In this document: positions 1 to 64,000 of the stretch, piece after piece
Layout of the letters: every line of letters starts with the position of its first letter
Numbering within the stretch: the first letter of the stretch is position 1
Assembly: GCA_017505465.1 (NCBI GenBank)
Contig: JAFVPE010000030.1
Coordinates: 1-64,000, forward strand
Reading direction: 5' to 3'
DNA length: 64,000 nucleotides
Origin: Clostridia bacterium
GTDB lineage: Bacteria > Bacillota > Clostridia > Christensenellales > Borkfalkiaceae
Program-made: the position numbers and the translations under genes
The notes under the pieces: model-generated
Database searches by the model: none
Seen by the model: only the letters and a program-made list of their open reading frames with translations
Told to the model about the DNA's origin: nothing

Positions 1-690
1 GTTTTGCTTACGGTGCTCATCGTTTGCATCGTGTACGTCAACGTTTATTACCACGCGGACGATAAGGCGATTGCCGCTTTTGAGCCGCAATCGGGGCAGA
101 CCGTTACTTGCGAGAGAAAGAGCAACGGCGATATCGTTTACAAGCCTGAAAATGCCGAAGTCGGCATGATTTTTTACCCCGGCGGCAAGGTGGAGCACGA
201 TGCGTATATGCCCCTTATGGAAGCCTGTGCGGCAAAGGGGATCTTGTGCGTTTTGGTGGAAATGCCCTTCCGTTTGGCGGTGTTTGATATCAATGCGGCG
301 GACGGTATTCAAAAGCAATATCCCGAAATTGAAGATTGGTACATCGGCGGACATTCGCTTGGCGGATCGATGGCGGCGAGCTATCTTGCCGACCATCAAA
401 AATCGTTTGAAGGATTGATTTTGCTCGGCTCGTATTCCACGGAAGACTTCTCAAAGAGCGATATAGACGTACTGTCGGTGTATGGCAGTCGGGATAAGGT
501 GCTTGACCACAAAAAGTATGAAAAAAACCGCAAGAATTTGCCTGCGGATTTTGAGGAATACGTTATTGAAGGCGGTTGCCACGCGTACTTTGGTATGTAC
601 GGAGCGCAGGACGGAGACGGCAAGCCCTTGATTTCTAACATGGAGCAAATTTATATCACGGCCGATTACATAGCTGCATTCGTAGCGTAA
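1..690 (+). CDS. alpha/beta hydrolase, 5'-truncated by window edge
   Basis: The reading frame is open from base 1, so the true start lies upstream. Counting from the TTG at base 4, an N-terminal hydrophobic stretch (about residues 1-16) looks like a membrane anchor or signal. A G-H-S-L-G nucleophile elbow places the catalytic serine near residue 118. A later Asp (in GSRDK) and His (in GGCHAYFG) complete a plausible triad. The pattern fits the alpha/beta hydrolase family 5 type. The substrate is unknown. It ends at a bidirectional terminator shared with the convergent MATE gene. Confidence 0.75.
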   Translation, partial: VLLTVLIVCIVYVNVYYHADDKAIAAFEPQSGQTVTCERKSNGDIVYKPENAEVGMIFYPGGKVEHDAYMPLMEACAAKGILCVLVEMPFRLAVFDINAADGIQKQYPEIEDWYIGGHSLGGSMAASYLADHQKSFEGLILLGSYSTEDFSKSDIDVLSVYGSRDKVLDHKKYEKNRKNLPADFEEYVIEGGCHAYFGMYGAQDGDGKPLISNMEQIYITADYIAAFVA

Positions 691-705
691 AAAACTGCAA
701 AAAAT

Positions 706-726
706 AAGACGCCTTTAAGGCGTCTT
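706..726. terminator. bidirectional rho-independent terminator
   Basis: AAGACGCC pairs with GGCGTCTT around a short TTTAA-type loop. It is flanked by an A-run and a T-run, so it can serve both the hydrolase gene and the convergent MATE gene. Confidence 0.85.
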
Positions 727-732
727 TTCTTT

Positions 733-2085
733 TTAGTATTTGTATTTTTTCCGTTTGATAAGCAGGAATAGGAAGGTGCAGGCAACCGCCATAAATTCCG
801 CAAGGATGACGGAAAGCCAAATGCCGTCCATGCCCATAAGATAGGGCAAAAGCAATACGGCGGCGACTTGGAACACGAGCGTTCGCAAGAAGGAAATAAT
901 TGCAGACGTCACGCCGTCGTTGAGCGCCGTAAAGAAGGACGAGCCGTAAATAGCAAACCCCGCGAAGAGATACGAGAAGGAGTAAATAAGGAAGCCTCTT
1001 CGAGTCAATTCGTACACGCGTGCGTTACCCCCGTCGAATAGCAACGAAAGGGGGACGGCAAGCGCTTCGGAAAGCAAGCACATACACACGGAAGAAACTC
1101 CGATAAGAATCAAGCTCTTTTTCAAAATATTCTTCAATTCGTCGTGGTGCTGCGCACCGTAATGGAAACCGACGATAGGGGCGCTTCCCACCGAATAACC
1201 AATGAAAATCGCCAAGAAAATCATGCAAACGTACATGAGTACGCCGTACGCGGCAACCCCTTCTTCTCCTTCAATGCGCATGAGCTGCCAATTATAAAGC
1301 ATACCGACGAGGGGCATGGAAACGTTCGCCATAAGCTCGGACGAGCCGTTTGTGCAGGTTTTCCAAAGGGCTTTGAGATCAAAGCGTGCCTTGCCCAAGC
1401 GGAGCAAGCTCTTATTCTTCCCAAAGAAATAGAAGAGGGGAATGATACCGCCGACGATTTGGCTTGTCGCCGTTGCCCAAGCGGCGCCTGTAACGCCCCA
1501 CTTAAACACGGCGATAAATAGTGCGTCGAGTATCATATTCGTTACGCCGGAAATAACGGTGACAATCAAGCCGAGCGTCGGCTTTTCCGCCGTGACGAAG
1601 AAGCTTTGGAATTCCATTTGCAGCATATACACGGGCAGGGCAATCAACAAAATTCGTCCATAGGTCGTACAATGCTTGATGAGTATTTCACGGTTTTCTT
1701 CGCTTTTTGTAACGAGAAGCTCTGCGATGTTCGGCAGGAAAATATAGCCGAGTACGGCAATCACAATGCCGAGAGCGAAGGAAAAATAGGTCAAGAAGGA
1801 AAAAATGCGGTTGGCTTTTTCCTTGTCCCCTTCGCCGAGCGTTTTGGATACGAGAGCGCTACCGCCCGCACCGAACATAAAGCCGAATGCGCCGAGAATC
1901 ATGATGAATGGCCAAATGAGATTGATTGCTGAAAATGCGCTTGTTCCGATAAAATTGGATACAAAAATACCGTCCACAACACCGTAAATCGAAGTGAAAA
2001 TCATCATTACGATGGACGGTAAAGTGAACAGGAATAATTTTTTATAGGTGAAATGATCGGACAACCGAATTTTAGAATGATTCAT
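733..2085 (-). CDS. MATE family efflux transporter
   Basis: This is an integral membrane protein of about 450 residues with twelve predicted hydrophobic segments in two similar halves, the usual MATE (NorM/DinF-like) layout and length. MATE proteins export cationic drugs or metabolites using a Na+ or H+ gradient. I chose the ATG whose upstream GGAG sits 6 nt away (protein begins MNHSKIRL). The ORF could extend four codons to a TTG. The gene is monocistronic, with a shared terminator downstream. The substrate cannot be read from sequence. Confidence 0.9.
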   Translation of the reverse strand: MNHSKIRLSDHFTYKKLFLFTLPSIVMMIFTSIYGVVDGIFVSNFIGTSAFSAINLIWPFIMILGAFGFMFGAGGSALVSKTLGEGDKEKANRIFSFLTYFSFALGIVIAVLGYIFLPNIAELLVTKSEENREILIKHCTTYGRILLIALPVYMLQMEFQSFFVTAEKPTLGLIVTVISGVTNMILDALFIAVFKWGVTGAAWATATSQIVGGIIPLFYFFGKNKSLLRLGKARFDLKALWKTCTNGSSELMANVSMPLVGMLYNWQLMRIEGEEGVAAYGVLMYVCMIFLAIFIGYSVGSAPIVGFHYGAQHHDELKNILKKSLILIGVSSVCMCLLSEALAVPLSLLFDGGNARVYELTRRGFLIYSFSYLFAGFAIYGSSFFTALNDGVTSAIISFLRTLVFQVAAVLLLPYLMGMDGIWLSVILAEFMAVACTFLFLLIKRKKYKY

Positions 2086-2212
2086 CTTTCGCTCCAAACA
2101 GATAACAGTATAATAAGATTGCGGTGAAATGTCAACTTTTTTATGCGAAATCCTTGAAAAAAACTGTGCGTTGTGCTATTATATACGTATAAAAGTCATT
2201 TTGGGGGCGGTT

Positions 2213-2791
2213 ATGAAAACGGCGATTGCAAAAAAGGGCGCTTACGGCGAAAAATATCCTTTGGGGGATTCCCAAAACGGTGGGGAAACGCAAAGAAAAT
2301 CTTGCTTTTCTCTTGCGTACACGGATACGACGTTGCGCATTAAAATAGAATGTGAAGTGGGGGACAAATTACACTGCCCGTACAACGGCTACAACGAGCC
2401 CGTTTGGAAGGGGGACGTTGCCGAGGTTTTTCTTATGCCTTATGATGATGAGCATTGGTATTTTGAGTTCAATCTCGCGCCCAACCTTTCCTGTTTTTAC
2501 GCGCGAATTTACAATTCCGACGGCTATACGGGGTATAACCGTATGATTGTGGATGCAGGCATCGACGCACATTCTAAAATTCTCAATGGGAAGTGGACGG
2601 CGGAAATGGAAATTCCCTTTGAAACGATGTTGAACAAGGAAGACTTGGATAAATTCAAAACCTTGCCTTGGCGTTTCAACGTATTCCACATCGACCACGA
2701 ATTACAGGAGCACGCTTCCTATTCACCCACCAAGACGAAAAACCCGAATTTCCACGTAACTTCGGTATTTGCAAAGCTCATTTTTGAATAA
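2213..2791 (+). CDS. CBM9-like/DOMON-like carbohydrate-binding protein
   Basis: The 192-residue protein starts at the ATG preceded by a GGGGGCGG purine stretch; an upstream in-frame ATG at 2129 lacks a ribosome binding site. The central part has the beta-sandwich pattern of CBM9-like domains: an aromatic W-K-G-D-x-x-E-V-F motif near residue 70, then Y-F-E-F-N, and a late W-x-F-N-V-F stretch. There is no signal peptide, so it is probably cytoplasmic. Such stand-alone domains occur beside sugar-use genes, but the ligand is unknown. Confidence 0.6.
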   Translation: MKTAIAKKGAYGEKYPLGDSQNGGETQRKSCFSLAYTDTTLRIKIECEVGDKLHCPYNGYNEPVWKGDVAEVFLMPYDDEHWYFEFNLAPNLSCFYARIYNSDGYTGYNRMIVDAGIDAHSKILNGKWTAEMEIPFETMLNKEDLDKFKTLPWRFNVFHIDHELQEHASYSPTKTKNPNFHVTSVFAKLIFE

Positions 2792-2830
2792 AAAAAACGG
2801 TCTGCAAACCATCGCTTGCAGACCGTTTTT
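2792..2830. terminator. bidirectional rho-independent terminator
   Basis: AAAACGGTCTGCAA pairs with TTGCAGACCGTTTT around an 8-nt loop, with flanking A and T runs. It lies between the convergent CBM9-like and PHP genes. Confidence 0.9.
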
Positions 2831-2840
2831 ATTGCTCGTT

Positions 2841-3587
2841 TTACTTGTTTTCAAAGGCAAGACGGATACCCATGTCCTTGATGAGTTTGTTTGCCGTATG
2901 TACTTTCATCGCCTTGTATTCCTTTGCTGCGTGGCCGTCGAAGCCGACGGAGAGCTTGACGCCCGTGCGCTTGATGACGTCCTGTTGCGCTTTGTTCTTG
3001 AAGAACTCCGTCACGTAGGCGTGTTGACGGAAACCGTGTATGCTGTCGTGGTTGACGTTCATTTCCCAAAAGATGCCTGCTTCCGCCATTTTACGGAAGT
3101 AGCGGTAGGGCTCTTCGCCGCGCGAAGCAATGAATTGAAACATATCCGTATGCGCCACGCCGACGGGACAGCCGCAACGCTTTGTAAAGTCGAACAAGTC
3201 GCCGTGGGTGATCGATCTCGGATCGTCAAGATTTTCAATCAAGGCGAAATCGAAAAAGGAAATGTCCGCGCCCATAGGCAGGGCGTAACTGTGTTCACAG
3301 TCCAACGTACAAACCTCGATGCCGCAAAGGATTTTGATGCGCTTTGCGTACTTGTCGCGAAGCAAATTCATGTGGTCGTAGTAGCGTGCAAGCGTCTTGC
3401 CGTAGTTTGCGTCAAGGCGAGTGCCTTTGCCCCAACAGAATTCTTCGCGCGCGCAACCGACACCGTAATTGTGGTCGCAAATCCCAAGCTGCTGTATGCC
3501 GCCGGCGATTGCCGTTTCAATCACCGTTTCGGGCTTGTCATTAGAACAGAATGAATAGTAAGTGTGTGCATGTAAATCTTGAATCAT
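2841..3587 (-). CDS. PHP domain phosphoesterase (histidinol-phosphatase-like)
   Basis: The protein of about 248 residues begins with the PHP signature D-L-H-A-H-T and continues with a G-I-C-D-H motif and a C-terminal G-F-D-G-H-A metal-binding motif, as in HisK-type or polymerase PHP phosphoesterases that bind three metals. Start: the ATG at 3587 puts the D-L-H motif at residue 4, as usual. A longer form from 3608 is possible. It is probably monocistronic. The physiological substrate (histidinol phosphate or another phosphoester) is unresolved. Confidence 0.75.
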   Translation of the reverse strand: MIQDLHAHTYYSFCSNDKPETVIETAIAGGIQQLGICDHNYGVGCAREEFCWGKGTRLDANYGKTLARYYDHMNLLRDKYAKRIKILCGIEVCTLDCEHSYALPMGADISFFDFALIENLDDPRSITHGDLFDFTKRCGCPVGVAHTDMFQFIASRGEEPYRYFRKMAEAGIFWEMNVNHDSIHGFRQHAYVTEFFKNKAQQDVIKRTGVKLSVGFDGHAAKEYKAMKVHTANKLIKDMGIRLAFENK

Positions 3588-3654
3588 AGTAAATCCATTA
3601 TAGTACATAACCGCCGAGAAAGCAAGCGGAAATGCAAAAAAAGTTTTTGAAATT

Positions 3655-4392
3655 TTAATAGACGAGCTTTGCGTTGCCCACGTTCAAGTATTCGGGAGGA
3701 GTCGTATCCGTAACGATCAAGTCGTACTCGGAAAGGGAAGAAAGACGGTAGGTGCCGGGTGCGGAAAATTTCGTGTGGTCGATAAGAAGTATGCGTTTTT
3801 TGCAGTTTTCAAAGGCAACGCGCTTGATTTCCTTTTGTTCGAGCGAACGCTCGAAAACGCTATTTCCTACGATTGCCGCACAGGAAGAAATCATCAAATC
3901 GAACGAGAAATCGGCAAGCTGACGCGCCGTCCAACTCCCCGTGGCGGAGTTGGTGTTGAAGTGGACGTTTCCGCCGAGCAAAATCAAGTTGATGTTCGGC
4001 TTTTTAGAAAGCTGAATCGCCGTTTGCAGGTTGTTCGTCACCACCGTTTTATAGCTCAAATCAATGCGCTCGGCAAGGGCGAGCGCGGTGGAAGAACTGT
4101 CGATAAAAACCGACTTAAAAGGGGGAATATAGGGGAGTGCTTTGGTTGCTGCGCGCTCCTTTTCACTCGCATTTTTTTCCATACGGAAAAAGATGGAAAT
4201 TTCTTCCGCATTTTCGGGGAGCAGTGCGCCGCCGTGGCTGCGTTCCACCAAGCCCATGCTTTTCATCTCTGCCAAATCGCGCCGAATGGTCGCTTCGCTT
4301 ACGTACAAATCTTTGGCAAGCTCGGTCACGCTTGCTGACTTATTTTCTCTCAAGATTTTCAAAATTTCATTTTGACGTTCGGTAAGAGCCAT
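3655..4392 (-). CDS. DeoR family transcriptional regulator, likely repressor of the rhamnose/BMC locus
   Basis: The 245-residue protein starts at ALTERQNEIL, with a GGGGTGAT ribosome site upstream. The N-terminal DeoR helix-turn-helix (about residues 1-57) includes V-S-E-A-T-I-R-R-D-L. The C-terminal sugar-phosphate sensor domain (DeoRC) has the D-S-S-S-T and L-L-G-G-N-V motifs. It is transcribed divergently from rhaB, and matching repeat boxes lie in front of both genes. I infer that it controls both, sensing a sugar phosphate such as rhamnulose-1-phosphate. Confidence 0.85.
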   Translation of the reverse strand: MALTERQNEILKILRENKSASVTELAKDLYVSEATIRRDLAEMKSMGLVERSHGGALLPENAEEISIFFRMEKNASEKERAATKALPYIPPFKSVFIDSSSTALALAERIDLSYKTVVTNNLQTAIQLSKKPNINLILLGGNVHFNTNSATGSWTARQLADFSFDLMISSCAAIVGNSVFERSLEQKEIKRVAFENCKKRILLIDHTKFSAPGTYRLSSLSEYDLIVTDTTPPEYLNVGNAKLVY

Positions 4393-4436
4393 AAAATCAC
4401 CCCATTTTTGCCGTTTTTTTAGGCGTTTAAAGATCA

Positions 4437-4465
4437 TTTTGCGCGTTTTTGCGCATTTGTGTTCA
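4437..4465 (-). promoter_or_regulatory. candidate DeoR operator in front of its own gene
   Basis: Read on the minus strand this is TGAACACAAATGCGCAAA followed by further GCGCAAAA units. The 18-bp core differs at one base from the box in front of rhaB. It lies 45-73 bp upstream of the regulator start, a good position for autoregulation. Confidence 0.55.
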
Positions 4466-4510
4466 TATTGTATCATAAAAAATTTTTTTTGTCAAACTTT
4501 CGAACATATA

Positions 4511-4539
4511 TAGACAAGAAAAAAAATATATGATATAAT
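4511..4539 (+). promoter_or_regulatory. sigma-A-type promoter of the rhaB/BMC operon
   Basis: TAGACA and TATAAT are separated by 17 bp. The start of transcription would fall near 4546, just before the tandem operator repeats. Confidence 0.7.
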
Positions 4540-4564
4540 GTATTTACCGAAGGTTTGGGTGAAT

Positions 4565-4603
4565 TGCGCAAAGTGTGCAAAAGTGAACAAAAATGCGCAA
4601 ACC
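4565..4603 (+). promoter_or_regulatory. tandem operator, four about 10-bp repeats upstream of rhaB
   Basis: Four head-to-tail units occur: TGCGCAAAG, TGTGCAAAAG, TGAACAAAAA and TGCGCAAACC. The spacing puts each unit on the same face of the helix. They sit directly downstream of the promoter, where a bound DeoR repressor would block transcription. Confidence 0.6.
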
Positions 4604-4634
4604 TGATGGAAATGGACGGTGTAAGGAGTAGGAA

Positions 4635-6017
4635 ATGAGATATTATCTTGCAATTGATATCGGCGCGTCGTCGGGCAGACACATCATCGCGTATCTTGAA
4701 AATGGGAAAATGATCACGGAAGAGATCTACCGTTTCCAAAACGGCCCTGAAATGTTGACGGCGTATGATGGCAAGGAACACCTTATGTGGACGCATGAAA
4801 GACTGTTCAACGAAATTTTGAACGGCTTGAAGAAGGCAAAGGAAATTGGGAAAGTTCCTTACTCGGTTGGTATCGATACTTGGGGCGTTGACTATGCGCT
4901 TCTTGACGAGAACGATCAAGCAATCGGCGGAACGTACTGCTATCGTGATTCGAGGACGGAAGAAACCATTCCCGCAGTACACGAAAAGCTTCCCTTTGAA
5001 AAGCTGTTTGCAAAGACGGGTATCGCATTCGCATCCTTTAACACGGTATATCAGCTTTTGGACGACGTGAAGTCGGGCAGAATGGCAAAGGCGAAATCCC
5101 TTTTGATGCTTCCCGATTATTTCCACTTCCGTTTGACGGGCGTGAAGAAGCAGGAATACTGCAACGCAACCACGACGGGTATGGTCAATGCGGTAACGCA
5201 TACGTGGGATGAAGAAATTATCGAAACGCTCGGCTATAAGAAAGAGCTTTTCGGCGAACTCGCACAGCCCGGCTCGTTCGTAGGGGAATTCACCGACGAA
5301 GTTGCGGCAATCGTAGGCTACAAAGCAAAGGTATTCTTGCCTGCAACGCACGACACGGCAAGCGCAGTGCTCGCTGCTCCCTTGAAGGCGCAAACGCCTT
5401 ATATTTCGAGCGGTACTTGGTCGCTCCTCGGCGTGGAGCAAAACAATGCGCACACGTCCAAGAGCGCTTTGGACGCAGGGTACTCCAACGAAGGCAGCTT
5501 GAACAAGACGGTGCGTTTGCAAATCAATATCATGGGACTTTGGATGATTCAACAAGTCCGCCACGAATTGGACGACAAGTATAGCTTCGTAGAACTTGTC
5601 AATATGGCGAGAGAAAATCCTGTGGATTATGAAATCAACGTAAACGATCAACGCTTCCTTGCTCCTGAAAATATGACGGCGGAAATCAACGCGGCGGTTG
5701 GCAAAGAATTGACGGTTGGCGAAATGGCGTATGTCATCTACAACAACCTTGCGAAGTATTACGATCTTGCTTTGAAGGCGTTGGAAGAGGTTACGGGCGA
5801 AAAGTACGACACGCTCAACATCATCGGTGGCGGCAGTAAGAACGGTTTCTTGAACGAGCTGACGAAGAAATACACGGGCAAGCAAATTATTACGGGGCCT
5901 GCGGAAGGCACGGCAATCGGTAACTTGATGATGCAAATGGTCGGCGGCGGCGACGTGGCGGACGTGAAAGAGGGCAGAGAGATTATTACTCGTTCCTTTG
6001 ATATCGCAGAGGTGTAA
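4635..6017 (+). CDS. rhaB: rhamnulokinase
   Basis: The 460-residue FGGY-family kinase phosphorylates L-rhamnulose to L-rhamnulose-1-phosphate with ATP. The N-terminal phosphate loop D-I-G-A-S-S-G-R is followed by the rhamnulokinase-type G-I-D-T-W-G-V-D-Y substrate motif near residue 77. The C-terminal FGGY half has an N-I-I-G-G-G-S-K-N adenosine motif. The start has a TAAGGAG site 7 nt upstream. It is the first gene of the long catabolic operon and lies 3 bp before the SGNH hydrolase gene, so the two are probably translationally coupled. Confidence 0.92.
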   Translation: MRYYLAIDIGASSGRHIIAYLENGKMITEEIYRFQNGPEMLTAYDGKEHLMWTHERLFNEILNGLKKAKEIGKVPYSVGIDTWGVDYALLDENDQAIGGTYCYRDSRTEETIPAVHEKLPFEKLFAKTGIAFASFNTVYQLLDDVKSGRMAKAKSLLMLPDYFHFRLTGVKKQEYCNATTTGMVNAVTHTWDEEIIETLGYKKELFGELAQPGSFVGEFTDEVAAIVGYKAKVFLPATHDTASAVLAAPLKAQTPYISSGTWSLLGVEQNNAHTSKSALDAGYSNEGSLNKTVRLQINIMGLWMIQQVRHELDDKYSFVELVNMARENPVDYEINVNDQRFLAPENMTAEINAAVGKELTVGEMAYVIYNNLAKYYDLALKALEEVTGEKYDTLNIIGGGSKNGFLNELTKKYTGKQIITGPAEGTAIGNLMMQMVGGGDVADVKEGREIITRSFDIAEV

Positions 6018-6020
6018 GGT

Positions 6021-6662
6021 ATGAAGATTGTTTTTTATGGTGATTCGATTACCGACATGAATAGAATTAGAGAACACGAGGACGGAACGGTATATTCCTA
6101 CGGCGTCGGCTACACGAATTTCGTGGTTGGCGAGTTGACTTGCGAAGACCCTAAAAAATACGAATGTATCAACCGCGGTATTAGCGGTAACCGTATTGTC
6201 GATTTGTACGCACGCGTTAAAATTGACGTGTGGAATCACAAGCCCGACGTGTTATCCATTCTCATCGGTGTCAACGACGTGTGGCATGAAATTAGCCGTG
6301 AAAACGGCGTAGAGCTTCCCCGTTGGGAACGCATCTACCGCACGTTGATCGAAGAAACGAAGGAACGCTTGCCGAACGTCAAGATTATGATTTTAGAGCC
6401 CTTTATTTTGGAAGGGAGCGCAACGGACGGCGAAGAACGCTGGCAAAGATTTTTGGCGGTAAAGGAATACGCGAAGGTTGCGAAGAAGATTGCGGAAGAT
6501 TACAACTTGACCTTCGTGCCCCTGCAAGCAAAGTTCGACGAGGCGGAAGCGAAATTCGGCGGCGACTATTACACCTTCGACGGGGTACACCCCTTGGCGG
6601 CAGGAGCAAAAATGATTTCGAGGGAATGGCTGAAAGCCTTTAAAACGGAAATTGATAAATAA
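6021..6662 (+). CDS. SGNH/GDSL-family hydrolase
   Basis: The 213-residue protein carries all four SGNH blocks: G-D-S-I-T-D (nucleophile Ser near residue 8), G-I-S-G-N, G-V-N-D and D-G-V-H-P (catalytic Asp/His). It has no signal peptide, so it acts in the cytoplasm. Its place between the rhamnulokinase and rhamnose isomerase genes suggests that it removes acetyl or other ester groups from imported rhamnose-containing saccharides. That role is inference. Confidence 0.8.
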   Translation: MKIVFYGDSITDMNRIREHEDGTVYSYGVGYTNFVVGELTCEDPKKYECINRGISGNRIVDLYARVKIDVWNHKPDVLSILIGVNDVWHEISRENGVELPRWERIYRTLIEETKERLPNVKIMILEPFILEGSATDGEERWQRFLAVKEYAKVAKKIAEDYNLTFVPLQAKFDEAEAKFGGDYYTFDGVHPLAAGAKMISREWLKAFKTEIDK

Positions 6663-6692
6663 TATATAGATATATAATGTAAGGAGATATAT

Positions 6693-7937
6693 ATGTCCAG
6701 ATACGAAGAAGCTAAAAAAATCTATGCGCAGTACGGTATTGATACGGAAGCGGCAATGGAAAGACTTGCAAAGCTTTCCGTGAGCGTACATTGTTGGCAA
6801 GGGGACGACGTAATCGGCTTTGACGGTAGCGACTCCCTTTCGGGCGGCATTCAAACGACGGGTAACTATCCTGGCAGAGCAAGAAACCCCGAAGAATTGT
6901 TTGCAGACCTTACGACGGCGTTCAAATTGATGCCCGGTAAGAAACGTGTAAACGTACACGCTTGCTATGCGCTCCTTGGCGAAGATAAGGGCAAGGTTGA
7001 CCGTGACGCTTACGAGTACAAGCATTTCGAACCTTGGGTAAAATGGGCGAAAGAAACGGGCTTGGAAGGCGTTGACTTCAACCCCACGTGGTTCTCTCAT
7101 CCGATGATGAAGGACGGCTTGTCCCTTTCTTCCCCCGACGAAGAAGTTCGTCAGTTTTGGGTACGTCACGGCAAGGCTTGTATGAAGATTGCGGCGGAAA
7201 TCGGTAAGGCGATGGGCAGCCCCTGCTGTGTAAACCTTTGGGTTCCCGACGGAACGAAGGACATCCCTGCGGATAGACTCGGCCCCCGTCTTCGTTTGAA
7301 GAAATCCTTGGACGAGGTTTTGGAAGGCTACGATAAAGAATGGGTTATCCCTGCGGTAGAAAGCAAGGTATTCGGTATCGGCGTAGAAAGCTACACGGTA
7401 GGCAGCAACGAATTCTATCAAAACTATGCGGCAACGCGCGGCATCTGCTGCTTGCTTGATACGGGGCATTATCATCCCACGGAAGTGGTTTCCGATAAGA
7501 TTCCTTCGATGCTTGCCTTCTACGATAAAGTACAGCTCCACGTATCCCGTCCCGTTAGATGGGATAGCGACCACGTAGTGGTAGTGGACGACGAGTTGAA
7601 AGAACTCTCGAAGGAAATCATTCGCAACGACGCGGACGAAAAAGTGGTTGTAGCGCTCGACTATTTCGACGCATCCATCAACCGTCTTTGTGCTTGGGTA
7701 ACGGGCGTGCGTTCGATGCAAAAGGCGCTCCTTTCCGCAATCCTTCAACCGTATGCGGAAATGAAGAAATTGCAAGACGAAGGAAACTTCACGAAAGTGT
7801 TCTATATGCACGAAAGAGTGAAATACCTTCCCTTCGTGGACGTTTGGAACGAATATCTCGCTCGCCAAGGCCTTTCCGAAGATTGGTGGGATGAAATCGA
7901 GAAATTCGAAAACGAAGTTATCGCAAAGCGCGTATAA
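6693..7937 (+). CDS. rhaA: L-rhamnose isomerase
   Basis: The 414-residue TIM-barrel enzyme interconverts L-rhamnose and L-rhamnulose using Mn2+. Family features seen include an S-V-H-C-W-Q-G-D-D segment near residue 30, N-P-T-W-F-S-H, and the metal-site stretches containing G-I-G-V-E-S-Y, L-L-D-T-G-H-Y-H-P-T-E and L-H-V-S-R-P-V-R-W-D-S-D-H. Length is normal. A TAAGGAGATAT ribosome site precedes the ATG. It works just before RhaB in the pathway. Confidence 0.93.
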   Translation: MSRYEEAKKIYAQYGIDTEAAMERLAKLSVSVHCWQGDDVIGFDGSDSLSGGIQTTGNYPGRARNPEELFADLTTAFKLMPGKKRVNVHACYALLGEDKGKVDRDAYEYKHFEPWVKWAKETGLEGVDFNPTWFSHPMMKDGLSLSSPDEEVRQFWVRHGKACMKIAAEIGKAMGSPCCVNLWVPDGTKDIPADRLGPRLRLKKSLDEVLEGYDKEWVIPAVESKVFGIGVESYTVGSNEFYQNYAATRGICCLLDTGHYHPTEVVSDKIPSMLAFYDKVQLHVSRPVRWDSDHVVVVDDELKELSKEIIRNDADEKVVVALDYFDASINRLCAWVTGVRSMQKALLSAILQPYAEMKKLQDEGNFTKVFYMHERVKYLPFVDVWNEYLARQGLSEDWWDEIEKFENEVIAKRV

Positions 7938-7965
7938 ATAAGTGCGCTTGCAGGTAATTGGAAGT

Positions 7966-8074
7966 CAAGGAACTCAGTTTCTTGCGGGTGTGGGCAGAGC
8001 CCACGAAAAGCGTCCCCATTTAAGCAAAACGTAGTTTTGCGTTACAACCGCAAGGCGGTCATCGCCGAAAGGCG
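7966..8074. repeat. modular mini-hairpin array (family A, copy 1)
   Basis: Five short palindromes in a row have stems of 4-8 bp: CAAGGAAC-tca-GTTTCTTG, GTGGGC-aga-GCCCAC, GCAAAAC-gta-GTTTTGC, ACCGC-aag-GCGGT and CGCC-gaaa-GGCG. The array fills the gap between rhaA and ackA. Nearly the same modules recur at 20287-20377 and 21181-21400. Confidence 0.8.
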
Positions 8075-8097
8075 AAATAGATAAGGAGTACAAAACA

Positions 8098-9288
8098 ATG
8101 AAAATTCTCGTTGTAAACGCAGGAAGCTCCTCGCTGAAATATCAGTTGTTCGATATGGACACGAACGAAGTATTGGCGAAAGGGCTTTGTGAAAGAATCG
8201 GCATTGACGGTATCGTTACCCATAAATGCCCCGGTAAAGCGGATTACAAAGCGGACGTCGATTTCCCCAACCACAGGGCGGCGATCGAATGCGTGCTTTC
8301 CTTGCTTACCGATAAGGAAAAGGGTGTTATCGCAAGTGTTGAAGAGATTTCCGCAGTAGGGCATAGATTTGCCCACGGCGGCGAAAAGCTCAAAAAATCG
8401 GCGATCCTCGGCGATCAAGAGCTTGCATATCTCGAAAGCATCGTCGGACTTAACCCCTTGCACGGGCCTCCCGCAATCAGCGGCTTGAAGGCTTGCAAGG
8501 AAGTAATGCCTAGCGTAAACCACGTAGGCGTATTCGACACTTCCTACTATTCGGATATGGAAGATTACGCATACATCTATCCGATCCCTTACGAATTGTA
8601 TGAAAAGCACAAGATTCGCCGTTACGGTTTCCACGGCACTTCCCACAGATACGTTGCGGGAAAGGCGGCGGAGATGCTCGGCAATAAAGACGCGAAGATC
8701 ATCACCTGTCACCTTGGCAACGGCTCGTCCATCACGGCGACGGTAAACGGCAAGGCAGTGGACACCTCGATGGGCTTTACGCCACAGGACGGCGTGCCTA
8801 TGGGGACGAGAAGCGGTGCAATCGATCCCACCGTCGTGACCTTTATTCAAAAGGCGGAAGGCTTGACGGCGGAAGAAGCGGACAAGGTGTTGAATAAGGA
8901 AGCAGGCTTGCTTGGTATTTCCGGTATTTCTAGCGATTGCAGAGATATCTGCAACGCGGCGGCGGAAGGGAACTATCGCGCGGCGCTCGCCTTGAAGATT
9001 CTCGTACATAACATTAAGAAGATCATCGGCTCGTACGTAGCGGAAATGAACGGCGTAGACGCGGTGGTATTTACGGCAGGCATCGGTGAAAACGACAGAC
9101 AAATCCGCGAGGACGTCTGCAAGGATATGTCCTTCCTCGGCATCGAAATCGACGAGGCGTTCAACCAAAGCTGCAAGAGAGGGGAATTTGCGGACATCAC
9201 CGCAAAGGGCGCAAAGGTAAAAACCTACGTTATCCCCACAAACGAAGAGTATATGATTGCTCTTGACACACAAAATTTGACAAAATAA
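8098..9288 (+). CDS. ackA: acetate/propionate kinase
   Basis: The 396-residue ASKHA-fold kinase transfers phosphate from acetyl- or propionyl-phosphate to ADP. It starts with N-A-G-S-S-S-L-K and carries H-L-G-N-G-S-S and G-T-R-S-G-A-I-D-P, the acetate kinase signatures. A TAAGGAG site precedes the start. Within this operon it most likely takes propionyl-phosphate made by PduL and yields ATP, the part PduW plays in other BMC loci. Substrate preference cannot be decided by eye. Confidence 0.92.
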   Translation: MKILVVNAGSSSLKYQLFDMDTNEVLAKGLCERIGIDGIVTHKCPGKADYKADVDFPNHRAAIECVLSLLTDKEKGVIASVEEISAVGHRFAHGGEKLKKSAILGDQELAYLESIVGLNPLHGPPAISGLKACKEVMPSVNHVGVFDTSYYSDMEDYAYIYPIPYELYEKHKIRRYGFHGTSHRYVAGKAAEMLGNKDAKIITCHLGNGSSITATVNGKAVDTSMGFTPQDGVPMGTRSGAIDPTVVTFIQKAEGLTAEEADKVLNKEAGLLGISGISSDCRDICNAAAEGNYRAALALKILVHNIKKIIGSYVAEMNGVDAVVFTAGIGENDRQIREDVCKDMSFLGIEIDEAFNQSCKRGEFADITAKGAKVKTYVIPTNEEYMIALDTQNLTK

Positions 9289-9317
9289 AAAAATAATATA
9301 AAGGAAAGGTAAAAATT

Positions 9318-10067
9318 ATGAAATCTCCCTTTGAAATCAAGAAAGAAATTTGCGAAGTAGGCCACAAGCTCTGGACCAAAGGTTTCGTTGCTGCAAACGA
9401 CGGTAACATTTCCGTTAAAGTTAGCGAAAACGAATACTACTGCACCCCTACGGGCGTATCCAAGGGCGATCTTACCCCTGATATGATTATCAAGGTTGAC
9501 AAAGACGGTAAGAAACTCGAAGGTAAACTCAATCCTTCGTCCGAAATCAAAATGCACATGAGAGTGTACAGAGAACGCCCCGACGTTACGGCGGTTGTTC
9601 ACGCACATCCTCCCGTTGCTACTGCGTTCACGGTTGCGGATATCGACCTTGACCAGTACATTCTCCCCGAAGCAGTTCTTACGATCGGCGACGTTCCCAC
9701 CTGTGATTACGGTACGCCTTCCACGATGGAAATTCCCGATTCGCTTGATCCGTATCTTCAACAACACGACGCATTCTTGCTTCGTAACCACGGTGCTTTG
9801 ACGGTTGGTTGCAACCTTCAAAAGGCATTCTTCATCATGGAAGAAGTTGAATTCAACGCAGTTATCTGCAAGCACGCTATGGACCTCGGTGCAGTGCACG
9901 AAATTTCCAACGATCAGCTCAAAAAGCTTATGGACCTTCGTAAGAAGATGAACTTGCCCGGACGTCACCCTGGTATCGACTACGGCGAAGAAACCCACTG
10001 CAACTGTGCTCACGCAGAGCTTGTAGAAGCGATTACGAAAAAGGTTTTGGCGGCACTCGGCAAATAA
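9318..10067 (+). CDS. class II aldolase for rhamnulose/fuculose-1-phosphate, BMC-associated
   Basis: The 249-residue zinc aldolase splits a deoxyketose-1-phosphate into DHAP and L-lactaldehyde. Visible family features are N-D-G-N-I-S near residue 30, the S-S-E loop containing the catalytic Glu, H-A-H-P-P zinc ligands near residue 96, and a later L-R-N-H-G-A zinc His. A C-terminal tail after H-C-N-C-A-H forms an amphipathic helix (ELVEAITKKVLAALGK) typical of encapsulation peptides, so the aldolase is probably inside or attached to the microcompartment. Confidence 0.88.
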   Translation: MKSPFEIKKEICEVGHKLWTKGFVAANDGNISVKVSENEYYCTPTGVSKGDLTPDMIIKVDKDGKKLEGKLNPSSEIKMHMRVYRERPDVTAVVHAHPPVATAFTVADIDLDQYILPEAVLTIGDVPTCDYGTPSTMEIPDSLDPYLQQHDAFLLRNHGALTVGCNLQKAFFIMEEVEFNAVICKHAMDLGAVHEISNDQLKKLMDLRKKMNLPGRHPGIDYGEETHCNCAHAELVEAITKKVLAALGK

Positions 10068-10069
10068 AT

Positions 10070-10189
10070 AAAATACGCATATGCGGAGCATTTTAGCGTT
10101 GCGGTCCGTGTTCTCTCGGTTGCGTACGGTAAGTACGCGCCCGTCGAAAACGCTCCCTCGCATTGCAATGCTTGCATCTTTGTATTTTT
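10070..10189. repeat. intergenic foldback element (family B, copy 1)
   Basis: The element begins AAAATAC and ends GTATTTT, with an internal GCGTAC-ggta-GTACGC hairpin. It starts 2 nt after the aldolase stop and ends just before the aldehyde dehydrogenase ribosome site. Its middle is almost identical to copy 4 at 15613-15732. Confidence 0.75.
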
Positions 10190-10214
10190 AAGGAAACATT
10201 AAGGAGAAAAAACT

Positions 10215-11669
10215 ATGGCAATCAATTGGACAGAAGCTCAAATTGAAGAAGTGGTTGCCGCGGTGATAAAGAACTTGGGCGGAGAAACAACGGCAAAGAG
10301 CGGTTGGGACTCCACGCAGTATAACGGTCGCAGACTTATTGGCGTTTATGCGGATATGAACGACGCGATCGATGCTGCTACGGCGGGCTACAAAGCAGTC
10401 CGCGCGATGACGCTCGAGGAACGTGAAAAGGTTATTGCGAACATTCGCGAGCTTTGCCGCAAGGAAGCGCCTATCATGGCGAATCTCGGCGTAGCCGAAA
10501 CGAAAATGGGACGCGTTGCGCATAAGACGGCAAAGCATATTCTCGTTGCGGACAAGACGCCCGGCACGTCGGACATCGTATCTCACGCAAAGACGGGGGA
10601 TCACGGTTTGACCTTGACGGAAATGGCTCCCTTTGGCGTAGTCGGCAGTATCACCCCTAGCACCAACCCTTCGGAAACGGTAATCTGTAACAGTATCGGT
10701 ATGATTGCGGCAGGCAACGGCGTTGTATTCAATCCGCACCCCAACGCAATCGCAACCTCCAACTATGCAGTAGACCTTGTCAACCGCGCAAGCGCGATGG
10801 CAGGCGGCCCTGCGGTGTTGGTGGCTTCGGTGGTAAAACCCACTCTCGATACGGCGCAAATTATGTATAAGCATCCCAACATTCGCTTGCTTGTTTGCAC
10901 GGGCGGCCCCGGCGTTGTTAGATCGGTTCTTTCCAGCGGGAAGAAGGCAATTGGCGCAGGTGCAGGTAACCCTCCCGTAATCGTAGACGATACGGCAGAC
11001 ATCAAGAAAGCGGGCAAGGACATCATCGACGGCTGTACGTTCGACAACAACCTGCCTTGCATTGCGGAAAAGGAAGTTTTCGCCTTTGCGAATATCGCGG
11101 ACGAGCTCATTTCCGAAATGCAAAAGAACGGCGCTTACAAGATTACGGTAGAGCAGGCGAACAAGCTTGCAAACATCGTGCTTGTAGAAAGCAAGAACCC
11201 CAAGACGGGCATTGTGAAGAAGGTTGTTAGCCGTGAATGCGTAGGTAGAGACGCGGCGGTGCTTCTTGCAAAGATCGGTATCAACGTAGGTCCTGAAATC
11301 CGTTGCATTATTTGCGAAACGAATTTCGAACACCCCTTCGTACAAGAAGAGTTGATGATGCCTATTTTGCCTATCGTTCGTGTAAACAATATCGAACAGG
11401 CAATCGATCTTGCGGTAAAAGCGGAGCACGGCAACCGTCATACGGCACATATGCACTCGAAGAATATTGATCATCTCACCCGTTTTGCAAAAGCGGTGGA
11501 AACGACGATCTTCGTCAAGAACGCACCCTCGTATGCAGGTATCGGCTTTGGTGGTGAAGGACACACGACGTTCACGATCGCAGGTCCTACGGGCGAAGGG
11601 CTTACGAGCGCGAGAAGCTTCACGAGATTCCGTCGCTGTGTAATGACGGATTATTTTAGAATTATCTAA
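10215..11669 (+). CDS. CoA-acylating propionaldehyde dehydrogenase of the BMC
   Basis: The 484-residue PduP/EutE-type enzyme oxidises propionaldehyde to propionyl-CoA with NAD+ and CoA. An N-terminal amphipathic helix (about residues 5-21, WTEAQIEEVVAAVIKNL) followed by a Gly/Thr linker matches an encapsulation peptide. The catalytic-cysteine region reads F-D-N-N-L-P-C-I-A-E-K-E near residue 281. A glycine-rich nucleotide stretch lies upstream of it. Length is normal for the family. It lies between two foldback repeats in the operon. Confidence 0.9.
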   Translation: MAINWTEAQIEEVVAAVIKNLGGETTAKSGWDSTQYNGRRLIGVYADMNDAIDAATAGYKAVRAMTLEEREKVIANIRELCRKEAPIMANLGVAETKMGRVAHKTAKHILVADKTPGTSDIVSHAKTGDHGLTLTEMAPFGVVGSITPSTNPSETVICNSIGMIAAGNGVVFNPHPNAIATSNYAVDLVNRASAMAGGPAVLVASVVKPTLDTAQIMYKHPNIRLLVCTGGPGVVRSVLSSGKKAIGAGAGNPPVIVDDTADIKKAGKDIIDGCTFDNNLPCIAEKEVFAFANIADELISEMQKNGAYKITVEQANKLANIVLVESKNPKTGIVKKVVSRECVGRDAAVLLAKIGINVGPEIRCIICETNFEHPFVQEELMMPILPIVRVNNIEQAIDLAVKAEHGNRHTAHMHSKNIDHLTRFAKAVETTIFVKNAPSYAGIGFGGEGHTTFTIAGPTGEGLTSARSFTRFRRCVMTDYFRII

Positions 11670-11720
11670 AACCGCGCATATACGTTGCAATACTGTGTTG
11701 TGTTCGTATCTTCACGGTTT
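11668..11720. repeat. short foldback element related to family B
   Basis: AAACCG at the left pairs with CGGTTT at the right, and ATACG pairs with CGTAT inside. It looks like an internally deleted relative of the longer elements and shares the (T)ATACGTTGC start block. It fills the gap before the alcohol dehydrogenase gene. Confidence 0.5.
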
Positions 11721-11750
11721 ATACTACTAAATCAATAAGGAGAAAAGAAT

Positions 11751-12956
11751 ATGGATATTACTTCTGCTCAAGTGGAAAGCATTGTTCGTAAAATTCTCGG
11801 TGAAATGGGTGGCTCGGCTGCAAGACCTACTTGCAACGGCAAGATTCCCAAAACCGCGAAGGTGGCTATGCTTACCGCACAGAAAAAGATCGAAGTAAAA
11901 GAATTCCCCATTCCTGCGCTGAACGACGACGACATTCTCGTAAAAGTAGAAGGTTGCGGCGTTTGCGGTACGGACGTTCACGAATGGAAGGTTGATCCCT
12001 TCGGGATTATCCCCGTAACGCTCGGACACGAAGGTACGGGTGAAATCGTTTACCTTGGTAAAAACATCAAGACGGATACGTCGGGCAAGCCTATCAAAGT
12101 CGGCGATAAGCTCGTAACGAGCGTTATCAGCTGCGGCGAATGCCACATCTGTCGTAATCATCCCGCAAATACCAACCTTTGCGATAAGCAAGGTGTATTC
12201 GGGCTCATTCCCCACAGCGACGCAAATCCTTTCACGGGTTGGTTTGCAGAATATCTTCTCATCAGAGGCAAAGGTTCTACCTATTTCGTAGTAAACGATT
12301 TGAACCTCAAAGAGAGAATGATCCTCGAACTTGCTTGCGTATGCGTACACGCTTTGAAGAGAGCGCAAACGACGGGGCTTATCAACTTCAACTCGAAGGT
12401 ACTTATCCAAGGGCTTGGCCCCGTAGGGCTTGTAATGATTAGCGTACTCCGCGCGGCGGGTATCAACCACATCATTGCAATCGACGGTACGCCGATGCGT
12501 TTGGAAGCGGCGAAAAAGCTCGGCGCAAAGACGGTAATCAACTTCAAGGAAGTAAGCACTCTCGAAGCGAGAGTAAACCTTGTCAAGAGCGTTGCAAACG
12601 GCGTGGGTGCGGACTTCGCATTCCAATGCACGGGTGCTCCTGCGGCGGCAAAGGATATCTTCGAATATATCCGTCGCGGCGGCGGCCTTTGCGAAATGGG
12701 TTTCTTCGTCAACAACGGCGAATACAACGTAAATCCTCACTTCGCAATGTGCAACAAGGAAATCAACCTTGTAGGCTCTTGGGATTACTCTGCAGACGAT
12801 TATCCCACCACGATGGCGTTCCTTCGTCAAGCAAGAGAAATGAATATTCCCGTTTGTGATTTGATCACGCACGAATATCCTCTCGATCAGTTGAACGAAG
12901 CAATGGAAACGAACGTTGCGCAGAAGGGTATCAAAATCTGCTACGTTGCTAAATAA
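11751..12956 (+). CDS. zinc-dependent MDR alcohol dehydrogenase targeted to the BMC
   Basis: The 401-residue medium-chain dehydrogenase contains C-G-V-C-G-T-D-V-H (catalytic zinc) near residue 68, G-H-E-G-T-G, a structural-zinc region C-G-E-C-H-I-C, and a G-L-G-P-V-G-L nucleotide-binding turn. An extra N-terminal helix (DITSAQVESIVRKILGEMGG) is an encapsulation peptide. It probably reduces propionaldehyde to 1-propanol and recycles NADH inside the shell, standing in for the iron-dependent PduQ. Lactaldehyde reduction is another possibility. Confidence 0.85.
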   Translation: MDITSAQVESIVRKILGEMGGSAARPTCNGKIPKTAKVAMLTAQKKIEVKEFPIPALNDDDILVKVEGCGVCGTDVHEWKVDPFGIIPVTLGHEGTGEIVYLGKNIKTDTSGKPIKVGDKLVTSVISCGECHICRNHPANTNLCDKQGVFGLIPHSDANPFTGWFAEYLLIRGKGSTYFVVNDLNLKERMILELACVCVHALKRAQTTGLINFNSKVLIQGLGPVGLVMISVLRAAGINHIIAIDGTPMRLEAAKKLGAKTVINFKEVSTLEARVNLVKSVANGVGADFAFQCTGAPAAAKDIFEYIRRGGGLCEMGFFVNNGEYNVNPHFAMCNKEINLVGSWDYSADDYPTTMAFLRQAREMNIPVCDLITHEYPLDQLNEAMETNVAQKGIKICYVAK

Positions 12957-13068
12957 AACGCATATATGCGTCGTATTTCTGCGTTGTAGCTGTGTGCGCC
13001 TTGACGTACGAAAAGTACGTGCGCGGCGTATGCGCTATGCCTTGAACTACTCGCATCTATGCATTTTA
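12955..13068. repeat. intergenic foldback element (family B, copy 2)
   Basis: The left end AAAACGCATATATGCG pairs with CGCATCTATGCATTTT at the right. An internal GACGTAC-gaaaa-GTACGTGC-type hairpin is present. The element overlaps the last base pairs of the dehydrogenase stop codon. Confidence 0.7.
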
Positions 13069-13117
13069 CCCCCAACGAACGGGGCGGCGTAAAAACTCAA
13101 ACGTTTAGGAGAAAATT

Positions 13118-13435
13118 ATGGCACTTGGCATGATAGAAGTATTCGGTTTCGCAACCTCGATTGTGGTCGCGGACGCTATGGCGAAGGCTGCGGACGTAAA
13201 GGTCGTAGCGATCGACAAAAATAAGCCCGCGGCGGGGGATTCCGCACGTGTGCCTCTGGTCATGGCGATCAAGGTGGAGGGCAGCGCGGCGGCAGTCGAA
13301 GCGGCGGTCGCGGCAGGAAAAGCCGAAGCTGAAAAAAGAGATTTGTATATTACCCACAAGGTAATTGCAAGACAGAGCGAAGAAATTGAGTGGTTTGCTC
13401 ATTTGAGTGCGCTCGGCAAAGATAAATTAAGATAA
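13118..13435 (+). CDS. BMC-domain hexameric shell protein with long pore loop
   Basis: The 105-residue protein has one BMC (Pf00936) domain beginning A-L-G-M-I-E-V-F-G and ending near residue 90, plus a short C-terminal tail. Where the neighbouring paralogs have a compact K-I-G-S-G pore loop, this one has a longer stretch (DKNKPAAGDSARVP), so its central pore should differ. It forms facets of the microcompartment shell. An AGGAGAAAAT ribosome site precedes the start. Confidence 0.88.
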   Translation: MALGMIEVFGFATSIVVADAMAKAADVKVVAIDKNKPAAGDSARVPLVMAIKVEGSAAAVEAAVAAGKAEAEKRDLYITHKVIARQSEEIEWFAHLSALGKDKLR

Positions 13436-13474
13436 AAAATAAAAAAAATATATAATTTAAGGAGAATTACAATT

Positions 13475-13750
13475 ATGATGGAAGCATTGGGTATGGTAGA
13501 AACCAGAGGTCTTGTAGCAGCAATCGAAGCAGCAGATGCAATGGTAAAGGCAGCAAACGTTGTACTTATCGGCAGCGAAAAGATCGGTAGCGGTTTGGTA
13601 AGCGTTATGGTACGTGGCGACGTAGGCGCAGTAAAGGCTGCTGTGGAAGCAGGTACGGCTGCTGCTGCGGCTCTTGGCGAAGTAGTTGCTACGCACGTAA
13701 TTCCTCGTCCCCACGCAGACGTTGAAAAGTTGCTCCCTTCTATTAAATAA
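13475..13750 (+). CDS. BMC-H shell protein, PduA/EutM-like (twin copy 1)
   Basis: The 91-residue canonical BMC-H protein contains M-V-E-T-R-G-L near the start and the K-I-G-S-G pore loop, and ends with I-P-R-P-H. It is identical to the protein at 14253-14525 except for two residues (A/T and A/M) and one extra start methionine. The tandem ATG-ATG leaves the exact start open. It is probably one of the most abundant shell tiles. Confidence 0.93.
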
Positions 13751-13866
13751 AATTCGTATATACGTCGCATTTCGGCGTTGCGCTGCGTTTTTCTAACGCA
13801 TGTACGTCTATGTACACGTTCTTCGAAAAGCCTCGTGCTTGGAACTGCTCGCATCTCCGAATTTTA
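13749..13866. repeat. intergenic foldback element (family B, copy 3)
   Basis: The left end AAAATTCG pairs with CGAATTTT at the right, a compensated variant of copy 1 (AAAATAC/GTATTTT). It lies directly between two shell-protein genes. Confidence 0.75.
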
Positions 13867-13906
13867 CGGGGACGGATATACAATATAGGGAAAGGAGAAA
13901 ACTTCA

Positions 13907-14179
13907 ATGAAAGCAATAGCGTTACTCGAAGTACAGGCTATGGTTGCCGCAATCACCGGGCTTGACGCTATGGTAAAAGCAGCTGACGTAAAGCTGATAC
14001 ACGTAGAAAAGCGTCTCGGCGGCAGATTGGTAACAGTCGTCGTCGAAGGTGAGGTTTCCGCAGTCAAAGCGGCGCTCGAAGCGGGCGCAAGAGCGGCGGC
14101 GGAAGTCGGTAACGTAAAGGTGTGCGAAGTGATCGCGCGCCCTCACCCCGACGTTATGAGATTCTTAACGACGGGTTAG
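13907..14179 (+). CDS. BMC-H shell protein with arginine-rich pore loop
   Basis: The 90-residue single BMC-domain protein is of normal length. It has the E-V-Q-A-M-V-A-A-I start helix and the I-A-R-P-H-P-D-V end. The pore loop reads R-L-G-G-R-L instead of K-I-G-S-G-L, so the six-fold pore would be lined by arginines and could favour anionic metabolites such as CoA esters or phosphates. That selectivity is inference. Confidence 0.9.
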   Translation: MKAIALLEVQAMVAAITGLDAMVKAADVKLIHVEKRLGGRLVTVVVEGEVSAVKAALEAGARAAAEVGNVKVCEVIARPHPDVMRFLTTG

Positions 14180-14252
14180 TAACAAGGCACGTTCGGGGTA
14201 AACCCGAAAAATAAAAAATTAAAAACAATTAAAATCTTAGGAGGATTTAAAA

Positions 14253-14525
14253 ATGGAAGCATTGGGTATGGTTGAAACCAGAGGTCTCGTAGCAGCAATC
14301 GAAGCAGCAGATGCAATGGTAAAGGCAGCAAACGTTGTACTTATCGGCAGCGAAAAAATCGGTAGCGGCTTGGTAAGCGTTATGGTACGTGGCGACGTAG
14401 GCGCAGTAAAGGCTGCTGTTGAAGCAGGTACGGCTGCTGCTACCGCTCTTGGCGAAGTAGTTGCTACGCACGTAATCCCTCGTCCCCATATGGACGTTGA
14501 AAAACTTCTCCCTTCTATCAAATAA
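14253..14525 (+). CDS. BMC-H shell protein, PduA/EutM-like (twin copy 2)
   Basis: The 90-residue canonical hexamer former differs from the copy at 13475-13750 at two positions only, and the DNA is also nearly identical. An AGGAGG ribosome site lies 8 nt upstream. The near identity means a recent duplication or ongoing gene conversion, and suggests that a high dose of this tile is needed. Confidence 0.93.
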
Positions 14526-14550
14526 TTCGTTAATTTGACAGAAAATAATC

Positions 14551-14583
14551 GCAGTGCCCGTCTTTTACGGGCGGGCATTGCGG
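14551..14583 (+). promoter_or_regulatory. stable intercistronic hairpin
   Basis: GCAGTGCCCGT pairs with ACGGGCGGGCATTGC-type bases (one bulge), followed by a short TTTTT a few bases on. It could be a weak terminator or an RNA-stabilising hairpin after the shell gene. Confidence 0.5.
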
Positions 14584-14692
14584 AAGTTTTTCAAACTAGG
14601 CAAAAAGGAGAAAACCACACAAAATAGAGGGTGGTTTTGGTTTGTTGCACCTAAAAACGGGTGAAAAAACATAAAAATTGGAAGGAATCACA

Positions 14693-15355
14693 ATGGAATT
14701 TACTAGCGCGCAGATTGCGGAATTGGTTAAAAAAGTACTTGCGGATATGGACGGCGGCGCTGCGGCAAGCTCAGCTTGCAACGGTGAAGTGCCCGTAGGC
14801 GTATCCAATAGACACATTCATTTGAATAAAGCGGATTTGGAAACTCTCTTTGGCGCAGGGTACGAGCTCACGCCGATGAAGGATCTTTCCCAACCCGGTC
14901 AGTATGCCTGCAAGGAAACCCTTACCTTGATCGGGCCTGCTATGCGTCCGATTGAAAACGTACGCGTATTAGGGCCGTTGAGAAGCAAATCGCAGGTGGA
15001 AATTTCCGCAACCGATTCGTACGTGCTCAAAGTAAAACCGCCCGTAAGAGAATCGGGTAAAATCGAGGGCTCTGCGCCCGTGACGATCATCGGGCCGAAA
15101 GGGGTTGTACAGCTCAAAGAAGGCTGTATCATCGCCAACAGACATATCCATATGTCGCCTGCGGACGGCGTAGCGTTTGGGGTAAAGGACGGGGATACGG
15201 TGACGGTAGACGTCAACGGCAAACGCCGTACTCGTTGGTATGACGTGCAGGTGCGCGTGCATAAGGATTTCCGTTTGGAAATGCACGTGGACACGGACGA
15301 CGCAAATGCAGTTGGTATCGGTAACGGCGCAAAAGTAAAGGTTGTGAAGGAGTAA
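14693..15355 (+). CDS. pduL: phosphate propanoyltransferase
   Basis: The 220-residue PduL-type enzyme converts propionyl-CoA to propionyl-phosphate. An N-terminal encapsulation helix (about residues 2-19, FTSAQIAELVKKVLADM) is followed by two similar PduL barrels, each with a zinc-binding N-R-H-I-H motif (V-S-N-R-H-I-H near residue 36; A-N-R-H-I-H-M-S in the second). The start ATG has a GGAAGGA site. An upstream in-frame TTG is not supported. Confidence 0.93.
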   Translation: MEFTSAQIAELVKKVLADMDGGAAASSACNGEVPVGVSNRHIHLNKADLETLFGAGYELTPMKDLSQPGQYACKETLTLIGPAMRPIENVRVLGPLRSKSQVEISATDSYVLKVKPPVRESGKIEGSAPVTIIGPKGVVQLKEGCIIANRHIHMSPADGVAFGVKDGDTVTVDVNGKRRTRWYDVQVRVHKDFRLEMHVDTDDANAVGIGNGAKVKVVKE

Positions 15356-15358
15356 AAT

Positions 15359-15610
15359 ATGTTAAGAGGAATCATCAGAGGTCATATCGTATCGACGAAG
15401 AAGCAGAAGTCTTTGGAAGGCTCGAAATTCATGGAAGTAGAGCTTATGAAGAACGGCGAATTGACGGGCGAATTCATCATTGCAGTGGATAGCGGCGTCG
15501 GTGCAGGTATCGGCGAAGAAGTTTTGATTACGACGGGTAGCTCCGCACGTTTGGCGTTGTTGAATCAAAATGCGCCTTGTGACGCGGTAATTGTCGGTAT
15601 CATCGACTAA
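15359..15610 (+). CDS. EutN/CcmL-type BMC pentamer (vertex) protein
   Basis: The 83-residue protein has the Pf03319 pattern: L-R-G-I-I-R-G-H-I-V-S-T-K-K near the start, V-D-S-G-V-G-A-G-I-G-E-E-V-L in the middle and a final A-V-I-V-G-I-I-D. Pentamers of this family cap the vertices of the shell. It lies 3 bp after pduL and is probably translationally coupled. Confidence 0.92.
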   Translation: MLRGIIRGHIVSTKKQKSLEGSKFMEVELMKNGELTGEFIIAVDSGVGAGIGEEVLITTGSSARLALLNQNAPCDAVIVGIID

Positions 15611-15612
15611 AT

Positions 15613-15732
15613 AAAATACGTATATGCGTCGCATTTCAGCGTTGCGGTCCGTGTTCTCTCGGTTGCGTACGGTAAGTACGCGCCCGTCGAAAATACTCCC
15701 GCGCCTTGAACTGCTCGCATCTCCGCATTTTA
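15613..15732. repeat. intergenic foldback element (family B, copy 4)
   Basis: It starts AAAATACGTATATGCG and ends CGCATCTCCGCATTTTA, with the same central GCGTAC-ggta-GTACGC hairpin as copy 1. It lies between the vertex-protein gene and the pduS-like gene. Confidence 0.75.
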
Positions 15733-15795
15733 TTGCGGACAGTGTAATATAAAAGCAAAAAAACAACGAAAGGTTGTAATTTTATCGGTAAAGTT

Positions 15796-17115
15796 ATGGA
15801 TTTAAAAGCAATTTTGAGAGAATCGGGAATAGTGGGCGCAGGCGGCGCAGGTTTCCCCTCGTATGCGAAACTCGCAGACGGGGCGGATACGCTTGTCATA
15901 AACGGCGCAGAATGCGAGCCCTTGCTCTATACCGACTATATTTTACTCAAAAAAGAGCTGCCGACGGTGCTTGCGGGTATCAAGGCGGTGATGGACTATG
16001 CGAAAATCCCGTGCGCTCTTCTCTGTGTGAAAGAACACACGGCAATCCGCTTAAAATGGAAGGACGGAGCGAAGCTCGCCGAAAAAATTATCGTAAAAAC
16101 GTTGCCCGACGTATATCCAATGGGCGATGAAATCAGCTTGATTTATCAAGCGACGGGCAGGGTGGTAAAGCCCGGCAATTTGCCGATTACGGCAGGCGTA
16201 ATTGCGCTCAACGTAGAAACCCTGTATAACGTGGCGTTGGCTGTGAAGAAAAACGCGCCCGTTACCGAAAAATATTTGACGATTGCAGGGGATATTCCCG
16301 AAGCGATCGTGGTAAAAGTTCCAATCGGTACGCCGATTGCAGAGCTTTTTGAACTCAATTCGATTATAGTCCCCGAAGGGTACACCGTTTTGGACGGCGG
16401 ACCTTCGATGGGTAAAGTAATAGATCCCGAAACGGCGGTTGTAACCAAGACGACGAAAGGGCTTTTGATTTTGCCCGACTCCTGCGAGGCGATTATGTCC
16501 AAGTATTTGGACGGACCGAAGTCCATCGCCCGTGCGGAAACGGCTTGTTGTCAATGCACTCGCTGTACGGATATGTGTCCAAGACATCTTTTAGGGTATC
16601 CGCTTGAACCGCACAAAATGGTGCGCACGGCGAAATCCGCCGCGGAAGTGATGCCCGAAATGGTGATTACGGCAAACCTTTGCTGTGGCTGTGGGATTTG
16701 CGAATCCCTTGCTTGCTGTCAAGGCATTTCCCCGAAAGCGGTCATCAACGAATACAAGGTGTTGCTTGCGAAAAACAAGATGCGCTACGTCGCCAAGGAA
16801 GAAGTTTTCCCTGCCCCCGAAAGAGAGTACCGTATGGTACCTTCCGAGCGTTGGGCAAGCGTTCTCGGCATTGCACGATTCGACAAGGTGGCGAAATATA
16901 TCGGGGTACAAAACTCGTTTACGAGAGCGGAAGTGCTTTTCCGTCAACACATCGGTGCGCCGAGCGTGCCTTGCGTGGAAGACGGGGCAACCGTGCAAAA
17001 GGGCGATAAAATCGCCGAAGCTGCGGAGGGCTTGTCCCTTCCTCAATATGCGCCGATATCGGGTGTTGTAACGGTATTCGACGACAAGATTGTAATTGAA
17101 AAGGTGAATGAATAA
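15796..17115 (+). CDS. PduS-like/RnfC-type iron-sulfur flavoprotein
   Basis: The 439-residue protein has an N-terminal NADH/FMN domain starting G-I-V-G-A-G-G-A-G-F-P, a SLBB-like region, then two ferredoxin-type cluster motifs (C-C-Q-C-T-R-C-T-D-M-C-P near residue 253 and C-C-G-C-G-I-C-E-S-L near residue 297). It ends with a biotinyl-like domain. PduS proteins move electrons across or inside the shell. In a B12-independent locus the role is probably redox balancing (NADH to another acceptor) rather than cobalamin reduction. Confidence 0.88.
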   Translation: MDLKAILRESGIVGAGGAGFPSYAKLADGADTLVINGAECEPLLYTDYILLKKELPTVLAGIKAVMDYAKIPCALLCVKEHTAIRLKWKDGAKLAEKIIVKTLPDVYPMGDEISLIYQATGRVVKPGNLPITAGVIALNVETLYNVALAVKKNAPVTEKYLTIAGDIPEAIVVKVPIGTPIAELFELNSIIVPEGYTVLDGGPSMGKVIDPETAVVTKTTKGLLILPDSCEAIMSKYLDGPKSIARAETACCQCTRCTDMCPRHLLGYPLEPHKMVRTAKSAAEVMPEMVITANLCCGCGICESLACCQGISPKAVINEYKVLLAKNKMRYVAKEEVFPAPEREYRMVPSERWASVLGIARFDKVAKYIGVQNSFTRAEVLFRQHIGAPSVPCVEDGATVQKGDKIAEAAEGLSLPQYAPISGVVTVFDDKIVIEKVNE

Positions 17116-17660
17116 TGTTTAAAGCTATCGGTGTTATTGAGTTAAAGAGTATTCCCAAAGGGGTAGAAGCAACGGACGCAGCTCTCAAGAGCGCAGGCGT
17201 AGAGCTTATTTCCGCGCACCCTGCTTGCCCTGGCAAATATGAAATGATTTTGACAGGCTCGATTTCTAACGTAACGGCGGCGGTTAGCCACGTGCTTTCC
17301 AAATTTGAAGGCTACGTTATCGACAGCTCGGTTATGGGTAGAATCGACGAACAGGTTATCAAAGCTCTCTTCGGTACGCAAACGGGACAAAAGAAGGGCT
17401 CGCTTGGACTCATCGAAACCTTCTCGGCGGCGACAACGATCAAAGCGGCTGATCTTGCGGTAAAGACGGCGAGAGTGGAAATTTTCGATCTTCGCGTATC
17501 CCGCGGTATGGGCGGCAAGGGCGTCGTAATGCTGACGGGCGAAGTCGGCGACGTTATGGCGGCAGTGGAATCCGGCTCGGCATACGCAAAAACGACGGGG
17601 CAGCTTTCTAGCGAAGCGGTTATCGCAGCACCCCACGAGGATCTTTGGAATCAATTATAA
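17115..17660 (+). CDS. PduT-like tandem BMC shell protein (BMC-T) with pore cysteine
   Basis: The 181-residue protein has two BMC domains (about residues 1-90 and 95-181). The sequence H-P-A-C-P-G-K-Y near residue 36 matches the position of the PduT cysteine (C38 in the Salmonella protein) that ligates a [4Fe-4S] cluster in the trimer pore. The gene overlaps the pduS-like gene by one base, supporting an electron-transfer pair through the shell. Confidence 0.9.
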   Translation: MFKAIGVIELKSIPKGVEATDAALKSAGVELISAHPACPGKYEMILTGSISNVTAAVSHVLSKFEGYVIDSSVMGRIDEQVIKALFGTQTGQKKGSLGLIETFSAATTIKAADLAVKTARVEIFDLRVSRGMGGKGVVMLTGEVGDVMAAVESGSAYAKTTGQLSSEAVIAAPHEDLWNQL

Positions 17661-17668
17661 AGTGCATG

Positions 17669-17714
17669 GCAACGCAAGCGTTGCGTGAATTGCAAAACAT
17701 ACTTTGCATTTTGG
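17669..17714. repeat. mini-hairpin pair (family A type)
   Basis: GCAACGC-aa-GCGTTGC and TGCAAA-acatac-TTTGCA lie between the pduT-like gene and the dehydratase gene. Confidence 0.6.
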
Positions 17715-17745
17715 ACATAACCAACCGAGAAATAAGGCGGTAAAT

Positions 17746-20277
17746 ATGGAAAACATCAAATTCGTGCTTGAAAAGAGCGCAAGAATTGAAAAATTAGTAA
17801 ACGCATTGTACGAGAAAATGCCCGAAATTGAATCGGCGCGCGGACTTCTCGTGACGGAAAGCTATCAACAAACGGAGCATTTGCCCATTATTTTGCGTAG
17901 AAGCGCGGCGTTTGCGCACATTCTTCGCAATATTCCTATCGTTATTCGTGATAACGAGCTCGTCGTCGGGAGCGCTACGGTTGCGCCTCGCGGCTGTCAG
18001 GTATTCCCCGAATATTCCTACGAGTGGTTGGAAGCGGAATTCGACACGGTAGCAACCCGTGCGGCAGATCCTTTTTACATTAGCGAACAAACGAAAGCGG
18101 ATCTTCGCAAGGCATATCCTTATTGGAAGGGCAAGACGAATAGCGATCTTGCGAAATCGAATATGTCCCCCGAAGCGTACGAAGCGTTCGTAACGCACGG
18201 TATGTTTACCCCCGGTAACTATTTTTACAACGGTATCGGCCACGTAAACGTAAACTATGAAAAGGTACTCAACAAAGGGTACAAGGGGATTATGGCGGAA
18301 GCGCAAGCGGCGCTTGAGAAGCTTGACGTATCCGATCCCGAATACGTACAAAGAGGCAATTTCCTCCGCGCAGTTCTTGAATCCTGCGAAGCGGTTATTG
18401 AATACGCAAGAAGATACGCAAAGCTTGCGAAAGAGCTTGCCGCAAAGGAAAAGAATGCGGATAGAAAAGCGGAGCTTGAAAAAATTGCGAAAAACTGTGC
18501 GAGAGTTCCCGAATTCCCTGCAAGAGATTTCCACGAAGCCTGTCAATCCTTTTGGTTCGTTCAACTTTTATTGCAGGTGGAATCGAGCGGACATTCCATT
18601 TCGCCCGGTAGATTCGACCAATATATGTATCCCTTCTATAAGAAGGACATCGACGCAGGCAAAATTACGGTGGAGCAAGCGCAAGAGCTTATCGACTGTA
18701 TTTGGGTAAAACTCAACGACATCAACAAGGTGCGTGACGCCGGCTCGGCAGACGGCTTTGCCGGGTATGGTATGTTCCAAAACCTTATCGTTGGCGGTCA
18801 AAACATTCACGGCATGGACGCGACGAACGATTTGTCGTATATGTGCTTGGAAGCGGCTATGCACGTACCCCTTCCCCAACCTTCCATTTCCATTCGTGTA
18901 TGGAACGGCTCTCCCCAGCCCTTGCTTTTGAAGGCGGCGGCATTGACGAGACTTGGCACGGGTTTGCCCGCATATTATAACGACGAAGTTATCATTCCTT
19001 CGATTATGGCGAGGGGATTGACGCTCGAAGACGCAAGAGATTACTGTATCATCGGTTGCGTAGAACCGCAAAAGGGCAGTAAGACGGACGGTTGGCACGA
19101 CGCGGCGTTTTTCAATATGTGCCGTCCTATGGAGCTTGTATTCTCGAACGGCGTGAGCAAGGGTGTGCAAATCGGTCCCGAAACGGGCGACGTTGCGCAA
19201 ATGCAAACGTTTGAAGAAGTTTTCGAAGCGTATAAAACACAACAAAGCTATTTCATTAAATTGCTTGTCAATGCGAATAACGCAATCGATGCGGCGCACG
19301 CAGTGCGTTGTCCGTTGCCTTTCCAATCCTGTATGGTGGACGACTGTATCGGTCGCGGCAAATCCTTGCAGGAAGGGGGCGCGATCTATAATTTCACGGG
19401 GCCGCAGGGCTTTGGGATTGCCAACAATACGGACGGTTTGCTTGCCATCAAACAGCTTGTCTTTGAAGAAGGCAAGGTGACGATGGCGGAATTGCGCGAC
19501 GCGTTGAACGCAAACTTTGGCTATGGTCTTACGGGCAGTGCTGCGGAACGTGTAGTCAACGACGTAGCTCGTTCGCTTGCACAACAGGGCTTTGAAATTA
19601 CCGAATCGGTGATTAAGACCATTTGTGAAGAGGTGACGACGGGCGCAAGCATTCCTGCGGATAAGAGAGAAAGATACCGCGAAATCAAGCGCTTGATTGA
19701 CGAAACCTGTCCTAAGTACGGCAATGATATTTACGAAGCGGATATGTTCGCTCGTGAAGTCGGCAACACGTACACGAAGGAAGTGGAAAAATACAAGAAC
19801 CCTCGCGGCGGTATTTTCCAAGCAGGCTTGTATCCCGTGTCGGCAAACGTACCCCTCGGCGGACAAACGGGCGCAACGCCCGACGGCAGATTGGCGTTCA
19901 CGCCGATTGCGGACGGTATCGGTCCTGCATCGGGTAGAGACGTGAAAGGGCCTACGGCTACGGCGAACTCGGTTGCGAAGCTTGAACAAGGGGTTGCAAG
20001 TAACGGTACGTTGCTCAACCAAAAGTTCCACCCTTCGGCGCTTGCGGGTATGAGTGGGCTTACGAAATTCGTTGCGTTGATTCGTTCCTATTTCGACCAA
20101 AAGGGTATGCATATGCAGTTCAACGTCGTTACGCGTGAAACGCTGCTCGACGCACAAAAGAATCCCGAAAAATACAAGACGCTCGTCGTTCGTGTTGCAG
20201 GGTACAGCGCATTGTTCACGACGCTTTCGAAATCGTTGCAAGACGATATCATCAATAGAACGCAACAAGGATTCTAA
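17746..20277 (+). CDS. glycyl radical propanediol dehydratase (B12-independent)
   Basis: The 843-residue glycyl radical enzyme dehydrates 1,2-propanediol to propionaldehyde. The active-site cysteine region reads I-I-G-C-V-E-P (about residue 437), and the C-terminal glycyl radical loop is R-V-A-G-Y-S-A. Both fit diol dehydratases rather than pyruvate formate-lyase, which carries a Cys pair. The ATG at 17746 has an AAGGCGG site; an upstream in-frame ATG at 17704 has none. Its activase is the next gene. It is the signature enzyme of the microcompartment. Confidence 0.92.
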   Translation: MENIKFVLEKSARIEKLVNALYEKMPEIESARGLLVTESYQQTEHLPIILRRSAAFAHILRNIPIVIRDNELVVGSATVAPRGCQVFPEYSYEWLEAEFDTVATRAADPFYISEQTKADLRKAYPYWKGKTNSDLAKSNMSPEAYEAFVTHGMFTPGNYFYNGIGHVNVNYEKVLNKGYKGIMAEAQAALEKLDVSDPEYVQRGNFLRAVLESCEAVIEYARRYAKLAKELAAKEKNADRKAELEKIAKNCARVPEFPARDFHEACQSFWFVQLLLQVESSGHSISPGRFDQYMYPFYKKDIDAGKITVEQAQELIDCIWVKLNDINKVRDAGSADGFAGYGMFQNLIVGGQNIHGMDATNDLSYMCLEAAMHVPLPQPSISIRVWNGSPQPLLLKAAALTRLGTGLPAYYNDEVIIPSIMARGLTLEDARDYCIIGCVEPQKGSKTDGWHDAAFFNMCRPMELVFSNGVSKGVQIGPETGDVAQMQTFEEVFEAYKTQQSYFIKLLVNANNAIDAAHAVRCPLPFQSCMVDDCIGRGKSLQEGGAIYNFTGPQGFGIANNTDGLLAIKQLVFEEGKVTMAELRDALNANFGYGLTGSAAERVVNDVARSLAQQGFEITESVIKTICEEVTTGASIPADKRERYREIKRLIDETCPKYGNDIYEADMFAREVGNTYTKEVEKYKNPRGGIFQAGLYPVSANVPLGGQTGATPDGRLAFTPIADGIGPASGRDVKGPTATANSVAKLEQGVASNGTLLNQKFHPSALAGMSGLTKFVALIRSYFDQKGMHMQFNVVTRETLLDAQKNPEKYKTLVVRVAGYSALFTTLSKSLQDDIINRTQQGF

Positions 20278-20286
20278 ACAGAAAAT

Positions 20287-20377
20287 CAAGGAACTCAGTT
20301 CCTTGTAGGCGGCAGAGCCTACGAAAGGAATCCCACTGAAAGCAAAACGCAGTTTTGCGACATTACCGCAAAGCGGT
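20287..20377. repeat. modular mini-hairpin array (family A, copy 2)
   Basis: Modules in order: CAAGGAAC-tca-GTTCCTTG, GTAGGC-ggcaga-GCCTAC, GCAAAAC-gca-GTTTTGC and ACCGC-aaa-GCGGT. Order and sequence match copy 1 with compensated or loop-only changes. Confidence 0.8.
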
Positions 20378-20395
20378 GAATGAAAGGAAAACACT

Positions 20396-21181
20396 ATGGA
20401 CTTTTACGGTACGAAAGGAAGAATATTCAATATTCAAAGATTCTCGATCCACGACGGACCGGGAATCCGTACCATAGTCTTTTTTAAGGGTTGTTTCATG
20501 CGCTGTGCTTGGTGCTGTAATCCCGAATCGCAGTCGTACGAAATTCAAACGATGTGGGAAAACGGCAAGGCAAAAACGGTAGGCCGTGACGTGACGGTGG
20601 CGGAAATTATGCCCGAACTGCTCGCGGATGAGAATTATTATAGACGTAGCGACGGCGGTATTACGCTGTCGGGCGGTGAAATTCTCGGTCAACCCGATTT
20701 TGCAAGGGATTTACTCCGCGCGTGCAAGGAAAACGGCTTGCATACGGCGGTGGAATCGACGGCAAACGCACCTTATGAGAACATCGAAAAGATTTTGCCG
20801 TACTTGGATTTATACTTGATGGATATCAAGCATATGGACTCGGCAAAGCACAAGGAATACACGCGCGCAGGGAACGAGTTGATTTTGGAAAACGCCAAAA
20901 AGCTTGCGACAAGCGGTGTGGAGCTTGTAATTCGTACCCCCGTTGTGCCGGGGTTTAACGATACGGCGGAAGAAATCCGTGCAATTTCGAAATTTGCGGC
21001 GTCTTTGAAAACGGTACGCGAGCATCACTTGTTGCCGTATCATCGTTTGGGGCAAGACAAGTACGCAGGCTTGGATAGAAACTATGCGTTGAAAGGTGTT
21101 GAACCGCCTGCGCAGGAAAAAATGGAATATTTACTTTCCATTGCGGAAGAGAGCGGCTTGAAATGCCAAATCGGCGGTTGA
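20396..21181 (+). CDS. glycyl radical enzyme activase (radical SAM), short form
   Basis: The 261-residue radical SAM protein has the cluster motif C-F-M-R-C-A-W-C near residue 32 and downstream S-G-G-E and V-E-S-T SAM-binding motifs. It installs the glycyl radical on the dehydratase. The eight-cysteine ferredoxin-like insert found after the radical SAM motif in many diol-dehydratase activases is absent, making the protein short like pyruvate formate-lyase activase. Confidence 0.9.
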   Translation: MDFYGTKGRIFNIQRFSIHDGPGIRTIVFFKGCFMRCAWCCNPESQSYEIQTMWENGKAKTVGRDVTVAEIMPELLADENYYRRSDGGITLSGGEILGQPDFARDLLRACKENGLHTAVESTANAPYENIEKILPYLDLYLMDIKHMDSAKHKEYTRAGNELILENAKKLATSGVELVIRTPVVPGFNDTAEEIRAISKFAASLKTVREHHLLPYHRLGQDKYAGLDRNYALKGVEPPAQEKMEYLLSIAEESGLKCQIGG

Positions 21182-21400
21182 CAAGCTACGCTTGTAGGCA
21201 GTTTTAGCGTGGCAGTTGGAAGTCAAGGAACTCAGTTCCTTGCGGGTGTGGGCAGAGCCCACAAAAAGAAGCCCCAATAAGCAAAACGTAGTTTTGCGTT
21301 ACCACCGCAAAGCGGTCAACGCAACGCAGTTGCGCCAAAGGCTCGCAAAAGCAAGCTATGCTTGCGCCACTACCGCAAAGCGGTTCACGCCGCAAGGCGT
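21181..21400. repeat. modular mini-hairpin array (family A, copy 3, longest)
   Basis: At least nine palindromes occur in a row, including ACAAGC-tac-GCTTGT, CAAGGAAC-tca-GTTCCTTG, GTGGGC-aga-GCCCAC, GCAAAAC-gta-GTTTTGC, ACCGC-aaa-GCGGT (twice), CGCAAC-gca-GTTGCG, GCAAGC-tat-GCTTGC and ACGCC-gcaa-GGCGT. It fills the 275-bp gap between the activase gene and the EutS-type shell gene; no ORF is supported here. Confidence 0.8.
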
Positions 21401-21456
21401 TATAACCAAACAATACAAAAAACGAGAAATATTGAAAACTCAAGAGAGGAATAGAT

Positions 21457-21816
21457 ATGGAATTGAAAGATAAAATGACAATCGTGCAGGAATTTGTTCC
21501 CGGTAAACAAATTACCCTGTGCCATATTATTGCAAATCCAGGCGAAACCTTGTATACTAAACTTGGGCTTGATCCCCAAGCGGATTATACGAGAAGCGCT
21601 ATCGGTGTTTTGACGATCATTCCCTACGAAGGGGCGGTAATCGCAGCAGATATCGCGATGAAGGCTTCGGGTGCGGAAATCGGCTTCGTGGATAGATTCA
21701 CGGGTACGCTTATTATCACCGGTTCCGTTTCTTCTGTGGAAGCGGCTTTCGTAGCGATTCGAGAATATTTCATCAATAAGCTTGGTTACACTTGTTGCGA
21801 ACTTACAAAGACCTAA
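21457..21816 (+). CDS. EutS/PduU-type permuted BMC shell protein
   Basis: The 119-residue protein has the circularly permuted BMC layout of EutS/PduU: an early Q-E-F-V-P-G-K-Q-I-T-L segment that forms the plug barrel, H-I-I-A-N-P-G-E-T, then G-F-V-D-R-F-T-G and a C-terminal C-E-L-T-K. In Eut/Pdu systems this protein is usually paired with an EutP/PduV GTPase, as it is here. Confidence 0.92.
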   Translation: MELKDKMTIVQEFVPGKQITLCHIIANPGETLYTKLGLDPQADYTRSAIGVLTIIPYEGAVIAADIAMKASGAEIGFVDRFTGTLIITGSVSSVEAAFVAIREYFINKLGYTCCELTKT

Positions 21817-21822
21817 TAAAAA

Positions 21823-22365
21823 ATGAAAAAAATTATGTTATTCGGCAGAGTTGCGGCAGGTAAAACAACCTTGACGCAGGCTTTGCGGGGTGAAGAAATT
21901 AAATATTACAAGACGCAGTACGTCAACTATCTCGATACCGTCATCGACACGCCTGGGGAGTACACCGAACGCCGTGAAACGAGCGGTGCGCTTGCTTTAT
22001 ATGCCTACGAAGCGGACGTGGTCGGCTTGGTGCTTTCGGCAAACGAGCCCTATTCCATTTTTTCTCCTTGTCTTACGAGTATGGTAAACCGTGAAGCAAT
22101 CGGTATTATTACGGGCATCGATAAGCCCGACGCAAACGTTGAAAGGGTGCGGAATTGGTTGAAGCTTGCAGGCTGTAAAAAGATATTCCCCGTTAGCTCC
22201 TATACGGGCGAAGGAATTGCCGAGCTTGCGGCGTTCTTGAACGAAGAACCGACAAAAAAACGGATTTCTAAAACGGAAAAGACGGGAAAATCCGCAAAAG
22301 GGAAAAAGACTTCCGCAAAAAAGACGGACAATACAAGCGAGAAACTCGATACTTGGTTATTATAA
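21823..22365 (+). CDS. EutP/PduV-like GTPase with lysine-rich tail
   Basis: The 180-residue small GTPase has P-loop G-R-V-A-A-G-K-T-T, switch motif D-T-P-G-E-Y, and a G-I-D-K specificity motif. Typical EutP ends near residue 145. This protein adds about 35 residues rich in Lys, Ser and Thr (S-A-K-K-T motif) ending in D-T-W-L-L. A similar tail and ending occurs on the small protein two genes on. PduV has been tied to microcompartment movement, so a role in positioning or assembly is plausible. Confidence 0.85.
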   Translation: MKKIMLFGRVAAGKTTLTQALRGEEIKYYKTQYVNYLDTVIDTPGEYTERRETSGALALYAYEADVVGLVLSANEPYSIFSPCLTSMVNREAIGIITGIDKPDANVERVRNWLKLAGCKKIFPVSSYTGEGIAELAAFLNEEPTKKRISKTEKTGKSAKGKKTSAKKTDNTSEKLDTWLL

Positions 22366-22380
22366 ACTACGGAGAAAATT

Positions 22381-23184
22381 ATGAGCAAAACGATTGTAAT
22401 TGCATTTGCAAACAACAAAGGGGGTAGCGGTAAGACGACTACCTGTTCCAACGTCGGGTGCGCCCTTGCTTTGGAAGGCAAAAAGGTGCTGATGATAGAC
22501 GGGGATATGCAACTCAACCTTACCATTTCCTTTTTCGACGAAGAAAAGGCTTACGAATACGCAAAGGGGGATAAGAATATCTACCGTGCGGTTGTGGGCG
22601 AAGCGGACCTTTCCGATTATATTGTGGAAACGGAAATCGAAGGGCTCGACATCGTGCCTTCGACGTCCCTTATGAGCTCGATTGAGTTCGATTTGTTTGC
22701 AAAATGGCAGAGAGAATCGGTGCTTAAAAAGTGCTTGGAAAGGGTGCGTGCAAAGGGATATTACGATTATATCCTTATCGACTCGCCCCCCACGCTTGGC
22801 GGTTGGGTGATGAACGTGATGTGCGCTTCCGATTACGTGGTAATCCCCGTAGAGGCAAGCCCTTGGGGTTTGTTCGGGTTGGCAAATATGTTCGATTTTT
22901 GCGATCAAGCCAAGAGAATTGCACCTAAATTGGAAATTCTCGGCATCGCCGTTACCAAAGCGGACGAGAGAAAGAAATATTTCAAACAGACGATGGAAAC
23001 CTTGCGCGAAATGGAAGCCGCGCCCCTGTTCGAAAATTACGTGCGCGTAGATAGTGCGGTAGAGTGGGCGCAGGACAACAGCAAGCCCGTCGTTGCTTAT
23101 AAGAAATCGAGCCGCAGTGCGGTAGAATATACAAAACTTGCAAAGGAGATTATAGAATATGCCCATCGGAAAGAACGCAATTAA
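22381..23184 (+). CDS. ParA/McdA-type partitioning ATPase in the BMC operon
   Basis: The 267-residue protein has a deviant Walker A box N-N-K-G-G-S-G-K-T-T (signature Lys13, catalytic Lys18), a D-G-D-M-Q-L-N Walker A' motif near residue 40, and a Walker B I-L-I-D-S-P-P near residue 127. Basic residues near the C-terminus fit non-specific DNA binding. There is no ParB gene, no HTH and no parS-like site nearby. A small basic gene overlaps its 3' end. I infer a McdA-like role: spreading microcompartments over the nucleoid. Confidence 0.88.
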   Translation: MSKTIVIAFANNKGGSGKTTTCSNVGCALALEGKKVLMIDGDMQLNLTISFFDEEKAYEYAKGDKNIYRAVVGEADLSDYIVETEIEGLDIVPSTSLMSSIEFDLFAKWQRESVLKKCLERVRAKGYYDYILIDSPPTLGGWVMNVMCASDYVVIPVEASPWGLFGLANMFDFCDQAKRIAPKLEILGIAVTKADERKKYFKQTMETLREMEAAPLFENYVRVDSAVEWAQDNSKPVVAYKKSSRSAVEYTKLAKEIIEYAHRKERN

Positions 23185-23467
23185 AAGAGTGGAAAACAAC
23201 GGTTACTCAAAGGTCGCAAGCTCTGCGCCCGATATGGAAAACAGCCACGTGATCGCAAATCCCGATCCGCAGGTTGTGGAAAAATTGATCGCGCCCGTAG
23301 AGGCTGCGCCTGCAAAAAAGGCCGCTCCTGCGAAGAAAAAAGCTTGTTCGAGTAAATCCTCGGCAAAGAAAACGACGGCGAAAAAAGCGGCAATTGAAGC
23401 GTCTGAAGCGAAAGACGGCTTCGTAAAGGTCGAGCTTGGCAGTGAAATGCCCTTCTATCTTTTATAA
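23159..23467 (+). CDS. small basic low-complexity protein, candidate McdB-like adaptor
   Basis: The 102-residue protein matches no family I recognise. A strong AAGGAG 10 nt upstream of the ATG, inside parA, and a 26-bp overlap with parA support it as a real coupled gene. Layout: a basic N-terminal peptide (PIGKNAIKRVENNGYSKV), an acidic/neutral segment, a Lys/Ala-rich disordered stretch (about residues 48-78), and a hydrophobic C-terminus E-M-P-F-Y-L-L. ParA partners usually stimulate the ATPase through a basic N-terminal peptide, and the C-terminus could bind the shell. Confidence 0.75.
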   Translation: MPIGKNAIKRVENNGYSKVASSAPDMENSHVIANPDPQVVEKLIAPVEAAPAKKAAPAKKKACSSKSSAKKTTAKKAAIEASEAKDGFVKVELGSEMPFYLL

Positions 23468-23474
23468 AAAAGTG

Positions 23475-23503
23475 AAAATCGGTGGTTTTGCGCCGATTTT
23501 TTA
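23475..23503 (+). terminator. rho-independent terminator closing the BMC operon
   Basis: AAAATCGG pairs with CCGATTTT, followed by T residues. It separates the parA/adaptor pair from the glycosidase gene. Confidence 0.75.
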
Positions 23504-23521
23504 TTAAAAAGGAAAAGTAAT

Positions 23522-26329
23522 ATGAAACAGGTTGAAAAGAAATATCAATGTATTCCCTTTTGGTCTTGGGACGACGAGCTTGATCCCGAGGGCCTTGTAA
23601 GACAAGTTGAATGGATGAACGAAAGCGGTGTGGGTGGTTTTTTCATGCACGCACGCGGCGGCTTAAAGACGGAATATCTCGGTGAAAAGTGGTTTGAATG
23701 TATCGACGCTTGCGCAAAGAGAGCAGAAGAGCTTGGCATGGAAGCGTATGCGTACGACGAATACGGTTGGCCGAGCGGCTTTGTCGGCGGTAAACTGTTG
23801 GAAGATATTGAAAATCACGATAGGTATCTTACCTATAAAATCGGTGCGTACGACGAAAATGCGCTCGTTTCCTACGATATGAGCGGCGACGCGCTCAAGC
23901 GAATTAACGCACCTTGCGAAAACTGTTTGAACGTATATCAACATTACGCAACGTCTACGGCGGACATTCTCAACCCCGAAGTGGTGGATAAATTCCTTAC
24001 GATGACGCACGAAGAATATAGAAAGCGTGACACGTACAATTTGAAGGGTTTTTTCACGGACGAACCGCAGTACTATCGTTGGGGCTCGCCTTATACCAAG
24101 GTGCTTGCACCTTATTTTGAAAAGACGTACGGGGAAGATTTACTCGACGGCTTGGGCTTGCTTTTCGTGAAAAAGGAAGGCTATCGCGCGTTCCGTTATA
24201 AGTTTTGGAAGTCCATGCAGGCGTTGATGCTTGAAAATTTTGCAAAGAAAACGTACGAATGGTGCGATAAGCACGGTTATAAATTGACGGGGCATTACGT
24301 AGACGAGGGGAGCCTTACGGGGCAAATGTGGTGCTGCGGCGGTATCATGCCCTTCTATGAATACGAGCATATTCCCGGAATGGATTGGTTGGGTAGATGG
24401 ACGTCCAATGCGCTTGCGCCTAGACAGGTTTCTTCCGTAGCGGCGCAGCTTGGCAAAAAGCAAGTAATGACGGAAACGTACGGTTTGTGCGGTTGGGACG
24501 CAACTCCCTTGGATTTGAAGGTGATTGGGGAATTCCAATACGTTGGCGGCGTAAACTTGATGTGTCAACATCTCTTGCCGTACACCGAACACGGACAAAG
24601 AAAGCGTGATTATCCTGCGCACTATTCGGCGGCGAACCCTTGGGTAAAGAAGAATTTTAAGGATTTCAACGATTATTTCTCGTACCTTGGAAAACAAATC
24701 GCAGAAAGCCAAGAAGTGGTGAACGTAGCGATGTTGCACCCGATTCGCAGTACCTATTTCGAGTATATTCGTGATTATGAAGAAAGTAATAATCCGATTA
24801 TGCCTTTGGAAAATGCTTTGGTGGAAGCGGTCGTTACTCTTACGCAAAAACAAATTCCCCACCATTATTTGGATGAAACCTTGCTTGCCAAATATGGTAA
24901 GGTGGAAGGGAAGAAGCTCATTCTTGGCAATTGCTTGTACGAATATATCGTTATTCCCACCATCTATACGATGGACAAAACGACGGAAAAACTCTTGCGC
25001 GAATTTGTAAATGCAGGGGGCAGGGTTTTGATGATGGGCGAAAAACCGACCTATTTGGAAGGGGAAGAGTTCGTCTACGACTATCTTGAAACGAACGTTA
25101 CTTGGGAAGAAATTATTGCGGCGCAGCCCTTCACGGCAACCGAGCAGGACAACGTACGCACGGCGTACCGCAAAGGGGAAGACGGCAGGGAATTTATCTA
25201 TGCGGTCAACCTTGGCGAAGCAACGGACGTACAGTTCACCCTTAAAAACGGAACGTCCTTCTCGTCGTACAGTATTATGAAGGACGAATATGAAACGATT
25301 GGCACGAACGTACATTTCGAAAAAGGGCAATCCTATCTCTTGTACGTGAGCAACGAAACGCCCGTAGCAAAGAAGGCGAAAAAGGCATTGCGTCTTGGCA
25401 AGGAATTTACCGTTTGCGGCAGTCCTGAAAACTATCTCACGCTCGACTTTATGCGTTTCTCGACGGACGGGGTAAATTATAGCGATTCCGTACATCATAT
25501 GGGAGTGTTCAACGAAATGCTCGAACGCAGATATGAAGGCAAACTCTATTTAAAATACGAGTTTACCGTGGACGAATTACCGAGCCGTTGCCAATTTCTT
25601 GCGGAAGATACCAACACCGCTTGGGTGGAAGTGAACGGGCAAAGAGTGGACGATTTCTTTGCGGATCCGTCCGAACCTGCGTTGCATATCTACGACGTCG
25701 CAAAGCTTTTGAAAAAGGGCAAAAACGAGGTTGTTATTTTGATAAACTATTTCCAAAGTGAGCAGGTATATTATGCGTTGTTCGGCGAAAACGTAACGGA
25801 GAGCTTGAAGAACTGTCTTGCTTACGATACGGACATTGAAGCGGCTTACTTAAAAGGGGATTTCGGCGTATACGGCGATTTCAAAAAAGGGAGCGCGGAT
25901 AATATCGCAATCGGCGAAAACTTCCGCATTGGCAAGCAAAATAAGACGGTTTCCGACCTTGTAGAGCAGGGCTATCCCTTCTTCCGCGGCGATATCACGC
26001 TCAAACAAACGGTGAACGTAGAGGATACCGATTGCGAGTTGGTATTCGACGGACGTTTCCATTTGCTTGACGTGAAAGTGAACGGTGAATACGTTGGGCA
26101 ATTGATGTTCGATAAGAAGATAGACGTTTCCAAGTTCTTAAAGAAAGGGGAAAACGAAATCGAAATCACGCTTACGGTGGGGAACAGAAATCTGCTTGGG
26201 CCTTTCCACGCGAAAGAGGAAGAAGACGTGTGGGTAGGACCGTACACCTTCGAGCGTATTGGCACTTGGAAAAACTGCAAGAGCAGCATTCTTCAAGAAA
26301 GATATTCGTTTGTGAAAACCTTGATATAA
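23522..26329 (+). CDS. GH106-like glycoside hydrolase (putative alpha-L-rhamnosidase)
   Basis: The 935-residue protein starts with F-W-S-W-D-D-E-L followed by a Q-V-E-W-M-N-E-S-G-V-G-G-F-F-M-H segment, like the catalytic barrel of GH106 rhamnosidases. Conserved-looking acidic patches (Y-D-E-Y-G-W-P near residue 80, F-T-D-E-P near 179) follow. The C-terminal third has two beta-sandwich regions resembling GH2-type sugar-binding domains. There is no signal peptide, so it would act on imported oligosaccharides. The position next to rhamnose genes supports the substrate guess. Confidence 0.65.
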   Translation: MKQVEKKYQCIPFWSWDDELDPEGLVRQVEWMNESGVGGFFMHARGGLKTEYLGEKWFECIDACAKRAEELGMEAYAYDEYGWPSGFVGGKLLEDIENHDRYLTYKIGAYDENALVSYDMSGDALKRINAPCENCLNVYQHYATSTADILNPEVVDKFLTMTHEEYRKRDTYNLKGFFTDEPQYYRWGSPYTKVLAPYFEKTYGEDLLDGLGLLFVKKEGYRAFRYKFWKSMQALMLENFAKKTYEWCDKHGYKLTGHYVDEGSLTGQMWCCGGIMPFYEYEHIPGMDWLGRWTSNALAPRQVSSVAAQLGKKQVMTETYGLCGWDATPLDLKVIGEFQYVGGVNLMCQHLLPYTEHGQRKRDYPAHYSAANPWVKKNFKDFNDYFSYLGKQIAESQEVVNVAMLHPIRSTYFEYIRDYEESNNPIMPLENALVEAVVTLTQKQIPHHYLDETLLAKYGKVEGKKLILGNCLYEYIVIPTIYTMDKTTEKLLREFVNAGGRVLMMGEKPTYLEGEEFVYDYLETNVTWEEIIAAQPFTATEQDNVRTAYRKGEDGREFIYAVNLGEATDVQFTLKNGTSFSSYSIMKDEYETIGTNVHFEKGQSYLLYVSNETPVAKKAKKALRLGKEFTVCGSPENYLTLDFMRFSTDGVNYSDSVHHMGVFNEMLERRYEGKLYLKYEFTVDELPSRCQFLAEDTNTAWVEVNGQRVDDFFADPSEPALHIYDVAKLLKKGKNEVVILINYFQSEQVYYALFGENVTESLKNCLAYDTDIEAAYLKGDFGVYGDFKKGSADNIAIGENFRIGKQNKTVSDLVEQGYPFFRGDITLKQTVNVEDTDCELVFDGRFHLLDVKVNGEYVGQLMFDKKIDVSKFLKKGENEIEITLTVGNRNLLGPFHAKEEEDVWVGPYTFERIGTWKNCKSSILQERYSFVKTLI

Positions 26330-26337
26330 CGTAAAAG

Positions 26338-26367
26338 CAAAAAACTCCCGTTGCGACGGGAGTTTTT
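26338..26367 (+). terminator. rho-independent terminator after the glycosidase
   Basis: AAAACTCCCG pairs with CGGGAGTTTT around TTGCGA, followed by TTTATTTTT. Confidence 0.85.
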
Positions 26368-26379
26368 ATTTTTCAATAA

Positions 26380-26408
26380 TTGACTTTATAAGAGAAATGT
26401 GATATAAT
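26380..26408 (+). promoter_or_regulatory. sigma-A-type promoter of the ior cluster
   Basis: TTGACT and TATAAT are separated by 17 bp, 31 bp upstream of the thioesterase start. Confidence 0.75.
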
Positions 26409-26438
26409 CAAAAAAATATATTTTTTTTGTGAGAGTCG

Positions 26439-26882
26439 ATGATGAACGAAGAATACACGAGAAGATTTTTTGAGGACGACGGCTTCGTTAAACTGTTGGG
26501 CATTCAAACGATGGAGCTCACGGAAGAAAAAGCGGTCGTGCGGGCGGAAGTGAAGAGAGAACATCTCAACGCCAACGGCAGTGCGCAGGGCGGTATGCTC
26601 TATTCGGTGGCGGATTTTGCGTTTGCGCTCCTTGCCAATCACTTGCATCCAATGACGGTGACGCAGGGCGGCGAGATACGATACGTTCGCCCGGCATATA
26701 CGAAATGCGTGACGGCGGTGGCAAAAGAAACCGTCCGAGCAGGGCATAACACCGTATCCGAAGTGATTATTTACGACGATAAAGAAGAAATTGTTTGCGT
26801 GTGCAGTTTTAATGGGTTCGTGAAAGACGTGGACCGTGAAAATTGGACGTGGAAAATGAAAAACGCAGGAGAAGAGAAATGA
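26439..26882 (+). CDS. PaaI-type hotdog thioesterase
   Basis: The 147-residue hotdog-fold protein contains N-A-N-G-S-A-Q-G-G-M-L-Y-S-V-A-D near residue 45, the PaaI catalytic Asn/Gly/Asp segment, and the later G-G-E-I-R-Y-V-R-P-A strand. PaaI enzymes hydrolyse (hydroxy)phenylacetyl-CoA and similar thioesters. It overlaps iorA by 4 bp (ATGA), so it is co-translated with the aryl-pyruvate pathway. Either of two adjacent ATGs could be the start. Confidence 0.85.
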   Translation: MMNEEYTRRFFEDDGFVKLLGIQTMELTEEKAVVRAEVKREHLNANGSAQGGMLYSVADFAFALLANHLHPMTVTQGGEIRYVRPAYTKCVTAVAKETVRAGHNTVSEVIIYDDKEEIVCVCSFNGFVKDVDRENWTWKMKNAGEEK

Positions 26883-28597
26883 AAGAATTGATGTTGACCA
26901 ATCAAGCGATTGCGCGCGGTGCGTACGAAGCGGGGGTGAAGGTACTTTCCGCTTATCCCGGCACACCGAGTACGGAAATCGCTGAAAATTTTGTGAAACA
27001 TGAGGGCGTTTACGCGGAATGGGCACCCAATGAAAAGGTAGCCTTGGAAGTAGCCATCGGTGCGGCGGTTGCAGGTGCGCGTGCGATGTCTTGTATGAAG
27101 CACGTCGGCTTGAACGTGGCGGCAGATCCGCTCTTTACCGCGGCGTATACGGGTATTAACGCAGGGCTTGTTATCGCCGTTGCGGACGATCCCGGTATGC
27201 ATTCCTCGCAAAACGAGCAGGACTCTCGTTTCTACGCGCGCAGCGCACATATCCCGATGTTAGAGCCGTCGGATGCGAACGAAGCGAAGGAATTTGTCAA
27301 GCTTGCGTATGAAATTAGTGAAAAATTCGATACGCCCGTGCTCTTGCGTGAAACGACGCGCGTGGCGCATTCCCATGGTTTTGTGGAGCTTTGCGAAAGA
27401 AACGAAGTGGGTGTTCGCCCTTACGAAAAGAATGCGGCAAAGTACGTTATGATGCCTGCGAACGCTATCAAGCGCCACGTAATCGTAGAACAAAGGGACA
27501 AAGCGCTTTGCGAATACGTTTGCTCGCTTGCTTGCAACCGTGCGGAATATACGAACGAAAACGAGATTGGTATCGTTTGTTCAGGCGTGGTGTACGAATA
27601 CGTAAAAGAAGTGCTTCCAAACGCCAACGTGTATAAGATTGGCACCGTTCATCCCGTACCTGTCCCTGCCATTCGTGAATTTGCAGGCAAGGTAAAGGAG
27701 CTGTACGTCATTGAGGAATTGGAGCCGTTTATCGAAGATACGTTAAAAGCGGCAGGGGTCGCCTGCAAGGGCAAGGAGCTCTTCTCGTTGCAAGGGGAAA
27801 TTTCCGTCCCCGTTATCAAGGCGGCGTTCGGTTTGTCGGCGGATGAAACGCTTACAATGGAAAAAGTGCCCGCTCGTCCTCCTGTAATGTGCGCAGGTTG
27901 TCCGCATAGGGGTGTGTTCTACGTACTCAACAAATTGAAATTATCGGTGACGGGGGATATCGGTTGTTATACCCTCGGTGCTGTGCCCCCCCTTTCGGCG
28001 GTGGATACCTGTGTTTGCATGGGCGCGTCCGTAGGTATGTCGCACGGCTTTAAGAAGGCGACGGACGGCGAAGCGAAATGCGTTGCCGTAATTGGCGACT
28101 CCACCTTCTTACATAGCGGCGTGACGGGGCTTATCAACGCAGTATATAACCAAAGCGGTATTACGCTTATGATTTTGGACAACTCGACCACGGGGATGAC
28201 AGGGCATCAACAACACCCTGCTACGGGTAAGAATTTGAAGGGCGAGCCCGCTCCCGTCGTGTTGCTTGACGAGCTTGTAAGAGCTTGCGGCGTCAAGGAT
28301 TTGGCTATCGTAGACGCGTACGACGTGAAGGCGGTAGAAAAGGCGGTAAAGGCTGCGACGGCTTCCAAGGAAGTGAGCGTTATCATCGCGCAAAGACCTT
28401 GCGCTCTGCTCGACAAATCCCCTAAGCCCAAGATGAACGTTGTCAACTGTCGCAACTGCGGCGTTTGTATGCGCATCGGTTGCCCGGCGATTAGCAAAGG
28501 GGAAAACGGTATCGTTATCGATCCTATTCAATGTACGGGCTGTGGCGTTTGCGCAAACGTTTGCCCGTTTGGCTCATTGGTAAAGGAGGGCGTGTGA
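26879..28597 (+). CDS. iorA: indolepyruvate:ferredoxin oxidoreductase alpha subunit
   Basis: The 572-residue protein has the pyrimidine domain (Y-P-G-T-P-S-T-E near residue 23), a TPP-binding domain with G-D-I-G-C-Y-T and G-D-S-T-F-L-H-S-G near residue 400, and a C-terminal 2[4Fe-4S] domain (C-R-N-C-G-V-C and C-T-G-C-G-V-C-A-N-V-C-P). It decarboxylates aryl pyruvates to aryl-acetyl-CoA while reducing ferredoxin. It starts in the ATGA overlap with the thioesterase. Oxygen-sensitive, so the host is an anaerobe. Confidence 0.94.
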   Translation: MKELMLTNQAIARGAYEAGVKVLSAYPGTPSTEIAENFVKHEGVYAEWAPNEKVALEVAIGAAVAGARAMSCMKHVGLNVAADPLFTAAYTGINAGLVIAVADDPGMHSSQNEQDSRFYARSAHIPMLEPSDANEAKEFVKLAYEISEKFDTPVLLRETTRVAHSHGFVELCERNEVGVRPYEKNAAKYVMMPANAIKRHVIVEQRDKALCEYVCSLACNRAEYTNENEIGIVCSGVVYEYVKEVLPNANVYKIGTVHPVPVPAIREFAGKVKELYVIEELEPFIEDTLKAAGVACKGKELFSLQGEISVPVIKAAFGLSADETLTMEKVPARPPVMCAGCPHRGVFYVLNKLKLSVTGDIGCYTLGAVPPLSAVDTCVCMGASVGMSHGFKKATDGEAKCVAVIGDSTFLHSGVTGLINAVYNQSGITLMILDNSTTGMTGHQQHPATGKNLKGEPAPVVLLDELVRACGVKDLAIVDAYDVKAVEKAVKAATASKEVSVIIAQRPCALLDKSPKPKMNVVNCRNCGVCMRIGCPAISKGENGIVIDPIQCTGCGVCANVCPFGSLVKEGV

Positions 28598-28598
28598 T

Positions 28599-29168
28599 AT
28601 GACGAATATTCTCATTGCAGGCGTAGGCGGTCAAGGTACGCTTTTGGCGAGCCGTGTGCTTGGCAGATATGCGATGATTAGCGGAAAGGACTGTAAATTG
28701 AGTGAAATTCACGGTATGAGCCAACGTGGAGGCAGCGTGGTAACCCACGTGCGTATCGGGGATAAAATTTACTCTCCCGTAATTTGGGAAGGTAGTGCGG
28801 ACGTCATTCTTGCGTTTGAAACGTTGGAAGCGGCGCGTGTAAAGCATTATTTAAAAAAGGGCGGCGTGTTGCTCGTGAATAGCGAGAAAATTTTGCCGAT
28901 GCCTTGTATTACAGGGGCGGCTGAATACCCTGTTGGTTTGCAAGAAAAAATCCAAGAAACCTGCGAAAATGTTTGCTTTATAAAGGCGCAGGCTTGGGCT
29001 TTGGAAGCGGGAAGCGCAAAGGCGACGAACATCGTTATGCTCGGTGCACTCTGCAAGCTTTGCGGATTAGACAAAGGAGTAATGGCGCAGGCGGTTGCGG
29101 AATGCGTGCCCGAAAAGTTCCGCGCATTGAACTTGAAAGCTTTCGAGCTTGGGTTTGAAAGAGTTTAA
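28599..29168 (+). CDS. iorB: indolepyruvate:ferredoxin oxidoreductase beta subunit
   Basis: The 189-residue gamma-type domain protein starts with I-L-I-A-G-V-G-G-Q-G-T-L-L-A-S and continues H-G-M-S-Q-R-G-G-S-V, the family signature. It is the partner of IorA. The gene follows iorA by one base, consistent with fixed stoichiometry. Confidence 0.94.
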   Translation: MTNILIAGVGGQGTLLASRVLGRYAMISGKDCKLSEIHGMSQRGGSVVTHVRIGDKIYSPVIWEGSADVILAFETLEAARVKHYLKKGGVLLVNSEKILPMPCITGAAEYPVGLQEKIQETCENVCFIKAQAWALEAGSAKATNIVMLGALCKLCGLDKGVMAQAVAECVPEKFRALNLKAFELGFERV

Positions 29169-29225
29169 TAATATACCGTGAAAGCGGCGGTTGCAGGAGG
29201 AAACTGCAACAAAGGAAATACATAT

Positions 29226-30530
29226 ATGCAATATTTTCAAAAAGATTTAGAAACGATGAGTGCAGATCAAAAAAAGGTCTTGCAATCGGAAAGATTGGTG
29301 AAGATGGTCAAGTACGTGTACGAAAACCAACTTCCCTATCGCGCGAAAATGGACGTAATTAAGTTGAAACCGAGCGATATTAAGTCGATTGACGACATCT
29401 ACAAGTTGCCCTACACGGTAAAGCAGGATTTGCGTGACGCATATCCGTTCGGTATGATGGCTCGTCCCCGTAAAGATCTCGTGCGTTTACACGCTTCGAG
29501 CGCAACGACGGGTAAATTGACGGTGGCAGGCTACACGATGAACGATATCGACGTTTGGGGCGAATGCGCGGCTCGTTCGTTGGTAATGGCAGGCGCAGAC
29601 GAAAATAGTATCGTACACGTGGCGTACGGCTACGGCTTGTTTACGGGCGGTTTGGGTATGCATTACGGCGGTGAAAAGCTCGGTGCGTGCGTTGTTCCTG
29701 CATCGGCAGGAAACACCCAAAAGCAAATTCAACTCATCGCTGATTTCGGGGCGGATATCATTTGCTGTACGCCCTCGTACATCATCTACCTTGCGGACGA
29801 AATCGAAAAGCTCGGCTTAAAGCCCGGCGTGGACATCAAGCTTAAAGGCGGTGTGTTCGGCGCAGAAGCGTGGTCGGAAGGTATGCGCGAGACGATCGAG
29901 AAACGCCTTGGCATTCGTGCTTGCGATATCTATGGTTTGAGCGAAATCGCAGGTCCCGGCGTTGCTTGCGACTGTGAATTTAAGACGGGTATGCATATTC
30001 AAGACGACCATTTCTTCCCCGAAATCGTCGACGTAGATACGTTAGAGCCGTTGCCTTACGGCGAATCGGGCGAGCTCGTATTCACGACGCTCACCAAGGA
30101 AGGGATGCCTTTGATCCGTTATAGAACGCGTGATATTGCGAGCTTGAATAACGATCCTTGCCCTTGCGGCAGAACGACGGTAAAGCTCAACAAGATTACG
30201 GGTAGAAGCGACGATATGCTCATCATTCGCGGTGTAAACGTATTCCCTTCGCAAATTGAAAGCGTACTTTTGAAGAATGCGGACATTCAACCTCATTACC
30301 ACATCAACGTGGACCGTGTGAACAATCTCGACACGATGGAAATCGTTGTAGAGCTTTCGCCCAACGTTTCCTTGGATGAAGTGGCGCACGTAGAGGAAAT
30401 CCGCAAGAGGCTCGCTTCGGATATGGCGAGTGCGCTTTCCGTAAGTGCAAAAATCACGCTGGTTTCCCCTGGTACGGTTACGCGTAGCGAAGGCAAGGCG
30501 AAGCGTATCACCGACAAGCGCAAATTGTAA
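29226..30530 (+). CDS. paaK: phenylacetate-CoA ligase
   Basis: The 434-residue adenylate-forming enzyme activates aryl acetates to CoA thioesters, or runs in reverse to gain ATP. The phosphate-binding loop is S-S-A-T-T-G-K near residue 92. Y-G-L-S-E-I-A-G-P-G is near residue 235, and a C-terminal R-S-D-D-M-L-I-I-R-G-V-N-V-F-P-S-Q-I-E hinge is present. The ATG at 29226 has an AAAGGAAA site. A small hairpin upstream (GTTGCAG/CTGCAAC) holds AGGAGG in its loop, but that site belongs to no visible gene. Confidence 0.92.
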   Translation: MQYFQKDLETMSADQKKVLQSERLVKMVKYVYENQLPYRAKMDVIKLKPSDIKSIDDIYKLPYTVKQDLRDAYPFGMMARPRKDLVRLHASSATTGKLTVAGYTMNDIDVWGECAARSLVMAGADENSIVHVAYGYGLFTGGLGMHYGGEKLGACVVPASAGNTQKQIQLIADFGADIICCTPSYIIYLADEIEKLGLKPGVDIKLKGGVFGAEAWSEGMRETIEKRLGIRACDIYGLSEIAGPGVACDCEFKTGMHIQDDHFFPEIVDVDTLEPLPYGESGELVFTTLTKEGMPLIRYRTRDIASLNNDPCPCGRTTVKLNKITGRSDDMLIIRGVNVFPSQIESVLLKNADIQPHYHINVDRVNNLDTMEIVVELSPNVSLDEVAHVEEIRKRLASDMASALSVSAKITLVSPGTVTRSEGKAKRITDKRKL

Positions 30531-30553
30531 TTCGTAGATAAGGAGTGGAAATT

Positions 30554-30955
30554 ATGATTAAACAAGTGGCGGTATTTTTGGAAAATAAAGCAGGCAAGGC
30601 AAGTGCATGCTGCAAGGTTTTGAAGGACGCAGGTGTGAATTTGCTTGCATTGTCGATTGCGGACACGCAGGACTTCGGTATTTTGCGCTTGATCACGGAA
30701 AACAACGAAAAGGCGCTTTCCGCATTGAAGGGTGCAGGTTATATTGCGTCCGAAGTGGAGCTTGTCGGCGTCGAAGTATCCGACAAAGCAGGTGCGTTGT
30801 CAGACCTTTTGATTGTGCTTGGCGACCACAACGTGAGCGTGGAATATATGTACTCCTACGCAGAGCGTGACGGGCACGCAAAAATTGCCTTTAAGACGGC
30901 TACACCCGATAAGGCGATTGCCGTTTTGGAAGGGGCAGGTGCGAAAGTAATCTAA
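30554..30955 (+). CDS. tandem ACT domain protein
   Basis: The 133-residue protein has two ACT domains: I-K-Q-V-A-V-F-L-E-N-K-A-G-K-A at the start, and V-G-V-E-V-S-D-K-A-G-A-L-S near residue 70. Such proteins follow iorAB-paaK in many anaerobes and probably sense aromatic amino acids. The start was placed at the ATG with AAGGAG 9 nt upstream; a GTG three codons earlier overlaps that site. Confidence 0.88.
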   Translation: MIKQVAVFLENKAGKASACCKVLKDAGVNLLALSIADTQDFGILRLITENNEKALSALKGAGYIASEVELVGVEVSDKAGALSDLLIVLGDHNVSVEYMYSYAERDGHAKIAFKTATPDKAIAVLEGAGAKVI

Positions 30956-30968
30956 AAAAGCAGATAAA

Positions 30969-31003
30969 GAAAACGCGGTTTCATAAGGAAACCGCGTTTT
31001 TGT
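30969..31003. terminator. bidirectional rho-independent terminator
   Basis: AAACGCGGTTTC pairs with GAAACCGCGTTT, with A and T runs on both sides. It serves the ior cluster and convergent uppP. Confidence 0.88.
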
Positions 31004-31015
31004 TTTTTGTGTATA

Positions 31016-31924
31016 TTAACCGAAGATAAGGGGTAAAATAACGAGTGTAACGATAACGACTGCGCCGAGCGCAATTCGATACCACCCAAAGGATGCAAAG
31101 CTGTGCTTTTTCACGAAGTTCATTAAGAACTTGATGGCAAGCATAGAAACGGCGAAAGCCACGATCATGCCGATGATAAGATAACCAATTTCCGCGCCTG
31201 CAAGCACGCCGTCTTTCACGATAAACTTTAATATTTTCAAGGCGCTCGCGCCGAGCATTACGGGGATTGCAAGGAAGAAGGTGAATTCCGAGCCGGCAGG
31301 TCTGTCGATACCGATAAGAAGCGCCCCGATGATGGTCGCGCCCGAACGGGAAGTGCCGGGGATTAACGAAAGTACTTGAAATGCGCCGATGATAAGAGCC
31401 TTTTTGTAGGAAATATCGTCCGTCGTTTTGATGGGCAAATCACGCTTTTTATTGAAATGCTCGATGACGATAAAGGCGACGCCGTAGATGATTAAAGCAA
31501 GGGCGATAATCAAGGGATGTTCGAGATGTTTTTCAAGGTCTAAAATCTCTAAAATAAGACCGATGACGGCGGCAGGTACGCAAGCAACAATAACTTTTAA
31601 CCAAAGCTTAAAGATATTTTTATCGGCGATAATGCTGCGTTTCGTGGCGCGAATTTCCATGCCGTCGGACGTTTTTTCGCCCGTAGCAACCGTCGATTTT
31701 TGCACGCGCCAAGGGAAGAGCTTTTTCCAAAACATCACGACGACGGCAAGAATTGCTCCGAGCTGTATCACGACGAAAAACATATCCTTAAACGCCGTGC
31801 TAGCGTTTAAGGTAAACAGTTTATCGACAAGGAGCATATGTCCCGTACTAGACACGGGAAGCCATTCGGTGATGCCTTCGACAATGCCGAGTAATATGAC
31901 TTTGAGAACCTCGATAAAATCCAT
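31016..31924 (-). CDS. uppP: undecaprenyl-diphosphatase
   Basis: The 302-residue multi-pass membrane protein has the two BacA/UppP motifs, E-G-I-T-E-W-L-P-V-S-S-T-G-H near the N-terminus and P-G-T-S-R-S-G-A-T. It recycles undecaprenyl diphosphate for cell-wall synthesis and can give bacitracin resistance. Length is slightly above the usual 270 owing to a mid-protein hydrophilic loop. AAGGTG precedes the start. Confidence 0.94.
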   Translation of the reverse strand: MDFIEVLKVILLGIVEGITEWLPVSSTGHMLLVDKLFTLNASTAFKDMFFVVIQLGAILAVVVMFWKKLFPWRVQKSTVATGEKTSDGMEIRATKRSIIADKNIFKLWLKVIVACVPAAVIGLILEILDLEKHLEHPLIIALALIIYGVAFIVIEHFNKKRDLPIKTTDDISYKKALIIGAFQVLSLIPGTSRSGATIIGALLIGIDRPAGSEFTFFLAIPVMLGASALKILKFIVKDGVLAGAEIGYLIIGMIVAFAVSMLAIKFLMNFVKKHSFASFGWYRIALGAVVIVTLVILPLIFG

Positions 31925-31967
31925 AAAAACACCTTATTTTCGATATTGTACGATCAACTACGATTAA

Positions 31968-31996
31968 ATTATACCTTAAAAGCGGTAAAAAGTCTA
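31968..31996 (-). promoter_or_regulatory. probable uppP promoter
   Basis: Read on the minus strand: TAGACT, 17 bp, TATAAT, 44 bp before the uppP start. Confidence 0.5.
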
Positions 31997-32057
31997 TTAT
32001 TTTGCTCAAAAAAAGCAAAAAATGAGCAAAATGAAGGGATTTTTTTGTGAATAGTTA

Positions 32058-32086
32058 TTGCAATCGTAAAAAAATTGTGTTATAAT
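32058..32086 (+). promoter_or_regulatory. cold-shock gene promoter
   Basis: TTGCAA and TATAAT with a 17-bp spacer, followed by a roughly 75-nt 5' leader before the start codon. Such leaders are commonly regulatory in csp mRNAs. Confidence 0.65.
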
Positions 32087-32165
32087 TACTTTATAAACGA
32101 ATAAAATGACGGGGGTACTTTGCGGCAGATTTATCGTTAAGTAAATTGAAAGGGGGTACCGAAAG

Positions 32166-32378
32166 ATGGCTCAAGGAACTGTGAAATGGTTCAATGCGGA
32201 GAAGGGCTATGGCTTTATCGCCGGCGATGAAGGCGGCGACGACGTTTTTGTCCATTTTTCCGCGATTGTAGCAGAGGGGTACAGAAGATTGAGGGAAGGC
32301 CAAAAGGTTTCTTACGAAACCGAACCCGATCCCAAAAATCCGGAGAAACTCCGTGCCGTGAACGTTAAGGCATTATAA
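32166..32378 (+). CDS. cold shock domain protein
   Basis: The 70-residue single OB-fold protein has [12 protein letters not shown] (RNP1 region) and V-F-V-H-F-S-A-I (RNP2). It binds single-stranded RNA/DNA and acts as an RNA chaperone. An AAAGGGGG site precedes the ATG. The monocistronic unit ends at a strong terminator. Confidence 0.95.
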
Positions 32379-32403
32379 AAACTTAAAAGTTTCTCAAAAT
32401 CGA

Positions 32404-32433
32404 CCGCGCCGAAAAACGGCGCGGCCATTTTTT
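32404..32433 (+). terminator. rho-independent terminator of the csp gene
   Basis: CCGCGCCG pairs with CGGCGCGG around an AAAAA loop, followed shortly by TTTTTT. Confidence 0.85.
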
Positions 32434-32494
32434 ATAAGAGAAGGATAGAGGAAAACACTTCTTTGAGAAATACATGAAAATTGGCGTGCGGTTG

Positions 32495-32523
32495 TTGACA
32501 AAATTTTGTTAGTAGTGTATAAT
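32495..32523 (+). promoter_or_regulatory. consensus sigma-A promoter of the lgt-like gene
   Basis: Perfect TTGACA and TATAAT hexamers are separated by 17 bp, 25 bp upstream of the start codon. Confidence 0.85.
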
Positions 32524-32548
32524 CATCTTAATAAGTCAGGAGGGCGAT

Positions 32549-33358
32549 ATGTATAACGAAAGTCTTATTTTCGGCGTTGGCTTTTACGAAATATTTATTG
32601 CAATCGCCCTGATTGGCGCACTCTTTCTTTCCGATAGATTGGGGGTTCGTCGCGGCTTTTCTATAAGCCTGCAACGTCATTTTATCGTTACGATTATCGT
32701 GGCGGTGCTCGTCGGCTTTTTTGGCGCAATCCTTTTCCAAGCGGTTTATCATTGGATTGCAACGGGGCACTTTTCGCTCGATAGCGGTATGACCTTCTAC
32801 GGCGGACTTATTTTCGGCGTGGCGGCGTTCTTGCTCTTTTGGTTCTTCGGAGCGAAGCTTTTTAAGGTGGCGGACGAAGCGAAGAAACGCTTTGCGGACG
32901 TTGCGGATATTGCGGCGGCAATTATCCCTTTGGCGCACGGTTTAGGGCGTATCGGTTGTCTGTTTGCAGGGTGCTGCCACGGAAAAATTACGGACGCTTG
33001 GTACGGCATCGTGCAACACGATCTCGTGATTGGCGAAACGTACTACGAATCGGCAAAGGTCGTGCCCATTCAACTCTTTGAAGCGTTGGTGTTGTTTGCG
33101 TTGGGCGGTGCGCTTTTGGCGGTGTTCTTCTATCACAGTAAGAAGAGCAAAAAGCGGTTTCCTTTATTGCCTATTTACCTTGCGGTATACGGTGTTTGGA
33201 GATATTTTATCGAGTATGCGAGAGCGGACGAGCGCGGCAAAACGATCGTACCGTTTTGGTCGCCTTCACAGCTTATTGCCGTGATTATGGTGCTCGCAGG
33301 AATTGTTTATTTTTGTCTGTGGCTGTTTTGGCTGCGAAAAAGAGTGAATAAGGAGTAA
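32549..33358 (+). CDS. lgt: prolipoprotein diacylglyceryl transferase family protein (Lgt-like)
   Basis: The 269-residue multi-pass membrane protein has the Lgt core: F-Y-G-G-L-I-F-G near residue 88, H-G-L-G-R-I-G-C-F-A-G-C-C-type segment near residue 130, and R-Y-F-I-E-Y-A-R near the C-terminus. Lgt moves diacylglycerol to the lipobox cysteine of lipoproteins. The protein is somewhat diverged, so a paralogous role is possible. AGGAGG precedes the ATG. It lies 4 bp before galK. Confidence 0.82.
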   Translation: MYNESLIFGVGFYEIFIAIALIGALFLSDRLGVRRGFSISLQRHFIVTIIVAVLVGFFGAILFQAVYHWIATGHFSLDSGMTFYGGLIFGVAAFLLFWFFGAKLFKVADEAKKRFADVADIAAAIIPLAHGLGRIGCLFAGCCHGKITDAWYGIVQHDLVIGETYYESAKVVPIQLFEALVLFALGGALLAVFFYHSKKSKKRFPLLPIYLAVYGVWRYFIEYARADERGKTIVPFWSPSQLIAVIMVLAGIVYFCLWLFWLRKRVNKE

Positions 33359-33362
33359 AAAC

Positions 33363-34520
33363 ATGGAAAGAACGGAAGCTATGGTTGCGTTTAAAGAAGC
33401 TTTCGGCGCAAATGCCGAAGATTTGTTTACGGCGGCAGGGCGTATCAACGTCATCGGCGAACACGTAGATTATTGCGGCGGTAAGGTATTTCCTGCGGCG
33501 CTTAACTTGCGTTGCAATATTTATGCAAAAAAGACGGGCGGTAAGGTGATTCGTATGGCATTCCGCGGTATCGACGGTATCGTGGAAATCAAAACGGATA
33601 ACCTTGACGCATACCGTGGTTTAAAGATTGGGAATTATCAAGCGGGCGTTGCCTATTTCTTGCAAGAAGAGGGGATCGAAATCGTCGGTTGCGACTTGTA
33701 TTACGATTGCACCGTACCTTTCGGCAGTGGGCTTTCGTCGTCGGCGGCGATTGAAGTGGCGACGGCGGTTGCTTTGTGCGAATATGCAGGCGTGGCGTAC
33801 GATAAAGTGCAGCTTGCGCTTATTTCCCAACGCGCGGAAAACAAGTACGCAGGCGTAAATTGCGGCATTATGGATCAATTTGCTTCGGCAATGGGCAAAA
33901 AAGACCATGCGGTACTCCTTGATTGCTCGACGCTTGCCTACGAATACGTGCCCTTGCAGCTTGGCGAATACTGTCTTGTTGTGGCAAACTGCAACAAGCC
34001 GCACAACCTTGTGGAAAGTAAGTACAACGTGCGCCGTCAAGAAGTAGAAACGGCGCTTAAAGCCCTGCAAAAGGTATTGCCCGTGAGCTGTCTTGCGGAA
34101 ATTACTCCCAAGCAGTTTTTGGAAGCAAAATATTTGCTTTCGGGCGTAGTGGCAAAGCGTGCGGAACACGTCGTTATGGAATGTGACCGTGTTAATAAAG
34201 CGGTGACAGCGCTCAGGGCAGGGGATATAGTAGAGCTTGGTAGATTGTTGAACGAGAGCCATTTTAGCTTGCGTGATTTATATGAAGTTACGGGCAAGGA
34301 ATTGGATACGTTGAGCGGTTTGGCGAGAAAGGAAACGGATTGCCTCGGTTCGCGTATGATCGGCGCAGGCTTTGGTGGTTGCACGATTTCCATTGTCAAA
34401 AAGACGGCGGTGGAAGGCTTTATTCGCCGCGTTGGCAAGGCATATCAAGATTCTATCGGCTATAAAGCGAGCTTCTACGAAACGTCCATCGAAGACGGTA
34501 TTACAGTCGAAAAACTTTGA
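33363..34520 (+). CDS. galK: galactokinase
   Basis: The 385-residue GHMP kinase has A-A-G-R-I-N-V-I-G-E-H-V-D-Y near residue 24, the V-P-F-G-S-G-L-S-S-S-A ATP loop near residue 118, and G-A-G-F-G-G-C near the C-terminus. It phosphorylates D-galactose at C1. The AAGGAG ribosome site spans the end of the lgt-like gene, so the two are co-transcribed, though functionally unrelated. Confidence 0.92.
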   Translation: MERTEAMVAFKEAFGANAEDLFTAAGRINVIGEHVDYCGGKVFPAALNLRCNIYAKKTGGKVIRMAFRGIDGIVEIKTDNLDAYRGLKIGNYQAGVAYFLQEEGIEIVGCDLYYDCTVPFGSGLSSSAAIEVATAVALCEYAGVAYDKVQLALISQRAENKYAGVNCGIMDQFASAMGKKDHAVLLDCSTLAYEYVPLQLGEYCLVVANCNKPHNLVESKYNVRRQEVETALKALQKVLPVSCLAEITPKQFLEAKYLLSGVVAKRAEHVVMECDRVNKAVTALRAGDIVELGRLLNESHFSLRDLYEVTGKELDTLSGLARKETDCLGSRMIGAGFGGCTISIVKKTAVEGFIRRVGKAYQDSIGYKASFYETSIEDGITVEKL

Positions 34521-34527
34521 TATTTTA

Positions 34528-34552
34528 CGGCGGTTTTATGCCGCCGTTTTTC
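34528..34552 (+). terminator. rho-independent terminator after galK
   Basis: ACGGCGG pairs with CCGCCGT around TTTTATG, followed by a T-run. Confidence 0.85.
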
Positions 34553-34571
34553 CTTTTATATATAAAAAGAA

Positions 34572-34591
34572 GGGGGCAGGTACGAGATGAA
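34572..34591 (+). repeat. GGGGCAGGTAYG motif at the glpK start
   Basis: GGGGGCAGGTACGAGATGAA: the ATG inside it is the glpK start codon and the G-run may act as its ribosome site. The same short sequence recurs without a gene start at three other intergenic places. Confidence 0.6.
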
Positions 34592-36074
34592 ATACGTTTT
34601 GGCGCTCGACCAAGGTACGACGTCTTCTCGCGTCGCGCTTATTGACGAGCAGGAAAAAATCGTAGCGATTTTGAATAGAGAATTTCCACAAATCTATCCG
34701 AATGAAGGTTGGGTGGAGCACGATCCAATGGATATTTGGTCGAGTCAATACGGCGTTATGATGGAAACGTTGGCAAAGAGCGGCGTTTCTATGCAAGACG
34801 TAGCGGCAATCGGCATCACCAACCAACGTGAAACGACCATTGTGTGGGAAAAATCGACGGGGAAACCCGTCTATAACGCCATCGTTTGGCAATGTAGGCG
34901 TACAGCGGATAGAATTGAAGAACTCAAAAAGGCGGGATATGCCGAAAAAATACGCCGCAAAACGGGGCTCATTCCCGATGCCTATTTCTCGGCGAGTAAA
35001 ATTGAGTGGATACTCGACAACGTGGACGGCGCGAGAGAAAAAGCGGAGCGTGGCGAGCTGTTGTTCGGTACGGTGGATAGTTGGCTGATTTGGAAGCTGA
35101 CGGATGGGCTTGTGCACGCCACCGATAGAACGAATGCTTCGCGCACGATGCTTTACAATATCGAGAAAATGGATTGGGATAAAGAGCTTTTAGAGCTGTT
35201 CCGTATTCCTCATTGTATGCTTCCCGAAGTGAAAAGCTCGGGTGAGATCTTCGGATTTGCTACGCTTGGCGGCGTGCGAGTGCCGATTGCAGGCGTTGCA
35301 GGGGATCAACAAGCGGCACTCTTTGGACAAGGCTGTTACGAACGTGGCGAAGGGAAAAACACGTACGGTACGGGTTGCTTCCTTTTGATGAACGCAGGGG
35401 AAGAATACCCGATAAGTGAAAATGGCTTATTGACAACCTTGGCTGCGACTTTAAAAGAGGAAAAGCCGCAGTATGCTTTGGAAGGGAGCGTGTTTATTGG
35501 CGGTGCGGTCATTCAATGGTTGCGTGATGAAATGCGCTTTTTCACGGAGAGTAAAGACGCCGAATACTATGCGAAAAAAGTGCCCGATACAGGCGGTGTG
35601 TACCTTGTGCCTGCGTTTACGGGTATGGGCGCGCCCTATTGGGATATGTATGCGCGTGGAACGATTGTGGGCATTACGCGCGGAACGAAGCGCGAGCATA
35701 TCATTCGTGCGGCGCAGGAATCGATTGCCTTTCAATCGGCGGATTTGGTTGCCGCCATGGAAAAGGACACGGGGGCAAAGCTCAAAAGCTTGAAGGTGGA
35801 CGGCGGCGCGTCGAGGGATTCCTTCTTGATGCAATTCCAAGCGGATATTTTGGGCGCGGAAGTAGTAAAACCCAAGCAACACGAAACGACGGCGATTGGC
35901 GTGGCGAGATTGGCAGGCTTGACGGTGGGGCTTTGGCAGGATAAATATGTCTTGGCTAGCGCACAAGAAACGGACAAACAATACACTCCTAAAATGACGG
36001 AAACGGATCGCGCAGAGCGCTTAAAAAAGTGGCACAAGGCGGTGGGTAGAAGTCTTGCTTGGGAAGAAAAATAA
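34587..36074 (+). CDS. glpK: glycerol kinase
   Basis: The 495-residue FGGY kinase has D-Q-G-T-T-S-S-R near the start, G-I-T-N-Q-R-E-T-T near residue 74, [10 protein letters not shown] near residue 235 and D-G-G-A-S-R-D in the C-terminal half. It phosphorylates glycerol to sn-glycerol-3-phosphate. Length matches the family. There is no glpF or glpD beside it. Confidence 0.94.
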
Positions 36075-36078
36075 GAGG

Positions 36079-36109
36079 AAAAAACCGACGGAAAATCCGT
36101 CGGTTTTTT
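36079..36109. terminator. bidirectional rho-independent terminator
   Basis: AAAACCGACGGA pairs with TCCGTCGGTTTT around AAA. It lies between the convergent glpK and CCA-adding enzyme genes. Confidence 0.88.
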
Positions 36110-36142
36110 ATTTCAATGCGTATATGGTACGGTCTTTTATGA

Positions 36143-37495
36143 TTATAAAGAGTTCTCAAAGCCTTTTGCAAGCAGTAAAAGGCGTTCTTTTTTGTTATCC
36201 CTCGCATTTGTGGCGGTGTGCAAAAGCAATTTATTCAATACCGTCGAGATCCGGTGGGGTGCAATGCCCAAGCGCAAGAGATCATTGCCGTTTACGGCGA
36301 GCGATTTCAAGGAAAAGGGAACGCCTTCTTCTCGCATTTTATCGAGTAGTTTTGTCCAACGCACAAAGGTGGGCGCAGGGGAAAGGTTGTCCGCGCAAGC
36401 GGAGAAATCTGCCTGTTTGATAAGGAGTAGCTCGTCCATAATATTGGCATGTAAAACGAAGAAGCGGCGAAGTTTGTTCTCGCTCGTTTTTCCGTCAAGG
36501 TCGTACATGTGCAGTTCGGTGAGCAAGCATACTTGGTCAACGGTTTTCTTTGGCGCTTTCAAACGATTCAAAATTTCGCGCGCGAGCTTTGCGCCTTCGG
36601 TTGGATGCTCGTAGGAATTGCCAAACTGCAGCTTGCAGTACGGCTTGCCGACGTCGTGGAAAAGGGCGGCAAGGCGAATGCGCTTATCGGCATATTTTAC
36701 CGTGCGGAGCGAGTGCTCCAACACGTCGTATTTGTGGAAATCCGCCCGTTGCACCATACCCTTTCCAAGGGCAAGCTCGGGGAAAATATGGGCGAGAACG
36801 CCCGTTTCGTCAAGCAGCTTTAAGCCGTAGTAATGCCCGTCCGTGATGCCGTGCTTTTCATCGGCGGAAAGAATAGCGAGAAGCTCCGCAAAAATTCGTT
36901 CGGGGGAAATGTCTTTAATAAGAGCGGCGTTTTTCTTTGCGCCGTTAAGGCAATCTTCGTCAGGGGCAAAGCCGAGCTGTGCCGCTTGGCGAGCAAGCCG
37001 CATCAAACGGAGTCCGTCTTCCCCAAATACCTTTTCGGCGGGCGCGACGGTAGTGAGTCGTTTTTCTTGAATGGCGGGGATTCCGTTGAGCGGATCGACA
37101 AAATTATCCGCTTTTACGTCGTAATAGATAGCGTTGACGGTGAAATCACGGCGGCGTGCGTCAAGGGCAATATCGTCCGTAAAATAAATTTCAACGGGTA
37201 CATGGGTGCCTCGAACGTACTTATCTGAACGAAAACAACTGTACTCATAGTCCACGCCTTCGGCGTCTTTTACTTTGACCGTTCCCGTATTTTTATAGAC
37301 GGATTTGACTTCAAATCCGTGCGTTTTGGCAAGCTCCGCAAATTTTTCCGCCGATAACGGCGAACAAATATCCCAATCGGGGGTGGATAAAGGGAAGCCC
37401 GCGAGATAATCTCGGACGCTTCCGCCGACTACGTAAAGGGGGGTTGGGACGGCTTCCGCAAGTAAAATTAAGTTTTTCGGCAAAATTTTACGCAT
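36143..37495 (-). CDS. cca: CCA tRNA nucleotidyltransferase with HD domain
   Basis: The 450-residue protein has the class II nucleotidyltransferase head G-G-S-V-R-D near residue 24 with P-D-W-D-I (catalytic Asp pair), R-R-D-F-T-V-N-A, and an E-D-G-L-R-L-M-R-L-A-R-Q motif. A metal-dependent HD domain follows (L-F-H-D-V-G-K-P near residue 286). It adds or repairs the tRNA 3' CCA. A polyA polymerase function cannot be excluded by eye. Confidence 0.9.
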   Translation of the reverse strand: MRKILPKNLILLAEAVPTPLYVVGGSVRDYLAGFPLSTPDWDICSPLSAEKFAELAKTHGFEVKSVYKNTGTVKVKDAEGVDYEYSCFRSDKYVRGTHVPVEIYFTDDIALDARRRDFTVNAIYYDVKADNFVDPLNGIPAIQEKRLTTVAPAEKVFGEDGLRLMRLARQAAQLGFAPDEDCLNGAKKNAALIKDISPERIFAELLAILSADEKHGITDGHYYGLKLLDETGVLAHIFPELALGKGMVQRADFHKYDVLEHSLRTVKYADKRIRLAALFHDVGKPYCKLQFGNSYEHPTEGAKLAREILNRLKAPKKTVDQVCLLTELHMYDLDGKTSENKLRRFFVLHANIMDELLLIKQADFSACADNLSPAPTFVRWTKLLDKMREEGVPFSLKSLAVNGNDLLRLGIAPHRISTVLNKLLLHTATNARDNKKERLLLLAKGFENSL

Positions 37496-37643
37496 AAATG
37501 CCTTCTTTTTTCATTTTTTCAACATTTACAGTATAACAAATTGCAAAATAAATTGCAATTATTTGAAAAGTGTTATATAATATAATCAGCGAAAAATTTT
37601 TCCCGTAGGGAAAAAATGTTTTTACAAAGGAAAATGGTGGCAA

Positions 37644-38510
37644 ATGTTTCATATCATTCTTAATCCCGTATCGGGGAACAAAAAGGCAAGTAAGAATTTC
37701 CGCAAGGTAGAAAAGACGCTGCAACAGCGAGGCGTTGCTTATGAGTTGCACGAAACGCACGCGGTGCGTGAAGCGGAAGCGATTGCCCGTGAGTTGACCT
37801 TGAAAGGGGAAACGGAAATTATCGTATTCGGTGGCGACGGTACGTTACACGAAGTATTGAACGGCTTGGTAGATCCTGCCGTGTGCACGATTGGTCTTGT
37901 TCCGTCGGGTACGGGTAACGATTTTGCTACGGCGCTCGGGCTTCCTTTAAAACCGGAAGAGGCAATTTTGAGAATCTTGGACGGTGCGGCAAAGCCCATC
38001 GACTATTTGCAGGTTGGAGAAAGGCGTTGTATGAATATCGGCGGTGTCGGTATGGACGTTGACGTTTTGGTGCATTGCGCAGAAAACAACACGAAGGGGA
38101 AGCTGAAATATATAATGCAGCTCTTAAAGAGTATTTATACCTACAAGGGCTGTTCGCTTACGGTATACCGAGACGGAGAAAAGGATAAAACGTACAATGC
38201 TTTTTTGGCGGCGGCGTGTAACGGCAAGCTGTTTGGCGGCGGCGTTCCTATTTGCCCTGCTGCATGTGTAGACGACGGAAAAATTCACGTCGTACTCGTG
38301 GATGTTTTTGAGAAGAAATGGGAGCTCACCAAAACGCTTGTAAAACTACTGCGAGGGAAGATTCTTGAGCATCTTCATTGCACCCATTATCTTTGCGAGA
38401 AGGTGCGCTTTGTGCCCAACGAGCTTTGCACCTATCAACTCGACGGGGAGCTTTATCACAGCGAGGATATTGAAATTCAAGTTTGCCAAGGCTTGAGAAT
38501 GTATAGATAA
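37644..38510 (+). CDS. diacylglycerol/sphingosine-type lipid kinase (YegS/DgkB-like)
   Basis: The 288-residue protein begins H-I-I-L-N-P-V-S-G-N-K, then G-G-D-G-T-L-H-E-V-L-N-G near residue 62 and P-S-G-T-G-N-D-F-A near residue 87, the DAGK catalytic signatures. It probably phosphorylates diacylglycerol for phospholipid recycling. It lies 44 bp before the phosphatase gene. Confidence 0.88.
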   Translation: MFHIILNPVSGNKKASKNFRKVEKTLQQRGVAYELHETHAVREAEAIARELTLKGETEIIVFGGDGTLHEVLNGLVDPAVCTIGLVPSGTGNDFATALGLPLKPEEAILRILDGAAKPIDYLQVGERRCMNIGGVGMDVDVLVHCAENNTKGKLKYIMQLLKSIYTYKGCSLTVYRDGEKDKTYNAFLAAACNGKLFGGGVPICPAACVDDGKIHVVLVDVFEKKWELTKTLVKLLRGKILEHLHCTHYLCEKVRFVPNELCTYQLDGELYHSEDIEIQVCQGLRMYR

Positions 38511-38554
38511 AAAGACGTATATAAAGACGAAAAAAGTATAAACGAGGACAAAGA

Positions 38555-39640
38555 ATGCTGCAAAATATTTATAAAAAAGCATTGGACAGACTGCCCGAAG
38601 GGGTGTTTGTCTTTGACGATAAGCTGCGCGTGAAATTCACGAACGCGGCTTTTCGGCGTTCTTGCTCGGACGGCGCAAAGAATATCGGTGCGCTTTCCGC
38701 AGTCCTTGGTTGTAAAGAGGGGAAGAATTGCGGCGAAAACGCCGCTTGCGAATACTGCGCTTTTTACCGCTCCATGCGTGCGGCGGTTGCTGAAAATGCG
38801 GAAAAAACGGAAACGGTACACACCAACGTAACGCGCGGCGGTCATACGGACAAGCTGTCCGTGCGCATTCGCATTTTCCCGATGGATGAGAAAGGAAAGC
38901 TTTTCTTGGGGATCACGGATAGCACCTATCAATCGGAAATGCAAAGGGAAATGCTCTCTGCACAGCAGATGCAAAGACGTTTGTTGCCTGCCGGGAAGAG
39001 TATGGGCGGCGTGCCGTATTCGTTTATGTATATTCCTTGCTACGAAGTTGGTGGTGATTTGCCCGACGTGTACGAATTGGACGGGCAGACGTACGGCGTG
39101 CTTGCCGACGTTTCGGGGAAGGGAGTATCCGCCGGTATGCTCTCGGCGTTTGTGAAGGCGGGATTTGACCGCAAACAACCCGATTTAGCCAAGGCGTTGA
39201 CGCAGTTGAATACGAAGTTCAAGGAGCTCAACCAAGACGAGCGCTCGTACATTACGGTGGCGGCGGTGCGAATAGATAAAAACGCAGGCTTGCTCCGCTA
39301 TGCTTTGGCGGGACATAATGCGCCGATTTTGTTGAAAAATTCGTTTGGAATCAATGAAATTGAAGCACCTGCACCCCCCATATCCACGTGGTTTTCCGAC
39401 TATACGTACCGTGAAAACGAATTGCCGTTTGAGCGAGGGGATATACTCGTATTGTTGACGGACGGCATCACGGAGTGCGCCAATCCGCAAGGGGAGCTTT
39501 TTGGGATTGAAAAGGCGGAAAGCGTGTTATTGCAATCACGCAGCGCGGAAGACTTTATCGGCAAGCTTAAAGCGGCGCTTACCGTGTTTAGCGGTGGGAA
39601 ATTCTCGGACGATATTACGGCAATTGCCTTCGATTTATAA
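38555..39640 (+). CDS. PAS (cysteine-rich) - SpoIIE/PP2C phosphatase
   Basis: The 361-residue protein has two parts. Residues 1-130 form a PAS-like sensor with a cysteine cluster (G-C-K-E-G-K-N-C-G, then A-C-E-Y-C-A-F-Y) like that of redox/Fe-S PAS domains near hydrogenase genes. Residues 150-361 form a SpoIIE/RsbU-type PP2C phosphatase with G-G-D-L-P-D-V, D-V-S-G-K-G-V-S-A, A-G-H-N-A-P and L-L-T-D-G-I-T-E. It probably dephosphorylates an anti-anti-sigma factor or similar target in response to redox state. No partner gene is visible. Confidence 0.85.
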   Translation: MLQNIYKKALDRLPEGVFVFDDKLRVKFTNAAFRRSCSDGAKNIGALSAVLGCKEGKNCGENAACEYCAFYRSMRAAVAENAEKTETVHTNVTRGGHTDKLSVRIRIFPMDEKGKLFLGITDSTYQSEMQREMLSAQQMQRRLLPAGKSMGGVPYSFMYIPCYEVGGDLPDVYELDGQTYGVLADVSGKGVSAGMLSAFVKAGFDRKQPDLAKALTQLNTKFKELNQDERSYITVAAVRIDKNAGLLRYALAGHNAPILLKNSFGINEIEAPAPPISTWFSDYTYRENELPFERGDILVLLTDGITECANPQGELFGIEKAESVLLQSRSAEDFIGKLKAALTVFSGGKFSDDITAIAFDL

Positions 39641-39660
39641 CGTGCTTTTCGCAAATGCCT

Positions 39661-39680
39661 AGGGGCAGGTACGGATTGAA
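39661..39680 (+). repeat. GGGGCAGGTAYG motif, intergenic copy
   Basis: AGGGGCAGGTACGGATTGAA lies between the phosphatase and membrane-protein genes and is not at a start codon. Confidence 0.5.
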
Positions 39681-39720
39681 AATATTATTTTGACGAAAGA
39701 TAAGGGTGTAAGATTTAGAC

Positions 39721-40809
39721 ATGGCAAAACGGAACGGTTGGAAGAAATTCTTTGAAAAATTGAATAATTTGCCCAACTGGATTGCGATTTTGGCGGTCAT
39801 TGCAACCTTTTTATTAGGGCCCTTGGCGTTTTCGGCAATCGTAACCGAAAAGGGGCAAAATATCTATGCAACGGTTGCGACAATCATGTGTATTCCGCCC
39901 TTTCTCTACACCGTTTTCTTGGTGATATACTCAGGTAGAAAGTTAGGCATTTCCATCTATAAAGCGGCGGATAAATATAAGTTCACGAGAAGTCTTTTCA
40001 AGAGCTACGAATTCCGCAGTATTTTCTTTGGGATTTGTACCTTTGTATGTAACGTGGGCTACACAATCTTCCTGTGCGTGTTTGCTATCATTTATAAATC
40101 GCCGTGGTATGGCTCGTCGGCGGTGTATTATATCTTGCTTTCGACGGCGCGCGGCGGGATGTTGATTCAAAACGCACGAGAAGAAAAGAAGTACAAGGAC
40201 GATCCCTTGGCGCTTGCAAGAGCGAAGGTCGGTACTTACCGCTATTGCGGTATTATGATGGTCACGTTGACGCTTGCGTTGGCGCTTTCCGTAGTGCAAA
40301 TGTTTGCGGACGGCGCGAGCTTCCCCATTCCGAAGTGGGCGGTTATTCCGTTTGCAATCGTTGCGTTGTATCGAATTGTGATGTCCATTTTGCATTTTGT
40401 TAAAGCGACAAAGAAGGACGATTTGGTCGTTCGAGCGATTCGATATATCAATCTTGGAACGGCGCTCGTATCCGTATTGACCTGCCAAACGGCAATTTTT
40501 GTGGCGTTCAAGCCGCCGTTTAATACTTCGTATGCAAATGCCATTTCGGGCGTTATCGTGTGCATTATCATTTTGGCGCTTGGTATTTTCATGGTGACGT
40601 TCTCACACGAAATCAAGAAAAAAATCAAGGCGAAGCAAGCGGAAGCCATGAAAGAGGCACAAACACTGCGTGGGTACAATCGCGAAGAGTATAGTGAAGA
40701 GTACGGCTTGGATTCGATTGACGAAATGCTCGAAAAAGGCTTGGATGCAGAAATTATGAAGGATTTGACCGAGGAATCGGCCGAAAACGTGGAAAATCAA
40801 AGAGAGTAA
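39721..40809 (+). CDS. multi-pass membrane protein, unrecognised
   Basis: The 362-residue protein has about eight hydrophobic segments between residues 20 and 300, a basic N-terminus (AKRNGWKKFF) and a charged cytoplasmic tail (last 60 residues, Glu-rich). I recognise no family. It follows the SpoIIE-type phosphatase by 80 bp and precedes the isomerase-kinase fusion by 11 bp. Function unknown. Confidence 0.75.
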   Translation: MAKRNGWKKFFEKLNNLPNWIAILAVIATFLLGPLAFSAIVTEKGQNIYATVATIMCIPPFLYTVFLVIYSGRKLGISIYKAADKYKFTRSLFKSYEFRSIFFGICTFVCNVGYTIFLCVFAIIYKSPWYGSSAVYYILLSTARGGMLIQNAREEKKYKDDPLALARAKVGTYRYCGIMMVTLTLALALSVVQMFADGASFPIPKWAVIPFAIVALYRIVMSILHFVKATKKDDLVVRAIRYINLGTALVSVLTCQTAIFVAFKPPFNTSYANAISGVIVCIIILALGIFMVTFSHEIKKKIKAKQAEAMKEAQTLRGYNREEYSEEYGLDSIDEMLEKGLDAEIMKDLTEESAENVENQRE

Positions 40810-40820
40810 AGGAGCGAAAT

Positions 40821-42674
40821 ATGGAAATTGTAAAACTTTATCCCGAATGCAAGGATAATATTTGGGGCGGTGTAAAACTCCGTGAAAAGTACGGCAAACA
40901 AACGGAAAAAGATCCCGTGGCAGAAAGCTGGGAGCTCTCTTTCCATAAAGACGGGCCGACACGTTTGGCGGACGGGAAAACCTTGCAGGAAACGGCGCAA
41001 AAGGAAGATTTGGGGAAGAATTGCGACGGCTTTCCGTTTTTTCCTATGCTTGCAAAATTCATCGATGCGAAGCAGAATCTTTCCGTGCAGGTACACCCTT
41101 CGGACGAGTATGCGTTAAAGTACGAAAATAGCTTCGGTAAGACGGAAATGTGGTATATCGTCGAAGCGGACGAAGGCGCAGGGATTTATCTTGGCTTTAA
41201 GCAAGCGGTAACGCAAGAAGAGTACGAAAAAGCGATTGCCAACCACACGTTGACCGACCTTCTCAATTTCTTTGAGGTGAAGGCAGGCGAATGCTATTTC
41301 ATCCCTTCGGGCACGATTCATGCCATCGGCGAAGGCTGCTTGATTTGCGAAATTCAACAAAATAGTAACCTTACCTATCGTGTTTACGACTACGGCAGAA
41401 AGGATAAGAATGGTAAGGAACGTGAATTGCACGTCGAAAAAGCACTCAAGGTGACTAACCTTGAAAAGTATGAGTATGCGCCTTTGAACTTGCGTACGGC
41501 GCAAGGGGAGTTGCTTGGGTTGAGCCGATATTTCACGACGACGGCGGTGTCGGTGGACGGCGAGAAACGCTTGTTTGCGGATAAAAATTCCTTTAAATGC
41601 GTGATGTGTGTGGAGGGTTGCGGTAAGATTGACGACAAAGACGTTGCGCTTGGGGATAGTTGGTTTGTGCCTGCGGGCTACGGCGAGTTCACGTTGTCGG
41701 GAAAAATGCAAATTATCGTTGCGGAAGTTAGAAAATATTACGTGGGGATCGACCTTGGCGGTACGTTTATTAAGGGCGGTATCGTAGACGATCTCGGCAA
41801 TATTATTATGCAAGATAAGACTCCCACTGAAAGCGAAAATGGGGCAGGCAGGGTTGCGTCGAACATCGCAAATCTTGCAAAAACGTTGATGGCGAAGGTC
41901 GGTTTGATTAAGGACGACGTGGAAGGCATCGGCATGGGCGTTCCCGGTATGATTGATAGTAAGGAAGGCAACGTTATCTATTCCAATAATTTGGGTTGGA
42001 AGGACTTCCGTATCGGGGAAAGCGTTGCGGAAATGACGGGACTGCGCGTAAAAATTGCCAATGATGCGAACGTGGCGGCGCTTGGTGAAGTGAAATTCGG
42101 TGCTGCGAAGGGTTGCGAAGATATGGTTATGCTTACGCTCGGTACGGGGGTTGGCGGCGGTATCGTTGCCGAAGGCAAGCTTATAGAAGGGCATAAATCC
42201 GCTGGGGCGGAGCTTGGGCATGCGGTGATCGTAGCGCACGGCGAAAAATGTACTTGCGGGAGAAAGGGGTGTTTGGAAGCGTATGCGTCTGCGACGGCAC
42301 TTATCCGTGATACGAAGCGTGCAATGGAAGCTCACAAGGACAGTAAAATGTGGGAAATTGGCTCACTTGATAACGTAACGGGCAAGACGGCGTTTGATTA
42401 TAAGGATAGCGATCCGTATGCAAAAGCGGTGGTGGAACGCTATATCGAGCATCTTGCGTTTGGTATTACGAACTTTGCGAACATTTTCCGTCCCGAAGTA
42501 GTATTGCTTGGCGGTGGTGTGTGCGCGCAAGGGGATAACCTTGTGAAACCGTTGCAAAAGATCGTCGATAACGACATCTTTGCAGGGGAGCTTGGTCCGC
42601 AAGTGCCTATACGTATTGCAGAGCTTGGAAACTCGGCAGGCTTGCTTGGTGCGGCGGCATTATTGATGGATTAA
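40821..42674 (+). CDS. mannose-6-phosphate isomerase - ROK kinase fusion
   Basis: The single 617-residue ORF holds two enzymes. Residues 1-303 form a type I phosphomannose isomerase with zinc ligands in V-Q-V-H-P, G-K-T-E-M-W and P-S-G-T-I-H-A. Residues 308-617 form a ROK-family sugar kinase starting Y-V-G-I-D-L-G-G-T-F, with catalytic N-D-A-N-V-A and the zinc motif C-T-C-G-R-K-G-C-L-E. The junction (V-A-E-V-R-K-Y-Y-V) is tight with no stop or frameshift. The fusion could make fructose-6-P directly from mannose, or serve two separate sugars. Confidence 0.9.
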   Translation: MEIVKLYPECKDNIWGGVKLREKYGKQTEKDPVAESWELSFHKDGPTRLADGKTLQETAQKEDLGKNCDGFPFFPMLAKFIDAKQNLSVQVHPSDEYALKYENSFGKTEMWYIVEADEGAGIYLGFKQAVTQEEYEKAIANHTLTDLLNFFEVKAGECYFIPSGTIHAIGEGCLICEIQQNSNLTYRVYDYGRKDKNGKERELHVEKALKVTNLEKYEYAPLNLRTAQGELLGLSRYFTTTAVSVDGEKRLFADKNSFKCVMCVEGCGKIDDKDVALGDSWFVPAGYGEFTLSGKMQIIVAEVRKYYVGIDLGGTFIKGGIVDDLGNIIMQDKTPTESENGAGRVASNIANLAKTLMAKVGLIKDDVEGIGMGVPGMIDSKEGNVIYSNNLGWKDFRIGESVAEMTGLRVKIANDANVAALGEVKFGAAKGCEDMVMLTLGTGVGGGIVAEGKLIEGHKSAGAELGHAVIVAHGEKCTCGRKGCLEAYASATALIRDTKRAMEAHKDSKMWEIGSLDNVTGKTAFDYKDSDPYAKAVVERYIEHLAFGITNFANIFRPEVVLLGGGVCAQGDNLVKPLQKIVDNDIFAGELGPQVPIRIAELGNSAGLLGAAALLMD

Positions 42675-42713
42675 AAGTTTTTTATAAAACTTGGCAAAAA
42701 CAGCAAAAAACAG

Positions 42714-42742
42714 TTGACAAAAGTTATAAAAAATTCTATACT
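42714..42742 (+). promoter_or_regulatory. tRNA-region promoter
   Basis: TTGACA and TATACT are separated by 17 bp. A small leader hairpin (AAGCACT/AGTGCTT) follows before the first tRNA-like segment. Confidence 0.8.
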
Positions 42743-42775
42743 ATATAAGCACTTTGACGAAGAGTGCTTATAAAT

Positions 42776-42819
42776 GCACTGTTAGCTCAATTGGATAGAG
42801 CGACGAGCTTCCCGTCAAG
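42776..42819 (+). pseudogene. truncated 5' half of a tRNA gene (tRNA-Arg-like)
   Basis: The first 27 bases match the intact tRNA-Arg at 42962 with one difference (acceptor strand GCACTGT, D-arm GCTC...GAGC). After the anticodon-arm region the match is lost, and a hairpin with a T-run (42820-42841) follows instead. No matching 3' half is found before the intact gene. The remaining stretch to 42961 holds two more hairpins (AAACAACG/CGTTGTTT, GGTC/GACC) and no supported ORF. Confidence 0.6.
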
Positions 42820-42961
42820 AAAAGCATTGATAATGCTTTTTAGGGGCGAGAGGAACGAGCGCATAAGTCTAGCGCGAGTGCTGACCGAAAACAACGCTTA
42901 CATTACGTTGTTTGAGAACGGTCTACAAGACCGACGGTCGAAAAAATTGTCAACTGAATAA

Positions 42962-43038
<77 letters not shown>

Positions 43039-43040
43039 GG

Positions 43041-43077
43041 AAAACACCCTGCGGATTTCCCGCGGGGTGTTTTTCCT
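43041..43077 (+). terminator. terminator after tRNA-Arg
   Basis: AACACCCTGCGG pairs with CCGCGGGGTGTT (slip of one base possible), then TTTTCCTTTG. Confidence 0.85.
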
Positions 43078-43084
43078 TTGTTTT

Positions 43085-43164
43085 CCGTGAGGTTCTCACT
43101 CGCCGAGGTTCCGTAGGAACCGTAAGGAGCGCGTCAGCGCGACGGAATAGCGAACGCTTTGCGT
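43085..43164 (+). repeat. 80-bp direct repeat, copy 1
   Basis: It begins CCGTGAGGTTCTCACTCGCC and ends GAACGCTTTGCGT. It contains mini-hairpins GGTTCC-gta-GGAACC, GCGC-gtca-GCGC and ACGC-ttt-GCGT. Copy 2 at 45415-45494 differs at about five positions. Together they bracket the DUF262 gene. Confidence 0.85.
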
Positions 43165-43171
43165 GAGCGTC

Positions 43172-43219
43172 AGGCTAGGAGTTCGTAAAAATTCGATTTA
43201 GGTTGATTACGGTGCACCA
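43172..43219 (+). repeat. tRNA-Arg 3'-end copy (att-like)
   Basis: AGGCTAGGAGTTCG (43172-43185) copies the variable/T-arm of the tRNA. TTACGGTGCACCA (43207-43219) copies its 3' end exactly, 181 bp downstream of the real end. Confidence 0.75.
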
Positions 43220-43346
43220 ACCAGACACACGTCCAATGCCTTGAAATATTAGGTATTGTGGCGTGTTTTTACTTGTTTTACAATATTTGACAAATGTTGC
43301 AAATTTTGCTATAATATATACAATCCATAAAAAGAAGGGAAATATT

Positions 43347-45155
43347 ATGATAGGCGAAAAGTTTACATTATTACAGTATTCGGTTGGCGGTATCTTGGGT
43401 TTGATTGAAACAGGCCAATTTGTTATCCCTGAAATTCAACGCCCTTTTGTTTGGAAAAGAAGTCAAGTTCGTGATTTAATTGACTCGTTGTATAATGGTT
43501 ATCCTACGGGTTATATTATCACCTGGAAAAACCCCGACGTAAAAACAAAAGACGGCGGTACTTCTAACGGTAAGCACGTTTTAATTGACGGGCAACAGCG
43601 TGTTACGGCTTTAATGGCGGCTATTGCAGGGAAAGAAGTTCTTGATGAGGATTTTAATTTGGATAGAATTAAAATCGCGTTCAATCCTTTGGCGGTGGAC
43701 GATACAAAGCGTTTTGCTGTTCAAGACGCGTCACATTTAAAAGATAAAAAATGGATTCCCGATATATCCGTTGTATTTAAGAGTGATTTTAATGCATTTA
43801 ATTTTGCTATTGAATACAGCAAAGAACACGGAATTGACCCCAGCATAGTAAATGATATGGTCAATAAGCTTAAAGGGATTGCAAATCGGCAAATCGGGGT
43901 GATTGAGCTTGACCATACCCTTGAAATTGACGAAGTAACGGAAATCTTTATTCGTATCAATTCCAAAGGAACAGCGTTAAGTCAATCTGACTTCGTTATG
44001 TCGAAGATGGCGGCAGACGTTGAACACGGCGGTAATACGTTGAGAAAAACGGTTGACTATTTCTGCCATCTTGCAACAAAGCCTGAATTTTTCCCGCAAA
44101 TGCTTCGTGATAAAGATTTTCAAGAGACACCGTTTGCAGGAAAAATCAAGTGGCTTGCAAACGACTACGAAAATATTTACGACCCCGATTATAACGATAT
44201 GCTTCGCGTTTCCTTTATGCATCAATTCCGTCGCGCAAAACTTGCGGATTTGGTAAGTTTGCTTTCGGGTAGAGATTTCGAAACGAAAGAATTTAGGGAC
44301 GATATTGTAGAAAGTTCCTATAATAAATTAAGTGATGGTATTCAAAACTTTATCAACGAATACCATTTTAAGGAATTTATTAAAGCGATACGTGGAGCAG
44401 GTTTTATTTCAACAAAACTTTTGAACTCAAAAATGACGTTGAACTTTGCTTATACTCTTTACTGGATATTATTAAGTGACCGCTCTATCCCCAATGAGCA
44501 AGTTAAAAGATACGTTCAAAAGTGGTTCGTGCTTTCCACTTTGACCGCGCGTTATATCGGCTCACCCGAATCGGTTATGGACAGGGATATGAGAACGATA
44601 ACCGAAAAAGGTTTTATCAATTTCTTAACGGAAGTGGAAGCGTCGGCGTTATCGGATACATTTTGGACGGTTACACTGCCGCAAAATCTTGAAACGTCGT
44701 CTATCAACACCCCCGCATTTAATACGTTTATTGCGGCACAAGTCCGCTTGAATTACAATTCCTTGCTTTGGGATGGTGAAAAGGTTGCGGATTTGATTAC
44801 GATTTCTGGTGACGTGCACCATATTTTCCCCCGTGCATATTTGAAGGCTAACGGCGTGGACAATAAAACGAAGTATAACCAAGTAGCAAACTATATTTAT
44901 CTTACTCCGCCTGTCAATAAGGCTATAAGTGACAATGCTCCGTATATTTATTTTACGCAGGCTAAAAATCAATGCCAAACGAAAGAGCTTGTTGTAGGGA
45001 ATATTTGCGACGAAGCATTATTGGTAACTAACCTTGCGGAAAATTGCATTCCTGAAAATATTGCGGAAATGGATGTTTCGTCTTATGATTCTTTCTTGAT
45101 TGAACGTAGAAAATTGATGGCAAAACTTATTGAAAAATACTATAAAGGCTTGTAA
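43347..45155 (+). CDS. DUF262-DUF1524 (GmrSD-like) restriction/defence protein
   Basis: The 602-residue protein has an N-terminal DUF262 domain with I-P-E-I-Q-R-P-F-V-W and the catalytic D-G-Q-Q-R-V-T-A-L motif (about residue 84), and a C-terminal HNH-type DUF1524 segment with V-H-H-I-F-P-R and N-Y-I-Y-L (about residues 490-520). GmrSD-family proteins cleave modified phage DNA. The ATG has an AAGAAGGGA site; an upstream ATG at 43263 lacks one. The gene is more AT-rich than its neighbours, a sign of transfer. Confidence 0.85.
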   Translation: MIGEKFTLLQYSVGGILGLIETGQFVIPEIQRPFVWKRSQVRDLIDSLYNGYPTGYIITWKNPDVKTKDGGTSNGKHVLIDGQQRVTALMAAIAGKEVLDEDFNLDRIKIAFNPLAVDDTKRFAVQDASHLKDKKWIPDISVVFKSDFNAFNFAIEYSKEHGIDPSIVNDMVNKLKGIANRQIGVIELDHTLEIDEVTEIFIRINSKGTALSQSDFVMSKMAADVEHGGNTLRKTVDYFCHLATKPEFFPQMLRDKDFQETPFAGKIKWLANDYENIYDPDYNDMLRVSFMHQFRRAKLADLVSLLSGRDFETKEFRDDIVESSYNKLSDGIQNFINEYHFKEFIKAIRGAGFISTKLLNSKMTLNFAYTLYWILLSDRSIPNEQVKRYVQKWFVLSTLTARYIGSPESVMDRDMRTITEKGFINFLTEVEASALSDTFWTVTLPQNLETSSINTPAFNTFIAAQVRLNYNSLLWDGEKVADLITISGDVHHIFPRAYLKANGVDNKTKYNQVANYIYLTPPVNKAISDNAPYIYFTQAKNQCQTKELVVGNICDEALLVTNLAENCIPENIAEMDVSSYDSFLIERRKLMAKLIEKYYKGL

Positions 45156-45290
45156 TTGTACTTGTAAGAATTGTAATAGAAGTTTTAGCGGTAATACTTA
45201 AAAACGCGACTTTCGCGGACGTGGGTTCGGTATCGTTCGTTGAAATTTGGTTTTGACCGACATTGAAAAATAAGCAAAAAATATACAAAA

Positions 45291-45323
45291 ACCTATGATT
45301 TTTGGCGAAAATCATAGGTTTTT
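45291..45323 (+). terminator. terminator downstream of the DUF262 gene
   Basis: ACCTATGATTTT pairs with AAAATCATAGGT around TGGCG, then TTTT. Confidence 0.85.
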
Positions 45324-45355
45324 ATCATCGCGTAAGAGTGTACGCTTCGACATAA

Positions 45356-45368
45356 TTACGGTGCATCA
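45356..45368 (+). repeat. tRNA-Arg 3'-end copy (att-like), distal
   Basis: TTACGGTGCATCA differs at one base from the end of tRNA-Arg. With 43207-43219 it brackets a 2.1-kb segment that carries only the DUF262 gene. Confidence 0.65.
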
Positions 45369-45370
45369 GC

Positions 45371-45408
45371 AACCGCCTGTGGCAATATGCCACAGGCGGT
45401 TTGCTTTT
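45371..45408 (+). terminator. terminator after the distal tRNA-like end
   Basis: AACCGCCTGTGGCA pairs perfectly with TGCCACAGGCGGTT around ATA, followed by TGCTTTTTG. Its position after a tRNA-like 3' end mirrors the arrangement at the true tRNA. Confidence 0.85.
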
Positions 45409-45414
45409 TGTGCG

Positions 45415-45494
45415 CCGTGAGGTTCTCACTCGCCAAGGTTCCGTGGGGACCGTAAGGAGTGCGTCAGCGCGACGGAATAGAGAACGCTTTGCGT
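45415..45494 (+). repeat. 80-bp direct repeat, copy 2
   Basis: This is the partner of 43085-43164, about 94 percent identical by eye, located 6 bp after the terminator just as copy 1 follows the tRNA terminator. Confidence 0.85.
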
Positions 45495-45584
45495 TGATAT
45501 TACGATTATTTCAACATTCTTCTTCTCTTCCGCATATACTGTATCAAGGGTGAAAGCCCTTATAGTATTGGAGGAATATAACGT

Positions 45585-46019
45585 ATGTGTTATTTGAATA
45601 ATACGAATGACGAGTTCGGAAGGTGTAATCCTTGCAATTCGTGTTCGGGAAACGTGACAATTTCGTCGATTCCGCGCTATATTGCAGGGCCGATTGGGCC
45701 GCAAGGCCCCGCAGGCCCGCAAGGACCGCAGGGTGAACCCGGGCCCGCAGGGGCGCAGGGGGAACAGGGTGTTCAAGGCATCCAAGGTGAACAAGGTCCC
45801 GTTGGTCCTGCTGGTCCGCAAGGCGAGCAGGGCATCCAAGGTGAACAAGGCCCCGTCGGTCCTGCAGGTCCGCAAGGGCCACAGGGCGAGCCTGGCGTCG
45901 TAACGCCTGCGGCGGCGGTTGCGAATGCTGTTGCTACCGACGCAACGACTACGAGTAACGCGGAAAAAATCAATGAAATTTTGGCGGCGCTTCGTGCGGC
46001 AGGTTTGATGGAATCGTAA
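45585..46019 (+). CDS. collagen-like triple-helix repeat protein
   Basis: The 144-residue protein has three parts. The N-terminal 36 residues include a cysteine-containing stretch (C-N-P-C-N-S-C). About 24 Gly-X-Y triplets rich in Gly-Pro-Gln/Ala (residues 36-108) contain an internal repeat, [12 protein letters not shown], occurring twice. A C-terminal Ala-rich helix ends A-A-L-R-A-A-G-L-M. Small Gly-X-Y proteins of Bacillota often decorate spores or the cell surface. No signal peptide is seen. A GGAGGAA site precedes the start. Confidence 0.88.
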
Positions 46020-46294
46020 CCAAAGCAATATAATCCGAACCAAGATTTTTGGTGGTAAATTTCAGCGTCTACTGCGTTGAACTCCTTGATAAACCGTCGG
46101 GTTTATCTTTGTCCTTCGCCTTATATCCGCTTGAAATTTTCCTACCATAAAATTGCTACGCACCCAAAAGTTCGGATTTTTAGATGATTTTTGGTGCGAA
46201 GGAAGAAATTATACCAAAGTATTATGATGACGACAAGCCGAAAAGTGCTGAAAAGACGGCTTTTGGGCTGGTTCGGATGATATTGCTTTGGTTA
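46017..46294. repeat. 278-bp foldback element (family C, copy 1)
   Basis: 26-bp inverted ends (46017-46042 and 46269-46294) match at 25 of 26 positions; the inner part reads ATCCGAACCA / TGGTTCGGAT. Inside are three further hairpins. The element begins in the stop codon of the collagen-like gene and fills the gap before rpsR. It aligns over most of its length with 58276-58555. Confidence 0.8.
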
Positions 46295-46324
46295 AGCAAG
46301 CTCACGGCTATTGACGCAAATAAA

Positions 46325-46352
46325 AAAACCGAAGTCGTTTGACTTCGGTTTT
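46325..46352. terminator. terminator of the rpsF-ssb-rpsR operon
   Basis: AAAACCGAAGTC pairs with GACTTCGGTTTT around GTTT, with A and T runs on both sides, directly after the rpsR stop on the minus strand. Confidence 0.88.
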
Positions 46353-46368
46353 ATTTCTTGTTTTCCGA

Positions 46369-46617
46369 TTACTCGCCTTTGAAGGGGAGAAGAGCGGTGA
46401 TTCTTGCACGCTTGATAGCGGCTGCAAGAAGTCTTTGGTGAGCAGCGCAGGTACCGCTCATTCTGCGGGGAACGATTTTGCCGCCTTCCGTAACGAATTT
46501 CTTCAAACGGTTAACGTCCTTATAATCGATTGCATCAAGCTTTTCCTGGCAGAATGCGCAAACCTTTCTACGGGGCGCTTTCTTATATACCTTTTTAACA
46601 GGTGCTTTTTCTTCCAT
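46369..46617 (-). CDS. rpsR: 30S ribosomal protein bS18
   Basis: The 82-residue protein has the S18 core: R-R-K-V-C-A-F-C near residue 17, [12 protein letters not shown], and [16 protein letters not shown]. The cysteine pattern is that of the zinc-containing form. It is the last gene of the rpsF-ssb-rpsR operon. Confidence 0.96.
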
Positions 46618-46655
46618 AATCCTTAACTCCTTTGGTTATTTTTCTTTCTAAATGA

Positions 46656-47075
46656 TTAGAAAGGGATTGCGTCGTCGTCATCCATTGCTTGAAGCGTGGG
46701 CTTCTTTTTGGGCGCGGATGCGTGAGGCGCGTCGGGGGCTTCGTCAAAACCTTCGCTATCTCTCGGGGACAAGAATTCACAATCTTGTACAATGATGTCA
46801 ACAGCGGTACGTCTTGTACCTTGGTTGTCTTCGTAGTTGCGGATTTGAATGCTACCGCTTACAGCAACCTTTTTGCCCTTTTTGGTGTAGCGCGCGATTG
46901 TTTCGCCGAGTCCGCGCCAAGCGGTACATTCAAAGAAGTCCGTTTGACGTTCGCCGTCTTGAGAAGAATAAGGTCTCTGTACAGCGATAGCGAAACGACA
47001 CATAGGAACGCCCGAAGGGGTTTCTCTAATTTCGGGGTCGCGCGTTAAGTTTCCAATTAAAAATACTTTGTTCAT
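46656..47075 (-). CDS. ssb: single-stranded DNA-binding protein
   Basis: The 139-residue OB-fold protein starts M-N-K-V-F-L-I-G-N-L-T-R-D-P-E and ends with the acidic tip D-D-D-D-A-I-P-F that recruits repair partners. The conserved place between rpsF and rpsR confirms the main housekeeping SSB. Confidence 0.96.
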   Translation of the reverse strand: MNKVFLIGNLTRDPEIRETPSGVPMCRFAIAVQRPYSSQDGERQTDFFECTAWRGLGETIARYTKKGKKVAVSGSIQIRNYEDNQGTRRTAVDIIVQDCEFLSPRDSEGFDEAPDAPHASAPKKKPTLQAMDDDDAIPF

Positions 47076-47094
47076 GAATTTTCCCTCTTATTCA

Positions 47095-47379
47095 TTAGTT
47101 GAGCTTCGTAATCAAGCGTCTTACTACGTCTGCGTCGATGAGTGCGATACGCTTGAGCTCTTCTACTACTTTTCCGTTTGCTTCGAACGTCATAAGAACG
47201 TAGTATGCTTCGTTCTTAAAGTTGATAGGGTATGCAGTTTTCTTCGTACCCCACTTGTCCGAGGATTCAACGACGCCGCCCATAGATTTAACTACGTTTT
47301 CGAATTTTTCGACTTTGGCGTCCTTTGCTTCATCGGTCAAATCGTTGTTGAGCAAATAGAGCATTTCGTATTTAGCCAT
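47095..47379 (-). CDS. rpsF: 30S ribosomal protein bS6
   Basis: The 94-residue protein starts A-K-Y-E-M-L-Y-L-L and contains the S6 ferredoxin-like fold pattern with W-G-T-K-K-T-A-Y-P-I. A perfect AGGAGGTG site 6 nt upstream fixes the start; an ATG three codons earlier overlaps that site. Confidence 0.96.
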   Translation of the reverse strand: MAKYEMLYLLNNDLTDEAKDAKVEKFENVVKSMGGVVESSDKWGTKKTAYPINFKNEAYYVLMTFEANGKVVEELKRIALIDADVVRRLITKLN

Positions 47380-47384
47380 ATTTT

Positions 47385-47460
47385 TCACCTCCTGGTCTTA
47401 TTCGGCACGTCTGCCCTGACGTGCAAGGTTATAACGGCCATTCGCATAGCCGTGTAGAGC
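47385..47460 (-). promoter_or_regulatory. rpsF leader, possible S6:S18-binding element
   Basis: On the minus strand a GCACGTC/GACGTGC hairpin is followed at once by CGAATAA and then the ribosome site. In Bacillota an rpsF leader hairpin with an exposed CCGA-type element binds the S6:S18 complex for feedback control. The match here is by eye only. Confidence 0.4.
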
Positions 47461-47530
47461 TATTATATAGTATTTACTAAAAATAGTCAATCGTTTTTCA
47501 ACTGTTTTTGCAAGATTTTAAGGATTTTTC

Positions 47531-49747
47531 TTACAAGCCAAGATCATCAATCGCATCGAAGATCGCGTTGACGTAGAGCATCATTTGCGTAACCGTCAAA
47601 TCGCCGATTTGAACGGGTTTGCCGTCGCCGTCGGGGTCGCCGTAGGGAATGGAATTTGCATCCAACGTAGTCTTCAAGGAAGGCGTAAGATCATAGATTA
47701 CGGCGGCGCTTAACGTATGTTCATCTAAGTCGGTGATCATACCGTCGTCGTGGAGCTTTCTGATTGTCGCATCGTGAACGTTGTTTTTCATATTCTCGAT
47801 GAGATGATCCATTTCCGTGACTTTATATTGCTGTTCCACGCCGTTAATGGTCAATAAGTACCACCAAGCTGCGGTCAACTCGCCGTCTTTGCCGTTTTTG
47901 TAAATATCGCTTGCATAAACTTGTTGTACTGTGAGATTGTTCAAGGCGTCGGGCAAGCTTTCTATCGTTTCGTATTGTACGTGCTTTAAGAAATCGCTTG
48001 ATTGAATGGTTGCATCGTCCAAAATTTCATTTACCGTCAAGCGCTTGGAAAGGTTATCCATACGGTTGTTGTTACCCGAAAGATCGCCAAGGCGGGTTCT
48101 ATCGAAATAAGCGACGTTGCCGTCGAGATCGGTAAGCAAGCAAACGGTTGCCACAGTGTCATCGTTCATCGTTTTGCTGTCCGACGTTACGGAATAGCGA
48201 TAAGATTTGCCGTGTTCATTCGTGTAGATATGAGCGGAACTGTCAAGCGTATAATTTACGTTGCCCGTGAGCAATTCGCCGTATTCGTTGTAAACGTTGC
48301 CGTTGCTTGCAATTGCAATATACATTTGCTGCATAACGATTTTGCCTTCTTCGATGACGTAATGCACGCCTTTCTTGCCATAGAGAAGGTGCATGATCAT
48401 ACCGTTGGAACGGTCTTCGTCAATCACGCTCGAAAGGGCTACGTTATCGATGAGCGTTTTGCCTTCCTTGCGAAGGTCGCCAATCGTCTTGTCGGACGAG
48501 CCGTAGATTTTTCCGTTTTCGATATAGTAATCGTCGCCGTAGGCAATTGCCAAAAGTACGGGGCTAGAATCGGGGTTCAAGTCCATAACGTCGTGTAAAC
48601 GCAAGTTGTCGAGCAACGACAACGCGTCTTCTTGCAAATCCCCAACGAGCGTCTTTTTGTAAAGCACGGGGGTAGTGAGCGCTTCGTCCGAATAGGCGTA
48701 ACCGATACCGTCGCGCAGTTGTACGTATTGCGTTTCCTTTGCAAGTTGAAGGGCGTAAAGACCGCCGCCAAGATCGGTGACGGAACCATCTACTCTTTCA
48801 CCTGCGTCATTGATGAGAGCAAGACCGTCCGCAGTATCAAGCGTGTAGGTGATCTGCGTCATTTTCACTTCATCGCCGACTAAAGCGTAACGGTTTTCCG
48901 AGCCGTATGCAATCGAACACATTAAGGAATCGAGAGGATCAATTTTAAGTACGGCGTCAAGGGGAAGTTTGCTAATCAAAGGGGTGAGATCGTCGTTCAT
49001 CAACTGACCGAGCGTGAGTTTCTTGGCTTCGCCAAGCATAACGACTTTGCCGTCGTCGCCCCATTCATAGTCTTCGCCTTCCACGCCGTAGCAAAGGGCG
49101 AGAAGAATGGGGGCGGGATCGCCGCCCATAGAGAGCACAAGGTCGCCTACGGGAGTATTGAGCAGGGATTGCTCGAAATATTTGCCGATAGTGACGGTGC
49201 TTTCATTGTCGCTTGTGAAAGGCGCGGACATTAAGCAATCCTTATCCAAAGGGATGGAATATTTGTTCGTGCTCTTCAAAAGACCGTCCACAAGCGAACC
49301 GACCATAGGGGAAATTTCGTTGAAACCGTTTAAGGTTGCCCCATCGTTTGCTATGCCGTTGACTTCTTTGATAACGTCGCCAATGAGCTCGCTGATTTTT
49401 AATTCTGCGTATTTATCGTTCAAAACGCCGACGGAAACAACGTTGCCGTTCTCATCTTTTTCGCCAAATACGGCGTTAGAGAGATCTGCCCCGGTAATCT
49501 TGTCGATGGTTGTCAAAGCCTTATCCGTAGGTTGTGACACAAGCCAAAATCCTGTGCCGACAACGCTGCCGACTACAAAAATAATACCGAAAAGGAATCC
49601 AAGGAATAGACAAAGGATTTTTCCGCCTACGCCGCTTTTCTTTTTGCTTTTTTCCTTCTTTTGTTTTTTGGACTTTTTTTGAGAAGGGGTGGGAGTTTCA
49701 TCAAGGTCGACGGGTTCTTCAAATAACTCGGGGGATTTTTTGCTCAT
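47531..49747 (-). CDS. membrane-anchored repeat protein, unrecognised
   Basis: The 738-residue protein has a Lys-rich cytoplasmic N-terminus (residues 22-38), one transmembrane helix (about 43-72) and a large outside part. The outside part holds at least four diverged repeats of about 50 residues, each with an (L/I)-G-x-L motif, a helix, then a hydrophobic I-A-Y-G or L-L-Y-G and a Y-x-(x)-G-K-(I/V) end (about 186-240, 244-296, 366-416, 420-472). I know no family with this pattern. A surface or envelope role is likely. Confidence 0.75.
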   Translation of the reverse strand: MSKKSPELFEEPVDLDETPTPSQKKSKKQKKEKSKKKSGVGGKILCLFLGFLFGIIFVVGSVVGTGFWLVSQPTDKALTTIDKITGADLSNAVFGEKDENGNVVSVGVLNDKYAELKISELIGDVIKEVNGIANDGATLNGFNEISPMVGSLVDGLLKSTNKYSIPLDKDCLMSAPFTSDNESTVTIGKYFEQSLLNTPVGDLVLSMGGDPAPILLALCYGVEGEDYEWGDDGKVVMLGEAKKLTLGQLMNDDLTPLISKLPLDAVLKIDPLDSLMCSIAYGSENRYALVGDEVKMTQITYTLDTADGLALINDAGERVDGSVTDLGGGLYALQLAKETQYVQLRDGIGYAYSDEALTTPVLYKKTLVGDLQEDALSLLDNLRLHDVMDLNPDSSPVLLAIAYGDDYYIENGKIYGSSDKTIGDLRKEGKTLIDNVALSSVIDEDRSNGMIMHLLYGKKGVHYVIEEGKIVMQQMYIAIASNGNVYNEYGELLTGNVNYTLDSSAHIYTNEHGKSYRYSVTSDSKTMNDDTVATVCLLTDLDGNVAYFDRTRLGDLSGNNNRMDNLSKRLTVNEILDDATIQSSDFLKHVQYETIESLPDALNNLTVQQVYASDIYKNGKDGELTAAWWYLLTINGVEQQYKVTEMDHLIENMKNNVHDATIRKLHDDGMITDLDEHTLSAAVIYDLTPSLKTTLDANSIPYGDPDGDGKPVQIGDLTVTQMMLYVNAIFDAIDDLGL

Positions 49748-49822
49748 AGTTTTGGCTCCTTGTTTTTTTATGTTTAATGAAGCGAAATTTCGAAGATTGA
49801 CGTGCCGTACGAATTCGCTAGA

Positions 49823-50362
49823 TTATGCGAAGATAGGGATGGAAGCGAGATAGATAACGTCCGTTCTGTCCGCGGCGTCCGCTTCCGCAAGAACGAATGC
49901 CTTTTTGTGAATGATACCGCCTGCTTTCGTGACGATTTCTTCCAAGCCTGCAAGCGAAGCGCCCGTAGAAACTACGTCGTCTACAATGCCGACTTTTTTG
50001 CCTTTGATAAGGTCAACGTCGTGCTTGGAAAGATAGAGCTTTTGCTCTTTCCCCGTTGTGATAGACGATTGAATGGTAATTTCAATGCCGTCTTGCATAT
50101 ACAGCTTTTTGGATTTACGCGCAACTGCATAGTATCTTTGCCCAAGCTCGCGTGCGGTGCAATGGGTGAGCTGTAAGCCCTTGGATTCCGCCGTGATTAA
50201 CACTTCGCAATCGGTCAATTCTTTTGCGAGCTGCTTTGCGCAATGTTCGGTCAATTCGCTATCGCCGTGTAAGTTAAAAAATGCGATGGAAATGCCGCTA
50301 GGCAACTGCATAACGGGCAAGTCCGCTTTGAAACCTTTGATGTCAACAGTATGATATTTCAT
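49823..50362 (-). CDS. adenine-phosphoribosyltransferase-like protein
   Basis: The 179-residue type I phosphoribosyltransferase has the PRPP loop V-G-I-V-D-D-V-V-S-T-G-A-S near residue 125, and an E-S-K-G-L-Q-L-T region resembling the Apt substrate loop. It could salvage adenine (AMP from adenine and PRPP) or act on another base. The AAAGGAG-type site lies just before the start. It is transcribed alone. Confidence 0.75.
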   Translation of the reverse strand: MKYHTVDIKGFKADLPVMQLPSGISIAFFNLHGDSELTEHCAKQLAKELTDCEVLITAESKGLQLTHCTARELGQRYYAVARKSKKLYMQDGIEITIQSSITTGKEQKLYLSKHDVDLIKGKKVGIVDDVVSTGASLAGLEEIVTKAGGIIHKKAFVLAEADAADRTDVIYLASIPIFA

Positions 50363-50549
50363 AAGGACGCTCCTTTTATTTACGTTAGTACTTTCATTAT
50401 AGCACCTTTTTGTGAAAAAGTAAATGGTTTCCGAAGAAATTGTTGTTTTTTCATAAACATTATAATAAAAGCGTGGTGAGGGTTGACTTTTTTTGCTTTT
50501 CGGGGTATACTATAGAAGGATAAAATACAAGAACCGCGAGGTAAATATT

Positions 50550-51173
50550 TTGAACGAGATTACGGCAATCACGCCGCAGGTAAAGGACAAGACAAGATGT
50601 AATATTTACGTGGACGGGCGGTTTTGCTGTGGCTTGACGCTAGAAGCGACGGTCAAAAACCGTTTGAAGGTGGGGCAGATCGTTCCGCCCGAGCGATTGT
50701 CGGAAATCCAACTTGAAAGCGAGAAAAACACGGCGTTTGATAAAGCGCTCACCCATCTTTCCGCAACGAGGAAAACGGAAAAGCAGGTGCGTGAGTTTTT
50801 AGGCGGCAAGGGGTATTTGCCTGCCGTTGTCGATTATGCGATTGAAAAACTGCGCTCTTATAACTTTTTGAACGACGGGGAGTACGCCGAAGCTTACGTG
50901 GAAAACGCTGCAAAACGCAAGGGCGGTCGGCTCATTCGTATGGAATTGCGTGGGAAGGGGATTTCGGATAGCGAGATTGATGCGGCGATAGATAATTTGG
51001 ACGGCGAAACGCAGCTCCAAACGGCAACGGAAATTTTGCAAAAGTATATGCGTGGCAAGACGGCGGATAAAGCGAATTTGCAAAAGGCGTATCGATACCT
51101 TATGAGCAAGGGGTTCGACTACGATACGGCGAAGTCGGCGCTCACGGCATTTGGTGAAATAGACGAAGATTAA
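50550..51173 (+). CDS. recX: RecX family regulatory protein
   Basis: The roughly 207-residue protein probably starts at a TTG with GAGGT 9 nt upstream; no good ATG exists. It has an N-terminal extension with a beta-hairpin (I-Y-V-D-G-R-F) followed by RecX helix repeats (L-S-A-T-R-K-T-E-K-Q-V-R-E-F-L, Y-N-F-L-N-D-G-E-Y-A, L-R-G-K-G-I). RecX proteins inhibit or modulate RecA filaments. Confidence 0.85.
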   Translation: MNEITAITPQVKDKTRCNIYVDGRFCCGLTLEATVKNRLKVGQIVPPERLSEIQLESEKNTAFDKALTHLSATRKTEKQVREFLGGKGYLPAVVDYAIEKLRSYNFLNDGEYAEAYVENAAKRKGGRLIRMELRGKGISDSEIDAAIDNLDGETQLQTATEILQKYMRGKTADKANLQKAYRYLMSKGFDYDTAKSALTAFGEIDED

Positions 51174-51189
51174 TTTTTACAAAACGAAT

Positions 51190-51208
51190 GGGGCAGGTAT
51201 GCGATGAA
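51190..51208 (+). repeat. GGGGCAGGTAYG motif at the birA start
   Basis: GGGGCAGGTATGCGATGAA: the second ATG is the birA start codon, as at glpK. Confidence 0.55.
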
Positions 51209-51896
51209 CGGCGTAGAACGTGTGCATTTTGAGGAAATAGAATCGACGAATACCTATATAAAAACACGGCGGAACGAAGGGAAAGATCTTATCGTAACGG
51301 CAACGGCGCAAACGGGCGGGCGTGGCACGAAGGGACGCTCTTTTTCGGCGGAAAAAGGGGGCGTGTACCTTTCAAAGCTGTCGCATTATACCGATTTTCC
51401 TGCTTCGCAGGCTTTCAAAATTATGATTGGCGGTGCGGTGGCAGTGTGTAAGACGTTGGAGCATTACGGCTTGCGCCCCGTTATTAAGTGGCCGAACGAT
51501 ATTCACGTCAACGGGAAAAAGATTTGCGGTATTTTGATTGAGAACGTCTTTTCGGGAAAAAATATTTCTTCTTCCGTGGTAGGAATCGGGGTAAACGTTT
51601 GCAATCTGTTGCCCGATTCGCTTGATGCAATCGCCACTTCGATGCTTATAGAAACGGGAAAAACGTTCGACGTGGAAGAAGTCACAAGGTATTTAATTGC
51701 CATGTTTGACGTCGAATGGACGATAAATGATTACCACGCTTATATCGGCTATATGGGGCGTGAAGTTACCCTTATTTTAGGGGAAGAAAGCAAGGCGGCA
51801 ACGTTGCGTTCGGTGGACGGCGAAGGGGGACTTTGGGCGGAAATCGACGGCAAATTACAAAGGTTAACGGCGGCGGAAGTATCCGTGCGACTTTGA
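51204..51896 (+). CDS. birA: biotin--[acetyl-CoA-carboxylase] ligase (short, no HTH)
   Basis: The 230-residue protein begins directly with the ligase domain: E-S-T-N-T-Y, G-G-R-G-T-K-G-R-S near residue 34 (biotinyl-AMP loop), K-W-P-N-D-I near residue 95 and K-K-I-C-G-I-L-I-E. The N-terminal DNA-binding domain of bifunctional BirA is absent, so this form only biotinylates carboxylases or decarboxylases. It ends 8 bp before nnr. Confidence 0.92.
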   Translation: MNGVERVHFEEIESTNTYIKTRRNEGKDLIVTATAQTGGRGTKGRSFSAEKGGVYLSKLSHYTDFPASQAFKIMIGGAVAVCKTLEHYGLRPVIKWPNDIHVNGKKICGILIENVFSGKNISSSVVGIGVNVCNLLPDSLDAIATSMLIETGKTFDVEEVTRYLIAMFDVEWTINDYHAYIGYMGREVTLILGEESKAATLRSVDGEGGLWAEIDGKLQRLTAAEVSVRL

Positions 51897-51904
51897 GAAA
51901 AATT

Positions 51905-53407
51905 ATGAGAATTTTAACGAATCAACAAATGCGAATGGCGGATGAATACACGATTAACGTGCTTGGCGTGCCTTCCCTTGAGCTTATGGAACGGGCGGGC
52001 AGAGCATTGGCAAAGGAAGCGGAAACACTTGCTCCAAACGGTAGAGTGCTTTGCGTTTGCGGCGGTGGAAATAACGGCGGCGACGGTTTTGTGTGCGCAA
52101 GAATTTTGAAGACGGACGGTTGGGAAGTCGACGTTGTATTTTTTGCGGAGCGTATTTCCAAGGATTGCCTTGTAAATAAGGAAAAATGGACGGAAATAGG
52201 AGGCGCAATATTGTCCGAAACGCCTAAAAAGGGGTATGCTCTCGTTGTGGATTGCTTGGTCGGTACGGGCTTGAAGGGGGCTTTAATTGGGAAAAACGCC
52301 GAAGCGGTGGAAGGGATGAACGCCTTGAAAAAGCAGGGTGCAAAGGTGCTTTCCGCGGATATTCCTTCGGGGCTTTGCGGGGACAACGGACTTGCCTACG
52401 GCACTTGCGTTTGCGCAGACGTAACCCTTTGCATCGGGGAGATCAAGGCGGGGACGGCGCTTGCGGACGGCTTGGACTGCGCAGGGGAAGTAAAATGCGT
52501 GGATATCGGCATTTGCTTGACGGAAGAAAGCTATGCCGAAAGGTTGACAAAAGAAAAAGCGGCTTTGTTATTGCCTACAAGAAAGCGCAATTCGCACAAG
52601 GGGACGTACGGCAAAGCGGCAATCGTCGCAGGGAGCGTGGAATACACGGGGGCGGCGTACCTTTCGGCGGCGGCTTGTTTGCGTTCGGGCGCAGGGTACA
52701 CGACGTTGTTCGTGCCTTCGGGGATTTTGCCTTGTTACCTTTTGAAAGCACCTGAAATACTGCTTAAAAGCACAAATGAAGGGGGCAGGTACGAGTTTAA
52801 TGAGGAAAATATGCGTTCTTTGCTCGGCTATAACGCAGTTGCATATGGTATGGGCATGGGGATTTCCGAAGAGGTGGCAAAGGGGGCGGAGTTTCTCTTG
52901 CGGCATTACGAAGGAAAACTCATTTTGGATGCGGACGGCTTGAACAGTCTTGCGGCGTTCCGCGCGGCGGAGCTTGCCGACTTATTTGAAAACAAAAAAT
53001 GCGACGTGATATGCACGCCGCACGGCAAGGAATTTTCCCGTCTGTCGGGAATGGATATGCAAGAAATTGTTGAAAACGGCTTGTTCGCAGCGACGGGATT
53101 TGCAAAAACGCACTCGGTCAACCTGCTGTTGAAAAACGCTGCAACAATCATAACTGACGGGGAGCGTATTTGCGTGAATACGGCAGGCTCGTCGGGGCAG
53201 GCAAAGGGGGGTAGCGGCGACGTTTTAGCGGGCGTTCTCGCAGGGCTTTGCGCAATGGGTATGACGGCGTTCGACGGCGGTTGTTTGGCGGCGTATCTTT
53301 GCGGAAAATCGGCGGAAATTGCGGCGGCTCGCATAGGGGAATACTCTCTCACAGCGACGGATATTATCGGTTGCTTAGGCGAAGCGTTTTTGAGCTTGAA
53401 GGTTTAA
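51905..53407 (+). CDS. nnr: bifunctional NAD(P)H-hydrate epimerase/ADP-dependent dehydratase
   Basis: The 500-residue protein repairs damaged NAD(P)H. The N-terminal YjeF epimerase (about 1-210) has L-M-E-R-A-G-R-A and C-G-G-G-N-N-G-G-D-G-F. The C-terminal ribokinase-like dehydratase (about 215-500) has K-G-T-Y-G-K-A, D-A-D-G-L-N and G-S-G-D-V-L-A-G. It overlaps the convergent gene by 4 bp at its end. Confidence 0.93.
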   Translation: MRILTNQQMRMADEYTINVLGVPSLELMERAGRALAKEAETLAPNGRVLCVCGGGNNGGDGFVCARILKTDGWEVDVVFFAERISKDCLVNKEKWTEIGGAILSETPKKGYALVVDCLVGTGLKGALIGKNAEAVEGMNALKKQGAKVLSADIPSGLCGDNGLAYGTCVCADVTLCIGEIKAGTALADGLDCAGEVKCVDIGICLTEESYAERLTKEKAALLLPTRKRNSHKGTYGKAAIVAGSVEYTGAAYLSAAACLRSGAGYTTLFVPSGILPCYLLKAPEILLKSTNEGGRYEFNEENMRSLLGYNAVAYGMGMGISEEVAKGAEFLLRHYEGKLILDADGLNSLAAFRAAELADLFENKKCDVICTPHGKEFSRLSGMDMQEIVENGLFAATGFAKTHSVNLLLKNAATIITDGERICVNTAGSSGQAKGGSGDVLAGVLAGLCAMGMTAFDGGCLAAYLCGKSAEIAAARIGEYSLTATDIIGCLGEAFLSLKV

Positions 53408-54183
53408 ATTTTTTTGGTTTCATAGCCGAAAATGCGGGTGAATACGGCAATAAGCAAAAGCAAACTGCCCATAATTAGATAATAATACGAGAAGGGCGTT
53501 AGCCACGAAAGCAAGAGAATAAGCGTGCCGCTTGTGAGAAATCTTCGTGAGTTGGATTTGGCAAACCAAAGCTTGAATTTTCGTCCTGCTTTTTTGTTGA
53601 CGGTTTCTTCGCCGAGGAATTTTTCGGGAAGCGCATCCGCCTTTTTTAAAGCGAGGAAAAGCTCGTTGCCCGTTCGTAAATCGATATGAAGTCTTTCACA
53701 AAGCGCTTTTGCGTCTTCGTGGATTTGTGAACAGAGCAAAATTTTCTGTTTTTTGCCCGTTTTGAGCCGTGAGAAAGCGGCGATCTCGTCCGCATTGACG
53801 GGCGTGAACGAGAAATGCAAGAAATAGAATTCCGTTTCCGTATAAAGACGAAGCCGAGCAAATCGTTTGACCTTCGTAGCCGTTTCGTTTTTGCTGTCTT
53901 GCAGGAATTTGCGGAAAAACTCCGTATTCGCTTCGTCGCTTGAAAGGGCGAGATGTGTGAGCAGCTTTTGTTTTTTGAGCTCGTCCGATTTTTTGAGAAA
54001 GGCGTTTTTACGCCGAATGCTCAAAATTGCGCCGACGGCAAGGGTGGTAAGCGTTCCGCAAAGGCAAGCGAGCGCTACGGCAAACCATAAGGTTACGTCA
54101 AGATAACGAAATAAGCAAAGGCTAAAAATCGCCACGACGAAAAAGGTGAAAATAAGATCGGAAATGAATGCAAATTTTTTCAT
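53404..54183 (-). CDS. membrane protein, unrecognised
   Basis: The 259-residue protein has two N-terminal transmembrane segments (about residues 5-55), a soluble central domain of about 140 residues with many basic residues, and two C-terminal transmembrane segments (about 210-250). It forms a hairpin-soluble-hairpin layout. No family recognised. It is convergent with and overlaps nnr by 4 bp, and no clear ribosome site is seen. Confidence 0.65.
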   Translation of the reverse strand: MKKFAFISDLIFTFFVVAIFSLCLFRYLDVTLWFAVALACLCGTLTTLAVGAILSIRRKNAFLKKSDELKKQKLLTHLALSSDEANTEFFRKFLQDSKNETATKVKRFARLRLYTETEFYFLHFSFTPVNADEIAAFSRLKTGKKQKILLCSQIHEDAKALCERLHIDLRTGNELFLALKKADALPEKFLGEETVNKKAGRKFKLWFAKSNSRRFLTSGTLILLLSWLTPFSYYYLIMGSLLLLIAVFTRIFGYETKKI

Positions 54184-54279
54184 ACCAAGATTTTTGCCCG
54201 ATTTTCATGCGATTAAACTTGAAAAAGCGAAAAATATATAGTATAATGTAGAAAACGCGAGGAATTTTTGGGAGTAGTT

Positions 54280-55416
54280 ATGCGCATAGCGGTTTTTGGG
54301 GGATCGTTCGATCCCGTGCATACCGAACATATCCGTCTAACGAAGGCGGCGATTGAAAAGCTTGGCTTGGACAAGCTTTTCGTTATGCCTGCGCACGCAC
54401 CGCCGCATAAGCCGGGCAAAATCCTTTCTTCGGATATAGACCGTTTAGAAACCTGCCGTTTGGCATTTGCGCACGAGCCCAAAGTGGAAGTGTGCGATTA
54501 CGAGATTTCGCAAGGGGGAACAAGTTATACCTATCTCACTTGCAGGCATTTTCGAACGCTTTATCCCGAAGCGGAAATCTATTGGATTGTCGGAACGGAT
54601 ATGCTGCGCAATTTTCCTACGTGGAAAGGGCCCCAAGACATTTTGGAAAACGTTTCGCTTGCCGTTTGCGGACGGAATGAGGACGACGGATGGTGGGTGG
54701 AAGAGCAAGAGAATTTTTACGCTCGTTTTGGGAAGTGTTTTGTGCGTTTTGATTATAACGGGGCGGACGTTTCTTCCACAAAAATTAGAGTTTTGGCAGG
54801 GGCAGGTATGAATTTAACACCGTTTGTACCCGAAAACGTAGCCAAGTATATCCAAGAAAAGGGACTGTACGAAATTAAGAATGCGGATAGGGCGTTGGCG
54901 CTTGAAAAGCCTGAACGCAGGGCGCATAGCTTGCGTGTAGCGGAGCTTGCGGCGGCAAGGGCGGTATCCTTAAAAATGTCCGAGAGAAAGGCGATTGAAG
55001 CCGCGCTTTTCCACGATTGTGCAAAAAATTTGCCTGCGGATTCGTCTTACCTAGAAGGGTTTATAATGCCGACGGAGTGGGGGGACGTTCCACGGGAAGT
55101 GGCGCACCAATTTGCAGGCGCATTCGTGGCGGAAAAGCATTTCGGCGTGACGGATGCGGACGTTTTGAACGCCATTCGTTATCACACGAGCGCAAGGCCG
55201 AATATGAGCGAACTCGAAAAGCTCATTTTCCTTGCGGATATGTTAGAGCCTGCGCGTAGCTACGAAGAAGTGAACGAGCTTCGGGCGCTGTTTTGGAAGG
55301 GGGAAAGCTTGGACGAATGCTTGGTGCAAGCCTTGTTCGATACGTTACAGTTTTTGAAAAGAAAGGGCAGCTCGCTTTACGGACTCACGGAAGCGGCATA
55401 CGAATATTATAAATAA
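54280..55416 (+). CDS. nadD: NadD - YqeK fusion (NaMN adenylyltransferase and HD hydrolase)
   Basis: The single 378-residue ORF: residues 1-195 are nicotinate-nucleotide adenylyltransferase (G-G-S-F-D-P-V-H-T-E-H; the usual H-x-G-H is H-T-E-H). Residues 205-378 are a YqeK-type HD hydrolase (H-S-L-R-V-A-E, F-H-D-C-A-K, Y-H-T-S, L-A-D-M-L-E-P) that splits Ap4A. The two are separate neighbours in most Bacillota. The start is at the ATG with GGAG 5 nt upstream. RsfS follows, as in the usual gene order. Confidence 0.92.
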   Translation: MRIAVFGGSFDPVHTEHIRLTKAAIEKLGLDKLFVMPAHAPPHKPGKILSSDIDRLETCRLAFAHEPKVEVCDYEISQGGTSYTYLTCRHFRTLYPEAEIYWIVGTDMLRNFPTWKGPQDILENVSLAVCGRNEDDGWWVEEQENFYARFGKCFVRFDYNGADVSSTKIRVLAGAGMNLTPFVPENVAKYIQEKGLYEIKNADRALALEKPERRAHSLRVAELAAARAVSLKMSERKAIEAALFHDCAKNLPADSSYLEGFIMPTEWGDVPREVAHQFAGAFVAEKHFGVTDADVLNAIRYHTSARPNMSELEKLIFLADMLEPARSYEEVNELRALFWKGESLDECLVQALFDTLQFLKRKGSSLYGLTEAAYEYYK

Positions 55417-55427
55417 GGAGTAAGAAT

Positions 55428-55823
55428 ATGAGTGAAATTACGAGTAAGACTTTGGCAATAGAAGTGTGTAAGGCGCTTGCGGACAAACGCGGTAAGGATA
55501 TTATTGCGTTATACGTGCGCGAAAAGACGGATCTTTGCGATTATTTTATTATCGCAAGCGGTAGCAATGCGCCGCAAATTCGTGCGATGGGCGAAAGAGT
55601 GGAAGAGCTTGTCGAGAAGAATCTTGGCGTTGTTCCCACACGCACGGAAGGGGTGCGCGACGGGCGTTGGGCAGTCGTGGACTACGGCGACGTTATCGTG
55701 CATATTTTTAATGATGAAACAAGACTTTTCTATCACCTTGAACGTCTTTGGACGGACGGTGGAAACTTGGAGCGCTTTGACGAAGCTTCGGGCGAACTGA
55801 AATCGGCAACGAACGAACAATAA
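55428..55823 (+). CDS. rsfS: ribosome silencing factor
   Basis: The 131-residue protein has D-Y-F-I-I-A-S-G-S-N near residue 40, E-G-V-R-D-G-R-W-A-V-V-D-Y-G-D-V-I-V-H-I-F and a final R-L-W-T-D-G. It binds uL14 to block subunit joining in starved cells. It follows the nadD-yqeK fusion by 11 bp. Confidence 0.95.
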   Translation: MSEITSKTLAIEVCKALADKRGKDIIALYVREKTDLCDYFIIASGSNAPQIRAMGERVEELVEKNLGVVPTRTEGVRDGRWAVVDYGDVIVHIFNDETRLFYHLERLWTDGGNLERFDEASGELKSATNEQ

Positions 55824-55848
55824 AAGCCCGTTTTTTATAAAACGGGCA
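55820..55848 (-). terminator. terminator with T-run on the minus strand
   Basis: GCCCGTTTT pairs with AAAACGGGC. The T-tract lies on the minus-strand side, so it mainly serves the small membrane-protein gene that converges on rsfS. Confidence 0.65.
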
Positions 55849-55867
55849 GGGCAGGTATGCGTTGAAA
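55849..55867 (+). repeat. GGGGCAGGTAYG motif, intergenic copy
   Basis: GGGCAGGTATGCGTTGAAA sits between two convergent genes, so it cannot be a start-codon context. Confidence 0.5.
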
Positions 55868-55891
55868 GCGAAAAATTGAGATAGAAATATC

Positions 55892-56167
55892 TCATTTGAA
55901 ATGGATTTCTTTCGGCTCGCCGTATTTCGCTTTGGCGCGGCGTTGCTTTTTCTCAACGATATAATAGATAGGCTCCTGCGGGGTTGGGGGCTGTATATCC
56001 GCTTTGGGCTCTTCCTTGGGCTTAGGCGGTTTTTTCTTTTTTGCTTGTGCAATTCTTACGATGTGTACGCCGATAAAGCAAAGAGCGAAAAGAAAGACGA
56101 GCCATAATGCGCCGCCGATAAGGTGCGCGGAAAGCAGACAATTTGTAAAAGTAGTTGTGTAATTCAT
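55892..56167 (-). CDS. small single-pass membrane protein, unrecognised
   Basis: The 91-residue protein has one hydrophobic helix (about residues 11-36) followed by a basic, proline-rich stretch (KKKKPPKPKEEPK) and a charged C-terminus. No family recognised. The ATG at 56167 gives a conventional length; a longer frame upstream lacks support. It is divergent from the pseudo-aldolase gene. Confidence 0.6.
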   Translation of the reverse strand: MNYTTTFTNCLLSAHLIGGALWLVFLFALCFIGVHIVRIAQAKKKKPPKPKEEPKADIQPPTPQEPIYYIVEKKQRRAKAKYGEPKEIHFK

Positions 56168-56248
56168 ATCGTCAATATACTGCTTTTGCGCTGTCACAAA
56201 TTGGATGAAATTGGAATAAATCCGCCTTGTTTGTCGCATACTTGACGT

Positions 56249-57388
56249 ATGGAACAACGCATACAACAAAAACAGGAACTCACCAAGGACGAAAATACGC
56301 AAGGCAAGGTGTCGATTTCGAGAAGCGAAGCGATGGAATACCGCGAATACAAGCGGCAACGAAAACGTGCGGAAATTTTGTCTGCGATTGCGAATTCCGA
56401 AGGGATATTGACGGGAATGGGCGATGCGAAACGGGTGAGCGAAAAGGCGGTGCGCCTTCGCCAAGCGGCGGTACGCATGACGGCGGAACGTTTAGAACAG
56501 GCAGGGGAATTTTTCTTCCAACATTCCGTCAAGGTAGATTGTATTGTCGGGGGGAGCGGCGAGACGGTGGCAAAGGTCAAGGCGTACGAAGCAAAGATAG
56601 CCAACAAGCTCCGCGCCCGTGAAATCACCTTGATGCTATCGCCGTTTTTTGTAAAGACCTGCCGTTTTGGGGAACTTCGTAAAGAGATGAAACGAGTGCG
56701 CCGAGCGGCGAAAAAGACTCCCTTAAAGGTGTCCGTGGATAAGGAATATCCATTAGAAACGTTGAAGGGAGTGGCGAAGCTTTGCGGCGAAGTCGGCGCG
56801 CAGTATTTTTGCGTTCCCTATTTTAATGGTTGCGAGCTGCTTCGCTATAATTTAACGGGCGGTTGCAAATTGCAGGTTTCGGGGGTGGAAACGCTCGATT
56901 GCTATAAAAAGCTCGTCAATGCAGGTGTGGGGAGAATCGTAACCGACTACGCTTGGGAAATCTATGCGGAGTGGTTGAAGGAAGTAGAGAAAATCAATTT
57001 CCCTGAATTGATGTCGGAGCCGCAACAAGCGAAAGGGGAGTTGGTAAAGCACGAGCAAGGGAAAAACGAGCCGACGATAGGGAAGGATGCAAAGGTTAAC
57101 GCCGTAAAGACGGCGCTTGAAAAAGATGGCGAGCAACCGAAAAAACAACCGTTGCCGCCACCCACTGCGCCTGCACCGACGCCGACACCTACGCCCGATC
57201 CTATGCCAAAAAAGCAGGAAGAACCCAACCAAACGCCGAGAATACCGAACACAGAGCCTGAAAGGGAAACGGATATGCCCGTTTTGCCTACGCCGCTGCC
57301 GAGCGGTACGCCCCCGTCCATTGAGGTGAAAAACGCTGAAACGAATTACCGATGTGTTTTGGTGGGCAAGGAATTGAAATTTTTCTAA
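56249..57388 (+). CDS. DeoC-like pseudo-aldolase with proline-rich tail
   Basis: The 379-residue protein: residues about 35-260 follow the deoxyribose-phosphate aldolase (DeoC) barrel pattern (strand I-V-G-G-S-G-E-T, then A-R-E-I-T-L-M-L-S, P-L-K-V-S-V, V-G-A-Q-Y-F-C-V-P, and V-S-G-V-E-T-L-D). The expected catalytic residues (Asp of the EIDMV-type strand, Schiff-base Lys and second Lys) are replaced. The last 110 residues are Pro/Thr-rich and disordered. It is probably not an active aldolase. Function unknown. Confidence 0.6.
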   Translation: MEQRIQQKQELTKDENTQGKVSISRSEAMEYREYKRQRKRAEILSAIANSEGILTGMGDAKRVSEKAVRLRQAAVRMTAERLEQAGEFFFQHSVKVDCIVGGSGETVAKVKAYEAKIANKLRAREITLMLSPFFVKTCRFGELRKEMKRVRRAAKKTPLKVSVDKEYPLETLKGVAKLCGEVGAQYFCVPYFNGCELLRYNLTGGCKLQVSGVETLDCYKKLVNAGVGRIVTDYAWEIYAEWLKEVEKINFPELMSEPQQAKGELVKHEQGKNEPTIGKDAKVNAVKTALEKDGEQPKKQPLPPPTAPAPTPTPTPDPMPKKQEEPNQTPRIPNTEPERETDMPVLPTPLPSGTPPSIEVKNAETNYRCVLVGKELKFF

Positions 57389-57394
57389 ACGCAG

Positions 57395-57424
57395 CTACCG
57401 CGCCTTGTGATTAAGGCGCGGTAG
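57395..57424 (+). terminator. probable terminator of the pseudo-aldolase gene
   Basis: CTACCGCGCCTT pairs with AAGGCGCGGTAG. The T-tract after it is short, so termination may be partial. Confidence 0.55.
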
Positions 57425-57447
57425 TTTGCGTTAATTTATTATTTGAA

Positions 57448-57468
57448 GGGGGCAGGTATGCGATGAAA
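57448..57468 (+). repeat. GGGGCAGGTAYG motif, intergenic copy
   Basis: It starts GGGGGCAGGTATGCGATG and extends 3 bases. It precedes no supported ORF start; the in-frame reading stops after a few codons. It lies 50 bp before cwlD. Confidence 0.5.
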
Positions 57469-57516
57469 TGGACATTTTATAAGAATATTCCATAAAAATC
57501 GGGCATAAAATAGAGT

Positions 57517-58224
57517 ATGAAAAAATCCTTTTTTGCATTTTCCATGGCAGTTTTGGTTGGGTTTATTGCGGCGGTTACTCTTTGCGTGCAGGCTTTGAAT
57601 ACGCCGCAAACAGTGGGGGCGTTCGGGGAAGAGAATATGCGCATTGTCGTCGATGCGGGACACGGCGGCGCGGACGGCGGTGTGAGCGGAAAAACTACGG
57701 GGGTGAAGGAAAGCGACTTGAATTTGGCGATTGCCTATCGGGTAAGCGACGTGCTCACGGATATGGGTTTTGAAATCACGATGACGAGAAAGACGGAAGC
57801 AGGCTTGTACGGAACGGCGACCAAGGGTTTCAAAAAACGGGATATGCAACGCAGAAAGGAAATTATTGAAAGCGTCGATCCTATGCTTGTTTTGTCGATA
57901 CACCAAAACCGTTACCCTGCTCGGAGTGTGCGCGGTGGGCAGGTGTTTTATGCAAGGGAAAGCGAGAGAGGGAAAGCGCTTGCGCTTTCGGTGCAAGCGG
58001 AACTCAACGAGCTTTACGGCAAGGAAAAGGTAAAGGAACGAAAGGCGACGGTGGGGGATTATTTCATATTGAATTGCGCCGATTGTCCGTCGGTAATTGT
58101 GGAGTGCGGTTTTTTGTCCAATCCGCTTGACGAGAAGCTGCTCACTACGGAAATTTGGCAAAAAAAGCTTGCCGAAAGCATCGCTACGGGAGTTGTAAAC
58201 TACCTTTCCGGGGCGGTGGCATAG
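57517..58224 (+). CDS. cwlD: N-acetylmuramoyl-L-alanine amidase, CwlD-type
   Basis: The 235-residue protein has an N-terminal signal anchor (residues 4-24) and an Amidase_3 domain with V-D-A-G-H-G-G-A-D (zinc His), a later S-I-H-Q-N zinc His, and V-I-V-E-C-G-F-L-S-N (catalytic Glu). CwlD acts with PdaA to make muramic lactam in the spore cortex, so the organism may form spores. A vegetative role is also possible. Confidence 0.88.
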   Translation: MKKSFFAFSMAVLVGFIAAVTLCVQALNTPQTVGAFGEENMRIVVDAGHGGADGGVSGKTTGVKESDLNLAIAYRVSDVLTDMGFEITMTRKTEAGLYGTATKGFKKRDMQRRKEIIESVDPMLVLSIHQNRYPARSVRGGQVFYARESERGKALALSVQAELNELYGKEKVKERKATVGDYFILNCADCPSVIVECGFLSNPLDEKLLTTEIWQKKLAESIATGVVNYLSGAVA

Positions 58225-58275
58225 CTTTGCTATGCAAAATGCGTAAAATCGCTTGAAATTTTTTATCGGTTGTGG

Positions 58276-58555
58276 TATACTATAGAGAAATAATACGAAC
58301 CAAGATTTTGAACGACAAATTTTGCCGTCTACTTCGTTGAAATCCTCGGTAAACCGTCAAGGTTGCCCTGCGGTTTCGCCTTGTAGCCGTCTAAAATTCG
58401 TTCGTTAGAAAATTGCTTCGCACCCAAAAGCCGTAATTTTTTGATGATTTTTGGCGAGGAGGAAGCAATTATACTTGGCGTATTATAATGACGACGAGCC
58501 GTAAAGCGCAAAAAAGACGGCTTTTTGGCTGGTTCGTATTATTTTCTATAGTATA
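58276..58555. repeat. 280-bp foldback element (family C, copy 2)
   Basis: Inverted ends at 58276-58302 and 58530-58555 match apart from one extra base; the inner part reads ATACGAACCA / TGGTTCGTAT. The three internal hairpins correspond to those of copy 1. The right end runs into TATAAT, which may be the promoter box of mrnC. It fills the gap between cwlD and mrnC; no ORF is supported. Confidence 0.8.
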
Positions 58556-58587
58556 ATGTATGATAGGAAATTGCGAGGAGGCATAAC

Positions 58588-59034
58588 GTGTTGACGGAAA
58601 GAGAAATTTTATCCGCGCGCGAAGCGGCGCAAATTAGCCCCGTGACGTTGGCGTTCGTGGGAGATGCGGTATATTCGCTCTACGTGCGGGAACGCTTGAC
58701 GTTGGAGCTTGGCGGTAAGGCAGCTGATTTGCAACGCGTGGCATCGAAAGTCGTTTCCGCAAAGGGACAAAGCGAATTTTTGGACAAGCTGATGCCTTTG
58801 TTTACGGAAGAGGAAGCGGACGTGTTCCGCCGTGGGAAGAACGCCAAAAAGGCGACGAAAAGTAAGAGCGCAAGCCATTTGGAATACAACCGTTCGACGG
58901 GCTTTGAAGCGGTGCTTGGGTACTTATATTTGACGGGGAACGAAGAAAGGATAAAGGAGCTTATGTCCGCGAGCCGCGTGGAAGATTTTGCAGCGGTGGA
59001 AGAGGTGAAACCCTTTAAGCCGATTAGAAGATAA
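58588..59034 (+). CDS. mrnC: mini-ribonuclease III
   Basis: The 148-residue protein has a single RNase III catalytic domain without the dsRBD: L-A-F-V-G-D-A-V-Y-S near residue 22 and L-E-Y-N-R-S-T-G-F-E-A-V-L-G-Y-L-Y near residue 97. It matures 23S rRNA ends. It starts at GTG with GAGGAGG upstream. It precedes rlmB, the usual order in Bacillota. Confidence 0.94.
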   Translation: MLTEREILSAREAAQISPVTLAFVGDAVYSLYVRERLTLELGGKAADLQRVASKVVSAKGQSEFLDKLMPLFTEEEADVFRRGKNAKKATKSKSASHLEYNRSTGFEAVLGYLYLTGNEERIKELMSASRVEDFAAVEEVKPFKPIRR

Positions 59035-59055
59035 ACTTAGGAGATAAACGAGTTT

Positions 59056-59772
59056 ATGAAAACGGAAGGAAGAAACGCAGTCATCGAGCTGTTGAAAACG
59101 GGTAAAAATATCGATAAAATCTTGCTTGAAAAGGGGGCGCAGGGCTCGTTGGGGCTCATTTTCGCCGAAGCGAGAAAGAAAAATCTTCGCGTGCAATTCG
59201 TGGATAAAAAGGTGCTTGATAAAGAGAGTGAAACTCATCGCCATCAAGGGGTAATCGCCTTTACCACCGACTATGAATATTACGATTTGGACGATATTAT
59301 TGCGGAAAAAAAGAGCGAAAAGGGTGGCTTTATCGTGCTTTGCGACGGCATTGAAGACGTGCATAATCTCGGTAGTATTATCCGTGTTGCGGAGTGCGCA
59401 GGGGCGGACGGCGTAGTAATCCCTAAATCGGGGAGTGCTTCGGTTACCGAGAGCGTTATTCGTATTTCCGCAGGCGCGGCAGAGCATATGAAGGTGGCGA
59501 AGGTTGCCAACCTCAACCAAGCGGTGGAAAAACTGCAAAAGAGCGGCTATTGGGTATATGCGCTTGAAGCAGGCGGCGAAGATATTTACAAGGAAAAATT
59601 CGATGGGAACGTTGCGCTTATCGTCGGCGGCGAGGATAGCGGCGTGAAGCGTTTGACGAAGGAAAAATGTGATAAAGTGCTGTCGTTGCCCTTGCAGGGC
59701 AAGGTGAATTCCTTGAACGCATCGGTTGCGCTTGGCATTGCGGCATACGAAGTGGTTCGCAACCGCTTATAA
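59056..59772 (+). CDS. rlmB: 23S rRNA (guanosine-2'-O-)-methyltransferase RlmB
   Basis: The 238-residue SPOUT enzyme has G-R-N-A-V-I-E near the start, then D-V-H-N-L-G-S-I-I-R near residue 101, V-G-G-E-D-S-G-V-K-R and L-P-L-Q-G-K-V-N-S-L-N-A-S-V-A (the SAM knot). It modifies a guanosine of the peptidyl-transferase centre. Length is normal. Confidence 0.94.
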   Translation: MKTEGRNAVIELLKTGKNIDKILLEKGAQGSLGLIFAEARKKNLRVQFVDKKVLDKESETHRHQGVIAFTTDYEYYDLDDIIAEKKSEKGGFIVLCDGIEDVHNLGSIIRVAECAGADGVVIPKSGSASVTESVIRISAGAAEHMKVAKVANLNQAVEKLQKSGYWVYALEAGGEDIYKEKFDGNVALIVGGEDSGVKRLTKEKCDKVLSLPLQGKVNSLNASVALGIAAYEVVRNRL

Positions 59773-59830
59773 TAAAGCCTATTTGTAGAAAAAAGCCTAC
59801 GCATTTTGTAGGGAACGTAAGGGAAAAATA

Positions 59831-60406
59831 ATGAAAATTTCCGAAATAAAACACGATGAAGAACTGTTGCGTTTGGGGCAAAATGGGGACAAGCAGGCGA
59901 CGGAAGAATTGATCCGCCGTTACGCAGGGCTTGTTCGGCGTTGCGCACGCGGTTTTTTCTTGATCGGTGGCGAGACGGAAGACTTGCTTCAAGAAGGCAT
60001 GATTGGGTTGTATAGTGCCATTGTAGGTTACCAAAAGGACGGGGGCAGCAGCTTTAAGAACTTTGCCTATACTTGTATTTCAAGACAAATTATCGACGCG
60101 GTGAAGGGGGCGGCAAGCAAGAAAAACGAACCCTTGAACGGCGGGGTATTCCTGCACGACGTGGAGTGGATGCTTGCCGAGTCGAGTATGGATCCAGAAG
60201 AAGCGCTTATCTTAAGCGAAGAGAGCAAGGAATTCCGCCAAAAAATGAGCAGAGAGCTTTCCGATTTCGAGTTTAAAATAACCACGATGTATCTCGAAGG
60301 CATGAGCAGTGCGGAAATATGTGCCGCAACGGGGAAATCCGCCAAGAGCGTAGACAACGCCGTGCAAAGAAGCAAAAAGAAATTACAAAAAATACTGAAG
60401 AAATAG
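59831..60406 (+). CDS. sigma-70 family RNA polymerase sigma factor (SigH-like)
   Basis: The 191-residue protein has region 2 with E-D-L-L-Q-E-G-M-I-G-L and S-F-K-N-F-A-Y-T-C-I-S-R-Q-I-I-D, and region 4 with A-E-I-C-A-A-T-G-K-S-A-K-S-V-D-N-A-V-Q-R. The position after rlmB is that of SigH in B. subtilis and related Bacillota, where it controls stationary phase and early sporulation. It lies 10 bp before dnaX. Confidence 0.88.
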   Translation: MKISEIKHDEELLRLGQNGDKQATEELIRRYAGLVRRCARGFFLIGGETEDLLQEGMIGLYSAIVGYQKDGGSSFKNFAYTCISRQIIDAVKGAASKKNEPLNGGVFLHDVEWMLAESSMDPEEALILSEESKEFRQKMSRELSDFEFKITTMYLEGMSSAEICAATGKSAKSVDNAVQRSKKKLQKILKK

Positions 60407-60415
60407 GGGTGCGAA

Positions 60416-62221
60416 ATGGCTTATCTTGCATTATACCGTATGTTCCGTCCGACGACTTTGAACGACGTCGTGCGCCAAGAACATATCGTAACCGTATTGA
60501 AAAATCAAATAGACACGGACAGAGTGGGACATGCGTACCTTTTCTGCGGACCGCGCGGTACGGGTAAAACGAGTATCGCAAAAATCTTCGCGGCGGCAAT
60601 CAACTGCCAAACGCCGAAGGACGGTTCGCCTTGCGGTGAATGCGAGTGCTGTAAAGCGCTCAAAGACCCGTCTAATCTCGACATTACCGAAATCGACGCG
60701 GCGTCCAACAACGGTGTGGACGAAATGCGTGATTTGCGCGAAAAAGTGCAATATCCGCCCGTAGCAGGCAGATATAAAGTATTCATCATCGACGAAGTGC
60801 ATATGCTTTCGCCCGGGGCGTTCAACGCGCTCTTGAAGACGTTGGAAGAACCCCCTTCTCATGCAGTATTTATTCTTGCAACGACGGAAGCACAGAAGAT
60901 TCCTGCAACCATTCTTTCCCGTTGTATGCGTTTTGATTTCAAGCTCATTCCCCAAGCGGATTTGGAAGCTAGACTTCGTCACGTGTTCGATACGATTGGC
61001 AAGACGTACGACAACGAAGCGATTGCGGCGATTGCACGCGCAGGCGCAGGCAGCGTTCGCGATATGCTTTCGGTGGCGGATACTTGCGTTTCGTACACGA
61101 CGGGAAAATTGACCTATCGGGACGTAAACGCAGTGCTTGGCAACGCCGACTTTACGGCGATTGCAGGGCTTTGCAAGGCGATTTTGCTTTCGGATGCAGG
61201 CGCTGCATTCGAACGAACGGAGCTATTTTTGTCGGCAGGTAAGAGCGTAGGTATGCTCTTGAAGGACGTGCTTAATTTCTTGAACGCTTGCGCAGTGGCA
61301 AAGACCTGCCGCGACGGCAAAGCGATTTTGGCGCTTCCCGACGATATGTACGCGGACGTAGCGGCAATCGCCAAGGAAACGGACGGGCATAGATTGCTCC
61401 GCGTGTCTGAAATTTTTGCGGCGGTAGAAACGGATTTGAAATATTCCACGTCCCCCCGTATTCTTTTCGAAACGGCGGTTTTGAAGGCGAGTATGCCGCA
61501 AGCGGATTACGACATTGAAGCGTTGCTTGCGAGAGTGGCAGAGCTTGAAAGCAAGCTTGAAAAGGGTATATTTGTGCAAAATGGTGGGGGCAGGGTTGCG
61601 GCGAACGACGTTTGCGAACCTGAAATGCCCGTAGCGCCCATAGAAAAATCTGCATCCGTAGCGAAGAAGGAAACAAAGCAAGAAAGCGTGGAAGAAGAGT
61701 ATGACGAATACGATTCGTACGTACCAATGGATATGGACGTGCCACCCGATGAAGCGGAAATGGGCGGAAACGTGTATTTTGACGCACCGCCTGTCAAGAA
61801 GACGTCTGCTCCCAAGAAGGAAATGGCGTCCGCAGTGCCGAGCGCTCCCGTTACGCCCGTTGCGGCGGAAACGCCCAAGGTGGCGAAGCCTGCCATCGCA
61901 GGGGATGCGAAGGCAACGTTTGGGGCTTTCTTGCGCAGTGTGAGAAAGACGGCAAAGAACGGCGTACTCATCGCAATGTGTATGGATTTGGATAGCGTGT
62001 ACGAAGGGGACGTTTTCGTGTTATACACGCAAAGCGACACGGTGTACCGTTCGTTGAACAAGGAAGATCACCGCAATTTGGTTGCGCAGGCGTTTGCGAA
62101 TATCGGTATTGCAGAAGGCTCTTTTGAAATTCGTTTGCGCGGTAAAAAATCGGACGAATTTAACAAAGCGGTAGATGAAATTAGAGAAACCTTTCACGGA
62201 GTGAAAGTGGATATTAAATAA
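60416..62221 (+). CDS. dnaX: DNA polymerase III subunits gamma/tau
   Basis: The 601-residue clamp-loader ATPase has the P-loop G-P-R-G-T-G-K-T-S near residue 44, a zinc module with C-x8-C-x2-C-x2-C pattern, D-E-V-H-M-L-S and the sensor E-E-P-P-S-H. An acidic, Pro-rich linker (about 390-500) leads to the C-terminal tau domain. I see no obvious slippery A-run for making gamma. It heads the dnaX-ybaB-recR group. Confidence 0.95.
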   Translation: MAYLALYRMFRPTTLNDVVRQEHIVTVLKNQIDTDRVGHAYLFCGPRGTGKTSIAKIFAAAINCQTPKDGSPCGECECCKALKDPSNLDITEIDAASNNGVDEMRDLREKVQYPPVAGRYKVFIIDEVHMLSPGAFNALLKTLEEPPSHAVFILATTEAQKIPATILSRCMRFDFKLIPQADLEARLRHVFDTIGKTYDNEAIAAIARAGAGSVRDMLSVADTCVSYTTGKLTYRDVNAVLGNADFTAIAGLCKAILLSDAGAAFERTELFLSAGKSVGMLLKDVLNFLNACAVAKTCRDGKAILALPDDMYADVAAIAKETDGHRLLRVSEIFAAVETDLKYSTSPRILFETAVLKASMPQADYDIEALLARVAELESKLEKGIFVQNGGGRVAANDVCEPEMPVAPIEKSASVAKKETKQESVEEEYDEYDSYVPMDMDVPPDEAEMGGNVYFDAPPVKKTSAPKKEMASAVPSAPVTPVAAETPKVAKPAIAGDAKATFGAFLRSVRKTAKNGVLIAMCMDLDSVYEGDVFVLYTQSDTVYRSLNKEDHRNLVAQAFANIGIAEGSFEIRLRGKKSDEFNKAVDEIRETFHGVKVDIK

Positions 62222-62251
62222 AAATCACAAGAGAAATCGGAGGAAAATATC

Positions 62252-62584
62252 ATGGCAGGATTCAAAGGCGGCAACAACAATATGCAAAATTTGATGCGTC
62301 AAGCACAAAAGATGCAGGAAGAAATGGAAAAGACGGCGGAGCTTTTGGATGATTGGGAAATCGTCGGTACGGCGGCAGGCGAAGCGGTTGTCGTTTATAT
62401 GAACGCAAAGAAAATCATCAACGGTATCGAGCTGGACGAAAGCATCGTAGATCCCACGGACGTAGAAATGTTGGAAGACCTTATCATGGCGGCGATCAAC
62501 GACGGCTATGCAAAAGCGGATAAGGTTTACGAAGAAAAGATGGGCAAATACGGCAATATGGGTTCGCTCGGGGGAATGATTTAA
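62252..62584 (+). CDS. YbaB/EbfC nucleoid-associated protein
   Basis: The 110-residue protein: N-terminal Gly/Asn-rich stretch, L-M-R-Q-A-Q-K-M-Q-E near residue 14, then V-G-T-A-A-G-E-A-V and a conserved D-x-x-M-L-E-D-L-I. It forms DNA-binding dimers. An AGGAGG-like site (GGAGGAAAA) precedes the start. It is followed by recR at 5 bp. Confidence 0.93.
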   Translation: MAGFKGGNNNMQNLMRQAQKMQEEMEKTAELLDDWEIVGTAAGEAVVVYMNAKKIINGIELDESIVDPTDVEMLEDLIMAAINDGYAKADKVYEEKMGKYGNMGSLGGMI

Positions 62585-62588
62585 CTTT

Positions 62589-63182
62589 ATGGATATTTTT
62601 ATCGAGCCGATTGGACGGCTCATCAACGAGTTTTCCAAGCTCCCCGGCGTAGGGAAAAAGACGGCGCAACGCTATGCGTATAAGGTTGTCAATATGTCGG
62701 AATCGGAAGCGCGCGCTTTTGCGGACGCGATTATAGGAGTGAAGAGAAAAGTCAAATATTGCAAGGTTTGCGGTAATTTCACGGAAGAGGAAACTTGCGG
62801 CATTTGCCGTACGCGCGAAAAGAGCGTGATTTGCGTCGTGAAAGAGCCCAAGGACGTAGCGGCGATTGAAAAATTGCACGAATTTAAGGGTGTGTATCAC
62901 GTTTTGCACGGGGTAATCGATCCTCTTTCGGGAATTGGACCGAACGATATTCGCATTCGCGAATTGCTCGCTCGTTTGCAGGAAGGGGATGTGAAGGAAG
63001 TTATCGTAGCGACAAATCCCGACGTTTCAGGGGATGCAACGGCGATGTATCTTGCGAAGCTCATCAAACCGTTGGACGTTACGGTAACAAGACTTGCGCA
63101 CGGTATTCCCATTGGCTCGGAAATTGAATACACGGACGACGTGACGCTTGCGCGCGCCTTCGTGGAAAGAAATAAAATTTAA
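62589..63182 (+). CDS. recR: recombination protein RecR
   Basis: The 197-residue protein has an HhH motif (L-P-G-V-G-K-K-T-A-Q-R), a zinc finger (C-K-V-C-G-N-F ... C-G-I-C) near residue 57, then the Toprim domain with V-V-K-E-P-K-D and T-N-P-D-V-S-G-D-A-T. It works with RecF/RecO in gap repair. Confidence 0.95.
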   Translation: MDIFIEPIGRLINEFSKLPGVGKKTAQRYAYKVVNMSESEARAFADAIIGVKRKVKYCKVCGNFTEEETCGICRTREKSVICVVKEPKDVAAIEKLHEFKGVYHVLHGVIDPLSGIGPNDIRIRELLARLQEGDVKEVIVATNPDVSGDATAMYLAKLIKPLDVTVTRLAHGIPIGSEIEYTDDVTLARAFVERNKI

Positions 63183-63222
63183 CTTAAAACGATACGGCTA
63201 TACGCCGTAGGGAGGATGAAAT

Positions 63223-64000
63223 ATGAAAATATCGGTACTTGGTTGTGGGCGTTGGGGCTCGTTTATCGCTTGGTATCTTTGCAATCACGGGCACGACGTT
63301 TATTCGTGGGGACCTGAGGACGACTATTCCTATCAAGTCTTGCGGGATACGGGCAAAAACGAATACGTAGAGCTCGACAAACGCATTCACTTGACTTGCG
63401 ACTTAAAAGAAGCGATTGAACATGCGGAAACGATTATCATTTCCATTTCTTCGCAAGGCTTGCGCGGCTTTATGAAGCGCATTACGGAGCACGACGTTTC
63501 GCAAAAGAACTTTGTTCTTTGCATGAAGGGCATTGAAGTTTCGACGGGCTGCCGTTTGTCCGAGGTGTTGACGCAAAGCGGCATTTCGTCCGATAAAATT
63601 GCGGTTTGGGTTGGGCCGGGGCATATTCAAGCGTTCACGGCAGGCATTCCCAATTGTATGGTTATCGACTCTGCGAACGCAGAATTGAAGGTTCGCCTTG
63701 CAAACGAATTTAAGAGCGATTTGATCCGTTTCTACTATGGGGAAGATTTGATCGGTACGGAGCTTGGTGCGGCAGCGAAGAACGTTATGGGTATTATAGC
63801 AGGTGTGTTGGACGGCTGCGGCTATCAAGCGCTCAAAGGCTCGCTTATGACGCGCGGTGCAAGAGAAGTTGCCCGTCTTATGAAGGCGATGGGCGGCAAC
63901 GAGCTTTCCGCTTACGGCTTGGCGCATCTTGGCGACTACGAAGCCACCTTGTTTAGCGAATTTTCACACAATAGAATGTACGGCGAAATGCTCGTGAAAG
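63223..64000 (+). CDS. gpsA: NAD(P)-dependent glycerol-3-phosphate dehydrogenase, 3'-truncated
   Basis: 259 residues are visible and the frame is open at the window edge. The N-terminal Rossmann loop reads G-C-G-R-W-G-S-F-I-A, then W-V-G-P-G-H near residue 128 and the catalytic region G-A-A-A-K-N-V-M-G-I near residue 184. It makes sn-glycerol-3-phosphate for phospholipids. GGAGGATG precedes the ATG. Confidence 0.92.
   Translation, partial: MKISVLGCGRWGSFIAWYLCNHGHDVYSWGPEDDYSYQVLRDTGKNEYVELDKRIHLTCDLKEAIEHAETIIISISSQGLRGFMKRITEHDVSQKNFVLCMKGIEVSTGCRLSEVLTQSGISSDKIAVWVGPGHIQAFTAGIPNCMVIDSANAELKVRLANEFKSDLIRFYYGEDLIGTELGAAAKNVMGIIAGVLDGCGYQALKGSLMTRGAREVARLMKAMGGNELSAYGLAHLGDYEATLFSEFSHNRMYGEMLVK

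Follow-up and report, generated by a model that had tools for sequence, protein, structure and literature searches.

A conserved ParA–adaptor pair in a glycyl-radical microcompartment operon resembles McdAB and appears to be linked to ParB

The closest described counterparts of the locus analysed here are McdA and McdB. In H. neapolitanus, McdB binds McdA via its first 20 residues, with K7 being critical (PMC12204374), and Basalla et al. (2024, PMC11321042) give the C-terminal Trp of McdB as required for carboxysome binding, with Tyr substituting to varying degrees. McdA of S. elongatus has been reported without the signature Lys, and McdB has been described as unrelated to ParB (PMC9178275). 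ParA has been recorded among the ancillary genes of bacterial microcompartment (BMC) loci (Axen et al. 2014, PMC4207490), and Hakim et al. (2021, PMC8262871) and a 2025 review (PMC13052382) describe putative McdAB systems in several non-carboxysome operons. At PDU and GRM loci, Basalla et al. (PMC11321042) report proteins resembling McdB whose final five residues include Tyr or Phe, with acidic residues close by. Pairs like McdAB have thus been published for PDU, EUT and GRM loci as well as for carboxysomes, and the general idea is not new. A ParA can also be recruited to a non-DNA structure by a ParB domain, as in PadC and its bactofilin scaffold (PMC12704722, PMC9178275); the words microcompartment, carboxysome and McdB are absent from the 2025 survey of the ParB-CTPase fold (PMC12704722). 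A conserved pair of this kind could bear on how cells place their catabolic microcompartments, and would be testable in cultured gut bacteria that carry it (Blautia luti, B. massiliensis and Murimonas intestini).

Layout of the rhamnose and microcompartment genes

The window (the whole stretch of 64,000 nucleotides that was analysed) is contig 27 of a gut bacterium's 1.66-Mb genome that is 82.5% complete. A rhamnose pathway (FGGY kinase, RhaA, acetate kinase and class II aldolase) leads into a full glycyl-radical microcompartment operon that runs from aldehyde and alcohol dehydrogenases through four BMC-H proteins, PduL, EutN, PduS, a PduT-like protein, the glycyl radical enzyme and its activase to EutS and EutP, with parA and a 102-residue gene as its final two genes:

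6693–7937, + strand: L-rhamnose isomerase RhaA, which supplies the pathway substrate (PF06134, E = 5e-175)
9318–10067, + strand: class II aldolase, fuculose/rhamnulose-phosphate type (PF00596, E = 6e-49)
10215–11669, + strand: acylating aldehyde dehydrogenase (NF011927 above cut-off; PF00171)
11751–12956, + strand: zinc alcohol dehydrogenase in the lactaldehyde reductase position (PF00107, PF08240)
13118–13435, + strand: BMC-H shell protein (PF00936, E = 3e-18)
13475–13750, + strand: BMC-H shell protein (PF00936, 100.1 bits)
13907–14179, + strand: BMC-H shell protein (PF00936, 67.9 bits)
14253–14525, + strand: BMC-H shell protein (PF00936, E = 3e-29)
14690–15355, + strand: PduL phosphate propanoyltransferase (PF06130, E = 9e-78)
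15359–15610, + strand: EutN-like BMC-P vertex protein (PF03319, E = 1.5e-24)
15796–17115, + strand: PduS-like flavin/FeS protein (PF01512, PF13375, PF13534)
17115–17660, + strand: PduT-like tandem-BMC shell protein (two PF00936 domains)
17749–20277, + strand: glycyl radical enzyme, probable 1,2-propanediol dehydratase (PF02901, E = 2e-246; PF01228, E = 2.5e-35)
20396–21181, + strand: glycyl radical activating enzyme (PF04055, E = 1.3e-18)
21457–21816, + strand: EutS-like shell protein, BMC-H (PF00936, E = 1.3e-11; NF012012, E = 2e-32)
21823–22365, + strand: EutP/PduV-type GTPase (PF10662, E about 8e-52; TIGR02528 above cut-off)
22381–23184, + strand: ParA-type deviant Walker A ATPase, 267 aa, the proposed positioning ATPase (PF13614 AAA_31, E = 7.7e-53; PF01656, 1.1e-18)
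23159–23467, + strand: small adaptor, 102 aa (counterparts at this position in 111 loci, as 97 distinct proteins)

The operon agrees with the published definition of GRM5 (PMC6325248) in having a glycyl radical enzyme with its activase, a class II aldolase, an alcohol dehydrogenase of the lactaldehyde reductase type, PduS and PduT, and this layout makes 1,2-propanediol the probable substrate of the glycyl radical enzyme. No Rubisco or carboxysome neighbours are present at the window locus, the operon being that of a glycyl radical metabolosome. The initial annotation had described an intact deviant Walker A ParA following EutS and EutP with short gaps, and an overlapping 102-residue gene with a ribosome-binding site of its own. 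Both descriptions hold: the gaps are 6 bp (EutS to EutP) and 15 bp (EutP to parA), and the adaptor gene begins inside parA with an overlap of 26 bp and an AAGGAG ten bases upstream of its ATG. On its 3′ side, inspection by eye found a hairpin with a T-run (AATCGG...CCGATTTTTT, about 23476–23503), as at an operon end, which is not listed by the terminator scan because its loop exceeds the length that the scan allows.

Separately, an intergenic element full of short inverted repeats lies at window positions 21203–21416, 20283–20380 and 7958–8065. It has 35 matching places genome-wide (71–100% identity), three of them within the operon region, and one copy sits between the glycyl radical activase and eutS.

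Distribution and descent of the ParA

A survey of 151 genomes of the family, queried with the window ParA, found two well-separated sets of ParA, one in 32 genomes at 56–100% identity and a second, Soj-like set at 33–36%. ParAs at least 56% identical to the window copy occurred in 32 of the 36 shell-bearing genomes and in none of the 115 shell-less ones (Fisher p = 1e-28, kinship ignored), so that the linkage to microcompartments in relatives on which the initial annotation had staked its reading is borne out. The window’s genus contains nine genomes with both ParA and shells, nine with neither and one (G147) with shell genes only, whose contig stops inside eutP, before parA. Of the other shell-bearing genomes without this ParA, G125 has a completeness of 64%, G146 has its shell genes on a contig of 10.6 kb, and in G100 the ParA is truly absent. 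Across a class-wide sample the ParA was found in 3 of 391 genomes, all three among the 113 with shells and none among the 278 without, so that it is accessory to one kind of locus and not a general microcompartment feature.

A further scan of one genome per species returned 460 ParA relatives, and among the best 80 of these 460, which were examined, most pairs lay within the shell operon, immediately 3′ of EutP. The pair was found away from the shell operon in Blautia, Murimonas and a few others, where shell genes were present in 8/8 such genomes tested; with two carriers from other families of the class, both of which encode shells, this makes ten further carriers whose shell genes are not beside the pair, all ten encoding shells. 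Outside the family, G227 has the ParA with no recognisable adaptor beside it, which, with the absence of ParA from G100, indicates that the pair is dispensable.

Several neighbouring genes vary among relatives. In Murimonas, as in genera g10 and g18, the pair is followed by a gene that by eye resembles an iron-type alcohol dehydrogenase. Genera g2, g10 and g18 have a gene for a DeoR-like regulator immediately ahead of parA, separating it from the PduT-like gene (L071:13671–14441, L073:7208–7975 and L074:15043–15819). The pair with a ParB-type adaptor in a Clostridiales MAG (L152:8077–13005) sits between L-arabinose isomerase-like and ribulokinase-like genes, not in a shell operon. A few close relatives (L082, L083, L085) have a lipoprotein-like gene of ~200 aa between eutP and parA, about 600 bp before parA; the eutP–parA inserts of 300–600 bp in a few relatives were considered as a possible adaptor and ruled out, as they hold this lipoprotein-like gene or nothing recognisable.

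The window ParA has its signature lysine (motif ANNKGGSGKTTT), and the deviant Walker A box KGGSGK with this lysine is invariant across the aligned ParAs. With a dN/dS of 0.04–0.09 within the window’s genus, the ParA is under strong purifying selection. A tree of 53 microcompartment ParAs was rooted on nine Soj/ParA sequences of the same family, used in place of a distant-paralogue outgroup that gave extreme branches. All 53 form a single clade, and the branch separating them from Soj has full support (100/100): the microcompartment ParA is not Soj, as the first reading had needed.

These results bear on whether the pair serves ordinary partition of a chromosome or mobile element and came by chance to lie behind a microcompartment operon. 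The ParA profile does score highest against ParA and Soj structures (8ray ParA 129.9 bits, Soj 114.6, versus 62.7 for McdA), and adaptors of sister genera bear a ParB_N domain, as described below; against this, the ParA is missing from the surveyed shell-less genomes, its clade stands apart from Soj of the same family, the adaptors have no HTH by inspection or, where scanned, by Pfam, and other genera have a canonical ParB elsewhere in the genome. As initially annotated, no ParB or HTH gene adjoins the pair, and a scan with a parS consensus gave 0 matches at up to three mismatches, versus 0.5 expected by chance. On the shell co-occurrence, the separate ParA clade and the lack of parS we reject chromosomal or plasmid partition, which we regard as scarcely credible. 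By profile score the window ParA is not closest to McdA, in a comparison that covers the cyanobacterial-type McdA of the PDB alone; what we infer is likeness to McdA in action rather than membership of the McdA clade.

Canonical ParB proteins of 302–350 aa coexist with the pair in genomes such as G035, G130, G026 and G018, indicating two separate systems. In the window’s genus, the sole other ParB-like gene found adjoins ftsH; its product, of 280 aa, is divergent, has what looks like an HTH and has lost the GERR-type motif (L175, G000:C15, about 1970–2800; L176, G036:C11); ParB_N had no match at all in four near-complete genomes of this genus.

Fixed ends and changing middle of the adaptor

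An adaptor homologue occupies the same position in 111/111 readable loci (97 distinct proteins of 72–207 residues), in keeping with the conservation that had been expected of the small gene. Adaptors were picked by an N-terminal pattern with a C-terminal pattern as fallback, and every readable locus in both main sets had one; the C-terminal pattern proved universal even though selection used the N-terminal one. The proteins start M-x-[I/V/L]-G-x-x-[A/S]-x-x-R, with M1, G4 and R10 invariant and residue 7 always A or S (111/111), and end P-x-[Y/H/W/F]-L-L, usually with an acidic residue just before this motif; their middle is variable. Among the 97 distinct proteins, Pro at −5 is universal, 95 end in Leu-Leu, and residue −3 is Tyr in 77, His in 10, Trp in 8 and Phe in 2. 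The short peptides discussed below are:

22243–22362, + strand: Lys-rich EutP tail ending LDTWLL, resembling the adaptor end (aromatic/His-Leu-Leu end in 20/68 EutP copies)
23159–23188, + strand: conserved N-terminal adaptor peptide MPIGKNAIKR, proposed ParA contact (M1, G4 and R10 invariant, 111/111)
23447–23464, + strand: conserved C-terminal adaptor peptide MPFYLL, proposed to bind the shell (Pro −5 in 97/97; Leu-Leu in 95/97)

Of the adaptor anatomy first proposed, the basic N-terminal peptide and the Lys/Ala-rich middle (21% Lys and 17% Ala) stand, and the ‘hydrophobic C-terminus’ is refined to a fixed short motif, EMPFYLL. The invariant C-terminal Trp of McdB is not kept: the window adaptor ends Phe-Tyr-Leu-Leu, with Trp in 8 of the 97 homologues. 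A Pfam search of the window adaptor matched no family, ParB_N included, and an AlphaFold model from 34 sequences was mostly of low confidence (mean pLDDT 62), the C-terminal end being best. The N-terminal third is under clear purifying selection (codons 10–33 conserved), and this, the dN/dS of the ParA and the 111 loci together mark the pair as conserved beyond chance.

A conserved domain instead forms the adaptor middle in genera g2, g10 and g18 and at two loci outside the family, in G403 and L152. All 18 such adaptors match Pfam ParB_N (PF02195) at E ≤ 0.01, the best being that of L152 (10779–11321; E = 1.2e-13; 51.3 bits versus a cut-off of 26.3), and a profile built from them retrieves PDB structures of ParB, Noc and Spo0J (best E = 8.8e-12). 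With the motif positions assigned from the general ParB pattern, the alignment retains the GxxxP turn and, of the GxRR box, a single Arg (GxxR), and has the other nucleotide-binding residues mostly altered, making CTP switching doubtful. Neither inspection of the adaptors nor Pfam, for those scanned, showed a recognisable HTH, and an AlphaFold model of one ParB-type adaptor from its single sequence was uninformative (mean pLDDT 39). Judged from these profile matches, the window adaptor family is related to ParB through its sister genera.

In the Soj-rooted tree the two earliest branches within the clade, G018 followed by g2, bear the ParB form, which favours this form as the older and the linker form as derived; the deciding fork is weakly supported (83/49) and adaptor states switch several times. 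We tentatively suggest, at a little short of an even chance, that organelle adaptors can arise from ParB: a ParB-type adaptor would have lost its DNA-binding part and gained a C-terminal shell-docking peptide, the remaining ParB domain would have decayed in some lineages, the window’s included, to a disordered linker with head and tail fixed, and EutP would then have acquired the same tail. The opposite course, with a ParB domain inserted into a linker adaptor, is possible.

The EutP tail (LDTWLL, LETYLL) is found in 20 of the 68 EutP copies that adjoin the pair, all of them from close relatives of the window; the other 48 lack it and end soon after the GTPase domain. Besides the adaptor and EutP, no protein of the window’s operon has an aromatic-Leu-Leu end. 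The simplest reading would be that both tails share one shell docking site; a single chance origin of the EutP tail is possible. A BMC-H shell protein of g2 (L071:9912–10277) has a Lys/Thr-rich C-terminal extension (TPKKTTAKKSSK) of a composition like that of the adaptor and EutP linkers.

If EutP/PduV were itself the positioning NTPase, the ParA and adaptor would have a different task, for instance in regulation or in the control of shell assembly. PduV was earlier proposed to position Pdu organelles, as cited in PMC8262871, and EutP of the window’s clade ends in the adaptor-like LDTWLL; yet EutP lies ~10 kb away from parA in some genera, most EutP copies (48 of 68) have no such tail, and the adaptor–ParA plan fits a known positioning mechanism, leaving this reading very improbable.

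A candidate spacing system and its relation to known systems

Gene order, conservation, co-occurrence with shells, a separate ParA clade, invariant adaptor ends and the ParB-domain variant are the observations to be explained, and we consider it likely, by analogy with McdAB, that the pair is a spacing system dedicated to a GRM5-type (rhamnose/1,2-propanediol) microcompartment. The ParA would bind ATP, dimerise and coat the nucleoid; the basic N-terminal peptide of the adaptor would contact it and trigger ATP hydrolysis and release; the flexible Lys/Ala-rich linker, or the ParB-type domain in sister genera, could give reach or self-association; and the C-terminal Pro-x-aromatic-Leu-Leu peptide would dock on the shell. 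Microcompartments bearing the adaptor would then follow the ParA gradient that they deplete, a diffusion ratchet on the nucleoid, resulting in spacing and in sharing between daughter cells. ATPase stimulation, nucleoid binding, shell docking and positioning are all inferred from that analogy, and the invariant adaptor ends pinpoint two short peptides to mutate.

Alternatively, the adaptor alone might tether or cluster the organelle, its Lys/Ala-rich linker binding DNA or condensing, with the ParA tuning assembly or number rather than spacing. The Lys and Ala content of the linker, the comparable Lys-rich linker of the EutP tail and the tuning of McdB condensates by basic residues (PMC10554743, PMC11321042) are compatible with such a role; however, in g2, g10 and g18 the linker is replaced by a ParB-type domain with the ends fixed, implying that what is essential does not lie in the Lys-rich stretch, and the strong purifying selection on the ParA also counts against it. 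We think this unlikely, and prefer the dedicated spacing system.

As with McdA and McdB, a ParA-type ATPase is here encoded just ahead of a small adaptor, mostly disordered, whose N-terminus is basic and whose C-terminus bears an aromatic residue, and the pair lies beside shell genes. In contrast, its proposed cargo is a glycyl-radical catabolic organelle, its ParA is nearer to Soj/ParA by profile score and keeps the signature Lys, and the C-terminal aromatic position of its adaptor family is usually Tyr and sometimes His, Trp or Phe, with ParB_N in some homologues. It shares with the McdB-like proteins of PDU and GRM loci a Tyr or Phe in the last five residues, acidic residues nearby (EMPFYLL) and proximity to ParA-type genes, and may belong to the same set; the ParB domain, fixed N-terminal motif, EutP tail and co-occurrence statistics are not mentioned in the available portions of those papers (PMC11321042, PMC8262871). 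The sister-genus adaptors have PF02195 with GxxxP and GxxR positions in common with ParB and PadC, but have no recognisable HTH and have partly lost the remaining nucleotide boxes, and the window adaptor has no ParB domain. PduV/EutP, the adjacent gene and an earlier candidate for organelle positioning, differs in being a Ras-like GTPase, not a ParA, with an adaptor-like tail in the window’s close relatives only. Within the open literature text, figures and subscription papers aside, no earlier account came to light of a microcompartment adaptor with a ParB domain, of the fixed motif at the adaptor N-terminus or of the tail on EutP, and a ParB N-terminal domain as the adaptor middle in other genera and an aromatic-Leu-Leu EutP tail in the window’s clade appear to be new. 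Taken at the level of sequence, the window pair is real and conserved, an McdAB-like pair belonging to a catabolic microcompartment whose outline was known and whose adaptor anatomy and ParB link appear new, and it offers a possible evolutionary bridge between DNA partition by ParB and organelle partition by McdB, which the literature has called unrelated.
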